DNA from: Ferrithrix thermotolerans DSM 19514
GTDB lineage: Bacteria; Actinomycetota; Acidimicrobiia; Acidimicrobiales; Ilumatobacteraceae
Reading direction: 5' to 3'
Length of the DNA stretch: 64,000 bases
Assembly (NCBI GenBank): GCA_945861025.1
Contig: CAMASN010000001.1
Coordinates: forward strand, 62,001-126,000
Shown: positions 1 through 64,000 of the stretch, in pieces
Numbering within the stretch: position 1 is the first letter of the stretch
Layout: each line of letters begins with the position of its first letter
Translations under genes and position numbers: made by a program
Notes under the pieces: model-generated
What the model was told of the DNA's origin: nothing
The model's database searches: none
Seen by the model: only the letters and a program-made list of their open reading frames with translations

Positions 1-268
1 GCAGGTTGACGACGATTGCATCTTCTTGGCGCAAGATCTCGGGCTCGCCAACGCCGAAGCTGTCGACGCGCTCGCGGATGCGCTCGACAGCGAGGTCGAG
101 GCTCGATTCGTCGAATGCCTGACCAGTCACCGGACGCAGCGTGACGGAAATGCCGCCACGAAGGTCGAGGCCCAACGCGGGGTAAAAGCCGGCACCGAGA
201 GTGATGGCCATGAGGCTGACCGCAAGCAGAAGGATTCCGCTCAACGAGTAGACGAGTTTGCGTTGCAT
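1..268 (-). CDS. secD: Protein translocase subunit SecD, N-terminal part (cut by window start)
   Basis: SecD works with SecF and YajC at the SecYEG channel, using the proton gradient to help pull secreted proteins across the membrane. Only about 89 codons are visible. They show a basic start, one membrane segment at roughly residues 6-26, and the family signature LGLDLRGG at 32-39, followed by the start of the first periplasmic domain (VERIRERVDSFGV). The ATG at 266-268 shares one base with the yajC stop codon (TAATG), so the two are probably translationally coupled, as in many bacteria. The rest of the gene lies beyond the left edge. Confidence 0.94.
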   Translation of the reverse strand, partial: MQRKLVYSLSGILLLAVSLMAITLGAGFYPALGLDLRGGISVTLRPVTGQAFDESSLDLAVERIRERVDSFGVGEPEILRQEDAIVVNL

Positions 269-648
269 TACTTCTCTGTCTTGTCGTCGGCCGCTGAATT
301 CTCGGCGCTGGCCTTGGATGGACTACCTGACGAAGTAGCCGACGTGTCGACCTTCTTCTGAATCGCTGCCTTGGCGACCCGAATCTGAACGGTGTCGTCT
401 ATCTCGATCCACACGATGTCGCCATCGAAGCCGGTGATAAACCCGTAGATGCCCGAGGTAGTGACGATCTCATCTCCCTCAGTGAGGCTTGACTGCATCG
501 AAGACTGCTCCTTCATTCGGCGCCGCTGCGGCCGAATCAGCAAGAAGTACATGCCGACCATCATCAACGGCAAGATGAGCAAGCTCAGCGGACTGCCGCC
601 TGAGTGGTTGGTTGCGAGAAGTAATGGAATAGGCATCAGAACATCCAA
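268..648 (-). CDS. yajC: Preprotein translocase subunit YajC
   Basis: YajC is the small single-span partner of SecDF at the Sec translocon. The 126-residue protein has a membrane segment at about 20-38, then the typical FLLIRPQRRRMKE stretch (35-47) and the conserved GDEIVTTSGIYG (58-69) of the small cytoplasmic domain. A low-complexity Ser/Ala/Lys tail follows, which is common in actinobacterial YajC. It is the first gene of a yajC-secD(-secF) unit and has its own likely promoter just upstream, separating it from tgt. An internal Met at residue 5 is an alternative start. Confidence 0.95.
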   Translation of the reverse strand: MDVLMPIPLLLATNHSGGSPLSLLILPLMMVGMYFLLIRPQRRRMKEQSSMQSSLTEGDEIVTTSGIYGFITGFDGDIVWIEIDDTVQIRVAKAAIQKKVDTSATSSGSPSKASAENSAADDKTEK

Positions 649-686
649 AATAACGGTTGCTCGGCAGGGGGCCGGGCCGACGGCAA

Positions 687-715
687 ATCATAGTCACACT
701 GAAGCGCAATTTCAG
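687..715 (-). promoter_or_regulatory. Candidate promoter for yajC-secD
   Basis: On the minus strand a -35-like CTGAAA (710-715) and a -10-like TATGAT (687-692) are separated by 17 bases, and the -10 lies about 38 bases before the yajC ATG. The only other structure in this 110-base gap is a weak 7-bp hairpin (697-703 with 711-717) that overlaps the promoter. It was found by eye, with no statistical support. Confidence 0.4.
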
Positions 716-758
716 TGGATGCACCCACCCGAAAGTTGTCAAGGATTCTTGAGTTTGC

Positions 759-1856
759 TCAGCCCCATACGGCGACCACATGCCTGCGCAACGTCTCAAA
801 CGTGCCTGCCGCGATAGCGGAACGCATGTCGCTCATTAACCGCAAGGTCCACGCAATATTGTGCAGGCTCACCAGTCGAGGCCCGGTTGGCTCGCCAACC
901 TGGAATAGGTGGCGGATGTAGCCCATCGAGTGGCGCTGGCACACTTCGCACGAGCATGTTGCATCGATCGGCTGGTCAGAGTTGATGTGCTTGGCATTCT
1001 TCACATGCACCTTGCCGGTGCTCGTAAGCGCAGTGCCGTGACGACCGATACGCGTCTGCATTACGCAGTCGAACTGATCAACGCCCAGAGCGACTGCTTC
1101 GATGAGGGAGGCGGGGTCACCCACGCCCATCAGATAGCGCGGTCGATCGGCAGGAAGATGCTCGATGGCAGCGGCAAGCGCTGGCAGCATCTCGGCACGT
1201 GTTTCGCCAACGCTGAGACCGCCGATGCCGTAGCCATCGAAACCTATTTCGACCGTACGTTGAGCCGACTCGGCTCGCATTGCCTTGTCGAGTCCGCCTT
1301 GCACGATACCGAACAACGCTTGGTCGGGCCGTTGGTGCGCTGCGTGGGCGCGTGCGGCCCATGCGCTCGTGCGGTCGAGCGCCAGTCGGATGACCTGGGG
1401 AGGCGACGGCAACGGCGCACAGACGTCGAGCACCATCTGAATGTCTGCGCCCAGCAACTCTTGCGTGGCCACTGCCGACTCAGGCGTGAACCGATGCATA
1501 GAGCCGTCGTACGTGCTGCGAAATGTTGCGCCATCATCGTCGACCTTGGGCTCAAGGGAAAAGATCTGAAATCCCCCAGAGTCGGTCAAGGTGAGACCGC
1601 CCCAGCCGGCAAACCGGCCAAGGCCGCCGAGCGCCGCCACGGTCTCAGCCCCCGGGCGCAACATCAGGTGATAAGTGTTGCCAAGCACGATCTCGGCGCC
1701 GAGCCGTTCGTAGTCGGCAGCCGACAGATATTTGATTGCGCCGCGCGTACCCACCGGCATGAAACACGGCGTGTTGTATTGACCTCGCGCCGTATGGCCA
1801 ATGCCGTTGCGTGCGTTGCCATCGGTTGCCAGGAGTTCGAATCGAACTGGGTGCAT
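759..1856 (-). CDS. tgt: Queuine tRNA-ribosyltransferase (tRNA-guanine transglycosylase)
   Basis: Tgt exchanges the wobble guanine of GUN tRNAs for preQ1 in bacteria. The 365-residue protein has DSGGFQ (general acid Asp92), GGLSVGE, the nucleophile region FDCV (Asp263), and a complete zinc site: Cys301, Cys303, Cys306 and His332. The segment after the nucleophile reads VMQTRIGRHGTAL rather than the commoner VMPTRNARNG, a modest divergence. The ATG at 1856 overlaps the queA stop by one base (TAATG), which is why longer in-frame extensions were rejected. It follows queA, whose product acts on the preQ1 that Tgt installs. Confidence 0.95.
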   Translation of the reverse strand: MHPVRFELLATDGNARNGIGHTARGQYNTPCFMPVGTRGAIKYLSAADYERLGAEIVLGNTYHLMLRPGAETVAALGGLGRFAGWGGLTLTDSGGFQIFSLEPKVDDDGATFRSTYDGSMHRFTPESAVATQELLGADIQMVLDVCAPLPSPPQVIRLALDRTSAWAARAHAAHQRPDQALFGIVQGGLDKAMRAESAQRTVEIGFDGYGIGGLSVGETRAEMLPALAAAIEHLPADRPRYLMGVGDPASLIEAVALGVDQFDCVMQTRIGRHGTALTSTGKVHVKNAKHINSDQPIDATCSCEVCQRHSMGYIRHLFQVGEPTGPRLVSLHNIAWTLRLMSDMRSAIAAGTFETLRRHVVAVWG

Positions 1857-2875
1857 TACAGGCTCCTGTCGAGCAGCATCGCATCGCCGAACGACAAGAA
1901 TCGATAGTCGTTGGCAAGTGCCGCTTCGTAGAGCGAACGCCAGCGCGGGCCAACGAACGCGTCGATCATCATCAGTAATGTGGTCTTGGGCAGATGGAAG
2001 TTGGTCATCAGTACGTCGACCAACTTCCACTCATACCCGCGGTGGATAAACAAGCGAGTGCGCCCTTCGAGTTCGCCAAATGTGGCCGCCGATTCGAGTG
2101 CTCGCGTTGCGGTGGTTCCAACGGCAACGACTCGCTGCGCAGCACGGCATTGTTCGAGTACCTCGGCGGTAACTCGGTAACGCTCGCTGTGTATGCGGTG
2201 GTCAAGTGGGTTCTCGACGCTCATTGGTTGAAAGGTGTCGAGGCCGACGACAAGCTCAACGCGGGCAATCTCAACACCTATCGCTTGCAGGTTCTCAAGA
2301 ACTGCTGGCGTGAAGTGCAACCCTGCAGTGGGTGCTGCGGCCGAGCCAGGCTCGTTCGAGTACACCGTCTGGTACCGCTCGCTTTCGCTCAGGCGAGCAG
2401 TGATATATGGCGGCAACGGCATCTCGCCGTATGCGGCAAGCAGGTCGAGCGCGTCGCCGTCGCCGAGCAGCGTGACTTCGAAGGTGTCACCGGCTGCGGT
2501 ACGCGGACCAATCTCGACCAACGGGGTGTTGTCGCCAGCGAGTAACTGCTCGCCGACCTTGAGCTTTTTGCCCGGGCGCACGAGTGCCTCCCAGAGGCGC
2601 CGATCAGTTCCGGCTTCTGCAATGGGTTCGAGCAGCAGCACCTCGGCTGCTCCCCCAGTGTGTCGATGCAACGCGAGCCGGGCCGGGATAACGCGTGAGT
2701 CGTTGACCACCAGCAAATCGCCCTCGCGCAGCATTTGGTGCAGATCGCTCACATGCAGGTGCAACGGCGCCGATGCTCCTTGATCGACGAGCAGCTTGGC
2801 GATATCGCGCGGCTCGATGGGTGTTTGGGCAATGCGCTCTACTGGGAGCTCGTAATCGAAATCAGCCAAACGCAC
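1856..2875 (-). CDS. queA: S-adenosylmethionine:tRNA ribosyltransferase-isomerase QueA
   Basis: QueA transfers and isomerises the ribosyl part of SAM onto preQ1-tRNA, giving epoxyqueuosine, the step after Tgt. The 339-residue protein shows the family segments LVVNDSRVIPARL, GKKLKVGE, YGEMPLPPYI, TAGLHFT and TNFHLPKTTLLM. I place the start at the GTG at 2873-2875 because it opens the conserved VRLADFDYELP; an ATG 41 codons further upstream would add a non-conserved tail running into ruvB. The gene sits between ruvB (34-base gap) and tgt (1-base overlap), so the DNA-repair and tRNA-modification genes may share one transcript. Confidence 0.95.
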   Translation of the reverse strand: MRLADFDYELPVERIAQTPIEPRDIAKLLVDQGASAPLHLHVSDLHQMLREGDLLVVNDSRVIPARLALHRHTGGAAEVLLLEPIAEAGTDRRLWEALVRPGKKLKVGEQLLAGDNTPLVEIGPRTAAGDTFEVTLLGDGDALDLLAAYGEMPLPPYITARLSESERYQTVYSNEPGSAAAPTAGLHFTPAVLENLQAIGVEIARVELVVGLDTFQPMSVENPLDHRIHSERYRVTAEVLEQCRAAQRVVAVGTTATRALESAATFGELEGRTRLFIHRGYEWKLVDVLMTNFHLPKTTLLMMIDAFVGPRWRSLYEAALANDYRFLSFGDAMLLDRSL

Positions 2876-2909
2876 GACCGTTGAGGCTACGGCCGACAAA
2901 CGGGTTGTG

Positions 2910-3941
2910 CTAGCTGAATAGGTTGGCGCGTCCGTCGCCGGGTGCTGGCACATCGAGCCCGAGGTGCTGCCATGCAATGGGCATCGCGATGCGACCACGC
3001 GGCGTGCGGGCGAGCAGGCCTTGCTGGATCAAGAACGGTTCGTACACATCTTCGACCGTTTCGGTTTGCTCGCCGACGCTGATTGCCACGGTCGAGAGCC
3101 CAACGGGACCACCCCCGAACTGGACACAGATGGCGGTGAGAATGGCCCGGTCGACCTTGTCGAGGCCGCGCTGGTCGACGCCGAACACAGCGAGGCCATC
3201 ACGGGCCGTGTCTTGATCTATCGAGCCGTCACCGCGTACCTCGGCGTAGTCGCGAACGCGCCGGAGCAAGCGGTTGGCAATACGCGGCGTACCGCGACTG
3301 CGCCGAGCAATCTCCCATGCTCCCTGCTCAGTAATGCTCACACCCACGATGCTGGCGGTGCGACGCACGATGGATTCGAGTTCGTCGTCGTGATAGAAGT
3401 CGAGCCGAGCGACAAGGCCAAATCGATCGCGCAGTGGGCCGGTGATCATGCCCGTGCGTGTGGTGGCACCGACCAGCGTGAACGGCGGCAGCGGCAACCG
3501 GATAGACGATGCTGCTGGGCCTTTACCAACCACGATGTCGAGTTGGAAGTCTTCCATTGCTGGATACAGAATTTCTTCGACCGCGCGCGATAGCCGGTGG
3601 ATCTCGTCGATGAACAACACATCACCCTCGCCCAACTTGGTGAGAATTGCGGCGAGGTCGCCGGCTCGCTCGAGCGTAGGCCCCGAGGTGATGTGGAGGT
3701 GCCCGCCCATCTCGGCAGCGACAATGCCTGCCATCGTGGTCTTACCGAGCCCCGGAGGACCCGCAAGCAACAGGTGGTCGATGGGCTGGCTGCGCCGGCG
3801 GGCAGCCTCGATGACGATGGCGAGGTGTTCTTTGAGTTCGCGTTGACCGACGAAGTCGCTGAGTCGGCGCGGACGGAGCCCTATCTCGTCGCTTTCTTCG
3901 ACCTCGTTATTGACCCCTGGGTCAAGAAATTCTTCACGCAC
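2910..3941 (-). CDS. ruvB: Holliday junction branch-migration ATPase RuvB
   Basis: RuvB is the hexameric AAA+ motor that drives branch migration of Holliday junctions together with RuvA. The 343-residue protein has the Walker [10 protein letters not shown] (61-69), Walker [10 protein letters not shown] (109-117), sensor region GATTRTG, and the C-terminal winged-helix segment ending [17 protein letters not shown]. Its start overlaps the end of ruvA by 8 bases. It is the third gene of ruvC-ruvA-ruvB, and the whole set lies downstream of an SOS-type operator at ruvC. Confidence 0.97.
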
Positions 3942-4530
3942 GTCTGGCCCCTAACAACTGCAGCGCATCGCGCAACAGAGTAGAGGCATCGTCGCTTGGC
4001 GAAATCTCGCGTAGCGCATCGCGCACTTCTTCGGGCGCATAACCGAGTCCGTAGAGCGCCTCGCGTACGTCGCTGAGCACCGAACCGGCACTTGATCCGC
4101 CGCCGACTGCGATCGGATCGAGCATGGGGATGTTGAGGCGGTTCTTGAGTTCGATGAGGAGACGTTCGGCGGTCTTCTTGCCGACGCCTGGCACCATGCA
4201 CAACGATGCATTGTCGGCGCTGGCGACGATGTCGATGAGGGCCGAGGGCGTGTGCGTGCCCAAGATGGCCATCGCCATCGAGGGCCCGACTCCGTGCGTG
4301 CCAATGAGCACCTGAAACGTGGCCCGATCCTCGCGTCGCAAAAATCCAAACAGGGTCTGCGCGTCTTCGCGGATGTGATGGTGCACATAAACAAACACGT
4401 TGGCACCAGGCTCGAGTTCGGCCAATGTGCGCGGTGTGACGGTGACAAAATAACCGACCCCGCCTGCCTCGAGCAGCACCTCGCTGTCGGCGCTGCGCTC
4501 GAGCACTGCGCCACGTAATGAACCAATCAT
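3934..4530 (-). CDS. ruvA: Holliday junction DNA helicase subunit RuvA
   Basis: RuvA binds the four-way junction as a tetramer and loads RuvB. The 198-residue protein begins [11 protein letters not shown], has the acidic-pin/OB-fold N-terminus and the two helix-hairpin-helix motifs ([10 protein letters not shown] and [12 protein letters not shown]), and ends with a RuvB-binding three-helix domain ([16 protein letters not shown]). The ATG at 4530 overlaps the ruvC TGA (ATGA), fixing this start over an upstream ATG 20 codons earlier. A flexible Gly/Ser linker around GGGSSAGS joins the last domain. Confidence 0.96.
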
Positions 4531-5060
4531 CGCAAGCCACCAGTTGCTTCTCGTACACGTTGACGCAACGGCGCCATCGCGAGGTGACACAACGCCAACG
4601 CCGCAGCGTCAGCCGCGTCGGCGGGTTTCGGAACCGCCGACAGGCCGAGTCGGGCTTGAACCATCTTTTGAACCTGCGCCTTGTCGGCGGCGCCCCAACC
4701 AGCCACGGCGCCCTTCACTTGATTAGGGGTGTATGTCACAACTTCGCAGCCACAAAGCCATGCTTCGGCCAAAGCAAGCCCACTGGCCTGCGCAACGCTC
4801 ATCGCGGTGCGCACGTTGTTCTGAAAGAACACCTGCTCAACAGCCACCACGTGCGGACGAAACTCGATCAGCAACGCCGTGAACTCTTCGCGAAGTTCTC
4901 CAAGTCGCTTGGGCAAGGGGTCTGCTGGCGCAGTTTTGATGACGCCAAGACTGAGCGCTATTGCTGATCCAGGTCCGCTGGCTTGCACTGCTGCGTATCC
5001 GCAGCGGGTGAGACCCGGGTCGATGCCGAGTACTACAAGAGGCTCATCGGGCGAGCGCAT
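4527..5060 (-). CDS. ruvC: Crossover junction endodeoxyribonuclease RuvC
   Basis: RuvC cuts Holliday junctions symmetrically to resolve recombination and stalled-fork intermediates. The 177-residue protein has an RNase H-like fold with visible catalytic acidic residues: Asp14 (GIDPGLTRCG), Glu75 (VAVEQVFFQNN), and Asp148/Asp151 (KPADAADAAALALCH). I chose the ATG at 5060. Another ATG three codons upstream lies inside a perfect LexA-type palindrome, and a still longer form would read through the promoter. The spacing suggests a very short or absent 5' leader. First gene of ruvCAB. Confidence 0.95.
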   Translation of the reverse strand: MRSPDEPLVVLGIDPGLTRCGYAAVQASGPGSAIALSLGVIKTAPADPLPKRLGELREEFTALLIEFRPHVVAVEQVFFQNNVRTAMSVAQASGLALAEAWLCGCEVVTYTPNQVKGAVAGWGAADKAQVQKMVQARLGLSAVPKPADAADAAALALCHLAMAPLRQRVREATGGLR

Positions 5061-5062
5061 CA

Positions 5063-5076
5063 CGAACATAGGTTCG
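5063..5076. promoter_or_regulatory. LexA-type SOS box upstream of ruvC
   Basis: The sequence CGAACATAGGTTCG is a perfect match to the Gram-positive/actinobacterial LexA consensus CGAAC-N4-GTTCG, with one further matching base on each side (A...T). It ends two bases before the ruvC ATG, where it would cover the transcription start. A -10-like TAGCAT lies just upstream on the minus strand (5079-5084). DNA-damage induction of ruvCAB is therefore expected. No second copy was noticed at other gene starts inspected by eye, including the SRAP gene at 15.6 kb. Confidence 0.85.
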
Positions 5077-5184
5077 TATGCTATCAACCAGGTTTCGAGG
5101 TGCCGCGGATGAGGCCAGTTCATGTGGTGCGCTTCGCTACCCGTAGTCCTCATGCGCAGCTCGCATGTGTGTCATAGTCGGGGC

Positions 5185-7197
5185 ATGCGCCACCCTATTC
5201 AAGCCCTCTGTATTGCTGCCACGCTGGTACTCGGCGCCTGCGCCAGTAACTCGGGCGTACCGTCTAACTCCGCGGCACCCGGTTCAAGCGATGCCGTAGG
5301 CACCTCGCTACCGACACCGCTTGCAGATGCCGCTCCCCTAGCATGCGACCCGATCGATCCGAGCGCTTGTTTGCTTCCGTGGCCAAACGACGCATTCACG
5401 AAAGCCGATCCAACGTCCGCCACAGGTCGTCGTCTCGCGATCGATGCGAGCGCACCTCCGTCGAACGTTGGCGGCACGGCCATCGACGTCACCGACCAAA
5501 ATCGAGGCGATGGATTCTCGCCGGGTTCAGCGTTGCTGGTACGAGTTCCCGATCTAGATCTCGAAGCGTCGGGAGTTGCCCCCAGCACCCATATCGCAAA
5601 GTCACTCGAAGACGATGCGCCCATCGTGCTGCTCGATACAACCACCAATAAGCGCTCGCCGTACTGGGCCGAATTTGATGCTCACGCAGAGAACGATGAC
5701 CAGCGACTGCTGATGATCCATCCCGCCAGTTCACTTCTCGAAGGTCATCGCTATGTCGTGGTGCTCCAGAATCTGAAGTCGGCAACTGGCCCAATTGCAG
5801 CACCGCAGTCGTTTACGGATGCGCTGAGCAGCACAGATACACCCGACCGAGCAGCGCACCTTCAGGGTGTCGTCGCTGAAGCGACGGCCGCAGGCGCTGA
5901 CCCCTCAACGCTCTATATGGCTTGGGACTTCACGGTTGCAAGCGCGCAGAGTTTGTCGGCCAGGTTGCTGCACATGCGCAGCGACGCATACGAATCGGTA
6001 GGCGCAACTGCGCCGGTGTTCACGATTGAGTCGAGCGTCGATGAGGGCGCCGTGCGCACCATCCGTGGCACGTATTCAATACCAAATTATCTCACGGGAA
6101 CCGGTGCTCCCGGCTCGTCATTCGAGCTCGGCCCCGATGGGTTACCGCTACGCAACGCCAGCCAGCCAGATTTCGCTGCCCCCTTCCTGTGTCTTGTTCC
6201 GGTCGCGCCATCAGCCCCCACGCCTGTGGTGGTGTATGGGCACGGTCTGTTGGGCTCGCGCGAAGAGATCAACGGACTCCGTGGCGTAGTCGAACAAGGA
6301 TCACTGTCTCTGTGCGGCAGCGACTGGATCGGGATGTCCACCGAGGACATCGGCAATCTCGCCGGGATCCTCGGCGATATGAGTAACTTCAAGCAGCAGG
6401 CAGATCGCCTGCAGCAGGGCCTGCTCAACATGCAATTCCTTGGGCGCGCTATCAACGCCGCCAACGGGTTTTCCTCGAACGCCAGCTTCCAAAGCGCCAC
6501 ACAAGACCCGCTGATTGCTCCCGGCAAGACCACGATGCTCGGCAACAGCCAAGGCGGCATTCTCGGTGGCGCAGCTTCTGCAATCTCCACCGAATGGAGC
6601 AACGTGGTGCTCGGCGTTCCTGGCATCAACTACTCACTATTGCTGCCACGATCGTCCGACTGGCCCGAATTCGAATCCGTGTTCAACATTGCGTACACGG
6701 GCGACATCGAGCGAGTCATCACGCTTCAGCTCGTGCAGTTGCTGTGGGATCGCGGAGAGAACAACGGCTACGCGCAACATCTCACGCAGAACACCTACCC
6801 CGGCATCTCGCCGAAGAAGATCGTGATGATCGAGGCGTTTGGCGATCATCAGGTAACGAACGTGTCCACCGAAGTATTGGCCCGCACCATCGACGCAGGC
6901 GTGCACTCCCCTGCGCTACGTGCAGCGCGGAGTCCGGATGTGAACCCGTTTTTCGGTATCGATGCGATCACCGACAAAGAAGTCGATCGATCAATCTTGG
7001 TGCAGTGGGATTACGGCAATCCAGCACCGCCAACAGTGAATCTGCCGCCGACCGATCCGGAGTTTGGGGAAGACCCACACGGCAAAGGCTCGAGTGAGGC
7101 ACGAGTGATTCAGTTGGCGCTCGGATTCTTGCTCACCGGCAAGATCTCGATCCCGTGCGACGGCCCATGTGTAAGCGACAGCGTCGCGGGCGGCTAG
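5185..7197 (+). CDS. Exported lipoprotein with alpha/beta-hydrolase (lipase-like) fold
   Basis: The 670-residue protein starts with a lipoprotein signal (hydrophobic stretch then LGAC, lipid-bearing Cys19), so it should sit on the outer face of the membrane. It has an oxyanion-hole-type YGHGLLGS (351-358) and a serine-nucleophile elbow GNSQGG (Ser455). A late EAFGDHQV segment could supply Asp/His of a triad. The first 300 residues, with Asp/Pro/Ser-rich stretches, are of unknown role. The substrate cannot be told. The gene is on the opposite strand to its neighbours and splits the usual yebC-ruvC linkage. The ATG at 5185 was chosen because it opens the signal peptide. Confidence 0.75.
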   Translation: MRHPIQALCIAATLVLGACASNSGVPSNSAAPGSSDAVGTSLPTPLADAAPLACDPIDPSACLLPWPNDAFTKADPTSATGRRLAIDASAPPSNVGGTAIDVTDQNRGDGFSPGSALLVRVPDLDLEASGVAPSTHIAKSLEDDAPIVLLDTTTNKRSPYWAEFDAHAENDDQRLLMIHPASSLLEGHRYVVVLQNLKSATGPIAAPQSFTDALSSTDTPDRAAHLQGVVAEATAAGADPSTLYMAWDFTVASAQSLSARLLHMRSDAYESVGATAPVFTIESSVDEGAVRTIRGTYSIPNYLTGTGAPGSSFELGPDGLPLRNASQPDFAAPFLCLVPVAPSAPTPVVVYGHGLLGSREEINGLRGVVEQGSLSLCGSDWIGMSTEDIGNLAGILGDMSNFKQQADRLQQGLLNMQFLGRAINAANGFSSNASFQSATQDPLIAPGKTTMLGNSQGGILGGAASAISTEWSNVVLGVPGINYSLLLPRSSDWPEFESVFNIAYTGDIERVITLQLVQLLWDRGENNGYAQHLTQNTYPGISPKKIVMIEAFGDHQVTNVSTEVLARTIDAGVHSPALRAARSPDVNPFFGIDAITDKEVDRSILVQWDYGNPAPPTVNLPPTDPEFGEDPHGKGSSEARVIQLALGFLLTGKISIPCDGPCVSDSVAGG

Positions 7198-7214
7198 CGA
7201 TTGCTGGTTGTGCG

Positions 7215-7676
7215 TTACCCCTGAGCAGCGCGAACTGCGTCGACCAGTTCATTGACCGGCCGGTATGTGAGACCAGCGATCGCCCGATGCACGTAGCGCA
7301 CGACGCCCTGTGCATCGACAACGAACACACTGCGGCGCGGGAAACCAAGCGGGCCCAACGTGCCGTACGCCGACGCCACAGTCTTGTCGGGATCGGCCAG
7401 CAACGGAAACTTGAATCCGTGCTTGCCGCTGAACTTGTCGTGACTGCTCACGCTTTGCGCTGAGATTGCCAAGACCTGAGCACCAACAGCTGAGAACTCG
7501 TCGAGGTCGTCGTTGTAGGTGTTGAGTTGCTTCGTGCACACCGAAGAGTCATCGCCCGGATAGAACACGAGCACAACCGGCTGGCCACGGTATGCCGCCA
7601 GCGAATAGCTTGCTTCGCCCGTGCCGCTCAGTGTGAAGTCGGGTGCCTTATCGCCAATGCCAATGCCAATGCTCAT
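7215..7676 (-). CDS. Peroxiredoxin, Bcp/AhpE-like, single cysteine
   Basis: A thiol peroxidase of the AhpC/TSA family that reduces peroxides. The 153-residue protein has the PxxxSxxC signature PGDDSSVC with peroxidatic Cys47, and a downstream FPLLADPD segment. There is no other cysteine in the protein, so it must be resolved by an external thiol (1-Cys mechanism), unlike classical Bcp with a resolving Cys five residues on. Its ATG overlaps the yebC stop (ATGA), so it is the last gene of pdxS-pdxT-yebC-prx. A short repeated codon pair gives the N-terminal IGIGIG. Confidence 0.92.
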   Translation of the reverse strand: MSIGIGIGDKAPDFTLSGTGEASYSLAAYRGQPVVLVFYPGDDSSVCTKQLNTYNDDLDEFSAVGAQVLAISAQSVSSHDKFSGKHGFKFPLLADPDKTVASAYGTLGPLGFPRRSVFVVDAQGVVRYVHRAIAGLTYRPVNELVDAVRAAQG

Positions 7677-8422
7677 GCGCTCACGGCCTCCATTAGTTCA
7701 TCGGAGATATCGAAGTTGCTATACACATCTTGCACGTCGTCGTTGTCTTCGAAGGCGTCCATGATGCGCAGAATATTACGCGCATCAGCAGCGTCGGTAA
7801 CTTCGATGGTGATCGACGAAACCATTGTGCTCTCGGCCGAGCGCACGACGAGTCCGGCAGCCTCGAGAGCAGCTTGAAGGTCGTACACATGGTTCGGCGT
7901 GCACGTGACGCGCCATTCGTCGCCGTCGCGGGCGACGTCGTCGGCGCCAGCGTCGAGCGCTGCCATCATCACCTCGTCTTCAGCAACTGCGCCATCGACA
8001 ATAATGACGCCCTTACGACTGAACTGCCAGCCCACAGCGCCGGGCTCGGCCAAGCTGCCGCCGAGCTTGTTAAAAATGTTGCGAACATCGGAACCGGTGC
8101 GGTTGCGGTTATCGGTGAGCGTGTCGACCAAGATCGCCACGCCGCCAGGCGCGTAGCCCTCGTACATGATGGCTTCGTAGGTGCCGCCGTCGTCGGCGCC
8201 GGTGCCGCGTTTGATGGCGCGATCGATGGCGTCGTTTGTCATCTGTCCGGCCTTGGCCTTTTGGATGGCAGTTCGCAACGCAGCGTTGCTTGACGGGTCA
8301 CCGCCGCCGTCGCGTGCGGCCACTTCGAGGATGCGCGCGATCTTGTTGAACAGCTTGCCACGAGCTTTGTCCTTGGCACCTTTTTGGTGCTTGATTGTCG
8401 CCCATTTTGAATGACCGGACAT
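7673..8422 (-). CDS. yebC: YebC/PmpR family transcriptional regulator or translation factor
   Basis: A 249-residue member of the YebC/PmpR family (DUF28), reported in different bacteria as a DNA-binding regulator or as a ribosome-associated factor that helps at proline stretches. It shows the characteristic start MSGHSKWATIKHQKGA, then GGDPSSNAALRTAIQKAKAGQMTNDAIDRAIKRG, and the GYAPGGVAILVDTLTDNRNRT segment. It lies two bases after pdxT and overlaps the peroxiredoxin start by four bases. Its position between pdxT and ruvC is typical of actinobacteria, although here two other genes intervene before ruvC. Confidence 0.95.
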   Translation of the reverse strand: MSGHSKWATIKHQKGAKDKARGKLFNKIARILEVAARDGGGDPSSNAALRTAIQKAKAGQMTNDAIDRAIKRGTGADDGGTYEAIMYEGYAPGGVAILVDTLTDNRNRTGSDVRNIFNKLGGSLAEPGAVGWQFSRKGVIIVDGAVAEDEVMMAALDAGADDVARDGDEWRVTCTPNHVYDLQAALEAAGLVVRSAESTMVSSITIEVTDAADARNILRIMDAFEDNDDVQDVYSNFDISDELMEAVSA

Positions 8423-8424
8423 GG

Positions 8425-8991
8425 TTAAACCTCCTGAAGGAACAGCGAGTGCAGACGATAGTCGGGTGTGAGCTCAGGGTGAAAGGAAGCCACGAAAACA
8501 GAACCGTGACGAGCGAGCACCGGTACACCTTCGTGCGAGGCTATAACCTCGACGGCGGCGCCCAATCGCTCGACCTTGGGCGCCCGAATAAACACTGCAT
8601 GAAACGGTGACTCGAGCTTGGGTACCTCGATATCAGCTTCGAAACTGTCCAGCTGTCGACCGTAACCATTACGACGAACCGTGATGTCGATAGCGGCGAA
8701 GCTCACCTGATCGGCGCGGCCGTCGAGCACCTCGGCAGCCAACAAAATCATGCCGGCACACGTGCCGAACACGGCAAGCCCGTCGGCAATGCTTTGGGCG
8801 AGCGGATCGAACAAACCAGATGTCACTAAAAGATGCGACATGGTCGTGCTTTCGCCGCCGGGCATGACTAAGGCGGCGATGCCATCAAGGTCGGCGGCGA
8901 CGCGCACCTGACGACATTGAACTCCGCACTCAGCCAGCGCCAGTTCGTGCGCGGCGAACGCACCTTGTAAAGCAAGAACGCCGACGAGCAC
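8425..8991 (-). CDS. pdxT: Pyridoxal 5'-phosphate synthase glutaminase subunit PdxT
   Basis: PdxT hydrolyses glutamine and passes ammonia to PdxS for vitamin B6 (PLP) synthesis. The 188-residue class I amidotransferase has the PGGESTTMSHLL motif, the catalytic Cys78 in FGTCAGM, and a C-terminal SFHPELTPD that supplies the His/Glu of the triad. It follows pdxS by 60 bases on the same strand, as in other bacteria using the DXP-independent route. Confidence 0.96.
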   Translation of the reverse strand: MLVGVLALQGAFAAHELALAECGVQCRQVRVAADLDGIAALVMPGGESTTMSHLLVTSGLFDPLAQSIADGLAVFGTCAGMILLAAEVLDGRADQVSFAAIDITVRRNGYGRQLDSFEADIEVPKLESPFHAVFIRAPKVERLGAAVEVIASHEGVPVLARHGSVFVASFHPELTPDYRLHSLFLQEV

Positions 8992-9051
8992 CAGGGGGCT
9001 CCGAACTAGATTGCTGCACTCAAACCGCTTTCGTGCCGTAAGGCGCTGTGA

Positions 9052-9954
9052 TTACCAGCCGCGCTCTGAGAAGCGTTGGTTGATTTCGTCCATGCCGATG
9101 CCAGTCATTGGCGCACCGAGGCTTCGGCTCACCTTGGCAAGGATGCTTGCGTCGCGGAAATGGGTAGTGGCCTCAACGATTGCTCTGGCGCGTGGTGATG
9201 GGTCGTCACTCTTAAAGATGCCGGAACCCACGAACACCGCTTCGGCGCCAAGCTGCATGGCGAGGGCTGCGTCGGCCGGCGTGGCGATGCCGCCGGCACA
9301 AAACATTGGCACTGGCAGCCAACCGGTCTCAGCAATTTCTTGCACAAGCGACAGCGGAGCCTGTAGGCGCTTGGCCCACTCGAACAGTTCGGCCGAATCG
9401 GCTTGAGTGATCTTCTTCATGTCGCCGATGATCGAGCGAAGATGACGCACTGCTTCGACGATGTTGCCGGTGCCCGCCTCGCCCTTTGAGCGGATCATGC
9501 AAGCACCCTCAGAGATGCGGCGCAATGCTTCGCCCAGATTTGTGGCACCGCACACGAACGGAATAGTGAACTTGTACTTATCGATGTGATGGGCCTCGTC
9601 GGCGGGCGTGAGCACTTCGCTCTCGTCGATGAAGTCGACGCCGAGGTGCTCAAGAATCTGGGCCTCGACGAAGTGTCCGATGCGCACCTTGGCCATCACA
9701 GGGATCGAGACCATGGCCTGGATGCCTTCGATCATTTCGGGATCGCTCATGCGAGCAACGCCGCCGTCGCGACGGATGTCGGCGGGCACTCGCTCGAGGG
9801 CCATCACTGCACAAGCGCCAGCGTCCTCGGCGATTCTTGCTTGCTCGGGGTTGACCACATCCATGATCACCCCGCCCTTCAACATCTCGGCGAGCCCGCG
9901 CTTGACGGGATAGGTACCGGTAACGCGCTCCGTGGGGGAATCGGGTGAACTCAT
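9052..9954 (-). CDS. pdxS: Pyridoxal 5'-phosphate synthase lyase subunit PdxS
   Basis: PdxS condenses ribose 5-phosphate, glyceraldehyde 3-phosphate and ammonia to PLP in a large double-ring complex with PdxT. The 300-residue TIM-barrel protein is highly conserved: [33 protein letters not shown], the lysine in [10 protein letters not shown], and [33 protein letters not shown] are all clear. The ATG at 9954 was chosen; an upstream ATG 12 codons earlier would add a non-conserved stretch. First gene of the operon running toward the peroxiredoxin. Confidence 0.96.
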
Positions 9955-10033
9955 GACGCCATCGTACAGAACAAGGCCCCGAACTCGCATACTCGCCGAG
10001 CCTCAAACAGTGTCATTGGGCGCACCATTTTGG

Positions 10034-11158
10034 CTACGGGAAACGAACCGACTTCGGATCGGTGCCCGCTGGCACTACTGCTGCCGATTCGATGCGGCCG
10101 AGTTCGACGAAGGTTCGCCCCGGCGTGAGCGCAACAACACCGCCGGCGGAATCTTTGAGCGCGAACGGCTGAAGGCGTTCGGTGCGGCTCCAGGTTGCCT
10201 TCACTACTTTGCCGTCAGAAAAGACCAACGCATTGCCCGTGCCGATGGTCTGTGCTTCGGGACTCTTGAAGTCGGCTGGGCTGGGCTTATAGCTGACGTA
10301 CAGTACGACGACATTGTTCGTGGACAACTGCGCGTTGTCCGACGCGTCACGGTGCGTTGTACCGTCGCTTGACCGCAGGAAAAGCTTTGTCGGCGCATCC
10401 CATACCCATGCAACTTTGACGCCGTCCATCGACAGATTCAGGCCGGTAACAGCATCGCCCGCAGACACGGCGCCAGCGGCACGGTATGTGAACTGGGCAG
10501 GCGGTGGCCCGGCATCGGCGGGAGCAAAAGCGAACAATGAGGCGGACTTTGAGTACAAGTCGTGGGGTGCCTTTTTGGCCTTTGAGCGGAAGTACGCGGG
10601 CTTGTGCTGCTGGGTGAGGGCACTGAGGTCGACCAGGTCGCTGGCTGCGATAGCCGCTGTGACCCGAGCGTTACCGCCGCTCCACGCAAACAGCGGACGA
10701 TTCAGCGATCCAAGCATTGCAATATCTTGGGTGCGGCCCGACCGGATTGGTCCAACCAGATCTGACGACCCGCTGTGAAACACCGCTGCAAAGCGGGTGA
10801 GTTTCTCGACGTTTTCCTCGAACACGATGTCGGCCTCGTTGAGTCCGCTCTGTGGGCGAGCCAAGGGATGGTTATCGATCTTGACGACCAAGGCAGGCCG
10901 AGCGATCGCTTGAATGTCGACTGTTGCGATACCCGTGAGCGGAAACACCGCACTCAAAATGGAACTAACAACAGGAATATCTTTAGCAGTGGTGCTCGTG
11001 GTGCCAGCGGTGGTGGAGTCTGGCACAGACGTTTGCGGGGCCGCCGACGAGTCAGCGGTTTTCGATGAACTCGACCCACATGCGCTGAGCAGTAAGCAAA
11101 AACTCATGAAAGCAAAGAGACCGCCGCGGCCCAAACGCGTCTGGGTACTTGATTTCAT
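10034..11158 (-). CDS. DUF3048 (YerB-like) lipoprotein
   Basis: A 374-residue exported protein with a lipoprotein signal (LLSAC, Cys27) and a Ser/Thr-rich spacer. The rest matches the YerB/DUF3048 pattern: PALVVKIDNHPLARPQSGLNEADIVFEE, FAAVFHSGSSDLVGPIRSGR, and a C-terminal WSRTERLQPFALKDSAGG...LTPGRTFVEL. The molecular role of this family is not established. Its ATG overlaps the htpX stop by four bases, so it belongs to lemA-htpX-yerB and may act with the membrane protease in envelope quality control (inference). Confidence 0.88.
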   Translation of the reverse strand: MKSSTQTRLGRGGLFAFMSFCLLLSACGSSSSKTADSSAAPQTSVPDSTTAGTTSTTAKDIPVVSSILSAVFPLTGIATVDIQAIARPALVVKIDNHPLARPQSGLNEADIVFEENVEKLTRFAAVFHSGSSDLVGPIRSGRTQDIAMLGSLNRPLFAWSGGNARVTAAIAASDLVDLSALTQQHKPAYFRSKAKKAPHDLYSKSASLFAFAPADAGPPPAQFTYRAAGAVSAGDAVTGLNLSMDGVKVAWVWDAPTKLFLRSSDGTTHRDASDNAQLSTNNVVVLYVSYKPSPADFKSPEAQTIGTGNALVFSDGKVVKATWSRTERLQPFALKDSAGGVVALTPGRTFVELGRIESAAVVPAGTDPKSVRFP

Positions 11159-12057
11159 AGCTCCCTTAGCAACTCAATTCGCTCTTCTAGCGGGGGGTGG
11201 GTATCGAACATCCGGTGAAAACGGCTTGGCTTGGCCTCGCCCTTCACACCCGACATTGGTTGCTCAATCCACAGATGTGCAGTAGCTGTCGAGGCTGATC
11301 GAACCTCGGTGGAATCGTTGCGCAATTTTTCTAGTGCAGAAATGAGGCCCGGTGGGTACCGCGTCATCTGACATGCGGAGATATCGGCCAGAGTCTCTCG
11401 CCGGCGGCTGATAGCGGACTGCATCGCCTTGGCTATCAGCGGCGCGAAGATCAGCACCACAATGCCAACGATGGCCAACGGGCCACCTGAACTGTTGTCA
11501 TCAGAGCGACGGTTACGGGCTCCGCCCAGCCACATCATGCGGACAGCCAGATCGGCGAGCAAAGCGATGGTTCCAACGAGCGTGACTGCCAACGTGGAGA
11601 CCAAGATGTCGTAGTTGCGAATGTGAGACAGTTCGTGAGCCAACACGCCCTCGAGTTCGACTCGGTTCATCTTCTCGAGTAAGCCGGTCGTGACTGCGAT
11701 TGCCGCATGCTTGGGATCACGGCCCGTGGCGAAGGCGTTGGGCGCCGAATCGTGCACGATATACACGCCCGGCTTGGGCAAGCCACTTGCGATGCAGAGC
11801 CCTTCTACCAAGTTATGAAGGCGGCGGTACTCGTCGGGATCGGCTGGCACCGCCCGACTGATGCGCAGCGCAATCACATCGGCTTTCCAATACGAGATAC
11901 CGGCAGTGACGCCGGAAAAGACGAGGGCGACGAGCGTGCCAGCGATGCCATAGCCAACGAGCACTCCCACTGCGGCGCCCACGGCACACAACAGCAAAAC
12001 GAACGAGACGATGAGCGCGACGCTGCGTCGCTTGTTTGAACGGATCAGATCGAACAT
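11155..12057 (-). CDS. htpX: Membrane zinc metalloprotease HtpX-like (M48)
   Basis: HtpX-type M48 proteases cut misfolded membrane proteins. The 300-residue protein has two N-terminal membrane segments (about 12-50), the zinc motif HELSH (His141, Glu142, His145), two more hydrophobic segments, and the third-ligand region RRRETLADISAC. The motif GRDPKHAAIAVTTGLLEKM before HELSH is family-typical. It lies 45 bases after lemA, a common pairing, and overlaps the DUF3048 lipoprotein gene. Confidence 0.93.
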   Translation of the reverse strand: MFDLIRSNKRRSVALIVSFVLLLCAVGAAVGVLVGYGIAGTLVALVFSGVTAGISYWKADVIALRISRAVPADPDEYRRLHNLVEGLCIASGLPKPGVYIVHDSAPNAFATGRDPKHAAIAVTTGLLEKMNRVELEGVLAHELSHIRNYDILVSTLAVTLVGTIALLADLAVRMMWLGGARNRRSDDNSSGGPLAIVGIVVLIFAPLIAKAMQSAISRRRETLADISACQMTRYPPGLISALEKLRNDSTEVRSASTATAHLWIEQPMSGVKGEAKPSRFHRMFDTHPPLEERIELLREL

Positions 12058-12102
12058 GGTGAGTCGAAGGCTAGAGGCCGAAGGCCCCGAAGCGTGGGCA
12101 GA

Positions 12103-12657
12103 TCAGAACTGCACCTTGGGCACTTCGCGAGCGCCGGGCTCAGCTTCGAAAAACTCACGACGCGTGAAGCTCATCATCTTGGCGATGATCAAAGTAGGGA
12201 ATGTCTGCAACGCGTTGTTGTAGCCCAAGACCGAGTCGTTATAGAACTGGCGGGCGTAGGCAACGCGACCCTCGGTAGCGGTGAGCTCTTCTTGGAGCGC
12301 CAAGAAGTTTTGGTTTGCCTTCAGATCGGGATACGCCTCGCTCAGTGCAAACAGCTGACGCAGCGCGCCAGTGAGCATGTTGTCTGCCTGGGCTTGAGCC
12401 GCCGGGTTCGCAGGTGCAGCCATGGCTGAGTTACGAGCCGTGATAACAGCGTCGAGCGTTTCTTTCTCATGGGCTGCGTAACCCTTGACGGTTTCGACCA
12501 AGTTAGGGATCAGGTCGATGCGGCGCTTGAGCTGAACATCGATCTGCGACCATGCATTCTCAACCGTGTTACGTCGGCGAACGAGTCTGTTGTACAGCGC
12601 AATGCCGACAATAACGAGTAGCGCGATCAGGCCGATCACGATCAGTGAAGCGGACAT
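12103..12657 (-). CDS. lemA: LemA family protein
   Basis: A 184-residue single-span protein of the LemA family with an N-terminal membrane anchor (about 4-22) and then a long helical coiled domain. The signatures YNRLVRRRNTVENAWSQIDVQLKRR, DLIPNLVETVKGYAAHEKETL and YNDSVLGYNNALQTFP are clear. Function is poorly known, but the gene is very often next to htpX, as here, hinting at a shared role at the membrane. Confidence 0.93.
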   Translation of the reverse strand: MSASLIVIGLIALLVIVGIALYNRLVRRRNTVENAWSQIDVQLKRRIDLIPNLVETVKGYAAHEKETLDAVITARNSAMAAPANPAAQAQADNMLTGALRQLFALSEAYPDLKANQNFLALQEELTATEGRVAYARQFYNDSVLGYNNALQTFPTLIIAKMMSFTRREFFEAEPGAREVPKVQF

Positions 12658-12703
12658 GGTTCTCCTTCGTGGGTGTGTATCCAGCAGCTATGGCCGCCAG
12701 GCG

Positions 12704-13894
12704 TTACTGCATCATACGCTGGCGAGCGGCCCGCAAACGTGGCACCAGACCCGGTTGAGGCGGAAGCGCAATCTTCTGCTCACGGGCGAGCCGTTCGTAG
12801 ATGTCGGCGTACCGTGCGGCTAACGCCGACATGCTGAACTGCTCGGCGCGGTGCCCGCCGGCTTTGCGTAGCCGCTCGCTCAACGCACCGTCATTGATCA
12901 CGCGTTGCAACGCTGCCGCAAGCTCGGCGACATCGCCGGGGGCGCACAACAACGAATCGACCTCGTGCGTCGCCACGTTCATGTAACCGTCGAGCGAACT
13001 TGCGACTACGGGAGTGCCTGCGGCCATAGCTTCGAGCAACACCACACCGAACGACTCGCCGCGCAACGACGGAGCACAGAACACTGCTGCGCCCTTCAGA
13101 TAGGCCATCTTCTCGTCGTCGGTGATGCGCCCAACCCACTCGATGCGAGCGTCGGTTGCGTACTGCTGCTGAAGCCGCTTGGTGTCGGGGCCGTTACTTG
13201 CAATCACAAGACGCACGTTGGCGGGCAGTGCTGCAAAGGCCTCGAGTAACACGTCGAGGCCCTTGCGGTCTTCGTGGCGACCGCAGAAAAAAATTGTCGG
13301 GAACAGAAATGTGTGCGTTGCGGCCCCACGAAAGCGATGCAGTTCTACGCCGTTAAACAGCACTTCGTAATCGCCGCCGATGTAGCCATGAATGAGCGCA
13401 AGTGCGTCTTTGCTGACTACAACGCGGTGCGAAATGTTGTCGGCCAAGCGTGACAGTGGAGACGTCAGCAGCTTGTACGACGTCGACTCGCCTGCTGCGT
13501 GAAACGTGCCAACGATGGGTGCCGGGTGCAAGAACAACGCTGTCTGCGCCGCCCCCGGGGCAAGCGGTTCATGAACATGAAGCACGTCGAAGTTTTCGTC
13601 GTTCAGAAGTTGGATGGTGCGGAACTGAGCGCTCGGATCGGGGGCGATCGGCACAACCGATCCATTCGATGCTGTGGGCAGGCTGTTGCCAACGGGGCTC
13701 ACGAACGTGGCGGGCGGAGGACCGTCGCACGGGCCGATGACCCGCGCTTCGTATCCCATCGAGCGAAGCTCGCGAGCGAGGCCCATCACCTGAGCTTGAA
13801 CACCGCCAGGAATACTCAGGCTGTACGGACAAACGATGCCGATACGCAGGGTGCGTCGCTCGCGCTGAAACTGCCCCCCGTTGTCCTGCTGCAC
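12704..13894 (-). CDS. Glycosyltransferase family 4, PimA-like
   Basis: A GT-B fold enzyme resembling phosphatidylinositol mannosyltransferases. The conserved N-terminus RIGIVCPYSLSIPGGVQAQV matches the PimA glycine-rich loop, and the C-terminal half has FNGVELHRF, FCGRHEDRKGLDVLLEAF and the nucleotide-sugar E-x7-E motif in PSLRGESFGVVLLEAMAAGTPVVAS. The acceptor is unknown; a phosphoinositol lipid is plausible. The start is uncertain. An in-frame ATG at 13975 abuts the divergent gene's ATG and would leave no room for promoters, so I use the GTG at 13894. The conserved region begins at a CTG near 13849. Confidence 0.85.
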   Translation of the reverse strand: MQQDNGGQFQRERRTLRIGIVCPYSLSIPGGVQAQVMGLARELRSMGYEARVIGPCDGPPPATFVSPVGNSLPTASNGSVVPIAPDPSAQFRTIQLLNDENFDVLHVHEPLAPGAAQTALFLHPAPIVGTFHAAGESTSYKLLTSPLSRLADNISHRVVVSKDALALIHGYIGGDYEVLFNGVELHRFRGAATHTFLFPTIFFCGRHEDRKGLDVLLEAFAALPANVRLVIASNGPDTKRLQQQYATDARIEWVGRITDDEKMAYLKGAAVFCAPSLRGESFGVVLLEAMAAGTPVVASSLDGYMNVATHEVDSLLCAPGDVAELAAALQRVINDGALSERLRKAGGHRAEQFSMSALAARYADIYERLAREQKIALPPQPGLVPRLRAARQRMMQ

Positions 13895-13975
13895 GCGCCA
13901 GACGTTACCCGCGGATGGCTCCTTGCGTTTCAGTCCAGCATTCGGCCCGCCAATCGGCGCGGCTACCGTCGGCAT

Positions 13976-14887
13976 ATGACCTCATCTGACGACCAACTCC
14001 CAGCGCTGTCCGTGATCGGTTCAGCCAACAAGCGGACAGCCATTCTTGAGCTCGCTGCTGAAGCCGAGACTCGTGGATTCGCTGGGCTGGCGTGCCCTGG
14101 TGTTGGCGGCAACCTTGCGCTGTGTGGCTCGCTTGCGCACGTCACGAAGACCATCACGTTTTGGTCGTCGATCCAACCGATTTACCTGTCGCACCCGATG
14201 GAGACCGCTGCTACCGCTGCGCATATCGCCGAGGTCAGTGGTGGCAGGTTCCGTCTCGGACTTGGTGTGAGCCATGTGCCAATGCTCGATCGCATTGGCT
14301 TAGCCACCGGCAAGCCACTGTCCGATATGCGCGACTACGTCGCATCGCTGCGCGCAGCCGCCCGAGGCGCTGGGACGATGCCTCCGATTCTTCTCGCCGC
14401 CCTCCGTGATCGAATGCTCGACCTTGCGGTCGAGATAGGTGACGGCGCATTGTGGGCAAACGCCTCGCTCTCGCACACACCCATGCAGGTTGCGCGAATT
14501 CCTGCTGATCGCCGTCGCAATCTGCAGTTGGCAAACATGGTGCCAACCGTTATCGACACCGACGTCAATGCGGCTCGCGCTATTCATCGACGCACGCTCA
14601 GCGGCTACATCGTGCTGCCGAACTATCGCAACTACTGGCGCGTCGCTGGCTATAGCGACGAGATGGACGCAATCGAGGCAGCACTCGAACGTGGTGATCG
14701 TGACGCAGCCACTGCGGCAATGAGCGATCGTTGGATAGATGACTGCACCATCAGTGGCGATGCCGCCGGCGTGCGCGACCGTCTCGCAGCCTGGTACGCC
14801 ACGGGCGTTACTCCAATCGCTGTGATGTCGAGCACCACCGGCGGGCAAGCGAAGGCAATTCGCGAACTATTCGACCTCTACAACTAG
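13976..14887 (+). CDS. LLM-class (luciferase-like) flavin/F420-dependent oxidoreductase
   Basis: A 303-residue single-domain member of the luciferase-like monooxygenase superfamily, many of which use F420 in actinobacteria. Visible features are HPMETAATAAHIAEVSGGRFRLGLGVSH, the usual cofactor-binding strand, a shortened insertion region, and a C-terminal SGDAAGVRDRLAAWYATGVTPIAVM that is typical of F420-type members. Substrate and cofactor are not decided by sequence alone. Its ATG at 13976 forms a CATATG with a possible start of the divergent glycosyltransferase. Confidence 0.85.
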   Translation: MTSSDDQLPALSVIGSANKRTAILELAAEAETRGFAGLACPGVGGNLALCGSLAHVTKTITFWSSIQPIYLSHPMETAATAAHIAEVSGGRFRLGLGVSHVPMLDRIGLATGKPLSDMRDYVASLRAAARGAGTMPPILLAALRDRMLDLAVEIGDGALWANASLSHTPMQVARIPADRRRNLQLANMVPTVIDTDVNAARAIHRRTLSGYIVLPNYRNYWRVAGYSDEMDAIEAALERGDRDAATAAMSDRWIDDCTISGDAAGVRDRLAAWYATGVTPIAVMSSTTGGQAKAIRELFDLYN

Positions 14888-14890
14888 GGC

Positions 14891-15649
14891 TCAGAACAAA
14901 CTGTCGGCAACTGGCAGACCACCGGCGTTGGTACCGTCTGGGTCCACCTCTGCGATGAGTTCGGCACCCTTATTGCGCACGCTGTTCACCGCAGTTGAGA
15001 CCCGATGCATCGCAAGGATGTCGTTTGGGGCGGGACGCAACAATTGACTGAGTTGGTTGGGATCGTCGATGTTTGGGTCGAGCCATTCGTGCCACGCCGT
15101 TGCCGGGAGAATCGCTGGCATGCGATCATGAACTGGCGCAATCGTGTCATTGGCCGCTGTGGTGATGATGGTGCAGCTATGCAACCATGGTCCGGATTCG
15201 GGCCCCGCCGTATCGCGCCACACCGTCCACAGACCAGCGACTGCCAGCAGGTGGCCGTCGGCTCGGTGGATAAACAGCGGTTGCTTCACGGGTTTACCTC
15301 TGGCACTCAGCGCTGCTGCGACTGGTGCCTGCCATTCGTAGAAACCGTCGATTGGAATAATGCACCTCCGCTTGCGCAGCAACCCTTTGAACGAGGGCTT
15401 ATCCGCCAGAGTCTCGGCACGCGCATTGATCATCGACGAACCGATCTTCATGTCCTTCGCCCAGACAGGCACGAGGCCCCAGTGAAAGGCTCGCACAGCA
15501 GGCTCGCCACCGTGTTCGTCAACCACTGCGTACACATCGGTGGTTGGCGCCACGTTGTAGTTCGCTGGCAAGGGGTCGCCCTCGAACGAGGCGCCGAAAA
15601 AACCAGCAATTTGTTGAGGGGTGCTCGTAGATACAACGCGTCCACACAC
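14891..15649 (-). CDS. SRAP domain protein (SOS response-associated peptidase, HMCES/YedK type)
   Basis: SRAP proteins covalently cap abasic sites in single-stranded DNA through an N-terminal cysteine. The 252-residue protein starts GTG-TGT, giving Met1-Cys2, which must be the mature N-terminus, and this decides the start. The other active-site residues are present: Asn75 (INARAET), Glu105 (DGFYEW) and His174 (VHDRMPAIL), equivalent to Asn/Glu/His of HMCES. No LexA-type box was seen at its start, so SOS control is not evident. The stop lies three bases from the convergent LLM gene. Confidence 0.93.
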   Translation of the reverse strand: MCGRVVSTSTPQQIAGFFGASFEGDPLPANYNVAPTTDVYAVVDEHGGEPAVRAFHWGLVPVWAKDMKIGSSMINARAETLADKPSFKGLLRKRRCIIPIDGFYEWQAPVAAALSARGKPVKQPLFIHRADGHLLAVAGLWTVWRDTAGPESGPWLHSCTIITTAANDTIAPVHDRMPAILPATAWHEWLDPNIDDPNQLSQLLRPAPNDILAMHRVSTAVNSVRNKGAELIAEVDPDGTNAGGLPVADSLF

Positions 15650-15724
15650 GCTTCGTACGGTATCAAGCGGTCGCCGTCGGCTACGTTTCTGACGCCCCGT
15701 CAGATTTAATGAGAGGAAGACGCA

Positions 15725-16897
15725 ATGACAGAACTCGGGTTTTTGCCCTTCGACGCAGACAACCATTACTACGAAGCAACCGACGCCTTCATCCGCCACA
15801 TCGAGCCATCGATGGCCAAGCGATGCATGCAGTGGGTTGAGCTCGACGGTCGGCAACGCCTGCTTGTTGGCGGTGCGATCAACCGGTTCATCCCGAACCC
15901 AACGTTTAATCCGGTCTCGAAGCCAGGCGCGCTCGATTTGTACTTCCGCGGCAAGGTGGCCGGATCAGACCTTAAGTCGATGTTCGGCGAACTCGATCAG
16001 ATCAGCCCGGCCTATCGCGACCGCGATGCTCGCCTCGCGTTGATGACCGAACAGGGTCTCGACTCAGCCTTCTTTTTTCCCACCCTTGGCGTAGGAATGG
16101 AAGAATCGCTCAAGCACGACATTCCAGCGCTGACCGCTGCGTTTCGCGCATTCAATCGCTGGGTCGACGACGACTGGGGCTTTGCCTACAAGAACTCGAT
16201 TTACGCAGCGCCATACATCACCTTGGCCGATCCACAGTGGGCGCTCGAAGAACTCAACTGGGCGATCGGCCGCAATGTGCGCATCATCGTGATGCGCACC
16301 GCACCGGTGCCTATTGCGGGCGGCCTCACCCGCTCCCCCGGAGACACGGTGTACGACCCATTCTGGGCGCGTGCCGCCGAAGCAGGTGTCACGGTTGCGT
16401 TCCACTCGGGCGACGCCGGCTATGGCAAGTACATCGACGACTGGGAACCGGGCGGCGCATTCGAGGCATTCAAGTTCTCCGCGCTGCGCACCATGACGAG
16501 CGATCGGGCACCATTCGACATGTTTGCGGCGCTCGTGTGCCACGGCGTGTTTTCTCGTCACCCCGACCTTCGCTGCGCCAGCATTGAGGCCGGCAGCGAA
16601 TGGGTGCAGCCGCTCCTGAAGAAGTTCAAGAAGGCCTACTCCCAAAACCCGTACATGTTCCCAAGCGATCCAATCCAGCAGTTCCGTGACCATGTGTGGG
16701 TGGCGCCGTTCTACGAAGACGACATCCGCAATCTCGCCGATGCCATCGGAACCGAGCGCGTGCTGTTTGGCAGCGACTTCCCACACGCTGAGGGTCTCGC
16801 TGTGCCAGTCGCATTCATCAACGATCTACACGGCTTCACCGACCAAGAGGTTCGCCTCATCATGCGTGACAACGCTCGCGAACTCATCGGAGTCTGA
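15725..16897 (+). CDS. Amidohydrolase family 2 (ACMSD-like) metal-dependent hydrolase
   Basis: A 390-residue TIM-barrel amidohydrolase. It keeps an N-terminal DADNHYYE segment, a central VAFHSGDAG (metal-ligand His region), SIEAGSEWVQPLL, and the C-terminal metal-site motif LFGSDFPHAEG. Family members hydrolyse or decarboxylate small ring-cleavage products; the substrate here is unknown. A good ribosome-binding site (GAGAGGAAG at 15711-15719) precedes the ATG. The next gene starts two bases after its stop and encodes a second, degenerate member, so the two products may act together. Confidence 0.88.
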   Translation: MTELGFLPFDADNHYYEATDAFIRHIEPSMAKRCMQWVELDGRQRLLVGGAINRFIPNPTFNPVSKPGALDLYFRGKVAGSDLKSMFGELDQISPAYRDRDARLALMTEQGLDSAFFFPTLGVGMEESLKHDIPALTAAFRAFNRWVDDDWGFAYKNSIYAAPYITLADPQWALEELNWAIGRNVRIIVMRTAPVPIAGGLTRSPGDTVYDPFWARAAEAGVTVAFHSGDAGYGKYIDDWEPGGAFEAFKFSALRTMTSDRAPFDMFAALVCHGVFSRHPDLRCASIEAGSEWVQPLLKKFKKAYSQNPYMFPSDPIQQFRDHVWVAPFYEDDIRNLADAIGTERVLFGSDFPHAEGLAVPVAFINDLHGFTDQEVRLIMRDNARELIGV

Positions 16898-16899
16898 TT

Positions 16900-17778
16900 A
16901 TGTCAATGCCAGCAGTTGGCCCCGGCGGTCTCGGCATCATCGAAACAATGATGGGATTCCCCGACCCGGACCCTCGTCATCTGTACGAATTCTTCCGCCC
17001 CAACATCAAAGATGTTGCCAGCAAAGAGACCATGTTTCCCGTCGAGTATTTGTTTAAGGGCAACGTTCCCGGAGCAATGCCCGAAACCCTTGATCCCATC
17101 GAGGTAGCCATCAACACGATGGACCATTTCGGTATCGAGCGTTCGCTCATCGGCATCGAGGGCGAGGTTGGGCAAAAAGCGATGCGCTTACACCCAACGC
17201 GTTTTATTCCGTCGCTGTCAGCCGACGGCAACAAGGGCGTCGACGAGGTTCGCAAGATCCGCCGCGCCTACGAAGAGTTCGGCCTCAAGGCAGTGGGCAC
17301 CTTCCCTGCGGGCTGCCATCCGCAGATCCCAATCGATCACGCGCGTTGGTATCCCATCTATTCGGTGTGCGCCGAACTCGGTATTCCAGTGTTCATCTGC
17401 GCAGGCATCCCGGGACCACGTTTGCCAAGCATGTGTCAGCACGTAGAACTGCTCGACATTGTTTGCTACGACTTCCCTGAGCTCAACATCGTGACCCGTC
17501 ACGGTTGCGAGCCGTGGACCGAGCTCGCTGTGAAGCTGATGCTGAAGTGGCCCAATTTGTACTACAGCACCAGCGCGTTTGCGCCGCAGCATTACAACCA
17601 GCGCATCATCGATTACGCCAACAGTCGCGGCGCCGACAAGATCATCTACGCCGGCTATTGGCCGATGGGCCTCACCTACGAGCGCATCATGGGCGATATG
17701 CCCAAGGTTCCGTTCAAAGATCACGTATGGCCAAAGTTCTTGCGTGAAAACGCAATGCGGGTACTCGGACTCGACTGA
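16900..17778 (+). CDS. Amidohydrolase-like protein with degraded metal motifs
   Basis: A 292-residue relative of amidohydrolase family 2, two bases after an intact family member. The barrel pattern is recognisable (NTMDHFGIERSLIG, FGLKAVGTFPAGCHPQIPIDHARWYPIYSVCAELGIPVFI, NIVTRHGCEPW, LYYSTSAFAPQHY). The N-terminal DxH-type metal motif is absent, and the usual GSDxPH near the C-terminus is replaced by YAGYWPMG. It may be catalytically inactive, metal-free, or a partner subunit of the upstream enzyme. The end converges on the pilin operon, with only 27 bases between. Confidence 0.8.
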   Translation: MSMPAVGPGGLGIIETMMGFPDPDPRHLYEFFRPNIKDVASKETMFPVEYLFKGNVPGAMPETLDPIEVAINTMDHFGIERSLIGIEGEVGQKAMRLHPTRFIPSLSADGNKGVDEVRKIRRAYEEFGLKAVGTFPAGCHPQIPIDHARWYPIYSVCAELGIPVFICAGIPGPRLPSMCQHVELLDIVCYDFPELNIVTRHGCEPWTELAVKLMLKWPNLYYSTSAFAPQHYNQRIIDYANSRGADKIIYAGYWPMGLTYERIMGDMPKVPFKDHVWPKFLRENAMRVLGLD

Positions 17779-17805
17779 GTTCTATCGACCGAGTGATGGT
17801 TGTGC

Positions 17806-19308
17806 CTAGCCAACGGCCCATGTGTTCACGGCATACGCGCCGTTGGCATTCACCTGAACCACTGCGTCGGAGGTAACCACTGGCGTGCCCGTGGTGGTCA
17901 TGCTCTTCAGGCGAAGCACCAACTGAGTCACCACTTCGGACACACCAATCTTGAACTTGGCTGGGCTATCACCGGGCATTTCGATGGTTCGAGCCAACAC
18001 GCCACCTTCGAAGTTAATCGCTGCCTTGGCGCCGAGGCCGGAGCCAATCGAGATCACGAATCGTCCTTGCGGCACGTCGACATATCCGGGCACCGAAACT
18101 GTGGCGGTTGTCAGCTGGGTCAGATTGACCTCGACGATGGCGTCGTTGTCGGGAACAGCGGGCACCAAGGTTGATGGCCGATACTTGTTCAGGGTTGCCG
18201 CCCCAAACGTGGTGGCGCCTGTGGGAGCCAACGAATACGGCACGTACAACACACCCGGCTGATCGAGGTCGCCTATTGAATTGTTGAGGTCTGAGTTCGG
18301 CAAATCGCCGTTTACCGACATGATGTTCACCGTCGCCGATGGCAATGTGTTCGTGTCGGTTGAGCTCACATAGCGCTGGTTAAACACCAAGCTGATCGAG
18401 TCGGTCACTGCACCGGTGTAGGGCACAGAGTTCTTCACCACGAGGCGCCCTGCCATGCCGAAGACGAAGGTTGAACCCAGCCCGGTGATGTTGTGAGTCG
18501 CTGGAGCGTTTACTGAATAGAACGCAGCGAACTGATCCGTCGTGCAGCCCTCAACTCCGCCGCCTCCGACGACGACGTTTGCGTTGTCGGTGATGGTGAT
18601 CGAATTCTCGAAGTAATAGATACCAGAGGTGAAGTAGACCGGCGTCGACCCAGAGATCACGATGGGGTCAACGTATGTGCCTGGGAAGTAGACCTTGCAC
18701 GCATCGAACCCCTCAGGCATGTCATACGCCATTGCCGAACGAGGGCTCAGCGCATGCACCGGCAGGTTTGGCGACCAGATTGTGTCGATGCTTCGGGTGA
18801 GGCTTGCCACATTGCGCCACGCACGAATGTCACTTTGCCCGGACCCCGGGTACACAGCGTGAACATTGGTCGAAGACGGCGTATAGGCCCCAGGGAGTGC
18901 AATCCCCGCCTGAATCGAGGTCGTACCGTATGGCCGCTTGGTTTCGTCCTCTGAATAGTTCACGGCCATCAAGGCGCACGTGGTTTGCACTGGCACGAGC
19001 AACGATGGGCTGGCGAGAACGGGGTTCAGGTTCACTCCTGCCTTGTCCTGATTGCAGGCCTTAAACAGCGCGACAGGATCAGCGAGAACTGTGCGCAGAC
19101 CGCCCTTCACCGCTTCTAGGCGCTGCGCTTTGTTTTCAACGAGCCGGCTAGCTCGTGTGACCGAGACCGCGTACGTGAGCATTGGGGTCACGATCAACGT
19201 GGCAACGATAACGACAACAAGCGACATGATGAGCGCCGAACCTTCGTCGCCGGCGGCCATCGCGCGTTGCTCGCGGAGTGCCTCGAGCCTTCGCTTGATC
19301 ATGCTCAT
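17806..19308 (-). CDS. PilX-like pilus assembly/minor pilin protein with large C-terminal domain
   Basis: A 500-residue protein with a short basic leader, then a PilX-N-like hydrophobic helix (DEGSALIMSLVVVIVATLIVTPM, no Glu at +5), followed by a long secreted region. The middle part has beta-rich segments (PVYFTSGIYYFENSITI, VVVGGGGVEG) and the C-terminal part has FVISIGSGLGAKAAINFEGGVLARTIEM. This is typical of large exported PilX-type proteins in type IV pilus operons. The ATG at 19308 overlaps the upstream vWA-pilin stop (ATGA), fixing the start over one seven codons earlier. Last gene of the three-gene pilin operon. Confidence 0.75.
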   Translation of the reverse strand: MSMIKRRLEALREQRAMAAGDEGSALIMSLVVVIVATLIVTPMLTYAVSVTRASRLVENKAQRLEAVKGGLRTVLADPVALFKACNQDKAGVNLNPVLASPSLLVPVQTTCALMAVNYSEDETKRPYGTTSIQAGIALPGAYTPSSTNVHAVYPGSGQSDIRAWRNVASLTRSIDTIWSPNLPVHALSPRSAMAYDMPEGFDACKVYFPGTYVDPIVISGSTPVYFTSGIYYFENSITITDNANVVVGGGGVEGCTTDQFAAFYSVNAPATHNITGLGSTFVFGMAGRLVVKNSVPYTGAVTDSISLVFNQRYVSSTDTNTLPSATVNIMSVNGDLPNSDLNNSIGDLDQPGVLYVPYSLAPTGATTFGAATLNKYRPSTLVPAVPDNDAIVEVNLTQLTTATVSVPGYVDVPQGRFVISIGSGLGAKAAINFEGGVLARTIEMPGDSPAKFKIGVSEVVTQLVLRLKSMTTTGTPVVTSDAVVQVNANGAYAVNTWAVG

Positions 19309-22037
19309 CGGGTCACCGTCTGCACACATGACACAGCTTCGTTGGCCGACACCTTCACTCGGATGCCCGAGAAGATCGGGCTGGCGGTTGACACCAACGT
19401 AAATGCTCGCGGGCTAATGCCGGCCTTACAGCTCCACGTACCTGAGGTGTAGCCCGAAAGGTCAGAAAGGTTCAACGGCTGAATCTCGACAGTTCGAAAC
19501 GTGCCGTCGCTGATGTTGAGGTCGAAGGTGCCGCTCGAGAACTGCTTCGTAGTGGTCACGACGGTCATATCTGACACCAACGCCGTGCCAGCCGAGTCGG
19601 TAAGCGCTGTCTTTTGATAGGTGAACGGATCTGCGGCCGACGTGCTGCCCACCTTGGTTTGCAGGGTCAACGTGCCACCACATTGCGACAGAGCAATGGT
19701 CTGCAGAGCGAGCCCAAAATTGGTGTAGTCGGGAGAGATGTACATGTTCGCGGTCAGCGCATTGGTGTACGTACCGCCTACCAGAGTTGCTGGCACGCCC
19801 GTGTCTGAATTGGCCACCAGCCTCGCCAAGATCTTGGCGCCGGTGACCGTTGAGGTGACGGCTGCGTCATAGGCCGTGTACGGCAGGCTGTACTGCTTGG
19901 CTGAACGTGACCAACTGGAATCGCTACTGCTGTAGCCAGTGCTGCTGGTGGTCACCGGATCCGAGAGCGAGTACGGCGACGTGTAGCTCTTACCGGTCCA
20001 CCCGTCGGATGAATCGCTGTCAGGCTGCCCCGGATTCGCAGCGGTGTAGAGGCTCTGGTTCGTCACGGTTGGCACAGCATTCGTCGCCCATGAGGTAGTT
20101 GGGTTGGCGATAGCCGAATCTGTCAGGTTGACCGATCGAGCAAACGAGTACGGTTCGCTGAACGCAGCTCGTGATGAGCTCGAGAGTGATGTGGATGATG
20201 TAGCCGAGGTGTTGATTTCCCAATACGTGTAGGGCGACGTGTATTGGCGACCCGCAGACCAGCCGTCACTTCCATCGTTCACCGGGTTCGCAGCGACATC
20301 TTGGGCGGTGAACAAGGTCAAGTTGGTCGAGCCCGTTGATGGAGCCGTCCACGTGGTGGCCATGTCTTGCGACGCAATCGCACTCGCGTTGAGAGATGAC
20401 TTGGATAGACGGAATGGAGCGCTGAAGCGAAGCCGGCGCTTACCATTTGACGTGCCGAGAGAACTGCTCGTAGAGGCATTGGGGTCGTCGACCCAAACCG
20501 GCGAATCCGTGGAGCCGGTGTTCTTTTCCATGTGGTACCACCGGGTGACGGTGCTGTCAGCGTGGTAACCCTTTTCTATGTGGTAATAGCGCGAGTACGC
20601 AAGGTGGTAGCTGCGCGTGTAGTTGTAGTGGTAGCCAGGCACGCTTGAGGTCCAGGTTTGGTTGCCGCTGATGCCGAGGCCAACGCCCACGCCGATGAAG
20701 CGAGTTGTGTCGCGGAAGGCCGCTGCGATCAAGTTGGCGCGGTCGAAGCCTTGCTGTTGATACTGACCATTTACCGTGGTTGAGTAGCCGGGCTGAGCCG
20801 CCGGCGGATCTGCAGGAATTGAGCTCGACGAGCTGTTCAAACGCGAGTTGGTCGGCACTCCGTCGGTAAAGAACACAACCATGCCGGGGAGGTCTTGAGC
20901 GACTGTTCCGTCGGCGTTGTAGAACGTGCGGAACATTGCGTCTTCCCAGTTGGTGTATCCAGCGGGATAGGTCATGTTCGTTACTTCGCTCAGCAACGCG
21001 TTGGCCTCCGAGGTGTTGAGCATGTCGTACGTGGTCGTCCATTCGGGCGCAGTTGCGCCGACCGTGCTGGCGATGGTGTCGAACGGCACGAGCTTTAAGC
21101 GCACCGGGGTACCAACGAACATCGTGACGAACTGGCCAACCGCGGTCTTCACCTTGGCGAAGTCTGCAGCGCCAATCGAGCCGGAGCGGTCCACGATCAG
21201 CGTGATCGACCCACCGCACAACGAGCGTGCCGCAATCAGCGACGGCGCACCCTGCATGCTGGTCGAGTCGATCAGCGTACGGTTTGTGCCACCAGCGCTC
21301 AGGCTGATCTGGTTCGTTCCGCCGCCAGCGCCTGCCGACTTTCCGCCGCCGTTCACGGTGACGACCACTCGCTGGGCATTCTTCACAGCAACGGCCGGTG
21401 CGTCGCCTTCGATGGTGGTGACCGTTGGGTCAATCGCCAACGGGTCAGGGGGTGTGCTCACCTTAATGATCCAGTCAGGGACGGTGACGCCAGCGGTGAA
21501 GTTGCCATCTGGCGGTGAATCAAGATTGTGCAGCACGACAATGGTGCGACAGGTAACGGAGCCTTCGGTCTGGTCGCACTGCACCCGAATAAGTTGGTAT
21601 TCGTCGCCAACCAGCACGTAACGGTACGAGACCTGGGTCAGCTTGGTCACTGACTGGCCACTGCTGTTCGCAACAAGCGTGCTCCACGAAAGCATCATCG
21701 CATTCGAGCCGCCAACATCGGCACCAACGGGGCAGGCTCCAAAACATGGGTCGATGCTGGGCGACGTGTCGACGTTCTGTCCCGCCGAAGCAAGATCACC
21801 AGGGATCCACAGGCCAGCGCCGTTTTCGGCGCGAGCGTTGTTGAGCCGACCATTACTCGTCGACTGTTGGTTCAAAATGACCACGACTGCGCCCGACAGC
21901 GCAGTTGCGATAATGCCGGTGAGCGCTATTGCAATAAGCAGCTCAACAAGTGTCATTCCCTCGTCGCGGCCAGCCACACGATTCGTGCGCAGTTTGCGGG
22001 CTAGGCGCGACTTACGGAGGAATGGGTGTTTACACAT
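19305..22037 (-). CDS. Modular type IV pilin with von Willebrand factor A domain
   Basis: A 910-residue prepilin. The leader ends at Gly27, followed by MTLVELLIAIALTGIIATAL with Glu at +5 (Glu32), so prepilin peptidase should process it. A short pilin module (to about 270) is followed by a vWA domain with a full MIDAS: DRSGS (Asp283, Ser285, Ser287), Thr362 in GYTNWEDAM, and Asp392 in FFTDGVP. Between the last vWA strands (about 457-725) lies a Ser/Thr/Tyr-rich insertion with a YH-rich tract (469-502) and about two and a half imperfect repeats carrying SDGW...YTSPY. PilY1/PilC tips and streptococcal PilB use vWA domains in adhesion, so a tip adhesin is likely. It overlaps the upstream pilin gene by 8 bases. 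Confidence 0.85.
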   Translation of the reverse strand: MCKHPFLRKSRLARKLRTNRVAGRDEGMTLVELLIAIALTGIIATALSGAVVVILNQQSTSNGRLNNARAENGAGLWIPGDLASAGQNVDTSPSIDPCFGACPVGADVGGSNAMMLSWSTLVANSSGQSVTKLTQVSYRYVLVGDEYQLIRVQCDQTEGSVTCRTIVVLHNLDSPPDGNFTAGVTVPDWIIKVSTPPDPLAIDPTVTTIEGDAPAVAVKNAQRVVVTVNGGGKSAGAGGGTNQISLSAGGTNRTLIDSTSMQGAPSLIAARSLCGGSITLIVDRSGSIGAADFAKVKTAVGQFVTMFVGTPVRLKLVPFDTIASTVGATAPEWTTTYDMLNTSEANALLSEVTNMTYPAGYTNWEDAMFRTFYNADGTVAQDLPGMVVFFTDGVPTNSRLNSSSSSIPADPPAAQPGYSTTVNGQYQQQGFDRANLIAAAFRDTTRFIGVGVGLGISGNQTWTSSVPGYHYNYTRSYHLAYSRYYHIEKGYHADSTVTRWYHMEKNTGSTDSPVWVDDPNASTSSSLGTSNGKRRLRFSAPFRLSKSSLNASAIASQDMATTWTAPSTGSTNLTLFTAQDVAANPVNDGSDGWSAGRQYTSPYTYWEINTSATSSTSLSSSSRAAFSEPYSFARSVNLTDSAIANPTTSWATNAVPTVTNQSLYTAANPGQPDSDSSDGWTGKSYTSPYSLSDPVTTSSTGYSSSDSSWSRSAKQYSLPYTAYDAAVTSTVTGAKILARLVANSDTGVPATLVGGTYTNALTANMYISPDYTNFGLALQTIALSQCGGTLTLQTKVGSTSAADPFTYQKTALTDSAGTALVSDMTVVTTTKQFSSGTFDLNISDGTFRTVEIQPLNLSDLSGYTSGTWSCKAGISPRAFTLVSTASPIFSGIRVKVSANEAVSCVQTVTR

Positions 22038-22572
22038 CGCTCTTCACCACCTGTAAAGATTTTTCGATTTTGCCGTCCGGGCTTGTCACAGTGATCGTGA
22101 CGAGCTGAACTGCGAGATCAGCGGGCGCCGATTCGGTCGCAAGACATGCAAGGTCGGCCCATTGACCATCGGTGTTTGCAGTAGCTCCCGGTACAAAATG
22201 TTGCTGGAGGACCGTCGTGGTGTCGGCGGTCCACCCGTTGGTCTGAGCTGCGGCTTGCGCATACAAGGTGTAGTCGCAGCTCTTTGGTGCACGGTTCACG
22301 CGGTCAGCAGCGTTTTGCAGGACCGTCTCGACCGCAGACATGTTGGTGTTCAAGCGGCCAGCGGTAATCGTGGCCATCACGGCGTTCAAAGTGGGCACCA
22401 TGATGATCGCCATGATGGTGATGGTCATCACAATCTCGACCAACGAAAAGCCGGCGTCGGTCTCACCACGGTCGTCCAGGTTGCGCTCGTTGCCGATCTC
22501 GCTGTCACTGCGAGCGGCCTGACCACGGGCATACATGAGCCAGAAGCGGGATGCGCTCTTGTCATGCTTCAT
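22030..22572 (-). CDS. Type IV prepilin-like protein (PilV/PilE type)
   Basis: A 180-residue minor-pilin-like protein. An unusually long, polar leader of about 41 residues ends in Gly41, followed by FSLVEIVMTITIMAIIMVPTLNAVMA with Glu at +5 (Glu46), the class III signal recognised by prepilin peptidase. The globular part has one likely disulfide pair (SCDYTLY and LACLATE) and a C-terminal strand VTITVTSPDGKIEKSLQVV. It is the first gene of the operon with the vWA pilin and the PilX-like protein. Assembly ATPases and the peptidase are not in this window. A later start would shorten the leader, but none is clearly better. Confidence 0.82.
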   Translation of the reverse strand: MKHDKSASRFWLMYARGQAARSDSEIGNERNLDDRGETDAGFSLVEIVMTITIMAIIMVPTLNAVMATITAGRLNTNMSAVETVLQNAADRVNRAPKSCDYTLYAQAAAQTNGWTADTTTVLQQHFVPGATANTDGQWADLACLATESAPADLAVQLVTITVTSPDGKIEKSLQVVKSDV

Positions 22573-22704
22573 AGGACGCCCGTCTGTTCACACGCCGCAG
22601 CAGCTCTGTGGCACCTCTCAATCATCGGTATTTGCAGTGCGGACTTGAGCCAAACTTGGCGGCGCACTGGACGAAGGGCTGCCTCTTCGGCAAGCCTGCA
22701 GACA

Positions 22705-23622
22705 ATGGTCGAGCGCGTTTGTCCCCAGTGTCGCGGTCCGTTGCGCGTCGTTGCGCCTGAGTACAGGTGTGTCGCCTGCGCCGAGATCTACGCCAGGGTG
22801 GAAGGCATTGACTGCTTCCTACCTGCGTCGCGAGTGGCGTACTTCGAGCAGTTCCTCAACGATTACACGACAGTCCGTCTCGCTGAGGGCCGCGCCAGCG
22901 ACGACCCTGAGTACTTTCAAAACCTGCCTAGCACCGCACCAGGGGCTCCAATGGAGTGGCAGTGGAACATGCGTCGGCGGTCGTGGCAGACCGTGCGGAG
23001 GCGCATCTTTCGCTCGCCGTCGACCCCGCTGGTTGTTGTCGATGTCGGCGCCGGTGTGGGCTGGTTATCGAACCGACTCACCGAGCTCGGCCATGAGATG
23101 CTCGCTGTTGACCTCACGGTCGACCCGCACGATGGCCTCGGCGCTGCGCGACACTTCGAGCGCGCGTTTTCGTGCTCTCAAGCGGAGATGGACTCATTGC
23201 CCTTTGCCGACTCCACCGCCGACATTGTGATCTACAACGCCAGCCTGCATTACTCATGCGACTACTCCGCCACATTTGCAGAGGCCTTGCGGGTGCTCAA
23301 ACCCTCCGGACAGATCGTGGTCATGGACTCCCCCATGTACAAGCAATCCTCGGCTGGCGAGGCGATGATTACCGAACGCCATGCCGATTTCGAGCAGCGC
23401 TTCGGCTCCCGATCCGACTCCGTGCCGTCGGTTGGGTATCTCACGCCAGCCATGCTCGATGAGCTTGCAACGCAACTCGGGCTGCGTTGGCGCCGGCATC
23501 ACACCTGGTACGGATGGCAGTGGGCGTGGAAACCGTGGCGAGCCCGTCTTCGAGGCACACGCCAGCCAAGCCGATTCGTGGTGTTGGTTGCCAGGCGCGT
23601 GTCCCCATCGTCATCCCCGTAA
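22705..23622 (+). CDS. SAM-dependent methyltransferase with N-terminal zinc ribbon
   Basis: A 305-residue protein that begins with a Trm112-like zinc ribbon (CPQCRGPL...YRCVAC, about residues 5-24). This is followed by a class I methyltransferase domain: motif I VVDVGAGVGWLSNRL, then LAVDLT, DSLPFADSTADIVIYNASLHY and LRVLKPSGQIVVMDSP. The substrate is unknown. Such zinc-ribbon methyltransferases often sit in surface-polysaccharide or lipid pathways, but nothing here decides that. The ATG at 22705 is used because longer readings run antisense through the divergent pilin gene. Confidence 0.85.
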   Translation: MVERVCPQCRGPLRVVAPEYRCVACAEIYARVEGIDCFLPASRVAYFEQFLNDYTTVRLAEGRASDDPEYFQNLPSTAPGAPMEWQWNMRRRSWQTVRRRIFRSPSTPLVVVDVGAGVGWLSNRLTELGHEMLAVDLTVDPHDGLGAARHFERAFSCSQAEMDSLPFADSTADIVIYNASLHYSCDYSATFAEALRVLKPSGQIVVMDSPMYKQSSAGEAMITERHADFEQRFGSRSDSVPSVGYLTPAMLDELATQLGLRWRRHHTWYGWQWAWKPWRARLRGTRQPSRFVVLVARRVSPSSSP

Positions 23623-23623
23623 A

Positions 23624-23654
23624 GCGTGAGCGCACGTTTACCGTGCGCTCACGC
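23624..23654. terminator. Hairpin between convergent methyltransferase and GST genes
   Basis: A perfect 13-bp inverted repeat (GCGTGAGCGCACG at 23624-23636 with its complement at 23642-23654) surrounds a five-base loop, starting one base after the methyltransferase stop codon. The downstream GST-like gene converges from the other side. There is no clear T-run, so termination on either strand is likely but not certain. Confidence 0.65.
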
Positions 23655-23673
23655 GTTACGCAGCGCGCACCCT

Positions 23674-24732
23674 TCAGTTGGTGGCGTACGGACGATTGTC
23701 CGTCGGCTGCGGCGGACTCGACGAATCGGGAATTGCGGTGGCCTGATCTGTGTAGCCGGCGAAGTATCTCAGCACGCCTGCGCGATCAAGAATCGCGTCG
23801 AGCTTGTCAGTTCGAGCGGCCACATAGCGGGCGAGCAGAATGCCGCGGGCCTCGTTCAGAAAGTTCGTCGTAGAGATCTCTTCGACAACACCATCAGCGA
23901 ATTCGACCGATGCCGAACCATCAACCGTGGCTCGAGCAACCCACGGAAGGTAGTGCCGGCCTTCTTCAGCGAGGACCGAGATAAGCGTTTCGGGAAGCGC
24001 ATGCTCGTCGGCCCACTCACCGAATTGCTGCAGTTGAGGCAGGAGCAATCGCGTGGTGTGGCTCACCACGTTCGGACCATGCTCGTCTGCGAGTTCGCGG
24101 CAATAAGGATCAGCTACGAAATGAGCAATGTTGGCGCCGAAGAGAGCGAAGTCAGCGATGCACGGGCGGTCGCCAAGCAGATAGACACCGCCATCGAGAT
24201 GCGCACTCAGCACCTGCAGCCACGGCACGTAGACCTCGTTCATCCATGTCTCAATGTTGCCCGGCGAAATGCCGAGTTTCGGGACGCTAGCGGTCATCAC
24301 CTGCGTGACCATCTGGAAGATCATCGTCGCCGGTGCAGGCATCGTCATCGACATTTCTTGCGCCAGTTGCCAACCAGAGGCCGCCACGTTCACCGGATAG
24401 CACCAACGACTCGCGACAGCGGGACGGTAAAACCACTCATCGGAGAAGTCGTCGAGCATGTAGGCGAGGAACCGAAGCGCTGGATCCTCGGGTAGCACCG
24501 ATCGAACAGCCGACGCATCGAGGTGCTCGATGATCGAGGTCGAGTCCCACATCGGCACACCGTCGGGAGTCTGAACAACGGGGATTCCACCGTTCCATCC
24601 GGCGGCGCTGGCTGCGGGGTGAAACATCGCTCCTGGCTCGAGCCGCCATGGACGGTCGGTGTAATCGAGGTACCCCGTGACCTTGCGAGTGAAGTACGAA
24701 CGAGTCAACCCATGCACGCTGTAGAAACCCAT
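23674..24732 (-). CDS. Glutathione S-transferase-like protein
   Basis: A 352-residue protein with an N-terminal thioredoxin-like domain (FYSVHGLTRSYFTRKVTGYLDY, then GIPVVQTPDGVPMWDSTSIIEHLD, with the cis-Pro and Ser of the glutathione site). It also has an all-helical C-terminal domain containing the GST N-capping motif region YLLGDRPCIADFALFGA. It is longer than typical GSTs (about 200-230), with extra C-terminal residues ending in a Pro/Ser-rich tail. Actinobacteria usually make mycothiol rather than glutathione, so the thiol partner and reaction are uncertain. Confidence 0.75.
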   Translation of the reverse strand: MGFYSVHGLTRSYFTRKVTGYLDYTDRPWRLEPGAMFHPAASAAGWNGGIPVVQTPDGVPMWDSTSIIEHLDASAVRSVLPEDPALRFLAYMLDDFSDEWFYRPAVASRWCYPVNVAASGWQLAQEMSMTMPAPATMIFQMVTQVMTASVPKLGISPGNIETWMNEVYVPWLQVLSAHLDGGVYLLGDRPCIADFALFGANIAHFVADPYCRELADEHGPNVVSHTTRLLLPQLQQFGEWADEHALPETLISVLAEEGRHYLPWVARATVDGSASVEFADGVVEEISTTNFLNEARGILLARYVAARTDKLDAILDRAGVLRYFAGYTDQATAIPDSSSPPQPTDNRPYATN

Positions 24733-24925
24733 CGCCGCACACTATGTGCGCGTGGTCGTCCGCAGTGAACAAGCTCCGAGCTTTGCCCGATCATTTGCCC
24801 CATAAAGCGCCACCGCACGTCGACCATGCGCTGACGCTTCACGAGGAGCAGCAGCCGGCAGCAGAGGCGAGGAACAGCGAGCAACAGCCGGTAGCAGCCC
24901 GGTAGCCGCCTTTTGGCGAAAACGC

Positions 24926-24952
24926 AGAAGGGCCACCCTTGCGGATGGCCCC
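24926..24952 (-). terminator. Intrinsic terminator after tRNA-Pro
   Basis: Just beyond the tRNA 3' end on the minus strand is a hairpin: GGGCCA (24930-24935) pairs with TGGCCC (24946-24951), with a C-A mismatch, two more G-C pairs and a four-base loop. On the transcript strand it is followed by a T-rich stretch (TTCTGCGTTTT). The flanking sequence 24840-24910 carries imperfect GCAGC/CCGGTAGCA-type repeats with no gene. Confidence 0.7.
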
Positions 24953-24967
24953 TGATCTGCTACTTCG

Positions 24968-25044
24968 TGGTCGGGCTGACAGGATTTGAACCTGCGACCC
25001 CTTGCCCCCCAGGCAAGTGCGCTACCAAGCTGCGCTACAGCCCG
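24968..25044 (-). tRNA. tRNA-Pro (anticodon GGG)
   Basis: Read on the minus strand, the sequence folds into a full cloverleaf. The 7-bp acceptor stem pairs CGGGCTG with CAGCCCG, the D arm is GCGC...GCGC, the anticodon stem pairs CTTGC with GCAAG around loop CTGGGGG (anticodon GGG), and the T arm carries the invariant TTCAAAT. The discriminator is A and the 3' CCA is encoded (24968-24970). Length is 77 bases including CCA. It reads CCC and CCU proline codons. No integrated element is seen at its 3' end. Confidence 0.95.
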
Positions 25045-25126
25045 TCATGAACGGAAACGTCAGCGTAGCGGATACCGCTGCAACCACCCACGCGAACCGA
25101 TGATGAGACTCCAATGACAGCGCTCG

Positions 25127-25381
25127 CTAGCGGAACAGCTGCACGATTCGATACACGAAGTACAACACGAGCAACACCATGAGCAACTTGAAGTGCCACG
25201 GCGCCTTCATGTCTTCTTCGGCGCCATCGCCAGCGGCCAACTTGTGAAGGTTGAGGTTCTTGGCGGTAATTGGGGTTCGCGGAACCTGAGCCTCAAGGCT
25301 GCGACCGCATGTCGGACAGGCACCTGCCTCTGTCATCGCCGATGGCGCGAAATACTTCGCGCAGTCTTCACACCACGGCAT
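25127..25381 (-). CDS. Small zinc-ribbon membrane protein
   Basis: An 84-residue hypothetical protein. The N-terminus carries two CxxC pairs (Cys4, Cys7 and CPTC with Cys22, Cys25) that form a zinc ribbon. A charged linker follows, then a single C-terminal membrane segment (about 63-82) ends in a basic residue, so it should be tail-anchored with the ribbon in the cytoplasm. It lies 43 bases downstream of der on the same strand, and similar small proteins occur next to der in related actinobacteria (inference). No function is known to me. Confidence 0.8.
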   Translation of the reverse strand: MPWCEDCAKYFAPSAMTEAGACPTCGRSLEAQVPRTPITAKNLNLHKLAAGDGAEEDMKAPWHFKLLMVLLVLYFVYRIVQLFR

Positions 25382-25424
25382 GCGCCCTCCTGAGATCGGT
25401 GGATTTCTTGAGCACGATCGAACG

Positions 25425-26780
25425 CTATTCGGTGCGGCGACGAACGCGAAGTTTCAGCGGCGTGGAACCGAAGTCGAATGCCTCGCGGATGCTGCGCTCG
25501 AGATAGCGCAGATAGGTGTGCGGCAACTCGCGGTTCACGAACAACGTGAAAGTAGGCGGGTCAGTGGCTCCCTGCATTGCGTAGAGCACCTTGGTGCCGC
25601 CCGGCGCAGGCTGCTTTTGCTGGGCTGCAGAGATCACCTTGTTCACATCGCGCGTAGGGACACGGCGGTGATACTGCACAATGGCTTCTTTGAGCACCGG
25701 CGCCAACTTGTTGACGCCCTTGCCGCTGAGCGCAGAGATCTTCAAGATTGGTGCGTCACCAATGAAGCCGAGCTTGCGTTTGACCTCGGCCAAGATGTCG
25801 AGGCGGCGCTCGGCATCGTCGATGAGTTCCCACTTGTTCAGCAGCAACACGATTGGGCAGCCGGCTGCATCGACACGTTCGGCCAAGCGTTGATCTTGGC
25901 CGGTAATGCCTTCGGTGGCATCGATAACGAACAGCGCAATGTCAGCATCGTCGATGGCGCGCAGCGCACGAACCAACGAGTAGTACTCGGCCGAATCGTC
26001 GATTTTCGAGCGGCGACGCATGCCTGCGGTGTCGACGAACACGATGGGTCCATCGTCGGTCTCGACCAACGTGTCGATGGCGTCACGAGTTGTGCCGGGC
26101 ATGTCGTGCACCACTGATCGGTTCTCGCCAACAAGGCGATTAAACAGCGTGCTCTTGCCTACGTTTGGTCGGCCCACAACGGCAACGCGCGGCGCTGCTT
26201 GCTCTGGTGGAGTCCAGTTCTCATCATCTTCGAGGAACGCCTCGACGATGCCAGCAGGACTGACATCGGGGATGCGCGCAATGACTTCGTCGAGCAGATC
26301 GCCGGCGCGACGGCCGTGCAGCGCGCTGACAGGAAGTGGCTCGCCTAGGCCGAGTGACAGGAACTCCCATCGCGCGCCTTCGCGCTGATCGTTGTCGGCC
26401 TTATTGACTACCAGCAGCACGGGAGGCTTGATGCGACGCAGCCAGATTGCGATCTGCTCGTCGTCGTCGGTGACGCCAACAGAACCGTCGACGAGGAACA
26501 TCACCAACGAGGCGCGTCGCACGGCGGCCTCGACCTGGCGACTGACCTTGTCATCGAGTTCGCTGCCAGACGGCAACCATCCGCCGGTGTCGACCAACTT
26601 AAATGGTCGGCCGAGCCACTCGGCGTCGACCTCTTTGCGGTCGCGAGTCACGCCAGGGCGGTCTTCGACAATGGCAACTTGCTCGCCGACTATACGGTTA
26701 AACAAGGTGCTCTTGCCCACGTTTGGACGGCCAACAATCACCACACTTGGTAACTCAGGGGCTTCATCTATTTCGGTCAT
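25425..26780 (-). CDS. der: Ribosome-associated GTPase Der (EngA)
   Basis: Der is a double-GTPase needed for assembly of the 50S ribosomal subunit. The 451-residue protein has two G domains, each with GRPNVGKSTLFNR (first at 17-24). The first has DRPGVTRDR and NKAD; the second has DMPGTTRDAIDT, DTAGMRRRSKI and NKWE. A C-terminal KH-like domain (PPTFTLFVNRELPHTYLRYLERSIREAFDFGSTPL) completes it. Its start overlaps the DUF512 gene stop by four bases, so the two are co-translated. Confidence 0.97.
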   Translation of the reverse strand: MTEIDEAPELPSVVIVGRPNVGKSTLFNRIVGEQVAIVEDRPGVTRDRKEVDAEWLGRPFKLVDTGGWLPSGSELDDKVSRQVEAAVRRASLVMFLVDGSVGVTDDDEQIAIWLRRIKPPVLLVVNKADNDQREGARWEFLSLGLGEPLPVSALHGRRAGDLLDEVIARIPDVSPAGIVEAFLEDDENWTPPEQAAPRVAVVGRPNVGKSTLFNRLVGENRSVVHDMPGTTRDAIDTLVETDDGPIVFVDTAGMRRRSKIDDSAEYYSLVRALRAIDDADIALFVIDATEGITGQDQRLAERVDAAGCPIVLLLNKWELIDDAERRLDILAEVKRKLGFIGDAPILKISALSGKGVNKLAPVLKEAIVQYHRRVPTRDVNKVISAAQQKQPAPGGTKVLYAMQGATDPPTFTLFVNRELPHTYLRYLERSIREAFDFGSTPLKLRVRRRTE

Positions 26781-28186
26781 CGTCCTACCTCCAGGGCGTG
26801 GCGCAACGCGATGCCGTTGGTTGAAATGACCTCAACGGAGCGGGGCAGCGAATCAACTGTGGTGCCATCGAGGAAACGTCCCTCGCTGAGACACACATCG
26901 GGCAACAGGTAGCGGTGTGTGAGCGGCTCTTGGCTGAGCACTCTGGCGATATCTTCGCCCACCATCAAACCAGTGACGGCGGTATTGCCGCCAAAGAACA
27001 CATTGGGAACGGCGATGATGCGAACATCATCGCGGCCAAGTTCGGCAACAAGCGGTCCGAGCACCTGAGCGCCGAACACTCCGGTGAGGATGCCAATGGG
27101 CGCCGAGGCGCGTGGTCGGAGCTGCACCGAGCCCTCGGTAGCGGCTTCACCACCGCAGCCGCGAAGACCGGTGTCGCCCGCAGGGTTGCGAGGTGCGCGA
27201 TAACCCGCTGCAGGGGCGCCATCGACCGAGGCGAAGAACCCAGCCTGCGGACCAACTGGCGTATCGACCTTGCCGCTGAACTCCATCTCGAAGGTGCGCG
27301 CCATGCCGATGCCGTCTTCGTGCATTTCGAAGCCTGCGTAGGTTTCGGCATCGGGAAACGGACGGCCCGCCATGAGGTAGTACTCGTCGGCGGCAAACAC
27401 CATGCGGTGGCCAACAACCGTTTTAAACAGGTCTTGCCAATCGTGGACCGTGTCGAGCACTGCGTTGGCTTCTTCGAGTGTGTGCTCACGCATTGCACCT
27501 TCGGTGTTGAACTTGCTGAGTCCTAGCGGCACACAAGCAACAGACGCCAACTCGGGGTACTGATCGAGCACGCCAGCGAGCGTGTCGTCGAGAACAGCAC
27601 CGTCGTTGACACCTGGACACACAACGACTTGGCCATGCACCGTGATGCCATGGTCGAGCAGCGCGCGCAGCCAGCGCAGGCTCATTCCGCCGCGAGGATT
27701 ACGCAACATACGGTTGCGGATCTCTGGGTCGGTGGCATGAATGCTCACGTTCAGCGGCGACAAACGTTCGGTGATAACACGCTCAAGATCGGCTTCGGTG
27801 AAGCGAGTAAGCGTGGTGAAATTGCCATACAGAAAGCTGAGTCGGTAGTCGTCGTCTTTGAGATAGAGGCTCTTGCGTAGACCCTTTGGCAGTTGGTAGA
27901 TAAAGCAGAACTCGCAATGGTTGTCGCATGTGCGAACACGATCGAACAATGCGCTTTCTACCTCGACTCCTAGTGGCTCTCCGGCGCGCTTGGCGATCTC
28001 AAACGAGAGCTCTACATTGCTTCGGCGGATATCGACATCGAGTTCGGCTTCGTCGACAAGGATCCGCCACTCGATGATGTCTCGAGGCACTTGACCGTTG
28101 AGCCGAAGCACTTCATCGCCCGCCAAAAGGCCAGCCATTGCTGCAGGTGAACCTGGTTCGATGACGGTAACAACGGGGGTGGACAT
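26777..28186 (-). CDS. Radical SAM protein with PDZ and DUF512 domains
   Basis: A 469-residue protein with an N-terminal PDZ-like domain (VIEPGSPAAMAGLLAGDEVLRLNG, about 8-31), then a radical-SAM cluster motif CDNHCEFC (Cys87, Cys91, Cys94) within TCDNHCEFCFIYQLPKGLRKSLY. The family-typical NVSIHATDPEIRNRMLRNPRGG and a C-terminal DUF512 region with ILTGVFGAQVLGPLV follow. Its reaction is unknown. It is tightly coupled to der (ATGA overlap), which hints at a ribosome- or GTPase-related role. The 53-base gap to the divergent ispH holds both promoters. Confidence 0.9.
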   Translation of the reverse strand: MSTPVVTVIEPGSPAAMAGLLAGDEVLRLNGQVPRDIIEWRILVDEAELDVDIRRSNVELSFEIAKRAGEPLGVEVESALFDRVRTCDNHCEFCFIYQLPKGLRKSLYLKDDDYRLSFLYGNFTTLTRFTEADLERVITERLSPLNVSIHATDPEIRNRMLRNPRGGMSLRWLRALLDHGITVHGQVVVCPGVNDGAVLDDTLAGVLDQYPELASVACVPLGLSKFNTEGAMREHTLEEANAVLDTVHDWQDLFKTVVGHRMVFAADEYYLMAGRPFPDAETYAGFEMHEDGIGMARTFEMEFSGKVDTPVGPQAGFFASVDGAPAAGYRAPRNPAGDTGLRGCGGEAATEGSVQLRPRASAPIGILTGVFGAQVLGPLVAELGRDDVRIIAVPNVFFGGNTAVTGLMVGEDIARVLSQEPLTHRYLLPDVCLSEGRFLDGTTVDSLPRSVEVISTNGIALRHALEVGR

Positions 28187-28239
28187 AGCCCGTCAAGGCT
28201 ACCGTGCGTCAGCTAGGAGCGCTCCGGTAGTCTGGCTGG

Positions 28240-29274
28240 GTGAATGTTGATCGAGTGCTGCTCGCTGAGCCGCGTGGCTTTTGCGCTGGCGTCGAGATGG
28301 CTATCAAGGCGCTGGCGTTCATGGTGCGCAGCTTCCCTGCCCCGGTGTACTGCTACCACGAGATCGTGCACAACAAACTCATCGTCGAGCAGTTTGAAGC
28401 TCAAGGCGTCGTGTTTGTCGACGACATTTCCGATGTTCCATTTGGCCGCCCGATCATGCTTTCGGCTCACGGCTCAGCGCCCGATGTCGTTGAGGCGGCG
28501 CGCGAGCGAGGAAGTTATGTCGTCGACTCGGTGTGCCCGCTGGTGACCAAAGTTCACCATGAGGTCAAGGTTCGCGCTGGCAAGGGCTACCGAATTGTCT
28601 ACGTCGGCCACGAGGGCCACGAGGAGGCGGTTGGCACGATGGCGGTTGCTCCCCACGCAATCAGCCGTGTCGAATCTGTCGCCGAAGTTCTTGCGCTCCC
28701 CCAGTTCGACGGACCAGTTGCCTTGCTTGCCCAGACAACCTTGTCGCATCGCGATTGGGAAGGTGTGGCTGTGGCTGTTCGAGAGCGCTACCCAGATGTG
28801 TGGTCGCCTGGGCGCAGCGATCTTTGCTTTGCGACCACGAACCGCCAATCTGCACTGATGACGATTGCGCCTCGCGTCAACGCACTCATCGTGATTGGGT
28901 CGGCAAACTCGTCGAACACCCGGGCGCTCGAGAAGCTCGCCATCGAGGCTGGTTGTCCACGAGTGTTCCGCATCAACCATGTCGAAGAGTTACCGAACGA
29001 TCTAACGGGCGTCGTCGGAGTTACCGCAGGCGCCTCGGCTCCCGAAGACCTCGTCCAAGCTGTGCTGGCGCATCTCGCTCCGCGCCTCGGAGTCGAAACC
29101 GTGCGGGCTACCGAAGAAAACGAATACTTCCCACCGCCTCGCAACATCCGCGATCTGCAGGCCGCAATCAGTAGGGCGTCGGCGGTGCTGCTTGGTGCAT
29201 CGTCTGATGCTGCGGCCATCGATGATCGCGCTGTGCCCGCCAGTGAAGTGCTCGCTGCGCTTAGCGCCGAGTGA
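28240..29274 (+). CDS. ispH: 4-hydroxy-3-methylbut-2-enyl diphosphate reductase IspH
   Basis: IspH makes IPP and DMAPP in the last step of the MEP isoprenoid pathway, using a [4Fe-4S] cluster. The 344-residue protein has the three cluster cysteines (GFCAGV, SVCPLV and DLCFATTNRQ), the substrate-binding histidines (EIVHNK, SAHG) and the catalytic Glu region GHEGHEEAVG. It starts with GTG at 28240; an ATG four bases on is out of frame. It is divergent from the DUF512-der unit and needs a ferredoxin or flavodoxin partner not in this window. Confidence 0.96.
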   Translation: MNVDRVLLAEPRGFCAGVEMAIKALAFMVRSFPAPVYCYHEIVHNKLIVEQFEAQGVVFVDDISDVPFGRPIMLSAHGSAPDVVEAARERGSYVVDSVCPLVTKVHHEVKVRAGKGYRIVYVGHEGHEEAVGTMAVAPHAISRVESVAEVLALPQFDGPVALLAQTTLSHRDWEGVAVAVRERYPDVWSPGRSDLCFATTNRQSALMTIAPRVNALIVIGSANSSNTRALEKLAIEAGCPRVFRINHVEELPNDLTGVVGVTAGASAPEDLVQAVLAHLAPRLGVETVRATEENEYFPPPRNIRDLQAAISRASAVLLGASSDAAAIDDRAVPASEVLAALSAE

Positions 29275-29315
29275 CATTCGCTGACAACGTCTGCGGCCTG
29301 TCAGGCTGACAAACG

Positions 29316-29723
29316 ATGATGACTCCAACCGTCGCAACTATTCGCATCGCTCTGCATGTCCTCGCCGCCACTATTTGGGTCGGCGGTCAGTTCACCTTGG
29401 CGGCACTGCTGCCTGTGCTGCGCAAACATGAGGGCGCCGCCAAGCAGGCCGCCCAAGCGTTCAATCGATTGGCGTGGCCAGCATTTGCGGTGCTGGTCGT
29501 CACAGGCATGTGGATCCTTGCTGCCATCGACATAACGGCGGCATCGAACAGTTACCAAGTCACCGTTTTCATAAAAATCGCCGTTGCAATCGCTGCCGGC
29601 GTAGCTACCGCGGCGCACATTGCTGCTCGCACCAAGCTGATGTTGGCGTTAGGCGGGGCGGTTGGCGCCGCGTGTTCAGTGGCTGCTGTGTTCCTTGGCG
29701 TGCTGCTGCACACCGGAAAATAG
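29316..29723 (+). CDS. Four-span membrane protein, CopD-like
   Basis: A 135-residue integral membrane protein with four predicted segments (about 8-30, 47-68, 80-102 and 110-132). The first helix carries IRIALHVLAATIWVGGQF, with His and Trp placed as in CopD/DUF2269-type membrane proteins that bind copper or haem; the last helix ends LLHTGK. A second Met at residue 2 is an equally good start. Function is unproven. It follows ispH by about 40 bases and may share its transcript. Confidence 0.7.
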   Translation: MMTPTVATIRIALHVLAATIWVGGQFTLAALLPVLRKHEGAAKQAAQAFNRLAWPAFAVLVVTGMWILAAIDITAASNSYQVTVFIKIAVAIAAGVATAAHIAARTKLMLALGGAVGAACSVAAVFLGVLLHTGK

Positions 29724-29734
29724 GTCTTGAGCGA

Positions 29735-30367
29735 TCAGCGCTTCATGCGTTGGCGGTTCTTCGACTGCTCACCGTTTTGACGCGACACAGCAAGTACGTG
29801 GCGACGGCCGTGTTCGTCTTGGGTGATTGCGTACTCGACACCTTTGGGCTGCGGCCGAGCCACGTAGAGCGGCACCGACGTTGGGATCGTGATCGTGCTC
29901 TCGTCCTTTTTCTTAGGAGACGCAATCTGGTAGAGCAGCAGTCCGGCCAACGCCAACGCCACCAATCCGCCGAGACCAACCGACTGCTTCCAGAACAACA
30001 TCACGTAGCCAACAAACGGTGCTCGAGTCACGACGCGTCCAACGACGAGTCGAGGCGTAATCGTCCAATTATCGGCGAGCAGGTTGGCGTCGGCCTTGGT
30101 GGAGATGCGGTCGCCCGCGATTGAGACCACGCGACGAGTAACCATCTGCTGATCGATTGGGTTGTGGAAGTTGATCACGTCGCCCACGTGTACTGCGTCG
30201 ACAATGGGCATCACTACCACCGCGTCTCCGTAGCGATACGCAGGTTCCATTGATGACGAACGAACCGAGTAGACACGGAATCCACTGCCCCAGGCCCACG
30301 AAATGCCCGCGACACAGCCCATGAGGACCAACACCACCAAGACTTTCGCAACCGGACGTACACGCAT
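29735..30367 (-). CDS. Signal peptidase I-like protein with altered general base
   Basis: A 210-residue membrane protein with an N-terminal helix (about 6-26), then the SPase I box RSSSMEPAY with candidate nucleophile Ser39, the GDVINF strand, and box D/E-like VVSIAGDRI and KADAN. A second hydrophobic segment at about 130-148 and a basic C-terminal tail follow, as in ER/archaeal-type (SipW-like) enzymes. The base is normally His (VTHRVV) or Lys (IKRVIG), but here the site reads VTRRVV, so Arg78 occupies that place. It may be inactive, use another base, or reflect a single-base change (CAT to CGT). ATG 30367 opens the signal-anchor helix. Confidence 0.78.
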   Translation of the reverse strand: MRVRPVAKVLVVLVLMGCVAGISWAWGSGFRVYSVRSSSMEPAYRYGDAVVVMPIVDAVHVGDVINFHNPIDQQMVTRRVVSIAGDRISTKADANLLADNWTITPRLVVGRVVTRAPFVGYVMLFWKQSVGLGGLVALALAGLLLYQIASPKKKDESTITIPTSVPLYVARPQPKGVEYAITQDEHGRRHVLAVSRQNGEQSKNRQRMKR

Positions 30368-30527
30368 ATCTGCTCGGATCTGGAGCCCGCACTCGATTCT
30401 CTCGCCTACCGAAGAGGCGATTCGGGCTGTTGAAGTGGCGCCAATGTAACGGTCTTCACAACAAATGGCTAGAGGCGATTGGCTCGACAAGCGCGCTGTA
30501 TTGCGCCGAGCGCTTCACGGCGAGCCC

Positions 30528-31733
30528 TTAGCTGCGAGGAACTTCGCTCCATGGGCGATCACGGTCGACTCGCACATCGCCAGGCAGGCCGAGCACGCGC
30601 TCGCCGAGGATGTTCTTCATGACCTCGGTGGTGCCGCCCTCAATCGAGTTAGCACGGGTGCGCAGGAACGCCTTTTGCAGCGTCTCGAATCCCATTGCGT
30701 GGTTCGGCTGCACCATCTCGTACGAGCCATAGAGCATTCCGTCGGCGCCTAACAGGTTGACCACCATCGCATAGATGTCTTTGTTGAGATCGGCTGACGC
30801 GCTTTTGCCGATGGAACCCTCGGGGCCGGGATCGCCCATCTTGCGCATCTGGTTGGCGCGAATATTGGTGAGACGCAAGATCTCAGCGCGGCTCCAGAGT
30901 TTCATCACCTCGTCGCGTGACGCTGGGTCCTGACGATCGGCAGGAATTGCTTGCCACGTCTTCACGAGGTCGCGGATGGTGCCAGAACCCTTGGCCGGAA
31001 TGGCTCCGCCGATGGAGACACGCTCGTTCATGAGGGTGGTGAGCGACACGCGCCATCCGTCGCCGGGCTTGCCAAGCATTTCCTTATCGAGTATGCGGGT
31101 GTCGGTGAAGTACACCTCGTTGAATTCGGCTTCGCCGGTGATCTGACGCAGCGGGCGAACCTCGACGGTTGGTGCGTGCATATCGACGACAAACGCTGTA
31201 AGGCCAGCGTGCTTCACGGCCTCGGTATCGGTGCGCACGACGAGCAGACCCCAACGGGCGAGGTGAGCCAACGTGGTCCATACTTTTTGGCCGTTACAGA
31301 TCCATTCGTCGCCGTCTTTGACACCACGCGATGACAATCCGGCGAAGTCAGAACCAGCACCTGGCTCGCTGAACAACTGACACCAGATCTCTTCGCCGGT
31401 GAACAACGGACGCAGGTAACGCGCCTTTTGCTCGTCGCTGCCCCACACCGCAACGGTTGGACCGCACATGCCGTAGCCGATTGGGTTACGAGCAACTGGG
31501 TGGGGTGCACCCAGCGCGAATACGCGCTCGTTCACGAGTTTTTGCATCTTTGGGTTGAGACCCAATCCGCCGTGGCCGACTGGGAAATGAACCCATGCGA
31601 GGCCGGCATCGAACTGAGCGCCGAGGAACGTAACGGGGTCCGTGCTCTTCGGCGGGTACTGAGCGAGCAGTTCGGTGACGAGGTCGTCGACGCGACTCTC
31701 TTCGGTAGTAAGCACAGATTCGGTAACGGTCAT
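30528..31733 (-). CDS. Acyl-CoA dehydrogenase
   Basis: A 401-residue FAD-dependent acyl-CoA dehydrogenase that introduces a double bond into an acyl-CoA. It shows the signatures QLFSEPGAGSDFAGL, ICNGQKVWTTLAHLARWGLLVVRT (FAD/substrate contacts), FNEVYFTDTRI, and the C-terminal NSIEGGTTEVMKNILGERVLGLP. The actual acyl substrate is unknown; steroid side-chain and branched-chain homologues look similar. The ATG at 31733 is favoured over one 15 codons upstream because a palindromic operator candidate lies just before it. Confidence 0.9.
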   Translation of the reverse strand: MTVTESVLTTEESRVDDLVTELLAQYPPKSTDPVTFLGAQFDAGLAWVHFPVGHGGLGLNPKMQKLVNERVFALGAPHPVARNPIGYGMCGPTVAVWGSDEQKARYLRPLFTGEEIWCQLFSEPGAGSDFAGLSSRGVKDGDEWICNGQKVWTTLAHLARWGLLVVRTDTEAVKHAGLTAFVVDMHAPTVEVRPLRQITGEAEFNEVYFTDTRILDKEMLGKPGDGWRVSLTTLMNERVSIGGAIPAKGSGTIRDLVKTWQAIPADRQDPASRDEVMKLWSRAEILRLTNIRANQMRKMGDPGPEGSIGKSASADLNKDIYAMVVNLLGADGMLYGSYEMVQPNHAMGFETLQKAFLRTRANSIEGGTTEVMKNILGERVLGLPGDVRVDRDRPWSEVPRS

Positions 31734-31759
31734 ATCGCCACAACTCCAAGGTCTCGACA

Positions 31760-31776
31760 GTCGTTCAGTGAACGAC
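31760..31776. promoter_or_regulatory. Palindromic operator candidate upstream of acyl-CoA dehydrogenase
   Basis: GTCGTTCAGTGAACGAC is a perfect palindrome (8-bp arms around one base) placed 27-43 bases before the acyl-CoA dehydrogenase ATG. Its size and symmetry fit a TetR-type repressor site such as those controlling acyl-CoA or steroid catabolism genes. No regulator gene is adjacent, and no second copy was noticed. Confidence 0.5.
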
Positions 31777-31879
31777 AAACCTTACCGAGCATTCGGAATC
31801 AGCGACCAACCGAGCGCACCCCTCGTCACACCACCCACCCCGTCCGCCTCCGAGTCCGCCTAAATCCCCAAACCCAGTT

Positions 31880-31926
31880 GCATGGGCGCGATGTGGGACA
31901 ACTGCTGTCCCACATCGCGCCCATGC
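31880..31926. terminator. Perfect 21-bp stem-loop, likely terminator of the transglutaminase-like gene
   Basis: Arms at 31880-31900 and 31906-31926 are perfectly complementary around the five-base loop ACTGC. It begins about 27 bases past the stop of the minus-strand transglutaminase-like gene. There is no T-run after it on either strand, so it could instead act as an mRNA-stabilising hairpin or a protein site. The rest of 31734-31952 holds no gene. Confidence 0.55.
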
Positions 31927-31952
31927 GGGCCTGCGGCCGGCCCATACGGGCG

Positions 31953-32642
31953 CTAGTTGTACGGCGACATCACGCGCTGCGCATTGCGAGGATCGAACGG
32001 AGCCCCATCTGGGAACCAGCTCATCAGCTCGAGAACCATGGCATGCAGTGGTCTACCGACCGGGCTGCGGCCGCTCGCAAGCTTGAGGTTGTTCAGAATG
32101 CGCAGCAAGATCTCGCGCTTGTTGACGACGCGCAGGTAGGCATCGCTCCATGCCACGTTGCCACCCGATAGTTGCACGAACAACTGCTGCACGCCATGGC
32201 GGTTGAGTAGCGCGCCTCCGTTGAAGGGGTCGGCATACGTAGACGAGTCATTGCCATCTCGAACGATGAAGTGGCCCGGCAAACCGACACCAACGATTGG
32301 CACTCGCAGGCGCTTGCCGCACTCCATAGCGAGCACCGACATCGTGATCGGAAGACCCACACCGCGAACGAGCAAGCGAGACAACAATGAATTGTCAATG
32401 TTGTAGTACGTGGCCGTATCACCACGCACATGACCCGAGGGTCCGAACAGGGACAACATCATTCCGGCGAACGACGGCGCCATGGTCTCGGCGAGCGAAT
32501 CGATCTTGGCCTGTTCGGCAGCGATGTCGATTTCGTAGCCCGCTAGTTGGCAAAGCAGGTAGCACAACGTGTCGAGCGGGAGGGCTTCGTCGCTGGACTC
32601 AAGTAGAAGCCTGAAGCGATTCTTGATGCCCTTTGGATCCAT
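31953..32642 (-). CDS. SirB1/transglutaminase-like family protein
   Basis: A 229-residue protein of the SirB1 N-terminal/transglutaminase-like family. It has a helical N-terminus (PLDTLCYLLCQLAGYEIDI) and the core VRGVGLPITMSVLAMECGKRLRVPIVGVGLPGHFIVRDG, followed by YADPFNGGALLNRHG. The PGHF His and the later Asp of the transglutaminase fold are present, while a clear catalytic Cys is not obvious, as in many family members. Function is unknown. The ATG at 32642 was chosen over a long upstream extension that would run antisense into the divergent ligase gene. Confidence 0.78.
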   Translation of the reverse strand: MDPKGIKNRFRLLLESSDEALPLDTLCYLLCQLAGYEIDIAAEQAKIDSLAETMAPSFAGMMLSLFGPSGHVRGDTATYYNIDNSLLSRLLVRGVGLPITMSVLAMECGKRLRVPIVGVGLPGHFIVRDGNDSSTYADPFNGGALLNRHGVQQLFVQLSGGNVAWSDAYLRVVNKREILLRILNNLKLASGRSPVGRPLHAMVLELMSWFPDGAPFDPRNAQRVMSPYN

Positions 32643-32651
32643 TGGCACAAC

Positions 32652-32665
32652 GTAGCTTCGGCTAC
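32652..32665 (+). promoter_or_regulatory. Small UUCG hairpin in the acyl-CoA ligase leader
   Basis: GTAGC and GCTAC enclose the stable tetraloop TTCG, ending 10 bases before the ligase ATG. It would sit where a ribosome binds and could reduce or tune translation. It may also be chance. Confidence 0.3.
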
Positions 32666-32675
32666 CGTCGCCATC

Positions 32676-34226
32676 ATGTTTCCAGGCGCGTACTTGACCA
32701 CAACACCCGACAAGCCGGCCGTGATCATCGGTTCTACCGGCGAAGTGCAGACCTTTGCGCAACTCGATGCTGCGGCGAACCGTCTGAGCCAGTTGCTGTA
32801 CGGGGCCGGTCTCCGCCCCGGCGATCATGTTGCCATTTGCATGGAGAACCACCCTCGCTATCTCGAGGTGATGTGGGGCTGCCACTACGCGGGCCTCGTG
32901 TACACGGCGTGCTCGAGCCGACTCACGAGTCCCGAATTGGTCTACATCCTCAACGACTGCAGCGCACGGGTCTTCATCACGAGCAAGTACAAAGCCGACC
33001 AGGCCGCCGAGATTGCTCCCGAGACATCAGGGGTTGAGCTACGCCTCATGCTCGACGGTGTCATCAACGGCTACGACAGCTACGAAGACAGCGTCGCCGA
33101 GCAGAACGCAGCGCCACTTGAGGTTCGTATTGCTGGCATTGACATGCTCTACTCTTCTGGCACCACGGGCCGTCCAAAGGGCGTGATGCGCGAGTTCAAG
33201 GAGCTTCCGCTTGAGACCACGGCCGGATCGGTAGCGGGCTCGCTCACCATGCTCTTCGGTGTCACCAGCGACAGCGTCTACCTCTCCCCCGCACCGCTGT
33301 ACCACGCAGCGCCACTTCGTTTTTGCATGTCGGCTCAAGGCCTCGGCGCAACCGTCATCGTGATGGAGCACTTCGATGCAGAGCAGTACTTGGCGCTCAT
33401 CGAAAAGCACCAGGCCTCTGCAAGCCAAGTGGTGCCAACCATGTTTGTTCGGATGATGAAACTGCCCGACGACGTGCGCACCAAATACGACGTGTCGTCG
33501 ATGCGTTGCATCATTCACGCTGCGGCGCCATGCCCGATTCCCGTCAAGAAGGGCATCATTGAGTGGTTCGGTCCCATCGTGCACGAGTACTACGCGGGCA
33601 CCGAGGGCAACGGGTTCGTGTACTGCAATAGCGATATGTGGCTTGGCCACGAGGGCACTGTTGGCACGCCGATCGGTTGCACCGTTCACATTTGCGACGA
33701 CAACGGCAACGACGTACCTGCCTACGAAAGCGGCACCATCTACTTCGAGGGTGGGGCTTCGTTTGAGTACCACAACGATGCCGAGAAGACCGCCAGCTCG
33801 CGCCACGCCAAGGGTTACACCACGCTTGGCGACGTTGGATATCTCGACAGCGACAACTTTCTGTATCTCACCGACCGCAAGTCGTACATGATTATTTCTG
33901 GCGGCGTGAACATCTATCCACAGGAGTCCGAGAACGCATTGGTCACCCATCCAAAGGTGATTGATGTCGCCGTATTTGGAGTACCCAACGAAGACTTCGG
34001 CGAAGAGGTCAAGGCGGTTGTGCAACCGGTAACGATGCCGGCTAACGACGAAGAAGCCCGCGCTCTCGCACAAGAACTCATCGCGTACTGCAAGTCGCAA
34101 CTCGCCGATGTGAAATGCCCGCGCAGCATTGACTTCAGAGCAGAACTCCCCCGCCATCCAACGGGCAAGCTCTACAAACGCCTGCTCAAAGACGAGTACT
34201 GGAAAGACTCGGGTCGCAGCATCTAG
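32676..34226 (+). CDS. Acyl-CoA synthetase (AMP-forming ligase)
   Basis: A 516-residue ANL-superfamily enzyme that activates a carboxylic acid to acyl-AMP and then acyl-CoA. Motifs are complete: P-loop YSSGTTGRPKGV, YYAGTEGNG (A5), TLGDVGYLDSDNFLYLTDRKSYMIISGGVNIYPQE (A7-A8), and the A10 lysine in PRHPTGKLYKRLL. Similarity is to FadD3/medium-chain or aromatic-acid ligases; the substrate is not clear. It is divergent from the transglutaminase-like gene and convergent with the aldehyde dehydrogenase gene (7-base gap). Confidence 0.93.
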   Translation: MFPGAYLTTTPDKPAVIIGSTGEVQTFAQLDAAANRLSQLLYGAGLRPGDHVAICMENHPRYLEVMWGCHYAGLVYTACSSRLTSPELVYILNDCSARVFITSKYKADQAAEIAPETSGVELRLMLDGVINGYDSYEDSVAEQNAAPLEVRIAGIDMLYSSGTTGRPKGVMREFKELPLETTAGSVAGSLTMLFGVTSDSVYLSPAPLYHAAPLRFCMSAQGLGATVIVMEHFDAEQYLALIEKHQASASQVVPTMFVRMMKLPDDVRTKYDVSSMRCIIHAAAPCPIPVKKGIIEWFGPIVHEYYAGTEGNGFVYCNSDMWLGHEGTVGTPIGCTVHICDDNGNDVPAYESGTIYFEGGASFEYHNDAEKTASSRHAKGYTTLGDVGYLDSDNFLYLTDRKSYMIISGGVNIYPQESENALVTHPKVIDVAVFGVPNEDFGEEVKAVVQPVTMPANDEEARALAQELIAYCKSQLADVKCPRSIDFRAELPRHPTGKLYKRLLKDEYWKDSGRSI

Positions 34227-34233
34227 CGACCCC

Positions 34234-35661
34234 CTACTCGCTGATGACCACCATGCGGATTTCGGTCATCTCTTTCACGCTGAAGGCCGGGCCTTCACGT
34301 GTGTTGCCACTATCGCGCAAACCGCCATACGGTTGCTGATCGGCGCGCCATGTGGGCACCTCGTTCACGAGCACGCCACCGAAATCGAGAGTACGGATCG
34401 CCTTCAGTCCTTTGCCGATGTCGCTCGTGAATATGGCCGCCTGTAAACCGAATGCCGAGTCGTTAGCAAGGCGCAGCGCTTCGTCGAGATCGTCGTACGC
34501 CGCAATTGCAACTACAGGACCAAATACCTCTCCGGCGCACACCTTCATGTCGTGCGAAACGTTGGCAAGGATGGTTGGCCGCAACACCCCATCGTCGCCG
34601 ATGACTCCGCCGCTCACGAGCTGCGCTCCTTGGGTCACTGCTTCATCGATCCAACTTTTCACACGATCGCGTTCGCTGATTGAGATCAACGCCGATACAT
34701 CAGTGGCTTCGTCGGCCGGGTCGCCAACGACAAGCGTGGCAACCCGCTCAGCGAGAGCATCGGTGAACCGCGCCGCGATCGATGAGTGCACGAAGATGCG
34801 CTGAGTGCTGATGCAGCTTTGGCCGGCGTGACTGAAGCCCGCCATGCGAATCTTGTCGGCAGCCTGCAGCCAATTGCCATCGGGCTCGATGATGACCGGG
34901 GCGTTGTTGCCGAGCTCAAGGCCAACACGCTTACGCGGCGCCCGACTGCGAATGCCCCATCCAACGTCGGGTGATCCGGTGAAGGTGATGAGCGCAACAT
35001 CTGGATGGTCAACAATTGCGTTGCCAACGGTAGAGCCGCCACCTGTAACCACCTGCAGGTAGTCGGCCGGAAGCCCACACTCGTCGATCAACATCTCGGC
35101 GAGCACAATCGAACAGAACGGCGTTTGCGAGGCAGGCTTGAGCACTAATGGGCAGCCAGCAGCAATCGCTGGGGCAACTTTGTGAACAACCAAATTGAGC
35201 GGAAAGTTGAACGGGGCAATCGCTCCGACGACGCCGATTGGCACCCGCAACGTAAAACCAAACTTTCCCTCGCCCGATTGCAAAGCATCGAGCGGAATCA
35301 TTTCGCCGGCAAGCTTGCGAGCCTCGGCAGCTGCAAACGAGAACGTGCCGGCAGCGCGCTCGGCCTCGACACGCGCCGTTTTGATTGGCTTGGCCGACTC
35401 GCGGCTAATGATCTGTGCAAACTCTTCGCGGCGCTCGGTAAGTCGAGCCGCTGCGATGTCGAGAATCTGGGCCCTTCGCCACTGCGGCATGAGGCCAGCA
35501 CGCAACGCCGCGCGAGCAACAGCGACGGCGCGGTCAACGTCGCCAGCCGTGCACGCCGGTATCTTGCCGATAAGCGAATTGTCGTATGGCGAGCGCACCT
35601 CAATGAAGTGCGCAGAAGTGAATCGTTCGCCGGCAAGCGGGATAGCGCGTACGTCTGACAT
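34234..35661 (-). CDS. NAD(P)-dependent aldehyde dehydrogenase
   Basis: A 475-residue aldehyde dehydrogenase oxidising an aldehyde to its acid. It contains IAPFNFPLNLVVHKVAPAIAAGCPLVLKPAS (cofactor site), the base Glu249 in GLELGNNAPV, and nucleophile Cys283 in GQSCIS. The GEVFGPVVAI and NDSAFGLQAAIFTSDI segments are also present. It resembles lactaldehyde/phosphonoacetaldehyde dehydrogenases (ALDH family 21-like), but the substrate is undecided. It is divergent from the glycerophosphodiesterase gene, with 37 bases between starts. Confidence 0.93.
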   Translation of the reverse strand: MSDVRAIPLAGERFTSAHFIEVRSPYDNSLIGKIPACTAGDVDRAVAVARAALRAGLMPQWRRAQILDIAAARLTERREEFAQIISRESAKPIKTARVEAERAAGTFSFAAAEARKLAGEMIPLDALQSGEGKFGFTLRVPIGVVGAIAPFNFPLNLVVHKVAPAIAAGCPLVLKPASQTPFCSIVLAEMLIDECGLPADYLQVVTGGGSTVGNAIVDHPDVALITFTGSPDVGWGIRSRAPRKRVGLELGNNAPVIIEPDGNWLQAADKIRMAGFSHAGQSCISTQRIFVHSSIAARFTDALAERVATLVVGDPADEATDVSALISISERDRVKSWIDEAVTQGAQLVSGGVIGDDGVLRPTILANVSHDMKVCAGEVFGPVVAIAAYDDLDEALRLANDSAFGLQAAIFTSDIGKGLKAIRTLDFGGVLVNEVPTWRADQQPYGGLRDSGNTREGPAFSVKEMTEIRMVVISE

Positions 35662-35698
35662 GCACTCACGCTAGTGGCGGTGCGCAATACTCAGATAC

Positions 35699-36448
35699 GT
35701 GGCTTCCTCGACGCACCCATTTCTCGACAGTTCGCACCCGCTGGCCTTCGCCCATCGAGGTGGAGCCAGCGACGCGCCCGAAAACACAATGCCCGCGTTC
35801 GAATACGCGATCAACCTTGGTTATCGCTACATCGAGACCGACGTCCAAGTTACATCTGATGGCGTGCTGGTGGCCTTCCATGATTTCAATCTCAAGCGAA
35901 CCTGCGGCATCGATAAGCGCATTGGTGAGATGACGTGGCAAGAGGTCAGCGAAGCGCTCGTCGATGGCGCCGCGCCGATTCCAGCCTTTGATGAACTGAT
36001 GAGCGCCTGGCCCGACGTGCGCGTAAATATCGACTGCAAAACCGACGCAGCAGTAGACGCATTGGTTGCCGCACTGCAGACATCTAACGCGCTTGAGCGC
36101 GTGTGCGTTGGCGCTTTTAGTGATCGCCGAATGCGCAAACTACGCGCACTGCTGGGCCCTGGTCTGTGCTCGGCACTCGGTCCTCGAGGGGTCGCATCGC
36201 TCCTCTACGGACGTATGCGCACAACGACGGCGCTCACTGCACAGGTGCCAGTTCGCCAAGGTCCGCTCACGGTAATCAACGAGCGATTCATGAAGCGGGC
36301 AAACCGTCTCGGTCTACAGGTGCACGCTTGGACAATCGACGAAGCCGACGAGATGATCCGTCTACTTGATCTGGGTGTGCACGGCATCATGACCGACAAG
36401 CCAATGGTGCTGCGCGACGTTTTAATCGCTCGCGGCATGTGGTCGTGA
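35699..36448 (+). CDS. Glycerophosphodiester phosphodiesterase (GDPD)
   Basis: A 249-residue TIM-barrel phosphodiesterase that releases glycerol 3-phosphate from deacylated phospholipid head groups. It keeps the catalytic HRGG (19-22), the PENTMPAFEYA segment, metal-binding ETDVQVTSDG and AFHDFNLKRT (second catalytic His), and the C-terminal VHAWTIDEADEM...GVHGIMTDKP. There is no signal peptide, so it is cytoplasmic. It starts with GTG at 35699. Its stop overlaps, in the old GTGA arrangement, the start of the decayed ggt gene. Confidence 0.92.
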   Translation: MASSTHPFLDSSHPLAFAHRGGASDAPENTMPAFEYAINLGYRYIETDVQVTSDGVLVAFHDFNLKRTCGIDKRIGEMTWQEVSEALVDGAAPIPAFDELMSAWPDVRVNIDCKTDAAVDALVAALQTSNALERVCVGAFSDRRMRKLRALLGPGLCSALGPRGVASLLYGRMRTTTALTAQVPVRQGPLTVINERFMKRANRLGLQVHAWTIDEADEMIRLLDLGVHGIMTDKPMVLRDVLIARGMWS

Positions 36449-36882
36449 GCGCTCCGTTTAGCTCGACCCGCTCTGCCGGTTCGATGGTTGCATCTGCTGA
36501 TGACCTTGCCACCCAGGCGGGCATGGCGATTCTGGCCTAGGGCGGCGACGGCCAACCACAGATTTTGTTGCAGTGAGCGGCGCGCTTCTTTCACCATGCC
36601 CAGAGTCCAGTGGCCGCTGTCCACGCCGCACGTTGGGTGCTCAACGGACCAATCACGGGTTTTGACACAAGGACCGCCCCGCAGGGACAGCACGTACTCG
36701 TCGAAGGTCACGCCCCAACCGAGTGACGCGCGGAACTCGAGGCACGAGGGCATACCGTGCGTGTGATAGCCCCATGCGACAGTGCCGTTGGACATGCCCA
36801 CGCCATTGTGGTGGAGCCCGACGGGATGCTGGGCGGAGCTGCTGACCCTCGGTGTCGCATCGAATCAGTTGCCGGCGCGTAG
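36445..36882 (+). pseudogene. ggt: Decayed, internally deleted gamma-glutamyltransferase gene
   Basis: One reading frame of 146 codons carries both ends of a gamma-glutamyltransferase but not the middle. From a GTG overlapping the GDPD stop it reads RSAGSMVASADDLATQAGMAILA (the GGT N-terminal pattern), then a TAG (36538-36540). It then jumps to GGDGQPQILLQ, normally near the end of the small subunit, followed by a TGA, AARFFHHAQSPVAAVHAARW, VLVEGHAPTE, another TGA, and the C-terminal VGHAHAIVVEPDGMLGGAADPR. About 390 residues, including the catalytic Thr, are missing. The join lies at GGC-GGC, a Gly-Gly pair common to both ends, suggesting deletion between short repeats. It cannot make an active enzyme. 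Confidence 0.88.
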
Positions 36883-36942
36883 CAAAGCAAACTCTCCACC
36901 GTTCAGTACATCCGTTTCGGCGTCGCGAACTACGCTGGCCAA

Positions 36943-38133
36943 ATGCGCGTTGACACGAACTTCTTTTGCACCGTTCCGATGCCCGACGCCGGCGACCCTG
37001 CAATCGCAGCCACGGCCCGCCGCTACGGCAACGATGCAGTCATCGAGTGCTACAAGAACTTGGTCGACTGGAGCCGCACCGCCGACACGTTGGGCTTCGA
37101 CACGATGTGGCTCACCGAGCACCACTTCCAGCACGAGGGCTACGAGGTCTTACCGAACCTCATCTTGTTCGGTATGCATCTGGCTCAGCTCACCAAAGAC
37201 CTGCGCCTCGGCCAAATGTTCAACGTGGTGCCGCAGTGGAATCCCATGCGGCTCGCCGAAGACTTTGCATTAGCCGACATCATCACCGGCGGCCGCATGG
37301 AGTTTGGTGTCGGTCGCGGCACCGTGCCTCGCGAAGCGTGGGCGCTGGGCACCGTGGTCGCAAGCGGCGACAACGCAATGAGCGGCGAACACGACCGCAT
37401 CAACCGCGAGGTCTTCGAAGAGTCGATGGAGATCATCAAGTTGGCTTGGTACAACGAAACGTTCTCGTACCGTGGCAATCAGTTCGTGCTGCCTCCCGAC
37501 GACGTGCCTGACCGTGGCAGCTACGTCGATCACCTCACCTTGATCCCCAAGCCACTTCGCACGGTCGACATCTACCAGCCGGTCACGTCGCCCGAGACAA
37601 TCGAGTACGTGCCCCGCGCTGGACACAAGGCCGTGTACTGGTTGCAGAACGCCGACAGCCAGAAGCAGAAGTGGGATCGTTACGCCGAGATTCGAGCCGA
37701 CATGGGCCAGCCCGTTGCTGCGGGCGACGACAGGTGTCTCGTGCTGAACCTGCATGTCGCCAAGACCCGCGAGCAGGCAATGGTCAAGGGCCGCCCAGGG
37801 CAGGACGAGTTCAACAAGTTCTTAGCGCCGTACGGCCGCTTCAGTAGTTACCGCAATGCCGACGGCTCAAAGGTGGCGTTCGATCACTGCCCAACCGTCG
37901 AGGAAAGCAACGATCAAAAGATTCAGATCGTCGGATCAATCGACGATGCGGTCGACGCCATCGGTTATTGGCGAGACCTGCTCGATCTGAAGCACATCTG
38001 CTTCTTCCTCGATTACCCCGGCCTCACCCGCGACGAGATGAACGAGCAAATGCACCTCATTGCCGAAGAAGTGTTTCCACGGCTTGGTGAGCCAATCGAG
38101 CGTCGGCCCATCACCGGAACGCCGTTGGTCTAA
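36943..38133 (+). CDS. LLM-class flavin-dependent monooxygenase
   Basis: A 396-residue bacterial luciferase-like monooxygenase. It has TADTLGFDTMWLTEHHFQHEGYEVLPN (the family EHH motif), LAEDFALADIITGGRMEFGVGRGT and IYQPVTSPETIEYV. The length and EHH motif point to FMN/FMNH2-dependent two-component oxygenases. It is the first gene of LLM-amidohydrolase-SDR-ABC transporter, all on the plus strand with tight spacing, so oxidation of a small imported molecule is likely; the substrate is unknown. The stop is two bases before the next start. Confidence 0.9.
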   Translation: MRVDTNFFCTVPMPDAGDPAIAATARRYGNDAVIECYKNLVDWSRTADTLGFDTMWLTEHHFQHEGYEVLPNLILFGMHLAQLTKDLRLGQMFNVVPQWNPMRLAEDFALADIITGGRMEFGVGRGTVPREAWALGTVVASGDNAMSGEHDRINREVFEESMEIIKLAWYNETFSYRGNQFVLPPDDVPDRGSYVDHLTLIPKPLRTVDIYQPVTSPETIEYVPRAGHKAVYWLQNADSQKQKWDRYAEIRADMGQPVAAGDDRCLVLNLHVAKTREQAMVKGRPGQDEFNKFLAPYGRFSSYRNADGSKVAFDHCPTVEESNDQKIQIVGSIDDAVDAIGYWRDLLDLKHICFFLDYPGLTRDEMNEQMHLIAEEVFPRLGEPIERRPITGTPLV

Positions 38134-38135
38134 TA

Positions 38136-39332
38136 GTGCTGCTTCGATCGGCCACCCTTGCCGACGGACGCATTGTCGATGTTCGAATCTGCCTCGACAC
38201 CATCGACGTGGTCGCTTCATCGCTCCCGGCGCAACCCGACGAGCAAGTGCTCGATCTGTCGGGTCACTTATTGTTGCCGGCGTTTGTAGAGCCCCACGCT
38301 CACCTTGACAAGGCGTTCTTGTCAGAGCGGTTCGCAAACGACGCTGGCGATCTCATGGGCGCCATTGTTGCCATGCAGCAAAATCGCCATCTCATTACGT
38401 ACGCCGACACAGTAGAACGCGCCGAACGAGCAGTTCGCTTGATGGTGCGCAATGGCGCAAGCGCGATACGCACCCACGCCGATACAACATCCGAAAACGG
38501 CCTTATGTCGGTTGAAGCCCTTGCCGAAGTGCGCCGCCGCACCGCCGACATTTGCGACATTCAAATCGTGTCGCTCGTGAGTTGGCCTGTCACCGGCACT
38601 GCCGGAGCTGACTCACGGGCACTACTACGCGAGGCGTTACAGAATGGTGCCGACCTCGTTGGTGGCTGTCCGCACCTCGACGACAATCCAGCCGAAGCCA
38701 ACGAAACGCTGCTCGAGATCGCTTCCGAATATCAACGCGGTGTCGACCTACACACCGACGAAAATCTCGACCCTACGAAGAACGGTCTTGAAGATCTGGC
38801 TCGCCGCGTCTTGTCGTCAGGCTTCGCGTACGGAGTCGCCGCCAGCCATTGCGTCAGCCTCGGTTCGCAGACGCCCCGCCGGCAGGACGAGATTGCCGAG
38901 TTGGTCGCAGCAGCCAACATCAGCGTGGTGGCACTGCCACATACCAACTTATTCCTGCAGGGGCGCGAACATCAGCAGTCGATGCCGCGAGCAATCACAG
39001 CGGTGAAAGCACTGAGAGCCCGCAACGTCAACGTGTGCGCCGGCGCCGACAACCTGCAGGATCCGTTTAATCCGATGGGACGGGGCGATCCACTCGAGAC
39101 TGCTTCGCTGATGGTGATGCTCGCTCATCTGCAGCCCCATCAGGGTCTCGACGTCGTGAGCGCACACGCGCGTCGGGCACTCGGGCTCACGCCGATTTTG
39201 GTCGAGTCCGGAAACATCGCTGATCTCGTTGCTCTCAAGGTCGACTCCGTGCGCGAAGCACTTGCATTCGGCCCGCCGGAGCGCATCGTGTTGCACCGCG
39301 GCGTCGTGGTTTCGCCTACAAACGGGCACTGA
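38136..39332 (+). CDS. Amidohydrolase, cytosine deaminase-like
   Basis: A 398-residue metal-dependent deaminase/hydrolase of the CodA type. It has the N-terminal PAFVEPHAHLDKAFL (HxH metal site), RTHADTTSENG, the second metal His in DLHTDENLDPTKNG, HCVSLGSQTP, and the metal Asp in CAGADNLQDPFNPMGRGDPLE. Related enzymes deaminate cytosine, creatinine or triazines or open N-heterocycles. It starts with GTG at 38136, two bases after the LLM gene. It likely acts on the same substrate family as that monooxygenase. Confidence 0.88.
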   Translation: MLLRSATLADGRIVDVRICLDTIDVVASSLPAQPDEQVLDLSGHLLLPAFVEPHAHLDKAFLSERFANDAGDLMGAIVAMQQNRHLITYADTVERAERAVRLMVRNGASAIRTHADTTSENGLMSVEALAEVRRRTADICDIQIVSLVSWPVTGTAGADSRALLREALQNGADLVGGCPHLDDNPAEANETLLEIASEYQRGVDLHTDENLDPTKNGLEDLARRVLSSGFAYGVAASHCVSLGSQTPRRQDEIAELVAAANISVVALPHTNLFLQGREHQQSMPRAITAVKALRARNVNVCAGADNLQDPFNPMGRGDPLETASLMVMLAHLQPHQGLDVVSAHARRALGLTPILVESGNIADLVALKVDSVREALAFGPPERIVLHRGVVVSPTNGH

Positions 39333-39412
39333 TTGCGCGTCGCTCTCAGAAATGAGCTGTTAACAAAATGGGGATACCTCTGCATCGACGAGTCACCTAG
39401 TCTGAGTTCCGA

Positions 39413-40180
39413 ATGTTCCCCAGCGACGACTTCACCCTTTCCGTGACGGGACGCCTCACAGGGCAGCGTGCTGTTGTCACCGGTGCCGCACGTGGCATTG
39501 GTGCTGAGATCGCTCGTACCTACGCCCGAGAAGGCGCCAAAGTGTTCGTGCTCGACATCGACATCGAGCTCGCTACGCAGGTTGCTCAATCAATCGGTGG
39601 GCAAGCCGAGAAGGTAGATCTCGCTGATGCTGCGGCAACTGCGCTGGTGCTTGAGCAGGCTATTGCAGCGCTCGGCGGCATTGACATTCTTGTGAACAAC
39701 GCGGGAATCTTGAAGACGGCTCCGCTGCTCGATCTCACCATCGAAAACTGGGACACCACGTTCGCTGTGAATACACGAGCAATGTTTGTAACCACTCAGG
39801 TGGCCGGTCGCGCAATGGTCGCTCAAGGAGGCGGAAGCATCGTCAACATGGCGAGCATGGGCGGCAAGCTGGGCTCTGCGAACCAGGCGCATTACGCAGC
39901 CTCGAAGGCGGCCGTCATCTCGCTCACACGCGTTGCCGCGATCGAACTCGGAGCCCACAACATTCGGGTCAACTGCATTTGCCCGGGCTATGTGCTTACC
40001 GAAATGGGTACCACAACCCGTACACCTGCGATGGTCGATGCGTGGACGGCGAAGTCGCCGCTGGCGCGCCTGGCCACCACCACCGACGTAGCGAATATGG
40101 CGCTCTTTCTTGCCTCGGCTGAGGCCGACTGCTGCACAGGTCAGGCAATGAACGTGACCGGTGGCATGGTGATGCACTAA
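39413..40180 (+). CDS. Short-chain dehydrogenase/reductase
   Basis: A 255-residue classical SDR with the Rossmann motif TGAARGIG (23-30), VNNAGIL, the catalytic Ser in NMASMGG, and HYAASKAA with Tyr and Lys. The C-terminal CTGQAMNVTGGMVMH is typical of FabG-like members. An acidic residue after the second strand (LDIDIE) favours NAD over NADP. It sits between the deaminase-like gene and the ABC transporter and probably oxidises an alcohol intermediate. The exact substrate is unknown. Confidence 0.9.
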   Translation: MFPSDDFTLSVTGRLTGQRAVVTGAARGIGAEIARTYAREGAKVFVLDIDIELATQVAQSIGGQAEKVDLADAAATALVLEQAIAALGGIDILVNNAGILKTAPLLDLTIENWDTTFAVNTRAMFVTTQVAGRAMVAQGGGSIVNMASMGGKLGSANQAHYAASKAAVISLTRVAAIELGAHNIRVNCICPGYVLTEMGTTTRTPAMVDAWTAKSPLARLATTTDVANMALFLASAEADCCTGQAMNVTGGMVMH

Positions 40181-40245
40181 TGATGAAACACGAATATGCG
40201 AGTTGGAATGAAGGGGCATTAGCGCAAGCCACTAAGGTCACGGCG

Positions 40246-40995
40246 ATGACAAATTCAGCCCCCGCTCCGGCGCTGAGTTTCTCCGGGGTATCGATGGTGT
40301 TCCCCGACGGAACTCACGCGCTTGGCGAAACTTCTTTCGACGTTCGCCCAGGTGAGTTCGTTACGGTCGTTGGCCCATCAGGTTGCGGCAAGAGCACCTT
40401 GTTACGTATTGCCTCGGGCCTGAACAAGGCAACCACCGGCACGGTCACCGTCGATCGCTCGCATCTCGGCTACGTGTTCCAAGATCCCACCTTGCTCCAG
40501 TGGCGCAACGTGCAGCGCAACGTTGAGTTAATGGCCGAACTCGAGGGCATCGGTAAAGAAGACCGCCAGTCTCGAGCGCTCGAAGCAATCGAACTCGTGG
40601 GCCTCAAGGGTTTCGAAAACAAATACCCCAAGCAGTTGTCGGGCGGCATGAAGATGCGTGCTTCGCTCGCTCGCTCATTAGTGCTTGAGCCCAAAGTCTT
40701 CCTGTTCGACGAACCATTCGGCGCAGTCGACGAGATCACCCGCGAACGACTCAACGACGAGGTCATTTCGATGTTCCAGCGCAAGGGGTTTGCCGGATTG
40801 TTCATTACTCACTCCATCAGCGAGGCCGTCTTTTTGTCGACACGAGTCGTCGTGATGAGCGCCCGCCCAGGCCGGATAATCGCCGACTTCCCGGTGCCGT
40901 TCGCCTATCCACGCTCCCCTGAGATTCGCTTCGATGCAGCCTTCGCAGCGCTGTCAGGCGAGATCTCTCACGCGCTTCGGGATGCCCACGCATGA
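40246..40995 (+). CDS. ABC transporter ATP-binding protein, nitrate/taurine/NMT1 type
   Basis: A 249-residue ATPase of the SsuB/TauB/ThiZ group: Walker A GPSGCGKST, Q-loop FQDPTLLQWRNV, signature LSGGMKMR, Walker B VFLFDEPFGAVDE, and the His in THSISEA. It energises the permease that overlaps its end by four bases. The ATG at 40246 has an AAGG eight bases upstream. An alternative ATG at 40180 would overlap the SDR stop (TAATG) and add 22 less-conserved residues. Confidence 0.92.
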   Translation: MTNSAPAPALSFSGVSMVFPDGTHALGETSFDVRPGEFVTVVGPSGCGKSTLLRIASGLNKATTGTVTVDRSHLGYVFQDPTLLQWRNVQRNVELMAELEGIGKEDRQSRALEAIELVGLKGFENKYPKQLSGGMKMRASLARSLVLEPKVFLFDEPFGAVDEITRERLNDEVISMFQRKGFAGLFITHSISEAVFLSTRVVVMSARPGRIIADFPVPFAYPRSPEIRFDAAFAALSGEISHALRDAHA

Positions 40996-41867
40996 GCCAG
41001 AGCGTCTTAGTAGCTGCAAACGAACCAATCGTTGACCCGGGTGCACCGACTGCATCCGATCAACGCGGCTTCGAGCGGAGCCGCGTCATCGGACCCGCAG
41101 CCGTGCTCGTGATCTTCGTTGCGCTGTGGCACTACATGCACTCCGACGGCATGCGGCGATTCTTCGACAAGCCAGGATTCTTGTTGCCCGCCCCCGAAAC
41201 CGTCATAAACGATGCGTTCTTCAACTCGCTCGCTCGTAGCAAGTTGCTCACAGGCCTCGGCTGGACGACACTGGTTGCGCTCACTGGCCTGCTCATCACC
41301 ATCGTTGTCGGAGTTTCGCTGGCCGTGATGATGGCCCAAGCGAAATGGGTCGAGCGCGCTACGTATCCCTACCTCGTTGCGCTGCAGGCAATCCCGATCT
41401 TGTCCATCGTTCCCGTCATCAACTCGGTATTTGGCGGCGGCATCAGCTCACGCCTCTTTGTTTGTGTGATGATTTCAATCTTCCCCATCGTCACGAACAC
41501 GCTCTTTGGTCTCACCTCTGCCGATGTCGGCCAGCACGATTTGTTCACGCTTCGCGGCGCATCTCGGCGCACTCGCCTCTTCAAACTGCAGTTGCCGTCG
41601 GCGATGCCCGCCATCTTCACTGGGTTTCGAATCTCCGCCGGTTTGTCGGTGATCGGTGCGGTTGTTGGCGAGCAGTTCTTCCGCAAGGGAAGCAAGCCAG
41701 GCATCGGCATCGTGATGGAGACCTACCGTCAAAAGGGCATCTACCCGCAGACATACGGCGGGCTCATCTTGGCCGCTGGCCTCGGAATCGCTATGTTTCT
41801 GGTCTTCGGATGGATCTCAAAGCGCGTTGTCGGCCACTGGCACGAATCGGCTCGCAAGACCACCTGA
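40992..41867 (+). CDS. ABC transporter permease, nitrate/taurine/NMT1 type
   Basis: A 291-residue inner-membrane protein with six or so spans (first at about 32-48) and the coupling EAA-type loop DLFTLRGASRRTRLFKLQLPSAMPAIFTGFRI. This matches SsuC/TauC/ThiX permeases for small organic nitrogen or sulfur compounds and thiamine precursors. Its start overlaps the ATP-binding gene by four bases (ATGA). Confidence 0.92.
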   Translation: MSQSVLVAANEPIVDPGAPTASDQRGFERSRVIGPAAVLVIFVALWHYMHSDGMRRFFDKPGFLLPAPETVINDAFFNSLARSKLLTGLGWTTLVALTGLLITIVVGVSLAVMMAQAKWVERATYPYLVALQAIPILSIVPVINSVFGGGISSRLFVCVMISIFPIVTNTLFGLTSADVGQHDLFTLRGASRRTRLFKLQLPSAMPAIFTGFRISAGLSVIGAVVGEQFFRKGSKPGIGIVMETYRQKGIYPQTYGGLILAAGLGIAMFLVFGWISKRVVGHWHESARKTT

Positions 41868-41949
41868 TAACTTCTCAGTTTTATCCACCCGAGGTCTGCT
41901 CGCAGTCCTCACAACTCAGCGTGAACAAACAACAAAGGAGCAATCAATA

Positions 41950-43161
41950 ATGCAACACCGTTTCAGCAGTTCGCTGCTTGCACTCGCCGTAGCGGGAGGC
42001 CTCGCCCTCACCGCCTGCGGTAGCGACGCCACGCCCGTCACCACCACACCAGCTGATGGTTCCACGGTCGACACCGCCACAGCAACGAGTGACTCAGCTG
42101 CACCAACAGCCGACGTCAGTCTTGCCGGTATCTGCCCAGACGAAGTCAAGGTTCAGACCGACTGGTGGCCAGAGGCCGAGCACGGTTTCTTGTACAACAT
42201 GATCGGCGAAGGCTTCATCTCTGACGCCGCCGGCTACAAGGTCACCGGACCACTCATGGCTGGTTCAGTCGACACTGGCGTGAAGCTCACCGTGCTTGCT
42301 GGCGGCGGCGCTGCTGGCTTCCAGAGCGACACCCAGTTGATGTACGCAGACAAGTCGATCTTGCTCGGCTTCGTGTACACCGACGAGGCCATTCAGAACT
42401 CTGAGAAGTTCCCAACCGTGGCCATCGAATCTGGTTACGAGAAGAACCCACAGATGATCATGTGGGACCCCGTCACCTACCCAGATGTCACCGGCATCAA
42501 GGACATCGGCACCCAGAAGATCACCGTTCGCTACTTCGGTGGCGCGGCGTACATGGACTACTTGACCTCTACCGGCATCTTGTCGAAGGACCAGGTCGAC
42601 GGTTCGTACCAGGGCGACCCAAGCCTCTTCGTTGCTGACGAAGGCAAGTCAGCCCAGCAGGGCTTCGGCTCGGCCGAGCCATTCGCCTACGCGAACGAGA
42701 TTCAGGATTGGCTCAAGCCAGTCAAGTACGAGTACATCAACGATGTCGGCTGGGAGAACTACGCCGAATCAATCGCCACCTTGCCTGAGAACATCACCAA
42801 GTACGCCGATTGCTTCAAGAAGCTCGTCCCAATCATCCAGCAGTCAGCTGTTGACTACATCACCGATCCAACCAACGGCAACGCCGTGCTCCTCGACGCC
42901 GTCAAGAAGTTTGGCGACGCAGGCAGCGGCTGGGTCTATAGCGAAGGCACCGCCGCCTACGCAGTTGAGACCATCAAGAAGGATGGCCTCGTTGCTAACG
43001 GCCCCGACGGCGTCATGGGTTCGTTCGACACTGCCCGCGTCGATGCGCTCATCGCTAAAGCAATCCCTGTCTACACCGCACAGGACAGCCCACCAAAGGC
43101 TGGCCTCAAGGCTTCAGACATCGTGACGAATGAATTCATTGACACGAGCATTGGCCTCTAA
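41950..43161 (+). CDS. ABC transporter substrate-binding lipoprotein, NMT1-like
   Basis: A 403-residue exported lipoprotein with signal ending LTAC (Cys23), then a Ser/Thr/Ala linker. A binding domain follows, starting VKVQTDWWPEAEHGFLYNMIGEGF and containing LTVLAGGGAAGFQSDTQLMYADKSILLGF, a pattern of the NMT1/ThiY group. The WWPEAEHG region resembles pyrimidine-precursor binding proteins, so a pyrimidine- or heterocycle-type ligand is possible (inference). There is a strong ribosome-binding site, AAAGGAG at 41934-41940. Codons such as CCA, TTG and AAG look more uniform than in neighbours, suggesting high expression. A strong terminator follows. Confidence 0.9.
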   Translation: MQHRFSSSLLALAVAGGLALTACGSDATPVTTTPADGSTVDTATATSDSAAPTADVSLAGICPDEVKVQTDWWPEAEHGFLYNMIGEGFISDAAGYKVTGPLMAGSVDTGVKLTVLAGGGAAGFQSDTQLMYADKSILLGFVYTDEAIQNSEKFPTVAIESGYEKNPQMIMWDPVTYPDVTGIKDIGTQKITVRYFGGAAYMDYLTSTGILSKDQVDGSYQGDPSLFVADEGKSAQQGFGSAEPFAYANEIQDWLKPVKYEYINDVGWENYAESIATLPENITKYADCFKKLVPIIQQSAVDYITDPTNGNAVLLDAVKKFGDAGSGWVYSEGTAAYAVETIKKDGLVANGPDGVMGSFDTARVDALIAKAIPVYTAQDSPPKAGLKASDIVTNEFIDTSIGL

Positions 43162-43182
43162 AGAATTCTGAAGAGTTGATCG

Positions 43183-43219
43183 AAGGGCGTCGGCTTCGGC
43201 CGGCGCCCTTTGTCGTTTT
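43183..43219 (+). terminator. Intrinsic terminator after the ABC transporter operon
   Basis: AAGGGCGTCGGC (43183-43194) pairs with GCCGGCGCCCTT (43199-43210) around a TTCG tetraloop, with one G-U pair, giving a 12-bp stem followed by TTTGTCGTTTT. It starts 21 bases after the binding-protein stop. It is the clearest terminator in the window. Confidence 0.9.
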
Positions 43220-43482
43220 CGCACGAGCCACTGTGTTCCTTCAACCCCGTCCCCCCTCGCACCACCCCCACCCCCATCCACCACTCACCTCTCACCTCTC
43301 ACCACTCACCACTTCCCTTCACCACTTCCCTTCACCACTTCCCTTCAACAAACGGTTTGTTGAAGACCTTTGGTCGAGCCCCAACCTCTTGTCTTCAACA
43401 AATCCCCGATGGAGGTGCGCGAGGTGGATGAGGTGTGCGAGGTGGATGAGGTGCGCGAGGTGGATGGCGGACGAGTGGTGGA
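43220..43482. repeat. Gene-free low-complexity interval with two tandem repeats
   Basis: The interval 43162-43482 (321 bases) has no credible gene. After the terminator comes a C/T/A-only tract (about 43232-43345) that includes three exact copies of the 13-mer ACCACTTCCCTTC (43308-43346). Then comes the 60-bp palindromic element (43343-43402), and then three 18-bp units GAGGTGYGCGAGGTGGAT (43412-43465) just before the stop of the hydrolase gene. The strong purine/pyrimidine asymmetry could favour unusual DNA structure or slippage. Confidence 0.85.
43343..43402 (+). repeat. 60-bp palindromic element, copy A
   Basis: Starts with the near-perfect palindrome CTTCAACAAACGGTTTGTTGAAG (11-bp arms), whose right arm also forms a 12-bp stem, TTTGTTGAAGAC (43356-43367) with GTCTTCAACAAA (43391-43402), around a 23-base loop containing GGTCGAGCCCCAACC. 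An inverted copy lies at 47156-47215, matching at about 54 of 60 positions. Both lie in C-rich/G-rich flanks sharing the 14-mer ATCCACCACTCACC (43276-43289 here). Confidence 0.85.
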
Positions 43483-44760
43483 CTAAATGGGTTCGGCGAG
43501 TTCGAGCACCATGTGCAGTAGCACGTTGGCTCCGGCGGCGATGTCGGCCGCCTCGGTGAACTCGGCAATGTTGTGCGAGAGACCATCAACCGATGGCACG
43601 AAGATCATCGAGGTTGGACATACCCGGGCCAACATTTGTGCATCGTGACCTGCCCCCGACGGCAGCCGCAATGTGCTGTGTCCTTGGCTCCGAGCAATCC
43701 GTTCGACGCTGTCGATCATAGAGTCGGCGAACGCTACGGGTTCGAAGCGCGACAGCGTACGAGTCTGCAACGTGCAACCCTCAACGTGAGCTGCGGCCGT
43801 GGCGAACTCCATCATGTGCGCTTCGGCGTTTCGCAGCAGCGTGTCGTCGGTGTTGCGCACATCGAGTGCAATGGTGACGCTTTGCGCTATCACGTTGACT
43901 AGGTCGGGAAACACATCGAAGCGTCCGATGGTGGCTACTTGCGATCCGCCCATTTCAGCAGCCAAGCGTCGCGCTTCGACGGCAATAGCAGCAGCCGGAA
44001 CAAGCGGATCCTTACGAAGTCGCATCGGCGTGGTGCCCGCATGCGCCGACCGGCCGGTGATCACGAGTTCGGTCCAGGAGATGCCCTGCACACCTGTGAC
44101 CACTCCGATCGTGATGCCTTGCTCTTCGAGAACCGGTCCTTGCTCGATGTGTAGCTCGACGAACGCGTGCGGGATGTCAGCCGTGGGACACGGAGTGGGA
44201 CCCGCATAGCCGATGCGGTTCAGTTCGTCGCCGAGACGAGCATTGTCATCGGCAGCTCGAGCGTCGAGCGCCTCTTGCACCGACATGCCGCCGACGTAGA
44301 CAAGGCTGCCCAACATGTCAGGCGCAAACCGGGCGCCCTCTTCGTCGGTGAAGAACGCGACTTGAATTGGACGTCGGGTGCGTACCCCGTGCCGCTGCAG
44401 TGTCTCGATGACTTCGAGTCCGCCAAGCACTCCGAGGTTTCCGTCGAATCGACCGCCGGTGCGAACGGTGTCGATGTGCGAACCCATCATGACTGGGGCT
44501 GCTGCTGGATCGGCACCGGGGTGAGTGGCGACGACATTTCCGATGGCGTCAATCGCGACGATGAGACCAAGATCTCGCATCCACGACACCACCAGATCAC
44601 GACCCAGGCGATCTTCGTCGGTCAATGCAAGTCGCGCGCATCCGTGCTCGCCGTTGGGTCCATGTACTGCGCCGATGTCACCAAGATCGGCAATGCGCTG
44701 CAGCAAGCGAGCGTTGTCGATACGAAGTTCAGCCACGGAGTGCGATGGGCTCATCGTCAC
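43483..44760 (-). CDS. M20-family Zn-dependent amidase/hydrolase (allantoate or N-carbamoyl amino acid type)
   Basis: A 425-residue metallo-amidohydrolase of the AllC/beta-ureidopropionase/hydantoin-carbamoylase group. The metal motifs are present: MGSHIDTV, GRFDGNLGVLGGLEV, TDEEGARF, ELHIEQGPVLEEQG and a late LSHNIAEF. Relatives release ammonia and CO2 from N-carbamoyl compounds or ureides. It starts with GTG at 44760, overlapping the creatininase-family stop (GTGA); an ATG two codons on is possible. It lies inside the two inverted 60-bp elements. Confidence 0.9.
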   Translation of the reverse strand: MTMSPSHSVAELRIDNARLLQRIADLGDIGAVHGPNGEHGCARLALTDEDRLGRDLVVSWMRDLGLIVAIDAIGNVVATHPGADPAAAPVMMGSHIDTVRTGGRFDGNLGVLGGLEVIETLQRHGVRTRRPIQVAFFTDEEGARFAPDMLGSLVYVGGMSVQEALDARAADDNARLGDELNRIGYAGPTPCPTADIPHAFVELHIEQGPVLEEQGITIGVVTGVQGISWTELVITGRSAHAGTTPMRLRKDPLVPAAAIAVEARRLAAEMGGSQVATIGRFDVFPDLVNVIAQSVTIALDVRNTDDTLLRNAEAHMMEFATAAAHVEGCTLQTRTLSRFEPVAFADSMIDSVERIARSQGHSTLRLPSGAGHDAQMLARVCPTSMIFVPSVDGLSHNIAEFTEAADIAAGANVLLHMVLELAEPI

Positions 44761-45548
44761 TTACCAAAGTTGAAGGTGCGGATCTCACGCAACGCTTCGC
44801 AGAATGCCATGACCGAACCATCGAACAACTCTTTGCCGCGCTCGGCCGTGGCAGTCGTTGGGTCGCCGATGTATCCATCCTCGAAGAAATCGTTTGAGAG
44901 CCAGCCGAAGCTCACCTTGCCGCCAAACTTCACATAGGAGTTGTTCGTAAGTACCTCGGGGATGCGGCGCTCGGCTTTTGCCATCGTGCACAAATGCGGT
45001 GCGAGGTGCAGCATGATGCTGGTCTCGTCGGAGCCGCCATGAACGCCCATACCGTGCTCGCCCTCGGCCGAGGTTCCGCCTTGGTCGGCAGGCATGCCCG
45101 GGTGCGCAAGGAATGTCATCAAGCCATACTTCAGTCGAAGCTCACGGTTGGCGGCGCTGAGCAAACTGCTGTTGCCGCCGTGGCCGTTGAGAAAGACGAG
45201 ACGCTTGGCGGGGGTCTTAGCGATGCAGCGGCCAATGTCGTCGAGCACCGCCAGCAATGTGGTGGCCGACAACCAGATGGTTCCCGGGGACCAAGCATGT
45301 TCGTTTGACTTTGTGTACGCCAACGCTGGCAGCACCCACACATCGAGTTCTTCGCCGACACGCTCAACAGCAGCCTCAGCAACTGCGTTGGCCACGATGA
45401 GATCAGTGTTCAGCGGCAGGTGCGGACCATGTTGCTCAACTGCGCCAAGGGGTTGCACCATGATTGAGTTCTCGGTGAGGCGACGCTCGACATCGGGACC
45501 ACTGAGGTCTGCGAGATGATGTATTCGGACGTTCAACGACTGAGTCAC
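44757..45548 (-). CDS. Creatininase-family amidohydrolase
   Basis: A 263-residue member of the creatininase/creatinine amidohydrolase family. It shows the metal ligands in PLGAVEQHGPHLPLNTDLIVA, FLNGHGGNSSLL and VHGGSDETSIMLHLAP. Family members open cyclic amides such as creatinine or act in riboflavin and mycofactocin pathways (where MftE is a peptidase); true creatininase activity is not proven here. It is coupled to the M20 hydrolase gene, which could take over an opened N-carbamoyl product. It is divergent from the flavoprotein gene, with about 34 bases between. Confidence 0.88.
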   Translation of the reverse strand: MTQSLNVRIHHLADLSGPDVERRLTENSIMVQPLGAVEQHGPHLPLNTDLIVANAVAEAAVERVGEELDVWVLPALAYTKSNEHAWSPGTIWLSATTLLAVLDDIGRCIAKTPAKRLVFLNGHGGNSSLLSAANRELRLKYGLMTFLAHPGMPADQGGTSAEGEHGMGVHGGSDETSIMLHLAPHLCTMAKAERRIPEVLTNNSYVKFGGKVSFGWLSNDFFEDGYIGDPTTATAERGKELFDGSVMAFCEALREIRTFNFGK

Positions 45549-45582
45549 GTTCTTACGCTAGCCGTGCAGCAAGAATGGATGT

Positions 45583-47136
45583 GTGCCAGTGACTGATGTT
45601 GATGCAATCGTTGTTGGCGCCGGCCACAATGGACTCGTCACTGCCGCCTACTTAGCCAAGGCTGGCATGTCTACGTTGCTTGTCGAGGCACGCGCTGCGG
45701 TGGGTGGCACAGCGGCGAGCGAGCACTTCGCAGACGCCACCGTCAACATCTGCAACTGCGATCACCTCACCTTTCGAACCACGCCGGTGATGAGCGAGCT
45801 CGGCCTTGCCGACCACGGGTTGCGCTATCTCGACCTCGAGCCATCACAACTCAACATTGCGTGGGACGGTTCGTCGCCGTGGCCGATCTTCCACGACATC
45901 GACCGCACGCTCGATGCCTTGCAAGCGCTGCATCCTGGCGAGGTCGAGGGCTACCGTCGCTATCTCAAAGCAGCGATACCCGCTGTGAAGTTGCTGTTCG
46001 ATGCGGCCAACGACCCCCCGTCGTTCGCTGGACTCGCTCGTAAAGCGCTCGATCACCGAATGCGCAGTGTCGCCACCATGCTGCGCTGGAGTCGTATGAG
46101 CGCTGCCGACATCATGCGCAGCTTTTTTTCGACCGAAGCGCTTCGCTCGCCTGGCCTTCTGGTCGGACCAATGGTGTGGGGCATCTCGCCCGAGTTCGCA
46201 GGGTCTGGTTTGGGCGCGCTCACCTATGCGCTTCGCCACGTCGCCACTGTGGGTCGACCTGTCGGTGGTAGCGGCGCAGTACCCGAATCGCTCCTGTCGG
46301 TGTTTCTCTCGCACCACGGACAACTTCGGCTATCCAGCGCGGTGTCTACCATCACGTGCGACAACACTGGGGTCACCGGTGTCACCCTGAGCGATGGTTC
46401 GCATATTCGATCGTCGGTTGTGGTTTCAGCGTGCGACCCTCACCGAACATTCGTTGAGTGGCTCACAGGCGCCCCACCGCAGGCCGACGACCTCATCGCC
46501 CGGTGGCGCGCAATGCCACATAGCCAGGGCTACGAAAGCAAGATCGATGCCATCGCTACATCGGTGCCGCGCTACCGCAATCTCGACGCGGGTGTGTTCG
46601 ATTCGCTGGGCATCGATCCAGCAGCATGCACTGCCGTTATTGCTCCGTCGCTGGCCGACATGCATCGCGGTTACGAACTCATGGGTCGGGGCGAGATACT
46701 GCGCCAACCGGGGTTGCTCGTCAACGTACCGTCGCTGCTCGACGCAACGATGGCGCCACCCGGCAAGCATGTCTTCAGCCTTGAGGCCATCTACACGCCG
46801 TATGACTTCACGGGCGGTTGGACGAGTCGCGACGAGCCAGCGCGTTGGTTGCGTCAATACTCAACAGTGATACACGAGGGCTTCACCGAGTCGATTACCG
46901 ACTGGCGAGCTATGACCCCAGCCACCTACGAGCGCGAGTTCCATCTACCTGCGGGCCACGCCACCAGCTTTGCGGGAGGTCCGCTCTCGGCGATCCGCAA
47001 CAAGAACCCAGAACTCACCCGCTACGAAACGCCGGTCACTGGGTTGTACCTCACCGGTGCAGCAACCTTTCCGGGCGCTGGCGTATGGGGCGCCAGTGGG
47101 CGCAACGCGGCCACGGTCGTACTGCGAAACCACTGA
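45583..47136 (+). CDS. FAD-dependent oxidoreductase, phytoene-desaturase/PYROXD2-like
   Basis: A 517-residue amine-oxidase/phytoene-desaturase fold flavoprotein: dinucleotide site VVGAGHNGLVTAAYLAKAG, then LLVEARAAVGGTAASE, a middle substrate domain, and the C-terminal FAD signature VTGLYLTGAATFPGAGVWGASGRNAA. Its substrate is unknown. It starts with GTG at 45583. Together with the divergent creatininase and M20 genes it makes up the block bracketed by the 60-bp inverted elements; copy B starts 20 bases after its stop. Confidence 0.87.
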   Translation: MPVTDVDAIVVGAGHNGLVTAAYLAKAGMSTLLVEARAAVGGTAASEHFADATVNICNCDHLTFRTTPVMSELGLADHGLRYLDLEPSQLNIAWDGSSPWPIFHDIDRTLDALQALHPGEVEGYRRYLKAAIPAVKLLFDAANDPPSFAGLARKALDHRMRSVATMLRWSRMSAADIMRSFFSTEALRSPGLLVGPMVWGISPEFAGSGLGALTYALRHVATVGRPVGGSGAVPESLLSVFLSHHGQLRLSSAVSTITCDNTGVTGVTLSDGSHIRSSVVVSACDPHRTFVEWLTGAPPQADDLIARWRAMPHSQGYESKIDAIATSVPRYRNLDAGVFDSLGIDPAACTAVIAPSLADMHRGYELMGRGEILRQPGLLVNVPSLLDATMAPPGKHVFSLEAIYTPYDFTGGWTSRDEPARWLRQYSTVIHEGFTESITDWRAMTPATYEREFHLPAGHATSFAGGPLSAIRNKNPELTRYETPVTGLYLTGAATFPGAGVWGASGRNAATVVLRNH

Positions 47137-47155
47137 TAGCCGCCGCACTCAGCGT

Positions 47156-47215
47156 TTTGTTGAAGACAATAGGTCGGGGCTCAACCAATTGTCTTCAACA
47201 AACCGTTTGATGAAG
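47156..47215 (-). repeat. 60-bp palindromic element, copy B (inverted)
   Basis: An inverted copy of 43343-43402. On the plus strand it reads stem TTTGTTGAAGAC (47156-47167), a 23-base loop, stem GTCTTCAACAAA (47191-47202), then CCGTTTGATGAAG completing the palindrome. Its outer flank (47216-47266) is G-rich, with two exact 14-mers GGTGGGGGCGGCTT (47225-47252) and the complement of the shared 14-mer ATCCACCACTCACC at 47253-47266. Confidence 0.85.
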
Positions 47216-47265
47216 CAAAGTGGTGGTGGGGGCGGCTTGGTGGGGGCGGCTTGGTGAGTGGTGGA

Positions 47266-47763
47266 TCAGGCGTCGCGGACGGCCCAGTCGCGCTTGGCAA
47301 CTGGATCCTTGTCGCTCCAGGGGAAGTTGATCCACTGGTCGGTGCGCTTCCACACGTATTGGCATTGCACCACTGAGTGAGTCTTTTCGTACAACACCGC
47401 GCTGCGCACTTCGGCGACCTTGCCGTCGCAGAATTCTTGGACGCTGCGCAACGTGTGACCAGTGTCGGCGACATCGTCGGCGATCAGAATGCGAGCATGC
47501 GACATGTCGACGAAATCGGGGGCTGGCGGAAGAATGCGAGGAACCTCGAGACGCTCATCGACACCGGTGTAGAACTCGACGTTCATCGTGTAGACGTTCT
47601 TTACTGACAATGCATACCCAAGCGCACCACCAATAAGCAGGCCACCGCGCGCAATCGAGAGGATCATGTCAGGCTCGTAGCCGTCGTCGGCCACCATCTG
47701 TGCGAGGTCGCGAGACGCCTGCCCAAACATCTCCCATGTCATCACTTCGCGGTCAGAAAGCAC
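47266..47763 (-). CDS. Purine-type phosphoribosyltransferase (xanthine/guanine PRT-like)
   Basis: A 165-residue type I phosphoribosyltransferase with the PRPP-binding motif ARILIADDVADTGHTL, the early MILSIARGGLLIGGALGYAL, and the hydrophobic base-binding hood region WINFPWSDKDP seen in xanthine/guanine enzymes. It would convert a purine base and PRPP to a nucleotide. It lies 64 bases downstream of the xanthine-dehydrogenase-type genes on the same strand, a sensible pairing of purine oxidation and salvage. Its stop falls in the repeat flank of copy B. Confidence 0.88.
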   Translation of the reverse strand: MLSDREVMTWEMFGQASRDLAQMVADDGYEPDMILSIARGGLLIGGALGYALSVKNVYTMNVEFYTGVDERLEVPRILPPAPDFVDMSHARILIADDVADTGHTLRSVQEFCDGKVAEVRSAVLYEKTHSVVQCQYVWKRTDQWINFPWSDKDPVAKRDWAVRDA

Positions 47764-47827
47764 CGGTGTTCCCCTGTCGTTTGTCTCTGATTGAATGGCA
47801 CAACCTAACGCATGGGCACTAGTGGAG

Positions 47828-50125
47828 TCAGATGCTGGGAAACGCTCTGAGCCCGATGATGTCAGTTGGCCTCACCGGGACTCGGTTGAGCGGCTTGCCG
47901 ATCGCATCACGAATGGCTGCAACAATCGCCGGCGTACTGGAAATCGTGGGAGGTTCACCCACGCCTTTCGCTCCGAGTGGAGCGAAAGGATCGGGCTCCT
48001 CAATGAGCGATGCAATGACCGTAGGCATGTCGAGAAAAGTGGGCAGCAAGTAATCGGTAAAGCTTGGGTTGCGCACATGACCGTTGGTCATGATGATCTC
48101 TTCCATGACTGCCAATCCGAGTCCTTGAGCGATACCACCTTCGATTTGTCCAAGAACGCTGAGCGGATTGAGTGCACGACCAACATCTTGCGCGGTCGCA
48201 ATCTGAATGACCTTCACGAGACCGAGCTCGGGATCGACATCGACCACTGCGCGATGCGCAACAAATGCGAACGCTGTGTGGCAGTTGCCCTGCCCATTTT
48301 CGTCAAGATCTTCGGTGGGCTTGTGGTGATACTCGACCGTCTCGTCGAATGACAGACCAGAAGCCGCCTCGAGAGCCGAGATACGAAACACGCCTGCGGC
48401 CGCGATGATGTCGCCGCCGTCGACAGCAAGCGACAACGGATCAACATCATGCGAAACGGCAACAGCAGCAAACAGCAGATCGCGAACTTTGATGCACGCT
48501 GCGTTCACAGCGCCACCGCTCATCCACGTCTGGCGCGACGCCGAGGTTGACCCAGCGGAGCCAACATCGGTATCGATTGAGTCGATGACCACCGTGTCGA
48601 AGCCGAGCACGCTGCGCGCAATCTGGCCTGCAATAGTGATGAAGCCCTGGCCGACTTCGCTCGTGGCGAACTTCAATGTGACGACCCCATCGGAGAGACG
48701 ACAACGCGCCGTGGAGTAGTCGTCGAAGGTTTCGCTATACATCAAGTTCTTGATCGCTACTGCGAAGCCGATACCGCGCACAATGTGACTCGAGTCGGCA
48801 GTGCGCCCAGCGCCGCCAGGCAGCCTCATCGGGTCGTGGTCGTGCCCGCCAACAGGTTCATCGGGCAATGGCAGCGCAGCCGTTTCGCGGATACAGCGAG
48901 CGACCGGAGCAACGTTTTCGATGATCTGACCCGTGATGAGTTTGTCGCCTGTGACCATTGCGTTGAGCAAACGAATCTCGACCGGGTCGATGCCGCACGC
49001 CGCTGCGAGCTTGTCCATCTGGCCTTCGTGCGCGAAGCAGGCCTGAACGACACCGAAGCCGCGCATTGCTCCACACGGCAAGTTGTTAGTGCGCACTGCG
49101 TAGCCATCGACGACAGCGTTGTCGCATCGATACGGACCTTGGGCGTGAGTGACGCCATTAATGAGCACGGCCGACGACGTAGACGCATATGCCCCGCCGT
49201 CGAAAACCATTCGCGCTTCAACCTTGACGAGCCGACCGTCGCTCGTGGCATGGTGACGCATCCAGATGCGAACCGGGTGGCGATGCACGTGGCCGAGAAA
49301 GCTTTCTTCGCGCGAGTAGTGAATGCGAACGGGTCGGCCAGTGCGCAGGGCAAGCAGACACGTGTGCACCTGCAAGCTGATGTCTTCGCGAGCACCAAAG
49401 GCGCCGCCAACGCCACCAAGGGTGAGCCGCACTTTGCTGAGCGGAACACCGAGACAGGCAGCAATCTGCTTTTGGTCTTCGTGCAGCCATTGCGTGGCGA
49501 CGTACAGCGAGACTCCCCCGCCGTCGTCATCGGGCAACGCCATCGCTGCTTCAAGCCCGAGGAACGCCTGGTCTTGCATGCCGATTTCGTAGTCGTCTTC
49601 AACCACCACATCGCCAACGATGTCGGGGTCGCCGCACACGATGCGTTGCCGACGAATGACGTTTCCGTCGGGATGAATATCGGGGTGGCTGCCATCAATG
49701 GCGCGCTCGGGATCGACCAGTGGCTCGAGCACTTCGTACACCACCACGATGGCGGCAAGCGCCCGGCGACAGGTCTCGGGATGATCGGCCGCAACCGCAG
49801 CGATCGGCTCGCCGACGTAGCGAACAACATCGGCAGCAAACACCGGTTGGTCGCTGCTGATCAGCCCGTAGGTGGGCGACCCAGGCACATCGGCTGCCGT
49901 AATGACCGCTTCGACTCCGGCGATTCGATAGGCGCCAGAGATATCAATACTCACAATGCGCGCTGATGGGTGCGGTGAACGAAGCGTGGCTCCCCAAAGA
50001 CAATTCTCTGCTGACAGGTCGCTCGAGAAGGCATAGCTACCTTGAACCTTCGGCGTGCCGTCGGGACGAGAAATGCTGTCGCCGATACGGCCAACGCTGA
50101 TGCGTTCGCCAGTGACAGAACTCAT
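47828..50125 (-). CDS. Xanthine dehydrogenase-family molybdenum-binding subunit
   Basis: A 765-residue large subunit of a molybdenum hydroxylase. It has an N-terminal aldehyde-oxidase/XDH a/b hammerhead domain (RPDGTPKVQGSYAFSSDL), molybdopterin contacts GGVGGAFGARED and CGAMRGFGVVQACFAHE, EVGQGFITIAGQ, and the active-site Glu in KGVGEPP. It hydroxylates a heterocycle or aldehyde using water. The ATG at 50125 overlaps the iron-sulfur subunit stop (ATGA). Order FAD-FeS-Mo as in CO-dehydrogenase/nicotinate-type clusters. Maturation genes are not in this window. Confidence 0.93.
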   Translation of the reverse strand: MSSVTGERISVGRIGDSISRPDGTPKVQGSYAFSSDLSAENCLWGATLRSPHPSARIVSIDISGAYRIAGVEAVITAADVPGSPTYGLISSDQPVFAADVVRYVGEPIAAVAADHPETCRRALAAIVVVYEVLEPLVDPERAIDGSHPDIHPDGNVIRRQRIVCGDPDIVGDVVVEDDYEIGMQDQAFLGLEAAMALPDDDGGGVSLYVATQWLHEDQKQIAACLGVPLSKVRLTLGGVGGAFGAREDISLQVHTCLLALRTGRPVRIHYSREESFLGHVHRHPVRIWMRHHATSDGRLVKVEARMVFDGGAYASTSSAVLINGVTHAQGPYRCDNAVVDGYAVRTNNLPCGAMRGFGVVQACFAHEGQMDKLAAACGIDPVEIRLLNAMVTGDKLITGQIIENVAPVARCIRETAALPLPDEPVGGHDHDPMRLPGGAGRTADSSHIVRGIGFAVAIKNLMYSETFDDYSTARCRLSDGVVTLKFATSEVGQGFITIAGQIARSVLGFDTVVIDSIDTDVGSAGSTSASRQTWMSGGAVNAACIKVRDLLFAAVAVSHDVDPLSLAVDGGDIIAAAGVFRISALEAASGLSFDETVEYHHKPTEDLDENGQGNCHTAFAFVAHRAVVDVDPELGLVKVIQIATAQDVGRALNPLSVLGQIEGGIAQGLGLAVMEEIIMTNGHVRNPSFTDYLLPTFLDMPTVIASLIEEPDPFAPLGAKGVGEPPTISSTPAIVAAIRDAIGKPLNRVPVRPTDIIGLRAFPSI

Positions 50126-50625
50126 GCCAGCCCCGAGTCGCGACGCGAGACAGCAACACGTTGCACTGCTTCGATGATGCGCCCGTATCCGGTACACCGA
50201 CACACGTTGCCCGACAGTTCTTCGCGAATCTCGAACTCAGTTGGGTCTGCTGTGCGTTCGAGCAAGGCGTGCGTAGCCATGATTAACCCTGGCGTACAAA
50301 ATCCGCATTGCACAGCGCCCGCATCGACAAACGCTTGTTGCACATCGCTTGGCGCACCGATGGGCGCTATGCCCTCGATGGTGACGATGCTCTGGTCAAC
50401 CGCACTTGCCGCGAGCACGAGGCAACTGCAGACCAACTCGCCGTCGACGAGCACACTGCACGAGCCGCACTCACCTTGCTCGCACGCACCTTTGCTGCCG
50501 AGCAACCCGAGACGTTCGCGAAGCACGTAGAGCAGGCTCTCGCCGAGCCAAGAATCGCGAACGGGTCGTGCCTCGCCGTTGACATGAAGTTCGTACTGCT
50601 CGTTGAGAGCTACAGACTCACTCAT
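50122..50625 (-). CDS. Xanthine dehydrogenase-family 2Fe-2S subunit
   Basis: A 167-residue iron-sulfur subunit carrying two [2Fe-2S] clusters: a plant-ferredoxin type CEQGECGSCSVLVDGELVCSC and the second-domain motifs CGFCTPG and CRCTGYGRI. It passes electrons from the molybdenum site to FAD. The ATG at 50625 overlaps the FAD-subunit gene by 8 bases; a longer reading into that gene is not supported by family conservation. Confidence 0.94.
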   Translation of the reverse strand: MSESVALNEQYELHVNGEARPVRDSWLGESLLYVLRERLGLLGSKGACEQGECGSCSVLVDGELVCSCLVLAASAVDQSIVTIEGIAPIGAPSDVQQAFVDAGAVQCGFCTPGLIMATHALLERTADPTEFEIREELSGNVCRCTGYGRIIEAVQRVAVSRRDSGLA

Positions 50626-51469
50626 TGGGAAACGCCCTTCGAAGCAATCGTGATGCAAGCACGCCAATGGCGTGACGTCGATACTCGGCGGTAGCGCGAT
50701 GGTCGTTAATCGGACGACTCGCCGCGGCTGCGAGTTCGCCAAAGCGGCGCGCATCAGAAGCCGACACGCTTTGTGATTCGAAGCTGACTACGGCCGCAGC
50801 AAATGCTTCGGCCTCAACGCAGCGAAGAATGGTGGGGCCAACAGACCCGAGCGCGAGTCGCACATTTCGACTGTCGAGGTCAGTGGCCAAGCACGTGCTT
50901 GCGAGCGCAATCACCATCGCATTGCGCACACCAACCTTGCTATAGCCCTGCCATCCGGAAAGCACCGGCAAGGTCACGCCCGTAATGAGTTCGCCAGGTT
51001 GACGGGCGGTGCGCTTGACGCCAACCATGAACTCGTGGACCGAAAGCGAACGATCGCCAGCAACACTTGCAAGGTGAACCATGCCATCGAGGGCCGACAC
51101 CACCGGCAGTCCGTCGCCTGCTGGCGAGCACGTACCCAAGTTGCCGCCGAGCGTGCCCGTATGGCGAATCTGCGGCGAGCCGACGGTGCGGGATGCTTCG
51201 GCCAGCGCGGGCAACAGTTGGGCGACAGGCGACTCCATGAGCTCCGCGTAGGTGACTCCAGAGCCGATGTGCACCGTTGCCGCAACGGGATCAAATGTCC
51301 ACGAGCGAAGTTCTGAAACTCGGTTGATCGCAATCACATGCGATGGCTTGCGATGCCCCGAGTTCACTTCGACCATTGCGTCGGTACCACCGGCGAGGAC
51401 AAGGGCGTCTGGATTGTCAGCTAACGCGGCGAGCGCGTCACTCAGCGATTTGGGGACAATGACAGACAT
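50618..51469 (-). CDS. Xanthine dehydrogenase-family FAD-binding subunit
   Basis: A 283-residue FAD subunit of the molybdenum hydroxylase, with the PCMH-type FAD motifs VLAGGTDAMVEVNSGHRKP and TVGSPQIRHTGTLGGNLGTCSPAGD. The CO-dehydrogenase C-terminal domain lies towards the end (GQLAAAASRPINDHRATAEYRRHA-like). It delivers electrons to NAD or another acceptor. First gene of the three-subunit operon. Confidence 0.93.
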   Translation of the reverse strand: MSVIVPKSLSDALAALADNPDALVLAGGTDAMVEVNSGHRKPSHVIAINRVSELRSWTFDPVAATVHIGSGVTYAELMESPVAQLLPALAEASRTVGSPQIRHTGTLGGNLGTCSPAGDGLPVVSALDGMVHLASVAGDRSLSVHEFMVGVKRTARQPGELITGVTLPVLSGWQGYSKVGVRNAMVIALASTCLATDLDSRNVRLALGSVGPTILRCVEAEAFAAAVVSFESQSVSASDARRFGELAAAASRPINDHRATAEYRRHAIGVLASRLLRRAFPNE

Positions 51470-51480
51470 GCAGATTTGAC

Positions 51481-51495
51481 TTTACATTTTGTACA
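51481..51495. promoter_or_regulatory. Imperfect palindrome upstream of the molybdenum hydroxylase operon
   Basis: TTTACATTTTGTACA is an imperfect inverted repeat (TTTACA-N3-TGTACA, five of six pairs) 12 bases before the ATG of the FAD subunit. It could be a GntR-type or similar operator overlapping an A/T-rich -10 on the minus strand. Weak evidence. Confidence 0.3.
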
Positions 51496-51524
51496 TGCCG
51501 AGCAGTGACACCTGCCCAGAGAAA

Positions 51525-52334
51525 TCAGTTGTCGTAGATGGTGGCGCGTCGCGCTGCGCGATGCTGGCTGCCGTAGTCGTCGACGGCATAGTGCATCGTG
51601 CACCGGTTGTCCCAGAGCGCTGCATCGCCCGCAGTCCACTGCCAACGAATCTGGTAGTCGGCACGTTCGCTGCGCTCGAACAACATCTCAAGCAAGTGGC
51701 GCGACTCTGGATCAAGAAGTTCTTTCACCATTCGGGTCCATCCGCGGTTCACGAACAGCGCCGTGCGATTCGTTACCGGATGTACCTTGACCATCGGATG
51801 CGCCGCAAAGCCGGTGATCGGCGGCAGGCCATGCACTGCGGTGAGACCACCAATCAACGTGCGGATGGGTTCGCTGAGTCCGTCGTAAGCCAAGTACTGA
51901 TTGCTCCACAACGTGTCGCCACCGTTGACAGCCGGAATGTCCATACAAAACAGCGAGCCGATCGGCGGTGTGTCTGTGAACGTGACATCGGTATGCCACA
52001 CGTTGGTTGAAGCCTTCTTTAGGCCCTTCGCAGTGTCGAGCACCAAAATCTCGGGAAAGCCCTCGGCAGCGAGCGTGGTTGCCCCGCGATAGTCGCCGCC
52101 GGTCTCGGTGGTGGCAGCAAGCCGTGGCCCAAACACTCGGGCGAGTCGCAGCTGTTGCGCTGGCGTGAGGTGTGCCTCAGGAAAAAACAGCACGAGATGC
52201 TCGGCCCACGCTTGGCGCAGCTCTGCAGCAAGTTCGTCGTCGAGTTCTTCAACGTTGAACCCCATGACTCGCGCGCCCAACGCGCCGCCAAGCGGCACAA
52301 TCTTTAAACGCGGTTTCGTGACTTGATCGGTCAT
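51525..52334 (-). CDS. TauD/TfdA-family Fe(II)/2-oxoglutarate dioxygenase
   Basis: A 269-residue dioxygenase with the iron facial triad: HxD in NVWHTDVTFTDTPP, a distal His in NRCTMHYAVDDYG, and the 2-oxoglutarate Arg in RRATIYD. Family members hydroxylate taurine, alkyl sulfates, 2,4-D or similar acids, often releasing sulfite or an aldehyde; the substrate is not readable here. The ATG at 52334 opens the conserved domain. It is on the same strand as the hydroxylase genes downstream, 55 bases from the FAD-subunit start. Confidence 0.92.
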   Translation of the reverse strand: MTDQVTKPRLKIVPLGGALGARVMGFNVEELDDELAAELRQAWAEHLVLFFPEAHLTPAQQLRLARVFGPRLAATTETGGDYRGATTLAAEGFPEILVLDTAKGLKKASTNVWHTDVTFTDTPPIGSLFCMDIPAVNGGDTLWSNQYLAYDGLSEPIRTLIGGLTAVHGLPPITGFAAHPMVKVHPVTNRTALFVNRGWTRMVKELLDPESRHLLEMLFERSERADYQIRWQWTAGDAALWDNRCTMHYAVDDYGSQHRAARRATIYDN

Positions 52335-52353
52335 GGCATAGCCCCTTGAGTAT

Positions 52354-52392
52354 CCGAACGAACGTAGCACTGACGTTAACAGTGTCGTTCGG
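52354..52392. terminator. Nested inverted repeat between PPK2 and TauD genes
   Basis: CCGAACGA (52354-52361) pairs with TCGTTCGG (52385-52392), and inside it CACTG (52368-52372) pairs with CAGTG (52380-52384). The result is a bulged stem-loop between the gene pair on the minus strand. It could terminate PPK2 transcription, or act as an operator for the TauD gene whose start is 20 bases away. The right arm reaches to within 19 bases of the PPK2 stop. Confidence 0.4.
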
Positions 52393-52410
52393 CCCCACCC
52401 GAGCGAGCGG

Positions 52411-53220
52411 TCAGACGACCTGCAGCCCCGCGAGCGCCGGATCATCGGGAGGAAGCTTTGGGGCTATCGACTCGAGCTCGGCAAGAACGATCTTGGCCAC
52501 GGCAAGGTTGCGCACCCACTTCTTGTTACCTGGCACCACGAACCAAGGAGCGCTCTCAGTGCTCGTCTGGGACAGCGCCAACTCGTAAGCCTTGCGATAG
52601 TCAGGCCAAAGCTTTCGATCGTCGAGGTCACCAAGACGAAACTTCCAACGCTCGACTGGGTCATCGATGCGGTCCTGTAATCGCACGCGCTGCTCTTCAA
52701 ATGAAACGTTGAGGTTGATCTTGACGATGCGAGTTCCTTCGTCGACCAGCAATCGTTCGAACTCGCGGATATGGCGATAGCGCCGATCGCAGCGGTCGAT
52801 AGTGACGAGGCCCTTCACTCGCTCGACGAGCACCGACTCGTAGTGGCTTCGGTTCCACACGGTGATCTCTCCGCGCGCAGGCGTAGCAGCGTGAGCGCGC
52901 CACAAGTAATCGTGCTCAAGTTCGCGGCCCACGGGAGCCTTAAAGCTCACCACCTTGACGCCCGCCGGATTCAGGCCACCAAACACCGCCCGAATCGTGC
53001 CGTCCTTGCCGCACGCATCCATTGCCTGCAAGACCACGAGCAAGCTGTGCTGATGTTCGGCCGCTAAGCGCCGCTGCATGACATCGATGCGCTCATGCAT
53101 CACGAGCAGCTCAGACTTCGCTGCTTCTTTGTCCCAACCGAATGTCTCGTCAGGGTCGCGCCGCTTTAGGTTCAACTGTGCATTTGGTTTCACGAGCATT
53201 CGAGCAACGACTTTGTCCAT
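52411..53220 (-). CDS. Polyphosphate kinase 2 family protein
   Basis: A 269-residue PPK2-type enzyme that moves phosphate between polyphosphate and nucleotides. Walker A is AMDACGKDGT (66-75), in place of the common AMDAAGKGGT, and the lid module and Walker B area show RSHYESVLVERV and FERLLVDEGTRIVKINLNVSFEEQ. A single PPK2 domain is present. The direction (NDP versus NMP phosphorylation) is not clear by eye. A perfect 8-bp hairpin directly abuts its ATG, so expression may be structure-controlled. Confidence 0.93.
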   Translation of the reverse strand: MDKVVARMLVKPNAQLNLKRRDPDETFGWDKEAAKSELLVMHERIDVMQRRLAAEHQHSLLVVLQAMDACGKDGTIRAVFGGLNPAGVKVVSFKAPVGRELEHDYLWRAHAATPARGEITVWNRSHYESVLVERVKGLVTIDRCDRRYRHIREFERLLVDEGTRIVKINLNVSFEEQRVRLQDRIDDPVERWKFRLGDLDDRKLWPDYRKAYELALSQTSTESAPWFVVPGNKKWVRNLAVAKIVLAELESIAPKLPPDDPALAGLQVV

Positions 53221-53243
53221 GAGCGTGAAGTTAGCTCACGCTC
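53221..53243 (-). promoter_or_regulatory. Perfect hairpin abutting the PPK2 start codon
   Basis: GAGCGTGA (53221-53228) and TCACGCTC (53236-53243) pair perfectly around a seven-base loop, right next to the PPK2 ATG with no room for a separate ribosome-binding site. It may be a terminator of the upstream gene, an operator, or an element that sets translation. Next to it, at 53253-53290, are imperfect tandem copies of GACCGGCT. Confidence 0.5.
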
Positions 53244-53293
53244 GTTGTCACGCTGACCGGCTGACCGGCTGATCGGCGTACCGGCTCACCGAT

Positions 53294-53515
53294 TCAGCGA
53301 TTGAAGGGGCAGTGCCTACAACCGCTGTCACAGCAGGTTCCGCGCCGAGACAAAAACACCGCCGTGAATACAGCAAAGCCGCTCACAGGATCGCGGTACG
53401 TAGGCGCTCCTGACTCAACCGCACGCGCGTGCCGGTTCATAATCTCGTCAAAATGGCGATGAGTGGGACTGAGCCGGCGCGGGTCAGGCGTCATCGGATC
53501 AGGCACATTCGACAT
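53294..53515 (-). CDS. DUF5522 family small cysteine-rich protein
   Basis: A 73-residue protein with a C-terminal Cys cluster GTCCDSGCRHCPF and the preceding TYRDPVSGFAVFTAVFLSRRG, matching the DUF5522 pattern of about 50-80 residues. The four cysteines suggest metal or cluster binding, but the function is unknown. It lies upstream of PPK2 on the same strand and is divergent from the peptide-transporter operon. Confidence 0.8.
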   Translation of the reverse strand: MSNVPDPMTPDPRRLSPTHRHFDEIMNRHARAVESGAPTYRDPVSGFAVFTAVFLSRRGTCCDSGCRHCPFNR

Positions 53516-53565
53516 CAGTGTTCAACCTAGGGCACGCACACGTTCACAATCGTGCTTGCGCTCCG

Positions 53566-53619
53566 CGACTGTGACTAGGATGCGGAAATCGTTGTGGCGA
53601 CCGTCACAGTCGATATATG
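53566..53619 (+). promoter_or_regulatory. Promoter with flanking 10-bp inverted repeat before the peptide ABC operon
   Basis: CGACTGTGAC (53566-53575) and its exact complement GTCACAGTCG (53603-53612) lie 37 bp centre to centre. Between and overlapping them is a possible promoter: TTGTGG (53592-53597), 16 bases, TATATG (53614-53619). The right arm runs into the -10, so a bound repressor would block transcription. It sits about 55 bases before the substrate-binding gene, which has a GGGGGAG ribosome-binding site at 53663-53669. Confidence 0.45.
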
Positions 53620-53672
53620 GTCGGCAAGGCAATACGCCGAACAGCTCAGAATCATTCAACAAGGGGGAGTTC

Positions 53673-55388
53673 ATGGGTATCAAGGAACGATCAACACAGC
53701 GTCGCCGAGGCGTCGCATTTGCAGCCGCCGCGCTGAGCCTCGCGCTCATTGCTGGCGCATGCAGCAGCGACAGCGACACTGAACCAGTCGGCACTACCGG
53801 CGCCAGCACCGACGACACAACCACTGTTACTGAAGTAGCAGCCACGCCTGTTGACGGCGGCACTCTTCGTTACGGCCTCGAGGCCGACGTTGACGGCCTC
53901 AACCCAACTACCTCCGCTTTTTCGGCTCCTGGCTACGTGATGGGCCATGCCGTATTCGACACGCTCGCTCGCGTTGCCGAGGATGGCTCAATCGTTCCGT
54001 ACCTCGCCGAGTCGTTCACCCCTTCGGCTGATTTCAAGTCATGGACCGTCAAGTTGCGCCCTGGCATCAAGTTCCACGATGGCGCCGACCTCAACGCCGA
54101 TGCCGTCGTCAAGGCATTCTTGCTGCAGCAGGGTGCCGCCTTAGTAGGTCTTGCGGTTCGTCCGTTCTACCCAGAAACTGACGCTGCTGTAAAAATCGAC
54201 GATTTGACGGTGCAGTTCAACCAGCTCGATGCCAACCAATATTGGCCATCGGCACTCACCAGCCAGCTCGGCATGATGCCTTCACCGTTGTGGCTCGATG
54301 CAGCAGCCGCCGACCCTACGCTGAACCAGAAGCCAGTGGGCACCGGCCCATTCATGTTCGACAGCCGCACCGCCGACAACGTGACCCGCTTCGTGAAGAA
54401 CCCCAGCTACTGGAATGGCTCCGTACACCTCGATGCCGTTGAGTTCTACCCAGTTCCAGACTCAGCTGACCTGCTTGACCTGTTCAACAATGACGGTCTC
54501 GATGCTCTGCACACCACCGACCAGACCGCCATCAAGGACCTCAAGGACAACGGAACCGTCACCAATTTGCTTGATGACACCGCTGAAGAGTCGTTCCAGA
54601 TGATCAACTCACAGAATCCCCCGTTCGACGATGTGCGCGTGCGCCAAGCGCTTGCGTATGCCACTCCGAAAGCCAAGATTCTCGAACTCATCGGCCTCGG
54701 CGTGTCCCGCCCAGCCGACCAGATGTTTACTCCCGAGAGCCCATTCTTCAACCCAGCCGTCAAGCAAGATGCAGACGAGCCCGACAAGGCTCTTCCGCTG
54801 GTCGCCGCGTACTGCGCCGAGAAGGGCACCACGATTAACCCCTTGCTCAACAAGCCCACATGCACCGACGGCAAGGTCAACATGGAGTATCAGTTTGTTG
54901 GACCGTCGGTCGTCGGCCTGCGCACCACCGAAATCTTCGAAGAGGGCTGGAGCGTCGCATTCAACATCACCCGTGACGAAGTGAACCAGCAGGACCACAT
55001 CCAGCAGAACGCACTTGGCCAGTCAAACGTGATCGGCTGGCGTCAGTTTGGTGCCATTGATCCATGGGCCGACAGCGTCTGGCTGCTGTGCCGCACCGTA
55101 GGCCCAATCTCGCTCAACTGGCCTCGCTATTGCGACCCAGCTCGCGACACCCTCCTGCTCGACGCACAGAACACCGATGATCCTGCCAAGCGCTCCGAGA
55201 ACTACAAGGCGCTCGCGCAGAACATGCACGACGCGTATACCTACATCTTCATCAACCACACACTGTGGACCAACTCATTCAACGAGAATGTGCGCGGAAC
55301 ATGCGATATTAAGACTCTCGAAGGTGTTGCCTTGAAGTGTTCGAACGCTGGACTTACCTTCCTCGACACCACCTGGTTGGACCAGTAA
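53673..55388 (+). CDS. Peptide/oligopeptide ABC transporter substrate-binding lipoprotein (family 5)
   Basis: A 571-residue SBP_bac_5 protein. The lipoprotein signal ends IAGAC (Cys30), followed by a Thr/Asp-rich linker and the typical GGTLRYGLEADVDGLNPTTSAFSAPGYVMGHAVFDTL. Later family-typical segments are YLAESFTPSADFKSWTVKLRPGIKFHDGADLNADAV and VRQALAYATPKAKI. It should capture peptides or other small ligands outside the membrane for the permease pair downstream. The ATG at 53673 has a strong ribosome-binding site. First gene of a five-gene operon. Confidence 0.93.
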   Translation: MGIKERSTQRRRGVAFAAAALSLALIAGACSSDSDTEPVGTTGASTDDTTTVTEVAATPVDGGTLRYGLEADVDGLNPTTSAFSAPGYVMGHAVFDTLARVAEDGSIVPYLAESFTPSADFKSWTVKLRPGIKFHDGADLNADAVVKAFLLQQGAALVGLAVRPFYPETDAAVKIDDLTVQFNQLDANQYWPSALTSQLGMMPSPLWLDAAAADPTLNQKPVGTGPFMFDSRTADNVTRFVKNPSYWNGSVHLDAVEFYPVPDSADLLDLFNNDGLDALHTTDQTAIKDLKDNGTVTNLLDDTAEESFQMINSQNPPFDDVRVRQALAYATPKAKILELIGLGVSRPADQMFTPESPFFNPAVKQDADEPDKALPLVAAYCAEKGTTINPLLNKPTCTDGKVNMEYQFVGPSVVGLRTTEIFEEGWSVAFNITRDEVNQQDHIQQNALGQSNVIGWRQFGAIDPWADSVWLLCRTVGPISLNWPRYCDPARDTLLLDAQNTDDPAKRSENYKALAQNMHDAYTYIFINHTLWTNSFNENVRGTCDIKTLEGVALKCSNAGLTFLDTTWLDQ

Positions 55389-55430
55389 CAAGACCATGCG
55401 ACCCACTTCGACCCGGCGGGTTGCAGGCAA

Positions 55431-56387
55431 ATGAGGTATTGGGCACAGCGGATCGCCATGGCGATTACGTTGCTCTTCGCAGTGAGCGCGCTCACATTCG
55501 GAGCAATGAACGTCCTTGGCGATCCGCTCTTCAACATCCTCGGCCCCATCGCCCGCGACACCAGCAATCCCAAGAGCGTCAAGCTCATTGAGAAAGCAAA
55601 AAACGACTACAACCTCGACAAACCGCTTCCAATCCGTTACGGGTTGTGGATATCTGGTTTTGTTCGCGGCGATATGGGCGTGCAGTTCAGCACCGACGGG
55701 CAACCGCCGGTGACTGAACTGCTCAAAGAGCGCATCCCTCGCACGGTGACCTTGCTGATCCTTGGGCAACTCATCGCCGTGCTGGTATCTATTCCGTGGG
55801 CGCTCCTTTCAGCGTCTCGAGCCGACAAGTTCGTCGATCGATTATCAACGGCGACCACATTCATGCTGGTGGCACTGCCTGGCTTTGCGTTGGCCATCAT
55901 CCTGAAGTATCTGTTCGCAATCAGGCTGGGGTGGTTCCCGCTCACCTACAGGGCCCTTGATCCGCTGCAGACGCGTTTGTTCCAGATGCTGCTTCCAGGG
56001 TTCGTCATCGGCTTACCGGCCGCAGCGATTTATCAGCGTTTGCTGCGCACCGACCTCATCACCACGTTGCAAGAAGATTTCATCTTGATGGCGCGGTCGA
56101 AGGGCGTATCAAAGCCACGCATCTTGTTTAAGCACGCATTGCGGCCGTCGATGTTCTCGTTCATCACTGTCGTCGGCCTGACCACCGGAGCACTTATTGG
56201 CGGCTCCATTGTCGTCGAGACCGTGTTCCGGATTCCTGGCATCGGCTCGACATTGGTCGAGGCCGTACTTCGCCACGACTTCCCCGTTGTGCTCGCAATC
56301 GTGATGATCGTCGCAACTGCCTTCGTGCTGATCAACCTGTTGATAGACGTCGTTTACACCATCATCGACCCACGAGTACACAGATGA
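55431..56387 (+). CDS. Peptide ABC transporter permease (DppB/OppB type)
   Basis: A 318-residue permease with about six membrane segments and the DppB-type coupling loop DFILMARSKGVSKPRILFKHALRPSMFSFITVVG. It pairs with the second permease, whose start overlaps its stop by four bases. The ligand is unknown; members carry peptides, nickel or sugars. Confidence 0.93.
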   Translation: MRYWAQRIAMAITLLFAVSALTFGAMNVLGDPLFNILGPIARDTSNPKSVKLIEKAKNDYNLDKPLPIRYGLWISGFVRGDMGVQFSTDGQPPVTELLKERIPRTVTLLILGQLIAVLVSIPWALLSASRADKFVDRLSTATTFMLVALPGFALAIILKYLFAIRLGWFPLTYRALDPLQTRLFQMLLPGFVIGLPAAAIYQRLLRTDLITTLQEDFILMARSKGVSKPRILFKHALRPSMFSFITVVGLTTGALIGGSIVVETVFRIPGIGSTLVEAVLRHDFPVVLAIVMIVATAFVLINLLIDVVYTIIDPRVHR

Positions 56388-57280
56388 GTACGCAGACTCC
56401 AACAACAACTGAAGCGGCAGCACCAGAACCCGGCGAGGCCGCAACGAAGAAAACCCTGGGTATCGGCTTTTGGGTCTGTATCGGTTGGCTCCTTGTGATG
56501 GTGTTCGTTGCCGTGTTCGCCACGCGCCTACCTATTCCTGACCCCAAGTTCAACTTCATTGAGCCAGGGCAAGCGGGTCCGTCAAAGGGGCCCTCAACCG
56601 CGCATTGGTTTGGCACCGATAAGGATGCTCGCGATGTGTTCGCCCGCACCATGTACGGCGCACGCGTGTCGCTGACCGTCGGATTCATCGCGATCGTTTT
56701 CGGCATGTTCGTTGGCGGAACGCTCGGCATTCTCGCCGGCTTCTTTCGCGGCTGGATTGATCGAATCTTTTCGTTCATGTTCTTGGTCTTGTTGTCATTC
56801 CCCTCATTGGTGTTGGCGATCATGCTTACGGCGCTACTTGACCGAAAGCTGTTTACCATTTCAATGATTCTGGGTGTGCTTGCCGTGGCTCCCGTGGGAC
56901 GTCTCGCCAGAGCAACAACCATGCAGTACGCAGAGCGCGAGTTCGTAATCGCGGCACGAAGCCTCGGCGCCAAGAACAAGCGAATCATTGTTCGTGAATT
57001 GTTACCCAACGTGGCCATTCCCATGTCAGCGCTAGCTCTGCTTGGTATGGCCGTGGCCATTGTTGCCGAAGGTGGCCTCGCCTTCCTCGGCCTCTCGGTT
57101 GAGCGCAGCATTACGTGGGGCGGCATGATCCAACTCGGTTCCGACAGCTCTAAGACGCTGCAGAATCAGCCATGGATTGCGTTTTTTCCCATCGGCGTGT
57201 TGTTCCTCACGGTGTTCGCACTCAACTTTGCCGGAGACCGCGTTCGCACCTACTTCGATGTCAAGGAGACTTCGCTGTGA
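56384..57280 (+). CDS. Peptide ABC transporter permease (DppC/OppC type)
   Basis: A 298-residue second permease. It has an N-terminal Thr/Glu-rich cytoplasmic stretch, then six spans, with the coupling motif EFVIAARSLGAKNKRIIVRELLPNVAIPMSALALL and HWFGTDKDARDVFARTMYGARVSL typical of OppC. It overlaps the first permease gene (ATGA) and the first ATPase gene (GTGA). Confidence 0.93.
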   Translation: MSTQTPTTTEAAAPEPGEAATKKTLGIGFWVCIGWLLVMVFVAVFATRLPIPDPKFNFIEPGQAGPSKGPSTAHWFGTDKDARDVFARTMYGARVSLTVGFIAIVFGMFVGGTLGILAGFFRGWIDRIFSFMFLVLLSFPSLVLAIMLTALLDRKLFTISMILGVLAVAPVGRLARATTMQYAEREFVIAARSLGAKNKRIIVRELLPNVAIPMSALALLGMAVAIVAEGGLAFLGLSVERSITWGGMIQLGSDSSKTLQNQPWIAFFPIGVLFLTVFALNFAGDRVRTYFDVKETSL

Positions 57281-58350
57281 GCGAACTACAGACCGAGATG
57301 CGTCAAGAGCACCAACCACTGCTCGAGGTCACCGACCTTCGCACCCATTTCCGCACCGAACGCGGCTTGGTACGCGCTGTAGATGGCGTGTCACTCACGC
57401 TTGAGCGCGGCAAATGCCTTGGCATCGTTGGTGAGTCTGGCTCCGGCAAAACCGTTCTATCACGTTCACTGATGGGACTCCTGCCGAGTTCGAACACCGT
57501 CACATCTGGTTCGGTCAAGTTCGAAGGTAAAGAGATTCTTGGTCTGCCCTCCAAGCAGATGCGCCGCCTCTGGGGACGCGAAATGTCGATGGTGTTCCAG
57601 AACCCGATGACATCGCTGAACCCGTTGATGAAGATTGGCCAGCAGATCGCTGAGCCGCTCAACTTGCATCTCGATATGTCACGAGCGGACGCCCGAGCTA
57701 CTGCCGAGCGTCTGCTGCGCGATGTGCGTATTCCCGAAGCGACACGTCGCCTCGACCAGTACCCACACGAGCTGTCCGGCGGTATGCGCCAGCGAGCAAT
57801 GATCGCTATTGCATTGGCGTGCGGCCCCACACTGCTGTTTGCAGACGAACCCACCACTGCGCTCGACGTCACAGTGCAGGCACAGATTCTGCAGCTCATC
57901 GGCGAACAACGCCGAGACCGCAATATGTCGGTGGTTCTCGTTACGCACGACCTTGGTGTCGTAGCCGGCCATACCGATGAGATTGCCGTCATGTACGGCG
58001 GCAAGCTTGTCGAGAAGGCTCCAACCAGCGTGCTCTTCGCGCACATGAAGATGCCGTACACGATGTCGCTGATGCGCAGCATCCCCAAGCTCGAAGATCC
58101 GAGCCACACGCGCCTCGCAACTATCCCTGGACGCCCGCCAGATCTCGTGCATCCTCCCAAGGGCTGCCGGTTTGCGCCACGGTGCGCGTATGCACGTGAC
58201 AAGTGCATCACCGAAGAGCCACCACTTCGTCAGGCAGAAGACCCCAATCACTCTTACGCATGCTGGTATCCGGTCGGCTCCCCCGAGTTCAACCAGCGTG
58301 AAGCCGAACTCAACAGCGGCGCAGTACCCGTCACACTCGAGGCACGGTAA
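57277..58350 (+). CDS. Peptide ABC transporter ATP-binding protein (OppD/DppD type)
   Basis: A 357-residue ATPase: Walker A GESGSGKTV, Q-loop FQNPMTSLNP, signature ELSGGMRQR, Walker B LLFADEPTTALDV, His in VTHDLGVVAG. The C-terminal oligopeptide-transporter extension has CRFAPRCAYARDKC, whose four cysteines are typical and may hold an iron-sulfur cluster. It starts with GTG at 57277, overlapping the permease stop by four bases. Confidence 0.94.
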   Translation: MSELQTEMRQEHQPLLEVTDLRTHFRTERGLVRAVDGVSLTLERGKCLGIVGESGSGKTVLSRSLMGLLPSSNTVTSGSVKFEGKEILGLPSKQMRRLWGREMSMVFQNPMTSLNPLMKIGQQIAEPLNLHLDMSRADARATAERLLRDVRIPEATRRLDQYPHELSGGMRQRAMIAIALACGPTLLFADEPTTALDVTVQAQILQLIGEQRRDRNMSVVLVTHDLGVVAGHTDEIAVMYGGKLVEKAPTSVLFAHMKMPYTMSLMRSIPKLEDPSHTRLATIPGRPPDLVHPPKGCRFAPRCAYARDKCITEEPPLRQAEDPNHSYACWYPVGSPEFNQREAELNSGAVPVTLEAR

Positions 58351-59363
58351 TGGCAGGATCAGGTACAGCTCACCTTCGCGATGGCGACATCGTCATGCGC
58401 GTAGAAAACCTGGTGATGGAGTTTCCCGTAGGCCGTACCGGCCTCAAGGTACACGCCGTCTCCGGAATCAGCTTCGATGTCGTGCGTGGCGAAACGCTCG
58501 GCCTTGTCGGCGAGAGCGGTTGCGGTAAGAGCACCACCGGTAAAGCGATGATGCAAATTCCGCGCCCAACATCGGGCTCCATCAAGCTCGATGGGCTTGA
58601 GCTCACCACGCTCGGCAACGAAGAGTTACGCTCGGCGCGTACCAAGATGCAGATGATCTTTCAAGATCCCATTTCATCGCTCAACCCTCGCCGCATCGTG
58701 CGTGACAGCGTTCGCGAGCCACTCGATGTGTGGGGCCGTGGCTCAAAGGCCGAGCGCGAAGCACTGGTAGATCGCGTGCTCGAGAGCGTGGGTATCGACC
58801 CTCAGCGCGCGGCCGAAAGCCGTCCGCACCAGTTCTCCGGCGGCCAGTGTCAGCGCATCTCAATTGCGCGTGCGTTGGTGCTCGACCCCACCTTGATCAT
58901 CTGTGACGAGCCAGTATCGGCGCTCGATGTGAGCGTGCAAGCACAGGTCATCAACTTGCTCGAAGACCTCAAGAAGCAATACGGACTCACGCTCATCTTC
59001 ATCGCTCACGACCTCGCCGTCGTCAAGAACATCAGCGACCGCGTTGCCGTGATGTACCTCGGCAAGATGTGCGAGATCTCGCCCAGCGACGATCTCTACG
59101 CACGTCCTGCGCATCCGTACACGCGGGTCTTGATCGACTCGATTCCGGTACCCGATCCAAGTGCGGTTCTGGCCGACGCCACAACAATCGGCGAGCCTGG
59201 TTCGCCAGTCACGCCACCGTCGGGTTGCCGCTTTCACCCACGCTGCCAATTCGCCGACGACATTTGTAAGTCGGCTGAACCAATTCTGCAAGACATCGGC
59301 AACGGACACTTCGTGGCGTGTCACCACCCTCTCGAAGTGCCTGTCAGCATTCAGTCTCGCTAG
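58350..59363 (+). CDS. Peptide ABC transporter ATP-binding protein (OppF/DppF type)
   Basis: A 337-residue second ATPase: Walker A GESGCGKSTTGK, Q-loop FQDPISSLNPRR, signature QFSGGQCQRI, Walker B LIICDEPVSALDVS, switch His in IAHDLAVVKN. The C-terminal cysteine extension is CRFHPRCQFADDIC. The ATG at 58350 shares one base with the preceding stop (TAATG). It is the last gene of the operon and converges on the crotonase-family gene, with only 18 bases between; no terminator hairpin is visible there. Confidence 0.94.
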   Translation: MAGSGTAHLRDGDIVMRVENLVMEFPVGRTGLKVHAVSGISFDVVRGETLGLVGESGCGKSTTGKAMMQIPRPTSGSIKLDGLELTTLGNEELRSARTKMQMIFQDPISSLNPRRIVRDSVREPLDVWGRGSKAEREALVDRVLESVGIDPQRAAESRPHQFSGGQCQRISIARALVLDPTLIICDEPVSALDVSVQAQVINLLEDLKKQYGLTLIFIAHDLAVVKNISDRVAVMYLGKMCEISPSDDLYARPAHPYTRVLIDSIPVPDPSAVLADATTIGEPGSPVTPPSGCRFHPRCQFADDICKSAEPILQDIGNGHFVACHHPLEVPVSIQSR

Positions 59364-59381
59364 GCAACGGCCCGACAGGGC

Positions 59382-60185
59382 TTAACCATTGGTGAACTTG
59401 GCTGGACGCTTCTCGATGAACGCCATCATTGCTTCGCGAAAGTCGTCGGTTTGCCCCAACATGATCTGCTGACGGTTCTCTAGGTCGATCGATGCCTGCA
59501 TGCCCGGAATCTCGAGCGCAGACCACATGCCTTCTTTGGTCATAGCAACGCCCATCGGAGCGAGCGCAATGATCTGCCTCGCTTTGGCGTACGCAGCCTG
59601 CAACAGTGCATCGTCGTCGTACACATCGACCACGAGACCGATGCGGTACGCCTCGGCGCTATCGAACGTGCGTCCTGTCAACATCAACTCTTGGGCGCGC
59701 ACAGCGCCAATCAAGCGAGGCAGCAACCAACTGGTACCGATATCGCATGCCGACAACCCCAGCCGAACGAAGGCTGCGCTGAAATTGGCCGAACTCGCAC
59801 ACAGGCGAATGTCGGAGCCAAGCACAAGCGCAAACCCTCCCCCGGCCGCAGGACCGTTAACAGCGCTGATGATTGGCTGCGGTATCGAACGCATCCTCGG
59901 GATCAACGATGAGATGTGTCTTTGAACCGCAAAGCTGCTCTGCAGCTTGCCGAGCGACTCAGTGTGTGGCGCCTTGCCGTAGCCGGTGAGATCGAGCCCT
60001 GCGCAAAAACCTCTGCCAGCGCCGGTGAGTACAACGACCCTTGCGGCGGGGTCTACCGCAATCTCGTCAAGCGAATCGTGCAGGCCCTGCACGAGTTCGT
60101 TGGTCATCGCGTTGAGCCGCCTAGGACGATTCAGCGTGATCTGGACAACGCCCTCGATGGGTCGGGAAAGTTCGATAACAGCCAT
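59382..60185 (-). CDS. Enoyl-CoA hydratase/isomerase (crotonase) family protein
   Basis: A 267-residue crotonase-fold protein acting on acyl-CoA. It has the oxyanion-hole segments GRGFCAGLDLTG and NGPAAGGGFALVLGSDIRLC. Both Glu residues used by classical enoyl-CoA hydratase are missing: the first site reads GGGFAL instead of GGCEL-like, and the second region is FVRLGLSACDIG. An Asp (ACDIG) sits nearby, as in isomerase-type members, so isomerase or another crotonase reaction is more likely than hydration. Confidence 0.88.
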   Translation of the reverse strand: MAVIELSRPIEGVVQITLNRPRRLNAMTNELVQGLHDSLDEIAVDPAARVVVLTGAGRGFCAGLDLTGYGKAPHTESLGKLQSSFAVQRHISSLIPRMRSIPQPIISAVNGPAAGGGFALVLGSDIRLCASSANFSAAFVRLGLSACDIGTSWLLPRLIGAVRAQELMLTGRTFDSAEAYRIGLVVDVYDDDALLQAAYAKARQIIALAPMGVAMTKEGMWSALEIPGMQASIDLENRQQIMLGQTDDFREAMMAFIEKRPAKFTNG

Positions 60186-60338
60186 GCGTCAATCGTGGCG
60201 CACTCCGAGGGGTGAACTTCTATCGGGCGTGAGGGCGCGCCCATCCCGCGTGGCACCCACGGCGAGGCGCGCCCGCCTCATACTGATTAGAGCCGTCGTG
60301 TTAGCTTCTCAACGCCTGCACCGCAACACCACTTCGCC

Positions 60339-61613
60339 ATGACCCACACATTCGACCCCTCCACTGAACAAGCTGCCGATTCGGCGACTCCCGCGGTCGA
60401 CACCACTTTGGCCTCGCAGCGCCGTGCACAGTGGCGCACCTTAGTGAAGCGTGCCTCAGTCGCATATGTGCTGAGCCGAATCTGCGTCATCGCTGGCGCA
60501 GGCATCGTCGCTGCGCAGCGCGTCGTGCAAGATCGCTCCGCTGGTATCGCCCGGCCACGCAATGCGCTGGGGCGAATCAACGAAGTTCTCACCTCATGGG
60601 ATGGCAAGTGGTACTTCCGCATCCTCCGCCTGAACTACCCAACGTACATTCCACCGAATGTCACATGGGACGACGTGCAGGCGCGCACCGCCTTTTTCCC
60701 GATGTTTCCCACGCTGGCGAGGTGGCTCGACCAAGTTCTTCCTGGAGGCGATGTCTTCGCTGCGTTGGTCATGAACTTCGTCCTCGGCGCCATCGCCGTG
60801 TATCTCGTGGGCCAGCTCACACGCACGATGTTCGACGATCGCGTTGCGTATCGAGCGATGCTGCTGATGGCCTTCTTCCCCGGCAGCTTCGTGCTCTCGT
60901 TTACCTACAGCGAGGCAACACTGTTGGTGTTTGCCGCCGGCTGTCTACTCTGCTTGCAGCGACGACACTGGGTGGCCGCAGGAACCTTGGCTGCTCTTGG
61001 CGCAGCCACGCGGCCAAACGGCATCGCGCTCATCGCCGCGTGTGCCGTGGCAGCCGTGATTGCGCTCCGCGAGCGGCGCGAGTGGCGTTCGCTGGCGGCT
61101 CCGCTGCTTGCTCCGCTGGGCTTCATCGGGTTCCACCTGTTCCTGTGGCGGCGCACCGGCGAGAAGTTGGCGTGGTTTCGCACCCAGCGCGAAGCCTGGG
61201 ACGAAGGCACCAGCTTTGGCTTTACCGCCATACGTAAGACCATCAATGCATTTGCTCGACCTATGTCGTCGCCCACCGACCTCATCACGGCCGTTTCGTT
61301 CTTAGCCATGATTGTGTTGGTCTACATGGCATGGAAGAAGCGCTTGCCCCTGCCGATCATGACCTACAGCCTCGTCGTTCTGGTGCTCATGCTGGCCCCG
61401 AGCACGGTTACAGCGCGCCCACGCTTTTTGTACACAGCGTTCCCATTGCTGATCTCGGCTGCGGCATGGATTCGCGACCTTGAAATTTCCCATGAGCACG
61501 ACAGCGAAGAACTGTCGAGCGGTCACGAACTGTGGACCGTGGTGCTGGCGTTGTGCGCTGCCGGCATTGTCACCCTCACAGGTCTCTACGGAGTGTTTGG
61601 CGCGATTCCGTAG
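60339..61613 (+). CDS. GT-C mannosyltransferase, PIG-V/DUF2029-like membrane enzyme
   Basis: A 424-residue polytopic protein with about eight to ten spans. The first loop carries LTSWDGKWYFRILRLNYPTY, with the Asp of GT-C catalytic loops, then TAFFPMFPTLARWL. This pattern is shared with PIG-V-like and actinobacterial mannosyltransferases that take polyprenol-phosphate-linked mannose. Its stop is two bases from the end of the convergent polyprenol-phosphate mannose synthase gene, a likely donor maker. The C-terminus is a hydrophobic helix ending in IP. Confidence 0.8.
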   Translation: MTHTFDPSTEQAADSATPAVDTTLASQRRAQWRTLVKRASVAYVLSRICVIAGAGIVAAQRVVQDRSAGIARPRNALGRINEVLTSWDGKWYFRILRLNYPTYIPPNVTWDDVQARTAFFPMFPTLARWLDQVLPGGDVFAALVMNFVLGAIAVYLVGQLTRTMFDDRVAYRAMLLMAFFPGSFVLSFTYSEATLLVFAAGCLLCLQRRHWVAAGTLAALGAATRPNGIALIAACAVAAVIALRERREWRSLAAPLLAPLGFIGFHLFLWRRTGEKLAWFRTQREAWDEGTSFGFTAIRKTINAFARPMSSPTDLITAVSFLAMIVLVYMAWKKRLPLPIMTYSLVVLVLMLAPSTVTARPRFLYTAFPLLISAAAWIRDLEISHEHDSEELSSGHELWTVVLALCAAGIVTLTGLYGVFGAIP

Positions 61614-61615
61614 GA

Positions 61616-62356
61616 CTAGCGCGACGCAGAAAGGCTGCGACGCAGTTTGGCGAACGCATCTGATGCGGCCCAACCGGTAACGAGCAACATCGACTCGGCA
61701 ACGATTCGACTCGACATCTTTGATGTGCCGAACTCGCGGTCGATAAATGTGATTGGTTCTTCGACCACGGTGTACCCACCGCGTATGAGACGTCGCACCA
61801 ACTCGGTAAGAAAGGCGTAGCCCTCGGCCTGCGTAGAGGTGGGCTCAATGGCACCCAACGCACTGGCTCGGTAGGCGCGAAAACCTGAGGTGCAGTCATG
61901 GATGTGTAGGCGCAACACACCACTTGTGTAGCGGTTTCCCCAACGAGACAGCAAGCGACGGTGCATGGGCCAATTCACGGTTCCGCCGCCCGCGATATAG
62001 CGAGAGCCGACAACAGCGTCTGAGCCCTGCTCGATACGAGCAACCAGCGCAGGAAGGACCTTTGGGTCATGCGAGAAATCGCAGTCCATTGAGACGATGA
62101 TTTCGTAGTCGCCCTGCAGCGCTTCGCTAAACCCATGACGGTAGGCACTGCCAAGGCCCTGCTTCGCAGTACGGTGCAACACATGAATGTTGCCGAGCTG
62201 CGCGGCGGTCTCATCGGCGAGCTTGCCGGTGCCGTCGGGGCTGTTGTCGTCGACAACCAAAATGTGCGCTTCAGGTAACGACTTGCGCACCTCTTCGAGG
62301 AAACGAACGATGTTGTCCGCTTCTTGATAGGTGGGCACCACTACAACCGTTCGCAC
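61616..62356 (-). CDS. Polyprenol (dolichol)-phosphate mannose synthase, Ppm1/DPM1-like GT2
   Basis: A 246-residue GT-A glycosyltransferase: VVPTYQEADNI, VVDDNSPDGTGKLAD, the metal-binding MDCDFSHDP (DxD type), SRYIAGGG, and CTSGFRAYRASAL. It transfers mannose from GDP-Man to polyprenol phosphate, feeding lipid-linked glycan assembly at the outer face. There is no C-terminal membrane anchor, so it acts in the cytoplasm or at the membrane surface. It is divergent from the AftD-like gene. Confidence 0.9.
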   Translation of the reverse strand: MRTVVVVPTYQEADNIVRFLEEVRKSLPEAHILVVDDNSPDGTGKLADETAAQLGNIHVLHRTAKQGLGSAYRHGFSEALQGDYEIIVSMDCDFSHDPKVLPALVARIEQGSDAVVGSRYIAGGGTVNWPMHRRLLSRWGNRYTSGVLRLHIHDCTSGFRAYRASALGAIEPTSTQAEGYAFLTELVRRLIRGGYTVVEEPITFIDREFGTSKMSSRIVAESMLLVTGWAASDAFAKLRRSLSASR

Positions 62357-62381
62357 GGTGGGTCAGGCTAGCGCGAACGCC

Positions 62382-62409
62382 TTGGGGCGGATGTAGTCCG
62401 TGTTACAGT
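62382..62409 (+). promoter_or_regulatory. Candidate promoter for the AftD-like gene
   Basis: TTGGGG (62382-62387) and TACAGT (62404-62409) are separated by 16 bases and lie about 33 bases before the ATG, within the 85-base gap to the divergent mannose synthase. By-eye match only. Confidence 0.35.
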
Positions 62410-62441
62410 TCGGCCGCTGTGACAGCTTGCAGCTACTGCTT

Positions 62442-64000
62442 ATGAGCGTCTTTATCTCAGAACTCCTTCTTCGTGTTCAGCGCTCTCGACTCCGCCTGCA
62501 CGTGCTCCTGCTTGCCTCACTCGCATACGTTCCATCGCTTGCAGCAGCGCCCGGCAAGATCCCTGCCGACACCAAGTTGTTTTTGTATCTCAACCCGTTT
62601 CGACTCACCGGAGATGCGCCGTACTCGTGGGACAGTCGCCAGTTCGCTGGATGGGTGCCCCATCAAACGTTGAGCTACCTGTGGCCGTCAGGTCCGTGGT
62701 ACTCGCTGTGCAACGCAGTCGGAATGCCTGACTGGATCGCCCACCGGTTCTGGATCGGCACGTTGATGTTCGTAGCCGGACTCGGCGCTCGCTGGGCCGC
62801 AAAGCACCTTGGCATCCCTGCCACCGGGGCGCTGATCGCAGCAATGTTCTATCAACTATCGCCCTATGTGTTGCCGTATGTATCGCGCACTTCGGCGATG
62901 TTGCTGCCGTGGGCTGGACTCGGCTGGTTGATAGGGCTCACGATACGCGCCGCCACACGCACGAAATGGCGCGACGTTGCAATCTTCGGACTGGTGATGG
63001 CAACGGTGGCGGCACCAAACGCCACGGCAATCTTGATGGTCGCTCCCGGTCCAGTGTTGTGGCTGTTGCACGCCGCATGGGGCCGGTCGATCACCTGGCG
63101 ACGGGCCATCATTGTTGCTACAAAGATCGGCGCCATCAGTTTGCTGATGTCTGCATGGTGGATCGCCATGCTTTCGGTGCAAGGGCGTTACGGCGCCGAT
63201 GTGCTGGGTTACTCCGAAACCCTCGAGGCAGTTTCGTCGGTGTCGTCGGCGAGCGAAGTCTTGCGCGGCATGGGCTACTGGCTGTTCTACCTACGCGACC
63301 CAGTGGGGTTCGCCACCAGCGCGTCCGAGCAGTACATGGCTTCTGGCCGACTGGTCGCCATCTCGTTCATGGTCTTGGGTGTGGCGCTGCTCGGCCTTGT
63401 AGCAACCCGATGGACCAGCCGCCGCTACGCCGCGCTGTTGGTGTTTGTCGGCGTGGTGCTTGCTGTTGGCGTCCATCCCATTTCGAACTCATCACCGCTG
63501 ATGGCACCACTCGCGCAAAACTCGCGTTCGGCGCTAGCGCTTGCGATTCGCAGCAGCACCCGCGCACTACCGCTGAGCACATTCGGTTTGGCGCTCGGCG
63601 CCGGAGCGCTGGTGGCCGCAATATCGCGAAGGTCGTGGCGAGCGCGCCACGCTGCGCCATGGCTCGTTGGTCTGCTTGCCATTGTCAATTTGCCCGCACT
63701 CTTCGACGGCGGATTCGTTGATCCCAACTTGGTTCACGATCAGCAAGTACCCACTGCATGGACACAAGCCGCCAAGGCTCTCGACGAAGCACCGTCGGGC
63801 TACCGAGTGTTGCAGTTGCCGGGCATTGAGTTCGGCGCGTTCCGATGGGGATACACCGTCGACCCACCGCTGCCTGCTCTCACCAACCGACCAGTCATCA
63901 CCCGCGACCTGCTTCCACTCGGAAGCGCTGCGGCCATGGACACGCTCTATGCGCTCGACGATCGCTTCCATGAAGGCACGATCAACGCTGCCGCGGTGGC
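62442..64000 (+). CDS. AftD-like alpha-(1->3)-arabinofuranosyltransferase, N-terminal part (cut by window end)
   Basis: About 519 codons are visible of a protein that in AftD (DUF3367 family) is often well over 1000 residues. It is a polytopic GT-C enzyme. After a first hydrophobic stretch comes PGKIPADTKLFLYLNPFRLT and FAGWVPHQTLSYLWPSGPWYSLC, which match the AftD N-terminal loop (ADTKL...NP..., then Y-F/WP-G). Then come several spans and a long outer loop beginning DPNLVHDQQVPTAWTQAAKAL. In mycobacteria AftD adds arabinose to arabinogalactan/lipoarabinomannan. With the neighbouring mannose genes this suggests a lipoglycan or arabinan-type envelope polymer. The end is missing. Confidence 0.85.
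   Translation, partial: MSVFISELLLRVQRSRLRLHVLLLASLAYVPSLAAAPGKIPADTKLFLYLNPFRLTGDAPYSWDSRQFAGWVPHQTLSYLWPSGPWYSLCNAVGMPDWIAHRFWIGTLMFVAGLGARWAAKHLGIPATGALIAAMFYQLSPYVLPYVSRTSAMLLPWAGLGWLIGLTIRAATRTKWRDVAIFGLVMATVAAPNATAILMVAPGPVLWLLHAAWGRSITWRRAIIVATKIGAISLLMSAWWIAMLSVQGRYGADVLGYSETLEAVSSVSSASEVLRGMGYWLFYLRDPVGFATSASEQYMASGRLVAISFMVLGVALLGLVATRWTSRRYAALLVFVGVVLAVGVHPISNSSPLMAPLAQNSRSALALAIRSSTRALPLSTFGLALGAGALVAAISRRSWRARHAAPWLVGLLAIVNLPALFDGGFVDPNLVHDQQVPTAWTQAAKALDEAPSGYRVLQLPGIEFGAFRWGYTVDPPLPALTNRPVITRDLLPLGSAAAMDTLYALDDRFHEGTINAAAV

Follow-up and report, generated by a model that had tools for sequence, protein, structure and literature searches.

The gene described here is the middle one of a three-minor-pilin operon on the minus strand of the window, a 64,000-nucleotide stretch of the Ferrithrix thermotolerans DSM 19514 genome (Table 1). 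It starts with an ATG, runs from 22037 to 19305 in an unbroken reading frame, and encodes a prepilin signal and pilin module followed by a von Willebrand factor A (vWA) domain that is split by a long, repeat-rich insertion.

Table 1. Features of the vWA pilin operon (positions in the window; residues of the vWA pilin; a slash marks the prepilin cleavage site)
Feature	Position	Strand	Remarks
Operon gene 1, GspI/PilV-like minor prepilin	22030..22572	-	180 aa; 8-base overlap with vWA gene
vWA modular prepilin, whole gene	19305..22037	-	910 aa
Class III leader, hydrophilic, residues 1-27	21957..22037	-	cleavage after G27; G27 and E32 invariant
Pilin module (alpha1 and head), residues 28-271	21225..21956	-	putative cysteine pairs C98/C102, C154/C163
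vWA first part (beta1 to beta5), residues 272-453	20679..21224	-	begins at invariant C274
MIDAS motif 1, D283-x-S285-x-S287	21177..21191	-	
MIDAS T362	20952..20954	-	
MIDAS D392	20862..20864	-	
Insertion, beta5-alpha6 loop, residues 454-734	19836..20678	-	281 aa, without cysteine, Ser/Thr/Tyr-rich repeats
Tyr/His-rich repeats (GYHYNYTRSYHLAYSR...), residues 468-505	20523..20636	-	24/48-nt tandem arrays in relatives
~34-aa repeat, partial copy, ...DGW....YTSPYTYW, residues 582-606	20220..20294	-	
~34-aa repeat, second copy, residues 659-690	19968..20063	-	
vWA closing part (alpha6, beta6, alpha7), residues 735-786	19680..19835	-	finishes at invariant C786
C-terminal prealbumin/SpaA-like domain, residues 787-910	19308..19679	-	putative cysteine pair C870/C904; fold assignment weak
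Operon gene 3, GspK/PilX-like protein	17806..19329	-	507 aa; N-terminus DEG/SALIMSLVVV; 25-base overlap with vWA gene

The class III cleavage site reported in the initial annotation is well supported. The motif RDEG/MTLVELLIAIALTG, cut after G27, has Glu at +5 and is followed by the hydrophobic alpha1. Both prepilin models match above their cut-offs, namely the Pfam N_methyl model PF07963 (E=3.5e-5, 23.6 bits against a curated cut-off of 21.2) and TIGR02532 (20.9 bits against 16.3). The 244-residue pilin module is conserved across the family. Only its alpha1 matches known pilins, and a homologue search recognised none for the head beyond this N-terminal helix. By joining a pilin N-terminal motif and a functional module that is not pilus-specific in one protein, the product qualifies as a modular pilin. 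The initial annotation had cited PilY1/PilC-type tip proteins, beside vWA-bearing pilins, as mediators of adhesion. Membership in the PilY1 type was rejected, as a prepilin signal is present and the PF05567 propeller is absent from the protein, which instead resembles the modular pilin PilB of Streptococcus sanguinis. A PF05567 search of the host genome itself was uninformative, with none of the controls matched.

The Pfam VWA model matches above its curated cut-off (E=5.7e-7), and profile matches in the PDB comprise vWA structures of vertebrate integrins, MIC2 and bacterial adhesins. All five predicted metal ligands of the metal-ion-dependent adhesion site (MIDAS), D283-R-S285-G-S287, T362 and D392, are present and do not vary across 16 aligned family members, which, the window protein itself aside, are 29-53% identical to it. 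The MIDAS match is therefore not due to chance, and the complete MIDAS proposed earlier holds. At the level of sequence, so does the proposal of one interrupted vWA domain. The alignment with L079, a vWA protein without the insertion, spans the entire core in a single domain that takes in both halves (E=3.2e-31), so that the two parts read as one split vWA. Furthermore, family members with inserts of 24-43 residues exist, and the insertion-poor pilins L083 and L084 align with both halves at about 1e-53. Two invariant cysteines, C274 and C786, flank the vWA from just outside; a disulphide between them probably locks the split domain. The closing segment placed earlier at residues 725-800 exists, but its limits are better set at about 735-786, after which a separate cysteine-bearing, prealbumin-like domain follows. 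Prealbumin-like domains also neighbour the vWA of RrgA, a pilus-tip protein of Streptococcus pneumoniae.

The insertion is equally real, but its edges, first given as about 457-725, move to 454-734, between the beta5 strand FIGVGVG that ends at residue 453 and a conserved helix, KILARLVAN, that starts at 735. An assembly error or frameshift as its source was ruled out by the unbroken reading frame, by a 97% identical sister fragment (L039) that covers residues 554-910 in the same frame and without gaps, and by an equal GC content (0.587 in the insertion, 0.591 in the whole gene). A recent origin from a mobile element was not supported either, as a search for tandem or other repeats at the DNA level in the window gene found none, and the insert lengths among relatives are graded. 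Scans of plasmids for relatives and of viral contigs for further relatives found none. Across homologues the insert occupies one fixed site and measures 24 to 607 residues, and the vWA core stays constant (171-199 plus about 51 residues). Even among close relatives, its length and sequence differ strongly around the conserved core.

No match to the insertion was found among Pfam, NCBIfam, PHROG and PDB families. Composition would suit a passive Ser/Thr-rich spacer or a glycan-bearing loop with no binding role: Ser, Thr, Asn and Gly account for 44% of the 281 residues, cysteines are absent from every insertion in the family, and length varies so much that some members almost lack it. Nevertheless, the insertion holds two ordered repeat families, in which Trp, Tyr, Asp-Gly-Trp and Pro-Tyr positions are kept across genera, which is unusual for spacers, and the Tyr-rich vWA finger of ComC has a tested role (PMC10374093). 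We thus regard a purely passive loop as possible but the less probable case. By inference from vWA topology, the insertion exits the vWA on its MIDAS face. Single-sequence AlphaFold2 models for the full-length protein and for residues 266-457, computed without an alignment, reached a mean pLDDT of 33-34 and say nothing either way. Tentatively, the vWA could be seen as an unchanging base that presents, on its MIDAS side, a hypervariable arm of repeats built by recombination. Tandem duplication at the DNA level would lengthen, shorten and reshape this arm from one close relative to another, changing the ligands of the tip in the manner of a contingency-type adhesin. If so, the Tyr/His octapeptides or hexapeptides and the ~34-aa unit W..T..Y..NTTADSTDGWR....YS.PY..W would be new binding modules.

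The initial annotation had made its proposal depend on type IV pilus machinery in the genome, and contig C42 carries a cluster of PilB, PilC, PilT and PilD with one major pilin. Only three N_methyl prepilins occur in the genome, two of them from the vWA pilin operon, and a single prepilin peptidase was found (C42:11825-12154; A24_N and Peptidase_A24). PilM and PilN (PF11104, PF05137) gave no match at E<=0.001, a weak absence in a genome that is 95.6% complete and with a PilN model that matches only 2/14 controls; the machine is thus either minimal or too diverged for recognition. In this genome, the operon is distant from the pilus genes of C42. In relatives the linkage is direct: L048 has the order pilB-pilC-pilin-vWA pilin, and L045 combines major pilin, minor pilin, vWA pilin, K-like protein, PilT, PilD, PilC and PilB within 12 kb. 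Within the family, vWA pilin and PilC occur together in 14 cases, PilC alone in 4, the vWA pilin alone in 1 and neither in 18 (Fisher p=7e-6, kinship ignored).

Contig C8 carries a Tad-type locus with a TadA-like ATPase and TadB/TadC-like proteins, and the sole peptidase on C42 could process the prepilins of both systems. As CpaL of Caulobacter crescentus is itself a Tad component (PMC12607857), the vWA pilin might serve this pilus, or a secretion pseudopilus, instead of a type IVa pilus. Given the position of the operon directly inside the pilB-pilC-pilT-pilD cluster of relatives, the N_methyl-type prepilin motif and the presence of PilT, we consider this very improbable. A tip dedicated to competence, that is to DNA uptake rather than surface adhesion, is nearly as improbable. 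Transformation is the job of many monoderm type IV filaments, and the major pilin matches ComP below the threshold (E=0.084), yet characterised vWA/MIDAS modules bind proteins or surfaces.

The setting was initially put forward as one not known to be described. In kind, it has precedents. Modular pilins with a vWA are reported among the 15 commonest modular-pilin architectures of monoderms and diderms (PMC8179133), CpaL has a split vWA (PMC12607857), and Actinoplanes, an actinobacterium, has adhesive type IV pili according to work cited in PMC8325347. The closest parallel in design is PilB of S. sanguinis, a minor type IV pilin of a monoderm, in which a vWA with an intact MIDAS is grafted after the pilin module, protruding arms flank the MIDAS, and the MIDAS is required for adhesion and twitching (PMC8179133). 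The window protein is about twice as large, with its 281-residue repeat-built insertion (up to 607 residues in relatives) and an additional C-terminal prealbumin-like domain; none of its PDB matches is to PilB by sequence. CpaL is likewise minor pilin-like, with a single vWA split by an insert, and has been modelled at the pilus tip. It belongs, however, to a Tad pilus, and its insertion (204-383) precedes the MIDAS Thr and Asp (PMC12607857), whereas that of the window protein comes after the Asp, in the beta5-alpha6 loop. In Acinetobacter baumannii, the type IVa vWA tip adhesin ComC (PilY1) has a lineage-specific Tyr-rich finger within the vWA, removal of which impairs adhesion, twitching and DNA uptake; ComC is a PilY1-type protein and not a pilin, and its finger measures about 90 residues and has no long tandem-repeat array (PMC10374093). 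RrgA, as compared in PMC8179133, has a vWA at the pilus tip with inserted arms beside the MIDAS, in a pilus that is sortase-assembled and unrelated in assembly.

Taken together, the protein is probably a PilB-like minor modular pilin of a type IVa pilus driven by PilB/PilC/PilT, with a vWA tip adhesin and a Tyr/His-rich repeat arm beside the MIDAS. PilD would cleave the prepilin after G27, and the pilin module would enter a three-subunit minor-pilin complex of the GspI/PilV-like protein, the J/W-like vWA pilin and the GspK/PilX-like protein. By initiating and capping the pilus, this complex would hold the vWA at the tip, the likeliest placement in view of operon context and of homologous design. 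There, D283, S285, S287, T362 and D392 would coordinate a divalent metal, which would form the ligand site. The insertion would leave the vWA between beta5 and alpha6 as an extended arm, adding to or tuning ligand contact, before the chain returns to complete the same domain and continues into the prealbumin-like one. Ligand binding coupled with PilT retraction would then result in adhesion or twitching.

The tip complex might instead act as a primer and force sensor, with a vWA that is reshaped by retraction force and reports surface contact, ligand binding being incidental. Such a role has been proposed for CpaL and PilY1, and CpaL influences piliation and surface sensing (PMC12607857). Moreover, the PilB of this genome bears a c-di-GMP-type MshEN domain, so that the pilus is probably regulated by this messenger. 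However, the strong variation of the insertion around a conserved core agrees better with external ligands that change than with a sensor that is conserved, and we consider a sensor in place of an adhesin unlikely.

The overall design is known from other bacteria, whereas the lineage and the repeat arm appear to be undescribed. Little is known of type IVa pilus tips beyond Firmicutes and Proteobacteria. In one actinobacterial family, Ilumatobacteraceae-like and of the class Acidimicrobiia, a compact pilus set comes with a tip candidate that varies solely in a repeat arm at the metal site of its vWA. Most likely, the bacterium studied here, an actinobacterium that has received little attention, grips surfaces with retractable pili by means of a metal-binding vWA that carries a long, fast-changing arm. 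Together with ComC and CpaL, this suggests a general rule, in which unrelated pilus tips gain specificity through inserts in vWA loops, with the domain itself conserved. As inserts of 24 to 607 residues form a natural series at a single site, this rule is open to testing.

The vWA pilin, the middle one of three overlapping genes (see table), has RDEG/MTLVELLIAIALTG as its N-terminal class III prepilin signal and scores over the cut-off for the Pfam families N_methyl and VWA, as well as for the NCBIfam model IV_pilin_GFxxxE. Its metal site is complete (D283-x-S285-x-S287, T362 and D392). Homologues are found in 19 genomes, its own included, from a search of 61 related genomes. Across 16 aligned family members neither the five metal ligands nor G27 and E32 vary, a conservation far beyond chance. 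Both the prepilin cleavage site and the complete MIDAS of the initial annotation are borne out by these results.

Features of the vWA pilin operon, its genome and related loci
Feature	Location	Strand	Basis
GspI/PilV-like prepilin, 180 aa	window 22572..22030	-	weak family scores, signal sequence
vWA pilin, 910 aa	window 22037..19305	-	ORF, N_methyl and VWA
GspK/PilX-like protein, 507 aa, start DEG/SALIMSLVVV	window 19329..17806	-	weak family scores, signal sequence
SRAP-family protein	window 14891-15856	-	PF02586, E=3e-73
Tad-type system: TadA-like ATPase, two TadB/TadC-like proteins	contig C8:12004-14764, own genome		
Coiled-coil-like gene, ~440 aa, adjoining pilB	L035:15346-16668, comparison locus		Apolipoprotein-like match
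Two vWA pilin genes, 640 and 657 aa	L051:8107-16620, related genome G027		
Minor-pilin genes adjoining PilT, including a homologous 208-aa pilin module	L054:8689-9952, related genome G002		

The long insertion in the vWA domain was also recovered (281 residues), and its proposed edges, 457-725, were nearly right: the family alignment places it between the end of beta5 (453) and the start of the following helix (735). Around this site the vWA core is constant, with 171-199 residues ahead of it and usually ~51 behind, and the inserted stretch itself spans 24 to 607 residues. Some members carry merely 24-43 residues there, so the domain can be almost uninterrupted. In vWA domains the sheet bears the metal site at its C-terminal edge, and the loop off the end of beta5 shares that face. 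From this topology, rather than from a model, the insertion is expected beside the metal site.

The insertion is a repeat array, and no family member has a cysteine in it. Its first part is Tyr/His-rich, GYHYNYTRSYHLAYSRYYHIEKGYHADSTVTRWYHMEK in the window protein, where relatives have RSFHYQ hexads or xYHYxYTH octads. The second part is built of a ~34-residue unit (consensus WTSVTQATYNAANTTADSTDGWRARTYSSPYTSW), with two clear copies in the window protein versus ten in the comparison locus L047. At the DNA level, the repeats of relatives are seen as tandem arrays of 18, 24, 48, 90-96, 183 and 198 nt; those of the window gene have diverged beyond visibility as such arrays. Between close relatives the insertion is the fastest-changing part. 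The proteins of loci L040 and L041 share 86-88% identity over their pilin, first vWA and C-terminal parts and 77% over the short closing vWA part, whereas their insertions, of 607 and 469 residues, are 71% identical where aligned. The insertion matched nothing in any library searched.

Single-sequence AlphaFold2 gave mean pLDDT values of 33.5 and 34.2, too low to inform on the fold. A core profile, made from 13 relatives with the insertion cut out, was used to search further vWA proteins from the class. L079, a vWA protein from outside the family and without insertion, aligned as a single domain over profile positions 6-259 of 260 (E=3.2e-31), as did the insertion-poor pilins L083 and L084 (about 1e-53). 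These single-domain alignments indicate, at sequence level, that the vWA resumes after the insertion with its normal final segment. A profile search of the PDB retrieved vWA structures of integrins, MIC2, TRAP and a bacterial adhesin (9das, E=1.6e-12), the significant matches spanning the first vWA part alone. For MIC2 there was a second, statistically negligible alignment, in which the final helix and cysteine of its vWA pair with the segment after the insertion. Two cysteines are invariant, C274 directly ahead of beta1 and C786 directly behind the last helix. The A1 and A3 domains of vWF have a disulphide at the matching places, and a C274-C786 bond clamping the split vWA is therefore likely.

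The I-like and K-like labels of the neighbouring genes are weak assignments; the I-J-K gene order agrees with known tip complexes. In the third gene product a long region rich in Gly, Val and Asn resembles a beta-solenoid on visual inspection; this protein has no library match, and two of six homologues contain fibronectin type III domains. SRAP-like genes lie near the operon here and in L040 and L041.

Type IV pilus machinery, for which the initial annotation had proposed a search, is present on contig C42 of the same genome: a major pilin, PilT, PilD, PilC and the ATPase PilB with an MshEN domain. A search of the whole genome gave only three N_methyl prepilins. PilM and PilN were not recognised in it, nor in the complete-looking, 12-kb locus L045 of a relative, which holds a major pilin, three minor pilins, PilT, PilD, PilC and PilB. 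The coiled-coil-like gene adjoining pilB, conserved in position, could be a stand-in for PilM/PilN. A second, Tad-type system was also observed.

Linkage is direct in locus L048, where pilB and pilC are followed immediately by the operon. Within the taxonomic family, vWA pilin and PilC occur together in 14 genomes, PilC only in four, vWA pilin only in one and neither in 18 (Fisher p=7e-6, uncorrected for kinship); some of the four genomes with PilC alone carry fragments at contig edges. Profile matches were confined to this family, both at E<=1e-50 (296 genomes of the class) and at E<=1e-20 (396 genomes of the phylum). The only close relative with a name is the Acidimicrobiaceae MAG isolate ZH-Jul18-164. 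G027 matches the pilin family in four places, and two of its genes, almost without insertion, lie <9 kb apart. In at least one genus member (G002), the homologous pilin module has no vWA and can thus exist without this graft, which suggests that the vWA tip module was gained or lost.

The initial annotation knew of no description of such a setting; that it is undescribed in kind is not supported. vWA modular pilins are one of the 15 commonest modular-pilin architectures (PMC8179133), and Actinoplanes is known to have adhesive type IV pili, according to work cited in PMC8325347. For this group, a literature search on type IV pili turned up no specific report. The minor pilin CpaL of Caulobacter also has a split vWA, although its insertion is at another site (PMC12607857). 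New in this case are its lineage, an insertion placed behind the metal Asp, the families of repeats, an insertion length that varies widely and rapidly, and the compact set of pilus genes surrounding the vWA pilin.

A sensor or assembly role, as put forward for CpaL (PMC12607857), is the main rival explanation. Most likely, we consider the vWA pilin to work at the tip: PilD would process the leader, and the pilin module would enter the tip complex of a PilB/PilC/PilT pilus. The binding step would follow Streptococcus sanguinis PilB, a pilin whose MIDAS is required for adhesion and twitching (PMC8179133). The role of the arm would resemble that of the Tyr-rich finger in the vWA of Acinetobacter baumannii ComC, without which the bacterium adheres, twitches and takes up DNA less well (PMC10374093). 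The vWA, its metal and the adjacent repeat arm would touch a surface, glycan or protein, and pilus retraction would pull the cell.

Follow-up and report, generated by a model that had tools for sequence, protein, structure and literature searches.

Bacterial pseudogenes that shrink by deletion have been described (PMC2916853, PMC522871), and the locus analyzed here resembles those cases in that a single-copy gene was hit by a deletion and by nonsense mutations, with intact orthologues in relatives. It is unlike them in its setting, a freshwater actinobacterium with intact genes around the broken one and not a host-restricted pathogen or symbiont. On the protein side, the best full-length matches of the intact sister protein among solved chains were the PF01019-type proteins PDB 2nlz (named cephalosporin acylase; 241.7 bits) and 2i3o (GGT-related protein; 192.6 bits), which differ from the remnant in being intact proteins from other organisms. 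A literature search for Ilumatobacteraceae with gamma-glutamyltranspeptidase found nothing, and a search for Ilumatobacteraceae with pseudogene returned only work that was unrelated by title.

The window, i.e., the whole stretch of 64,000 nucleotides analyzed, is carried by genome G000, a single draft assembly of 2.89 Mb in 104 contigs that is about 95.6% complete. On its plus strand, positions 36445-36882 form one frame whose translation contains both ends of a gamma-glutamyltransferase-family (GGT-family; PF01019) protein and three in-frame stops, as had been claimed from the letters alone (Table 1). The first 32 and the last 113 codons of the gene are kept. The start of the frame overlaps the stop of the upstream glycerophosphodiester phosphodiesterase (GDPD) gene by 4 bp (GTGA, 36445-36448), and its terminal TAG lies at 36880-36882. 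Both halves match the GGT family. The retained N-terminal part shared 79% identity across 39 residues with the beginning of the intact gene in the relative G008 (E = 5.4e-12), and residues 30-145 of the remnant showed 83% amino-acid identity to G008. A Pfam search with the remnant gave PF01019 (E = 7.2e-10) at 38.7 bits against a curated cut-off of 27, covering profile positions 411-509 of 512; scored from the genomic frame, the match reached 36.5 bits. The solved GGT small subunit 5hft_B also matched the remnant (E 1.6e-10).

Table 1. Features of the remnant and of the adjoining genes (window positions)
Feature	Position	Strand	Evidence
GDPD (glycerophosphodiester phosphodiesterase family), intact, upstream	35699..36448	+	PF03009, E 1.5e-42
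Retained 5' end of GGT-family gene, 32 codons, last codon now a stop	36445..36540	+	translation
In-frame TAG stop at junction	36538..36540	+	translation
Deletion junction, single GGGCGGC copy left (7-bp direct repeat)	36540..36546	+	both ends in G008
Retained 3' end of GGT-family gene, 113 codons + stop, two internal TGA	36541..36882	+	PF01019
In-frame TGA stop	36574..36576	+	translation
In-frame TGA stop	36724..36726	+	translation
Luciferase-like monooxygenase (LLM), intact, downstream	36943..38133	+	PF00296, E 3e-33
Amidohydrolase (cytosine-deaminase-like), intact, next in cluster	38136..39332	+	PF07969

The GGT-family gene of G008 (contig CANNMD010000002.1) is like the remnant in its place between GDPD and LLM, in the GTGA overlap and in the terminal TAG, but it has residues 33-410 and no internal stops. 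Compared with it, the remnant lacks exactly 1134 bp, or 378 codons (residues 33-410), which make up the central three quarters of the gene, and the alignment outside this deletion is ungapped, with no other indel. The internal deletion of the original prediction was borne out, while its size, put there at about 390 residues, had to be corrected. In the query from the intact sister protein, the first residue of 5hft_B aligned with residue 327, which corresponds to about residue 329 of the gene and lies inside the deleted segment; we take this first residue of the mature small subunit to be the catalytic threonine. Judged from this alignment, the deletion has removed the maturation and catalytic threonine region, so the remnant, which passes the family cut-off with the self-processing catalytic threonine region absent, would not be a working PF01019 member. 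Against TIGR00066, the NCBIfam gamma-glutamyltransferase equivalog, the intact sister protein scored 238 bits and stayed below the cut-off of 357.85. From its profile and structure matches, the protein is nearer to the cephalosporin-acylase/GGT-related branch than to classical GGT. Because of its proximity to 2nlz and 2i3o and its sub-cut-off NCBIfam score, "GGT-family protein" is the safe name; the earlier assignment as a gamma-glutamyltransferase holds for the PF01019 family and not for classical GGT.

In a DNA search the flanking genes were matched in all 9 genomes of the genus, and the GGT-family gene was present without internal stops in 8 of the 8 others (6 complete, 2 cut by contig ends). 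The products of G001, G003, G004, G005 and G006 aligned with the G008 protein over 521-522 residues with no gap and no stop, and that of G007 aligned over 490 residues, up to the contig end. The gene of G002 is in two pieces, on two contig ends. Intact copies in the order GDPD-GGT-luciferase-like had been expected in sister genomes and were found; the truncated arrangement, whose conservation in several species would have spoken for a functional locus, was sought in the 8 other genomes of the genus and occurred in none, and the remnant has stops and changed invariant residues. No second PF01019 match was found in G000, at its completeness of about 95.6%. Among the 221 genomes of the family 94 had a PF01019 match, and among the matches listed from them only that of the window contained internal stops. 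A gene that is disabled, present in one copy and represented by an intact orthologue in place in relatives answers to the definition of a unitary pseudogene, and the remnant is almost certainly a unitary pseudogene of a GGT-family gene. With the PF01019 match, the stops and the intact orthologues at the same place, the proposed GGT-derived pseudogene is upheld. This is ordinary bacterial gene loss, though unusually readable.

The sequence GGGCGGC is present at both ends of the deletion in G008, 1134 bp apart, and one copy is kept in the window, where the predicted GGC-GGC join was found at 36541-36546. Each copy encodes Gly-Gly, and the two lie in one codon phase, which explains why the reading frame survived the deletion. 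The 7-bp repeat also occurs at these ends in G001, G003 and G004, and the match is shorter in G005 and G006 (5 bp) and in G007 (3 bp). As G007 has 3 bp and not the 7-bp match at these places, we infer the ancestral repeat. Of 809,628 pairs of breakpoints in the G008 gene that are separated by 300 bp or more, 0.10% share at least 7 bp. Repeats of this length and minimum separation nevertheless number 100 in the gene, and when the spacing is fixed at 1134 bp, 7 bp are reached at 8 of 435 positions, a number that one 7-bp repeat alone would give; the repeat evidence is therefore moderate. Deletion mediated by the short direct repeat, through slippage or recombination, is favored, not proved. Of the earlier claim that the deletion took place between short direct repeats, the coincidence of the ends with a 7-bp repeat in G008 stood, and the mechanism should be read with this qualification.

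Decay is visible in the part that remains. The remnant differed at 8 of the 91 columns invariant among relatives, whereas the leave-one-out counts for the 8 relatives together came to 11 of 717 (Fisher p = 5e-4, approximate because columns are common to several rows and branch lengths differ). The pairwise dN/dS of the remnant versus G008 was 0.116, a value close to the 0.098 of the G008-G007 comparison of the entire intact gene. In a count over the trio, nonsynonymous to synonymous changes were 12:15 on the G000 side versus 8:22 in the two sisters, a difference that was not significant (p = 0.18). These ratios fit a recent loss and alone do not show relaxed selection. Conserved positions are eroding, yet the pairwise dN/dS is not raised, and the loss is therefore taken to be recent. 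Rough dating from 15 nonsynonymous or nonsense and 19 synonymous changes put it in approximately the final 20% of the branch, with an interval of about 2-53% across three assumed background ratios; the estimate is only indicative because three of the listed nonsynonymous trio rows were not polarized to the G000 lineage by outgroups. The simplest reading is that the gene was lost recently, in something like the final fifth of the branch, with this wide interval.

The neighboring genes were compared with G008 in the same way. None of nine (acyl-CoA synthetase, aldehyde dehydrogenase, GDPD, luciferase-like monooxygenase, amidohydrolase, SDR, two ABC transporter genes and a candidate binding-protein gene) contained a stop or a gap, and their dN/dS ranged from 0.030 to 0.201; the GGT-family gene was the sole broken one among the genes compared. 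The GDPD gene had a dN/dS of 0.033, the monooxygenase gene (97% identical) 0.043 and the amidohydrolase gene 0.076. The highest value of the cluster, 0.201, belonged to the candidate substrate-binding protein gene at 41827-43158 (+), which lies beside the ABC transporter genes and had no match in Pfam or NCBIfam at E 1e-5.

A collapse of the gene by the assembler between the two short repeats was considered, as the genome is a draft of 104 contigs and the junction falls exactly on a 7-bp repeat. Usual assembler word sizes far exceed such a repeat, which counts against a collapse. Moreover, a collapse cannot produce the three in-frame stops, which lie at the junction and past it, nor the 8 changed invariant columns out of 91, and on either flank the alignment to G008 stays at about 90%. 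An artefact of this kind is therefore very improbable. Still less credit is given to a remnant kept as functional, be it as a short coupled peptide, an antisense ORF or an RNA. The frame carries no frameshift, an antisense ORF of 198 amino acids (36205-36801, minus) spans the remnant and the pairwise dN/dS is low; however, the sense frame is broken by the three stops, and the low ratio is explained by the estimate that the gene was probably lost after the greater part of the divergence from G008 had taken place. The antisense ORF was rejected as fortuitous because the matching frame of G008 and G007 has stops.

The least probable alternative, given hardly any weight, is an old and selected truncation in which stop-codon readthrough yields a rearranged mini-protein. 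It draws on the deletion being in frame, but this length follows from the Gly-Gly repeats lying in one phase, and in the G008 gene 58 of the 100 repeats of at least 7 bp are in phase. The remnant also lacks the catalytic region, and TGA is the ordinary stop of the GDPD gene and TAA that of the monooxygenase gene. The preferred reading is loss of a gene, probably without function in what is left of it. In the ancestor, GDPD and the luciferase-like monooxygenase would have been separated by a GGT-family (PF01019) gene of about 523 codons, intact and present in one copy. In the lineage of the species, a single 1134-bp deletion between the GGGCGGC repeats would have removed residues 33-410, and nonsense and missense changes would have built up before or after it. 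Measured against the branch that leads to the closest relatives the loss is recent, and the other genes of the cluster are still under purifying selection. The locus offers a clean example of gene loss in a freshwater bacterium, by an in-frame short-repeat deletion and point decay with the cluster kept. The GGT-family step of this uncharacterised cluster looks dispensable, and an annotation pipeline may report a GGT at this place, or nothing at all, though the activity is gone.

The arrangement of the locus varies within the genus. The 4-bp overlap of GDPD and the GGT-family gene exists in G000, G008 and G007, the latter two being the only ones among six relatives checked. The two genes are about 50 bp apart in G001 and 562, 704 and 2177 bp apart in G003, G004 and G005, and they lie on different contigs in G002 and G006. 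The overlap of the old start with the GDPD stop, from which coupling had been deduced, is confirmed as GTGA, and the tight coupling is a young feature, present in three genomes. These three are also the smallest genomes of the genus, with 2.7-2.9 Mb versus 3.5-4.8 Mb, although G007 is only 88% complete and G008 85%.

A GGT-family gene was located directly upstream of the monooxygenase gene at 10 of 80 loci, and at 45 of the 80 (counted from the table of loci) GDPD and the monooxygenase were no more than about 90 bp apart, without an intervening GGT. In a monooxygenase tree of 69 rows, the 10 GGT rows and the window formed one side of a branch with a support of 99/85; one change was obtained in 98% of the bootstrap trees, and the GGT side was nested among rows without GGT. 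This suggests that the GGT-family gene was inserted once into the cluster and later lost in the window species, a reading that rests on the gene tree and whose polarity depends on the root. It is possible, though rather doubtful, that the gene entered the cluster once in one clade, that the species is reverting to the ancestral GDPD-monooxygenase order and that the untranslated remnant may lower downstream expression for as long as it persists. If this is true, the locus preserves a history in which one enzyme of the cluster was gained and lost.

Just outside the GGT clade, G019 carries a GGT of 72% identity at another place in its genome. Locus L100, which from matching contig coordinates we infer to belong to G019, keeps the order aldehyde dehydrogenase-GDPD...monooxygenase-amidohydrolase (3400-5950); where the GGT-family gene would sit it has about 2.6 kb of different sequence, and its GGT is on another contig. 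A distant monooxygenase paralogue (45-47% identity) lies beside an opposite-strand GGT-family gene in G012:C161, G133:C817 and G015:C5, hinting at repeated association of the two families. Several public MAG titles do not fit: L077, L084, L108, L111 and L118 are entitled Bifidobacterium breve, and L072, L075, L076, L090 and L091 Ferrithrix thermotolerans. Their monooxygenase rows fall among Ilumatobacteraceae-type sequences, and the records are probably mislabelled. Elsewhere in the window, the short segments 43258-43321 and 47155-47230 match G008 at nearly one spot, around 16730-16850 of the L049 stretch when reverse-complemented. The two matches, one of which is inverted, suggest a dispersed repeat.
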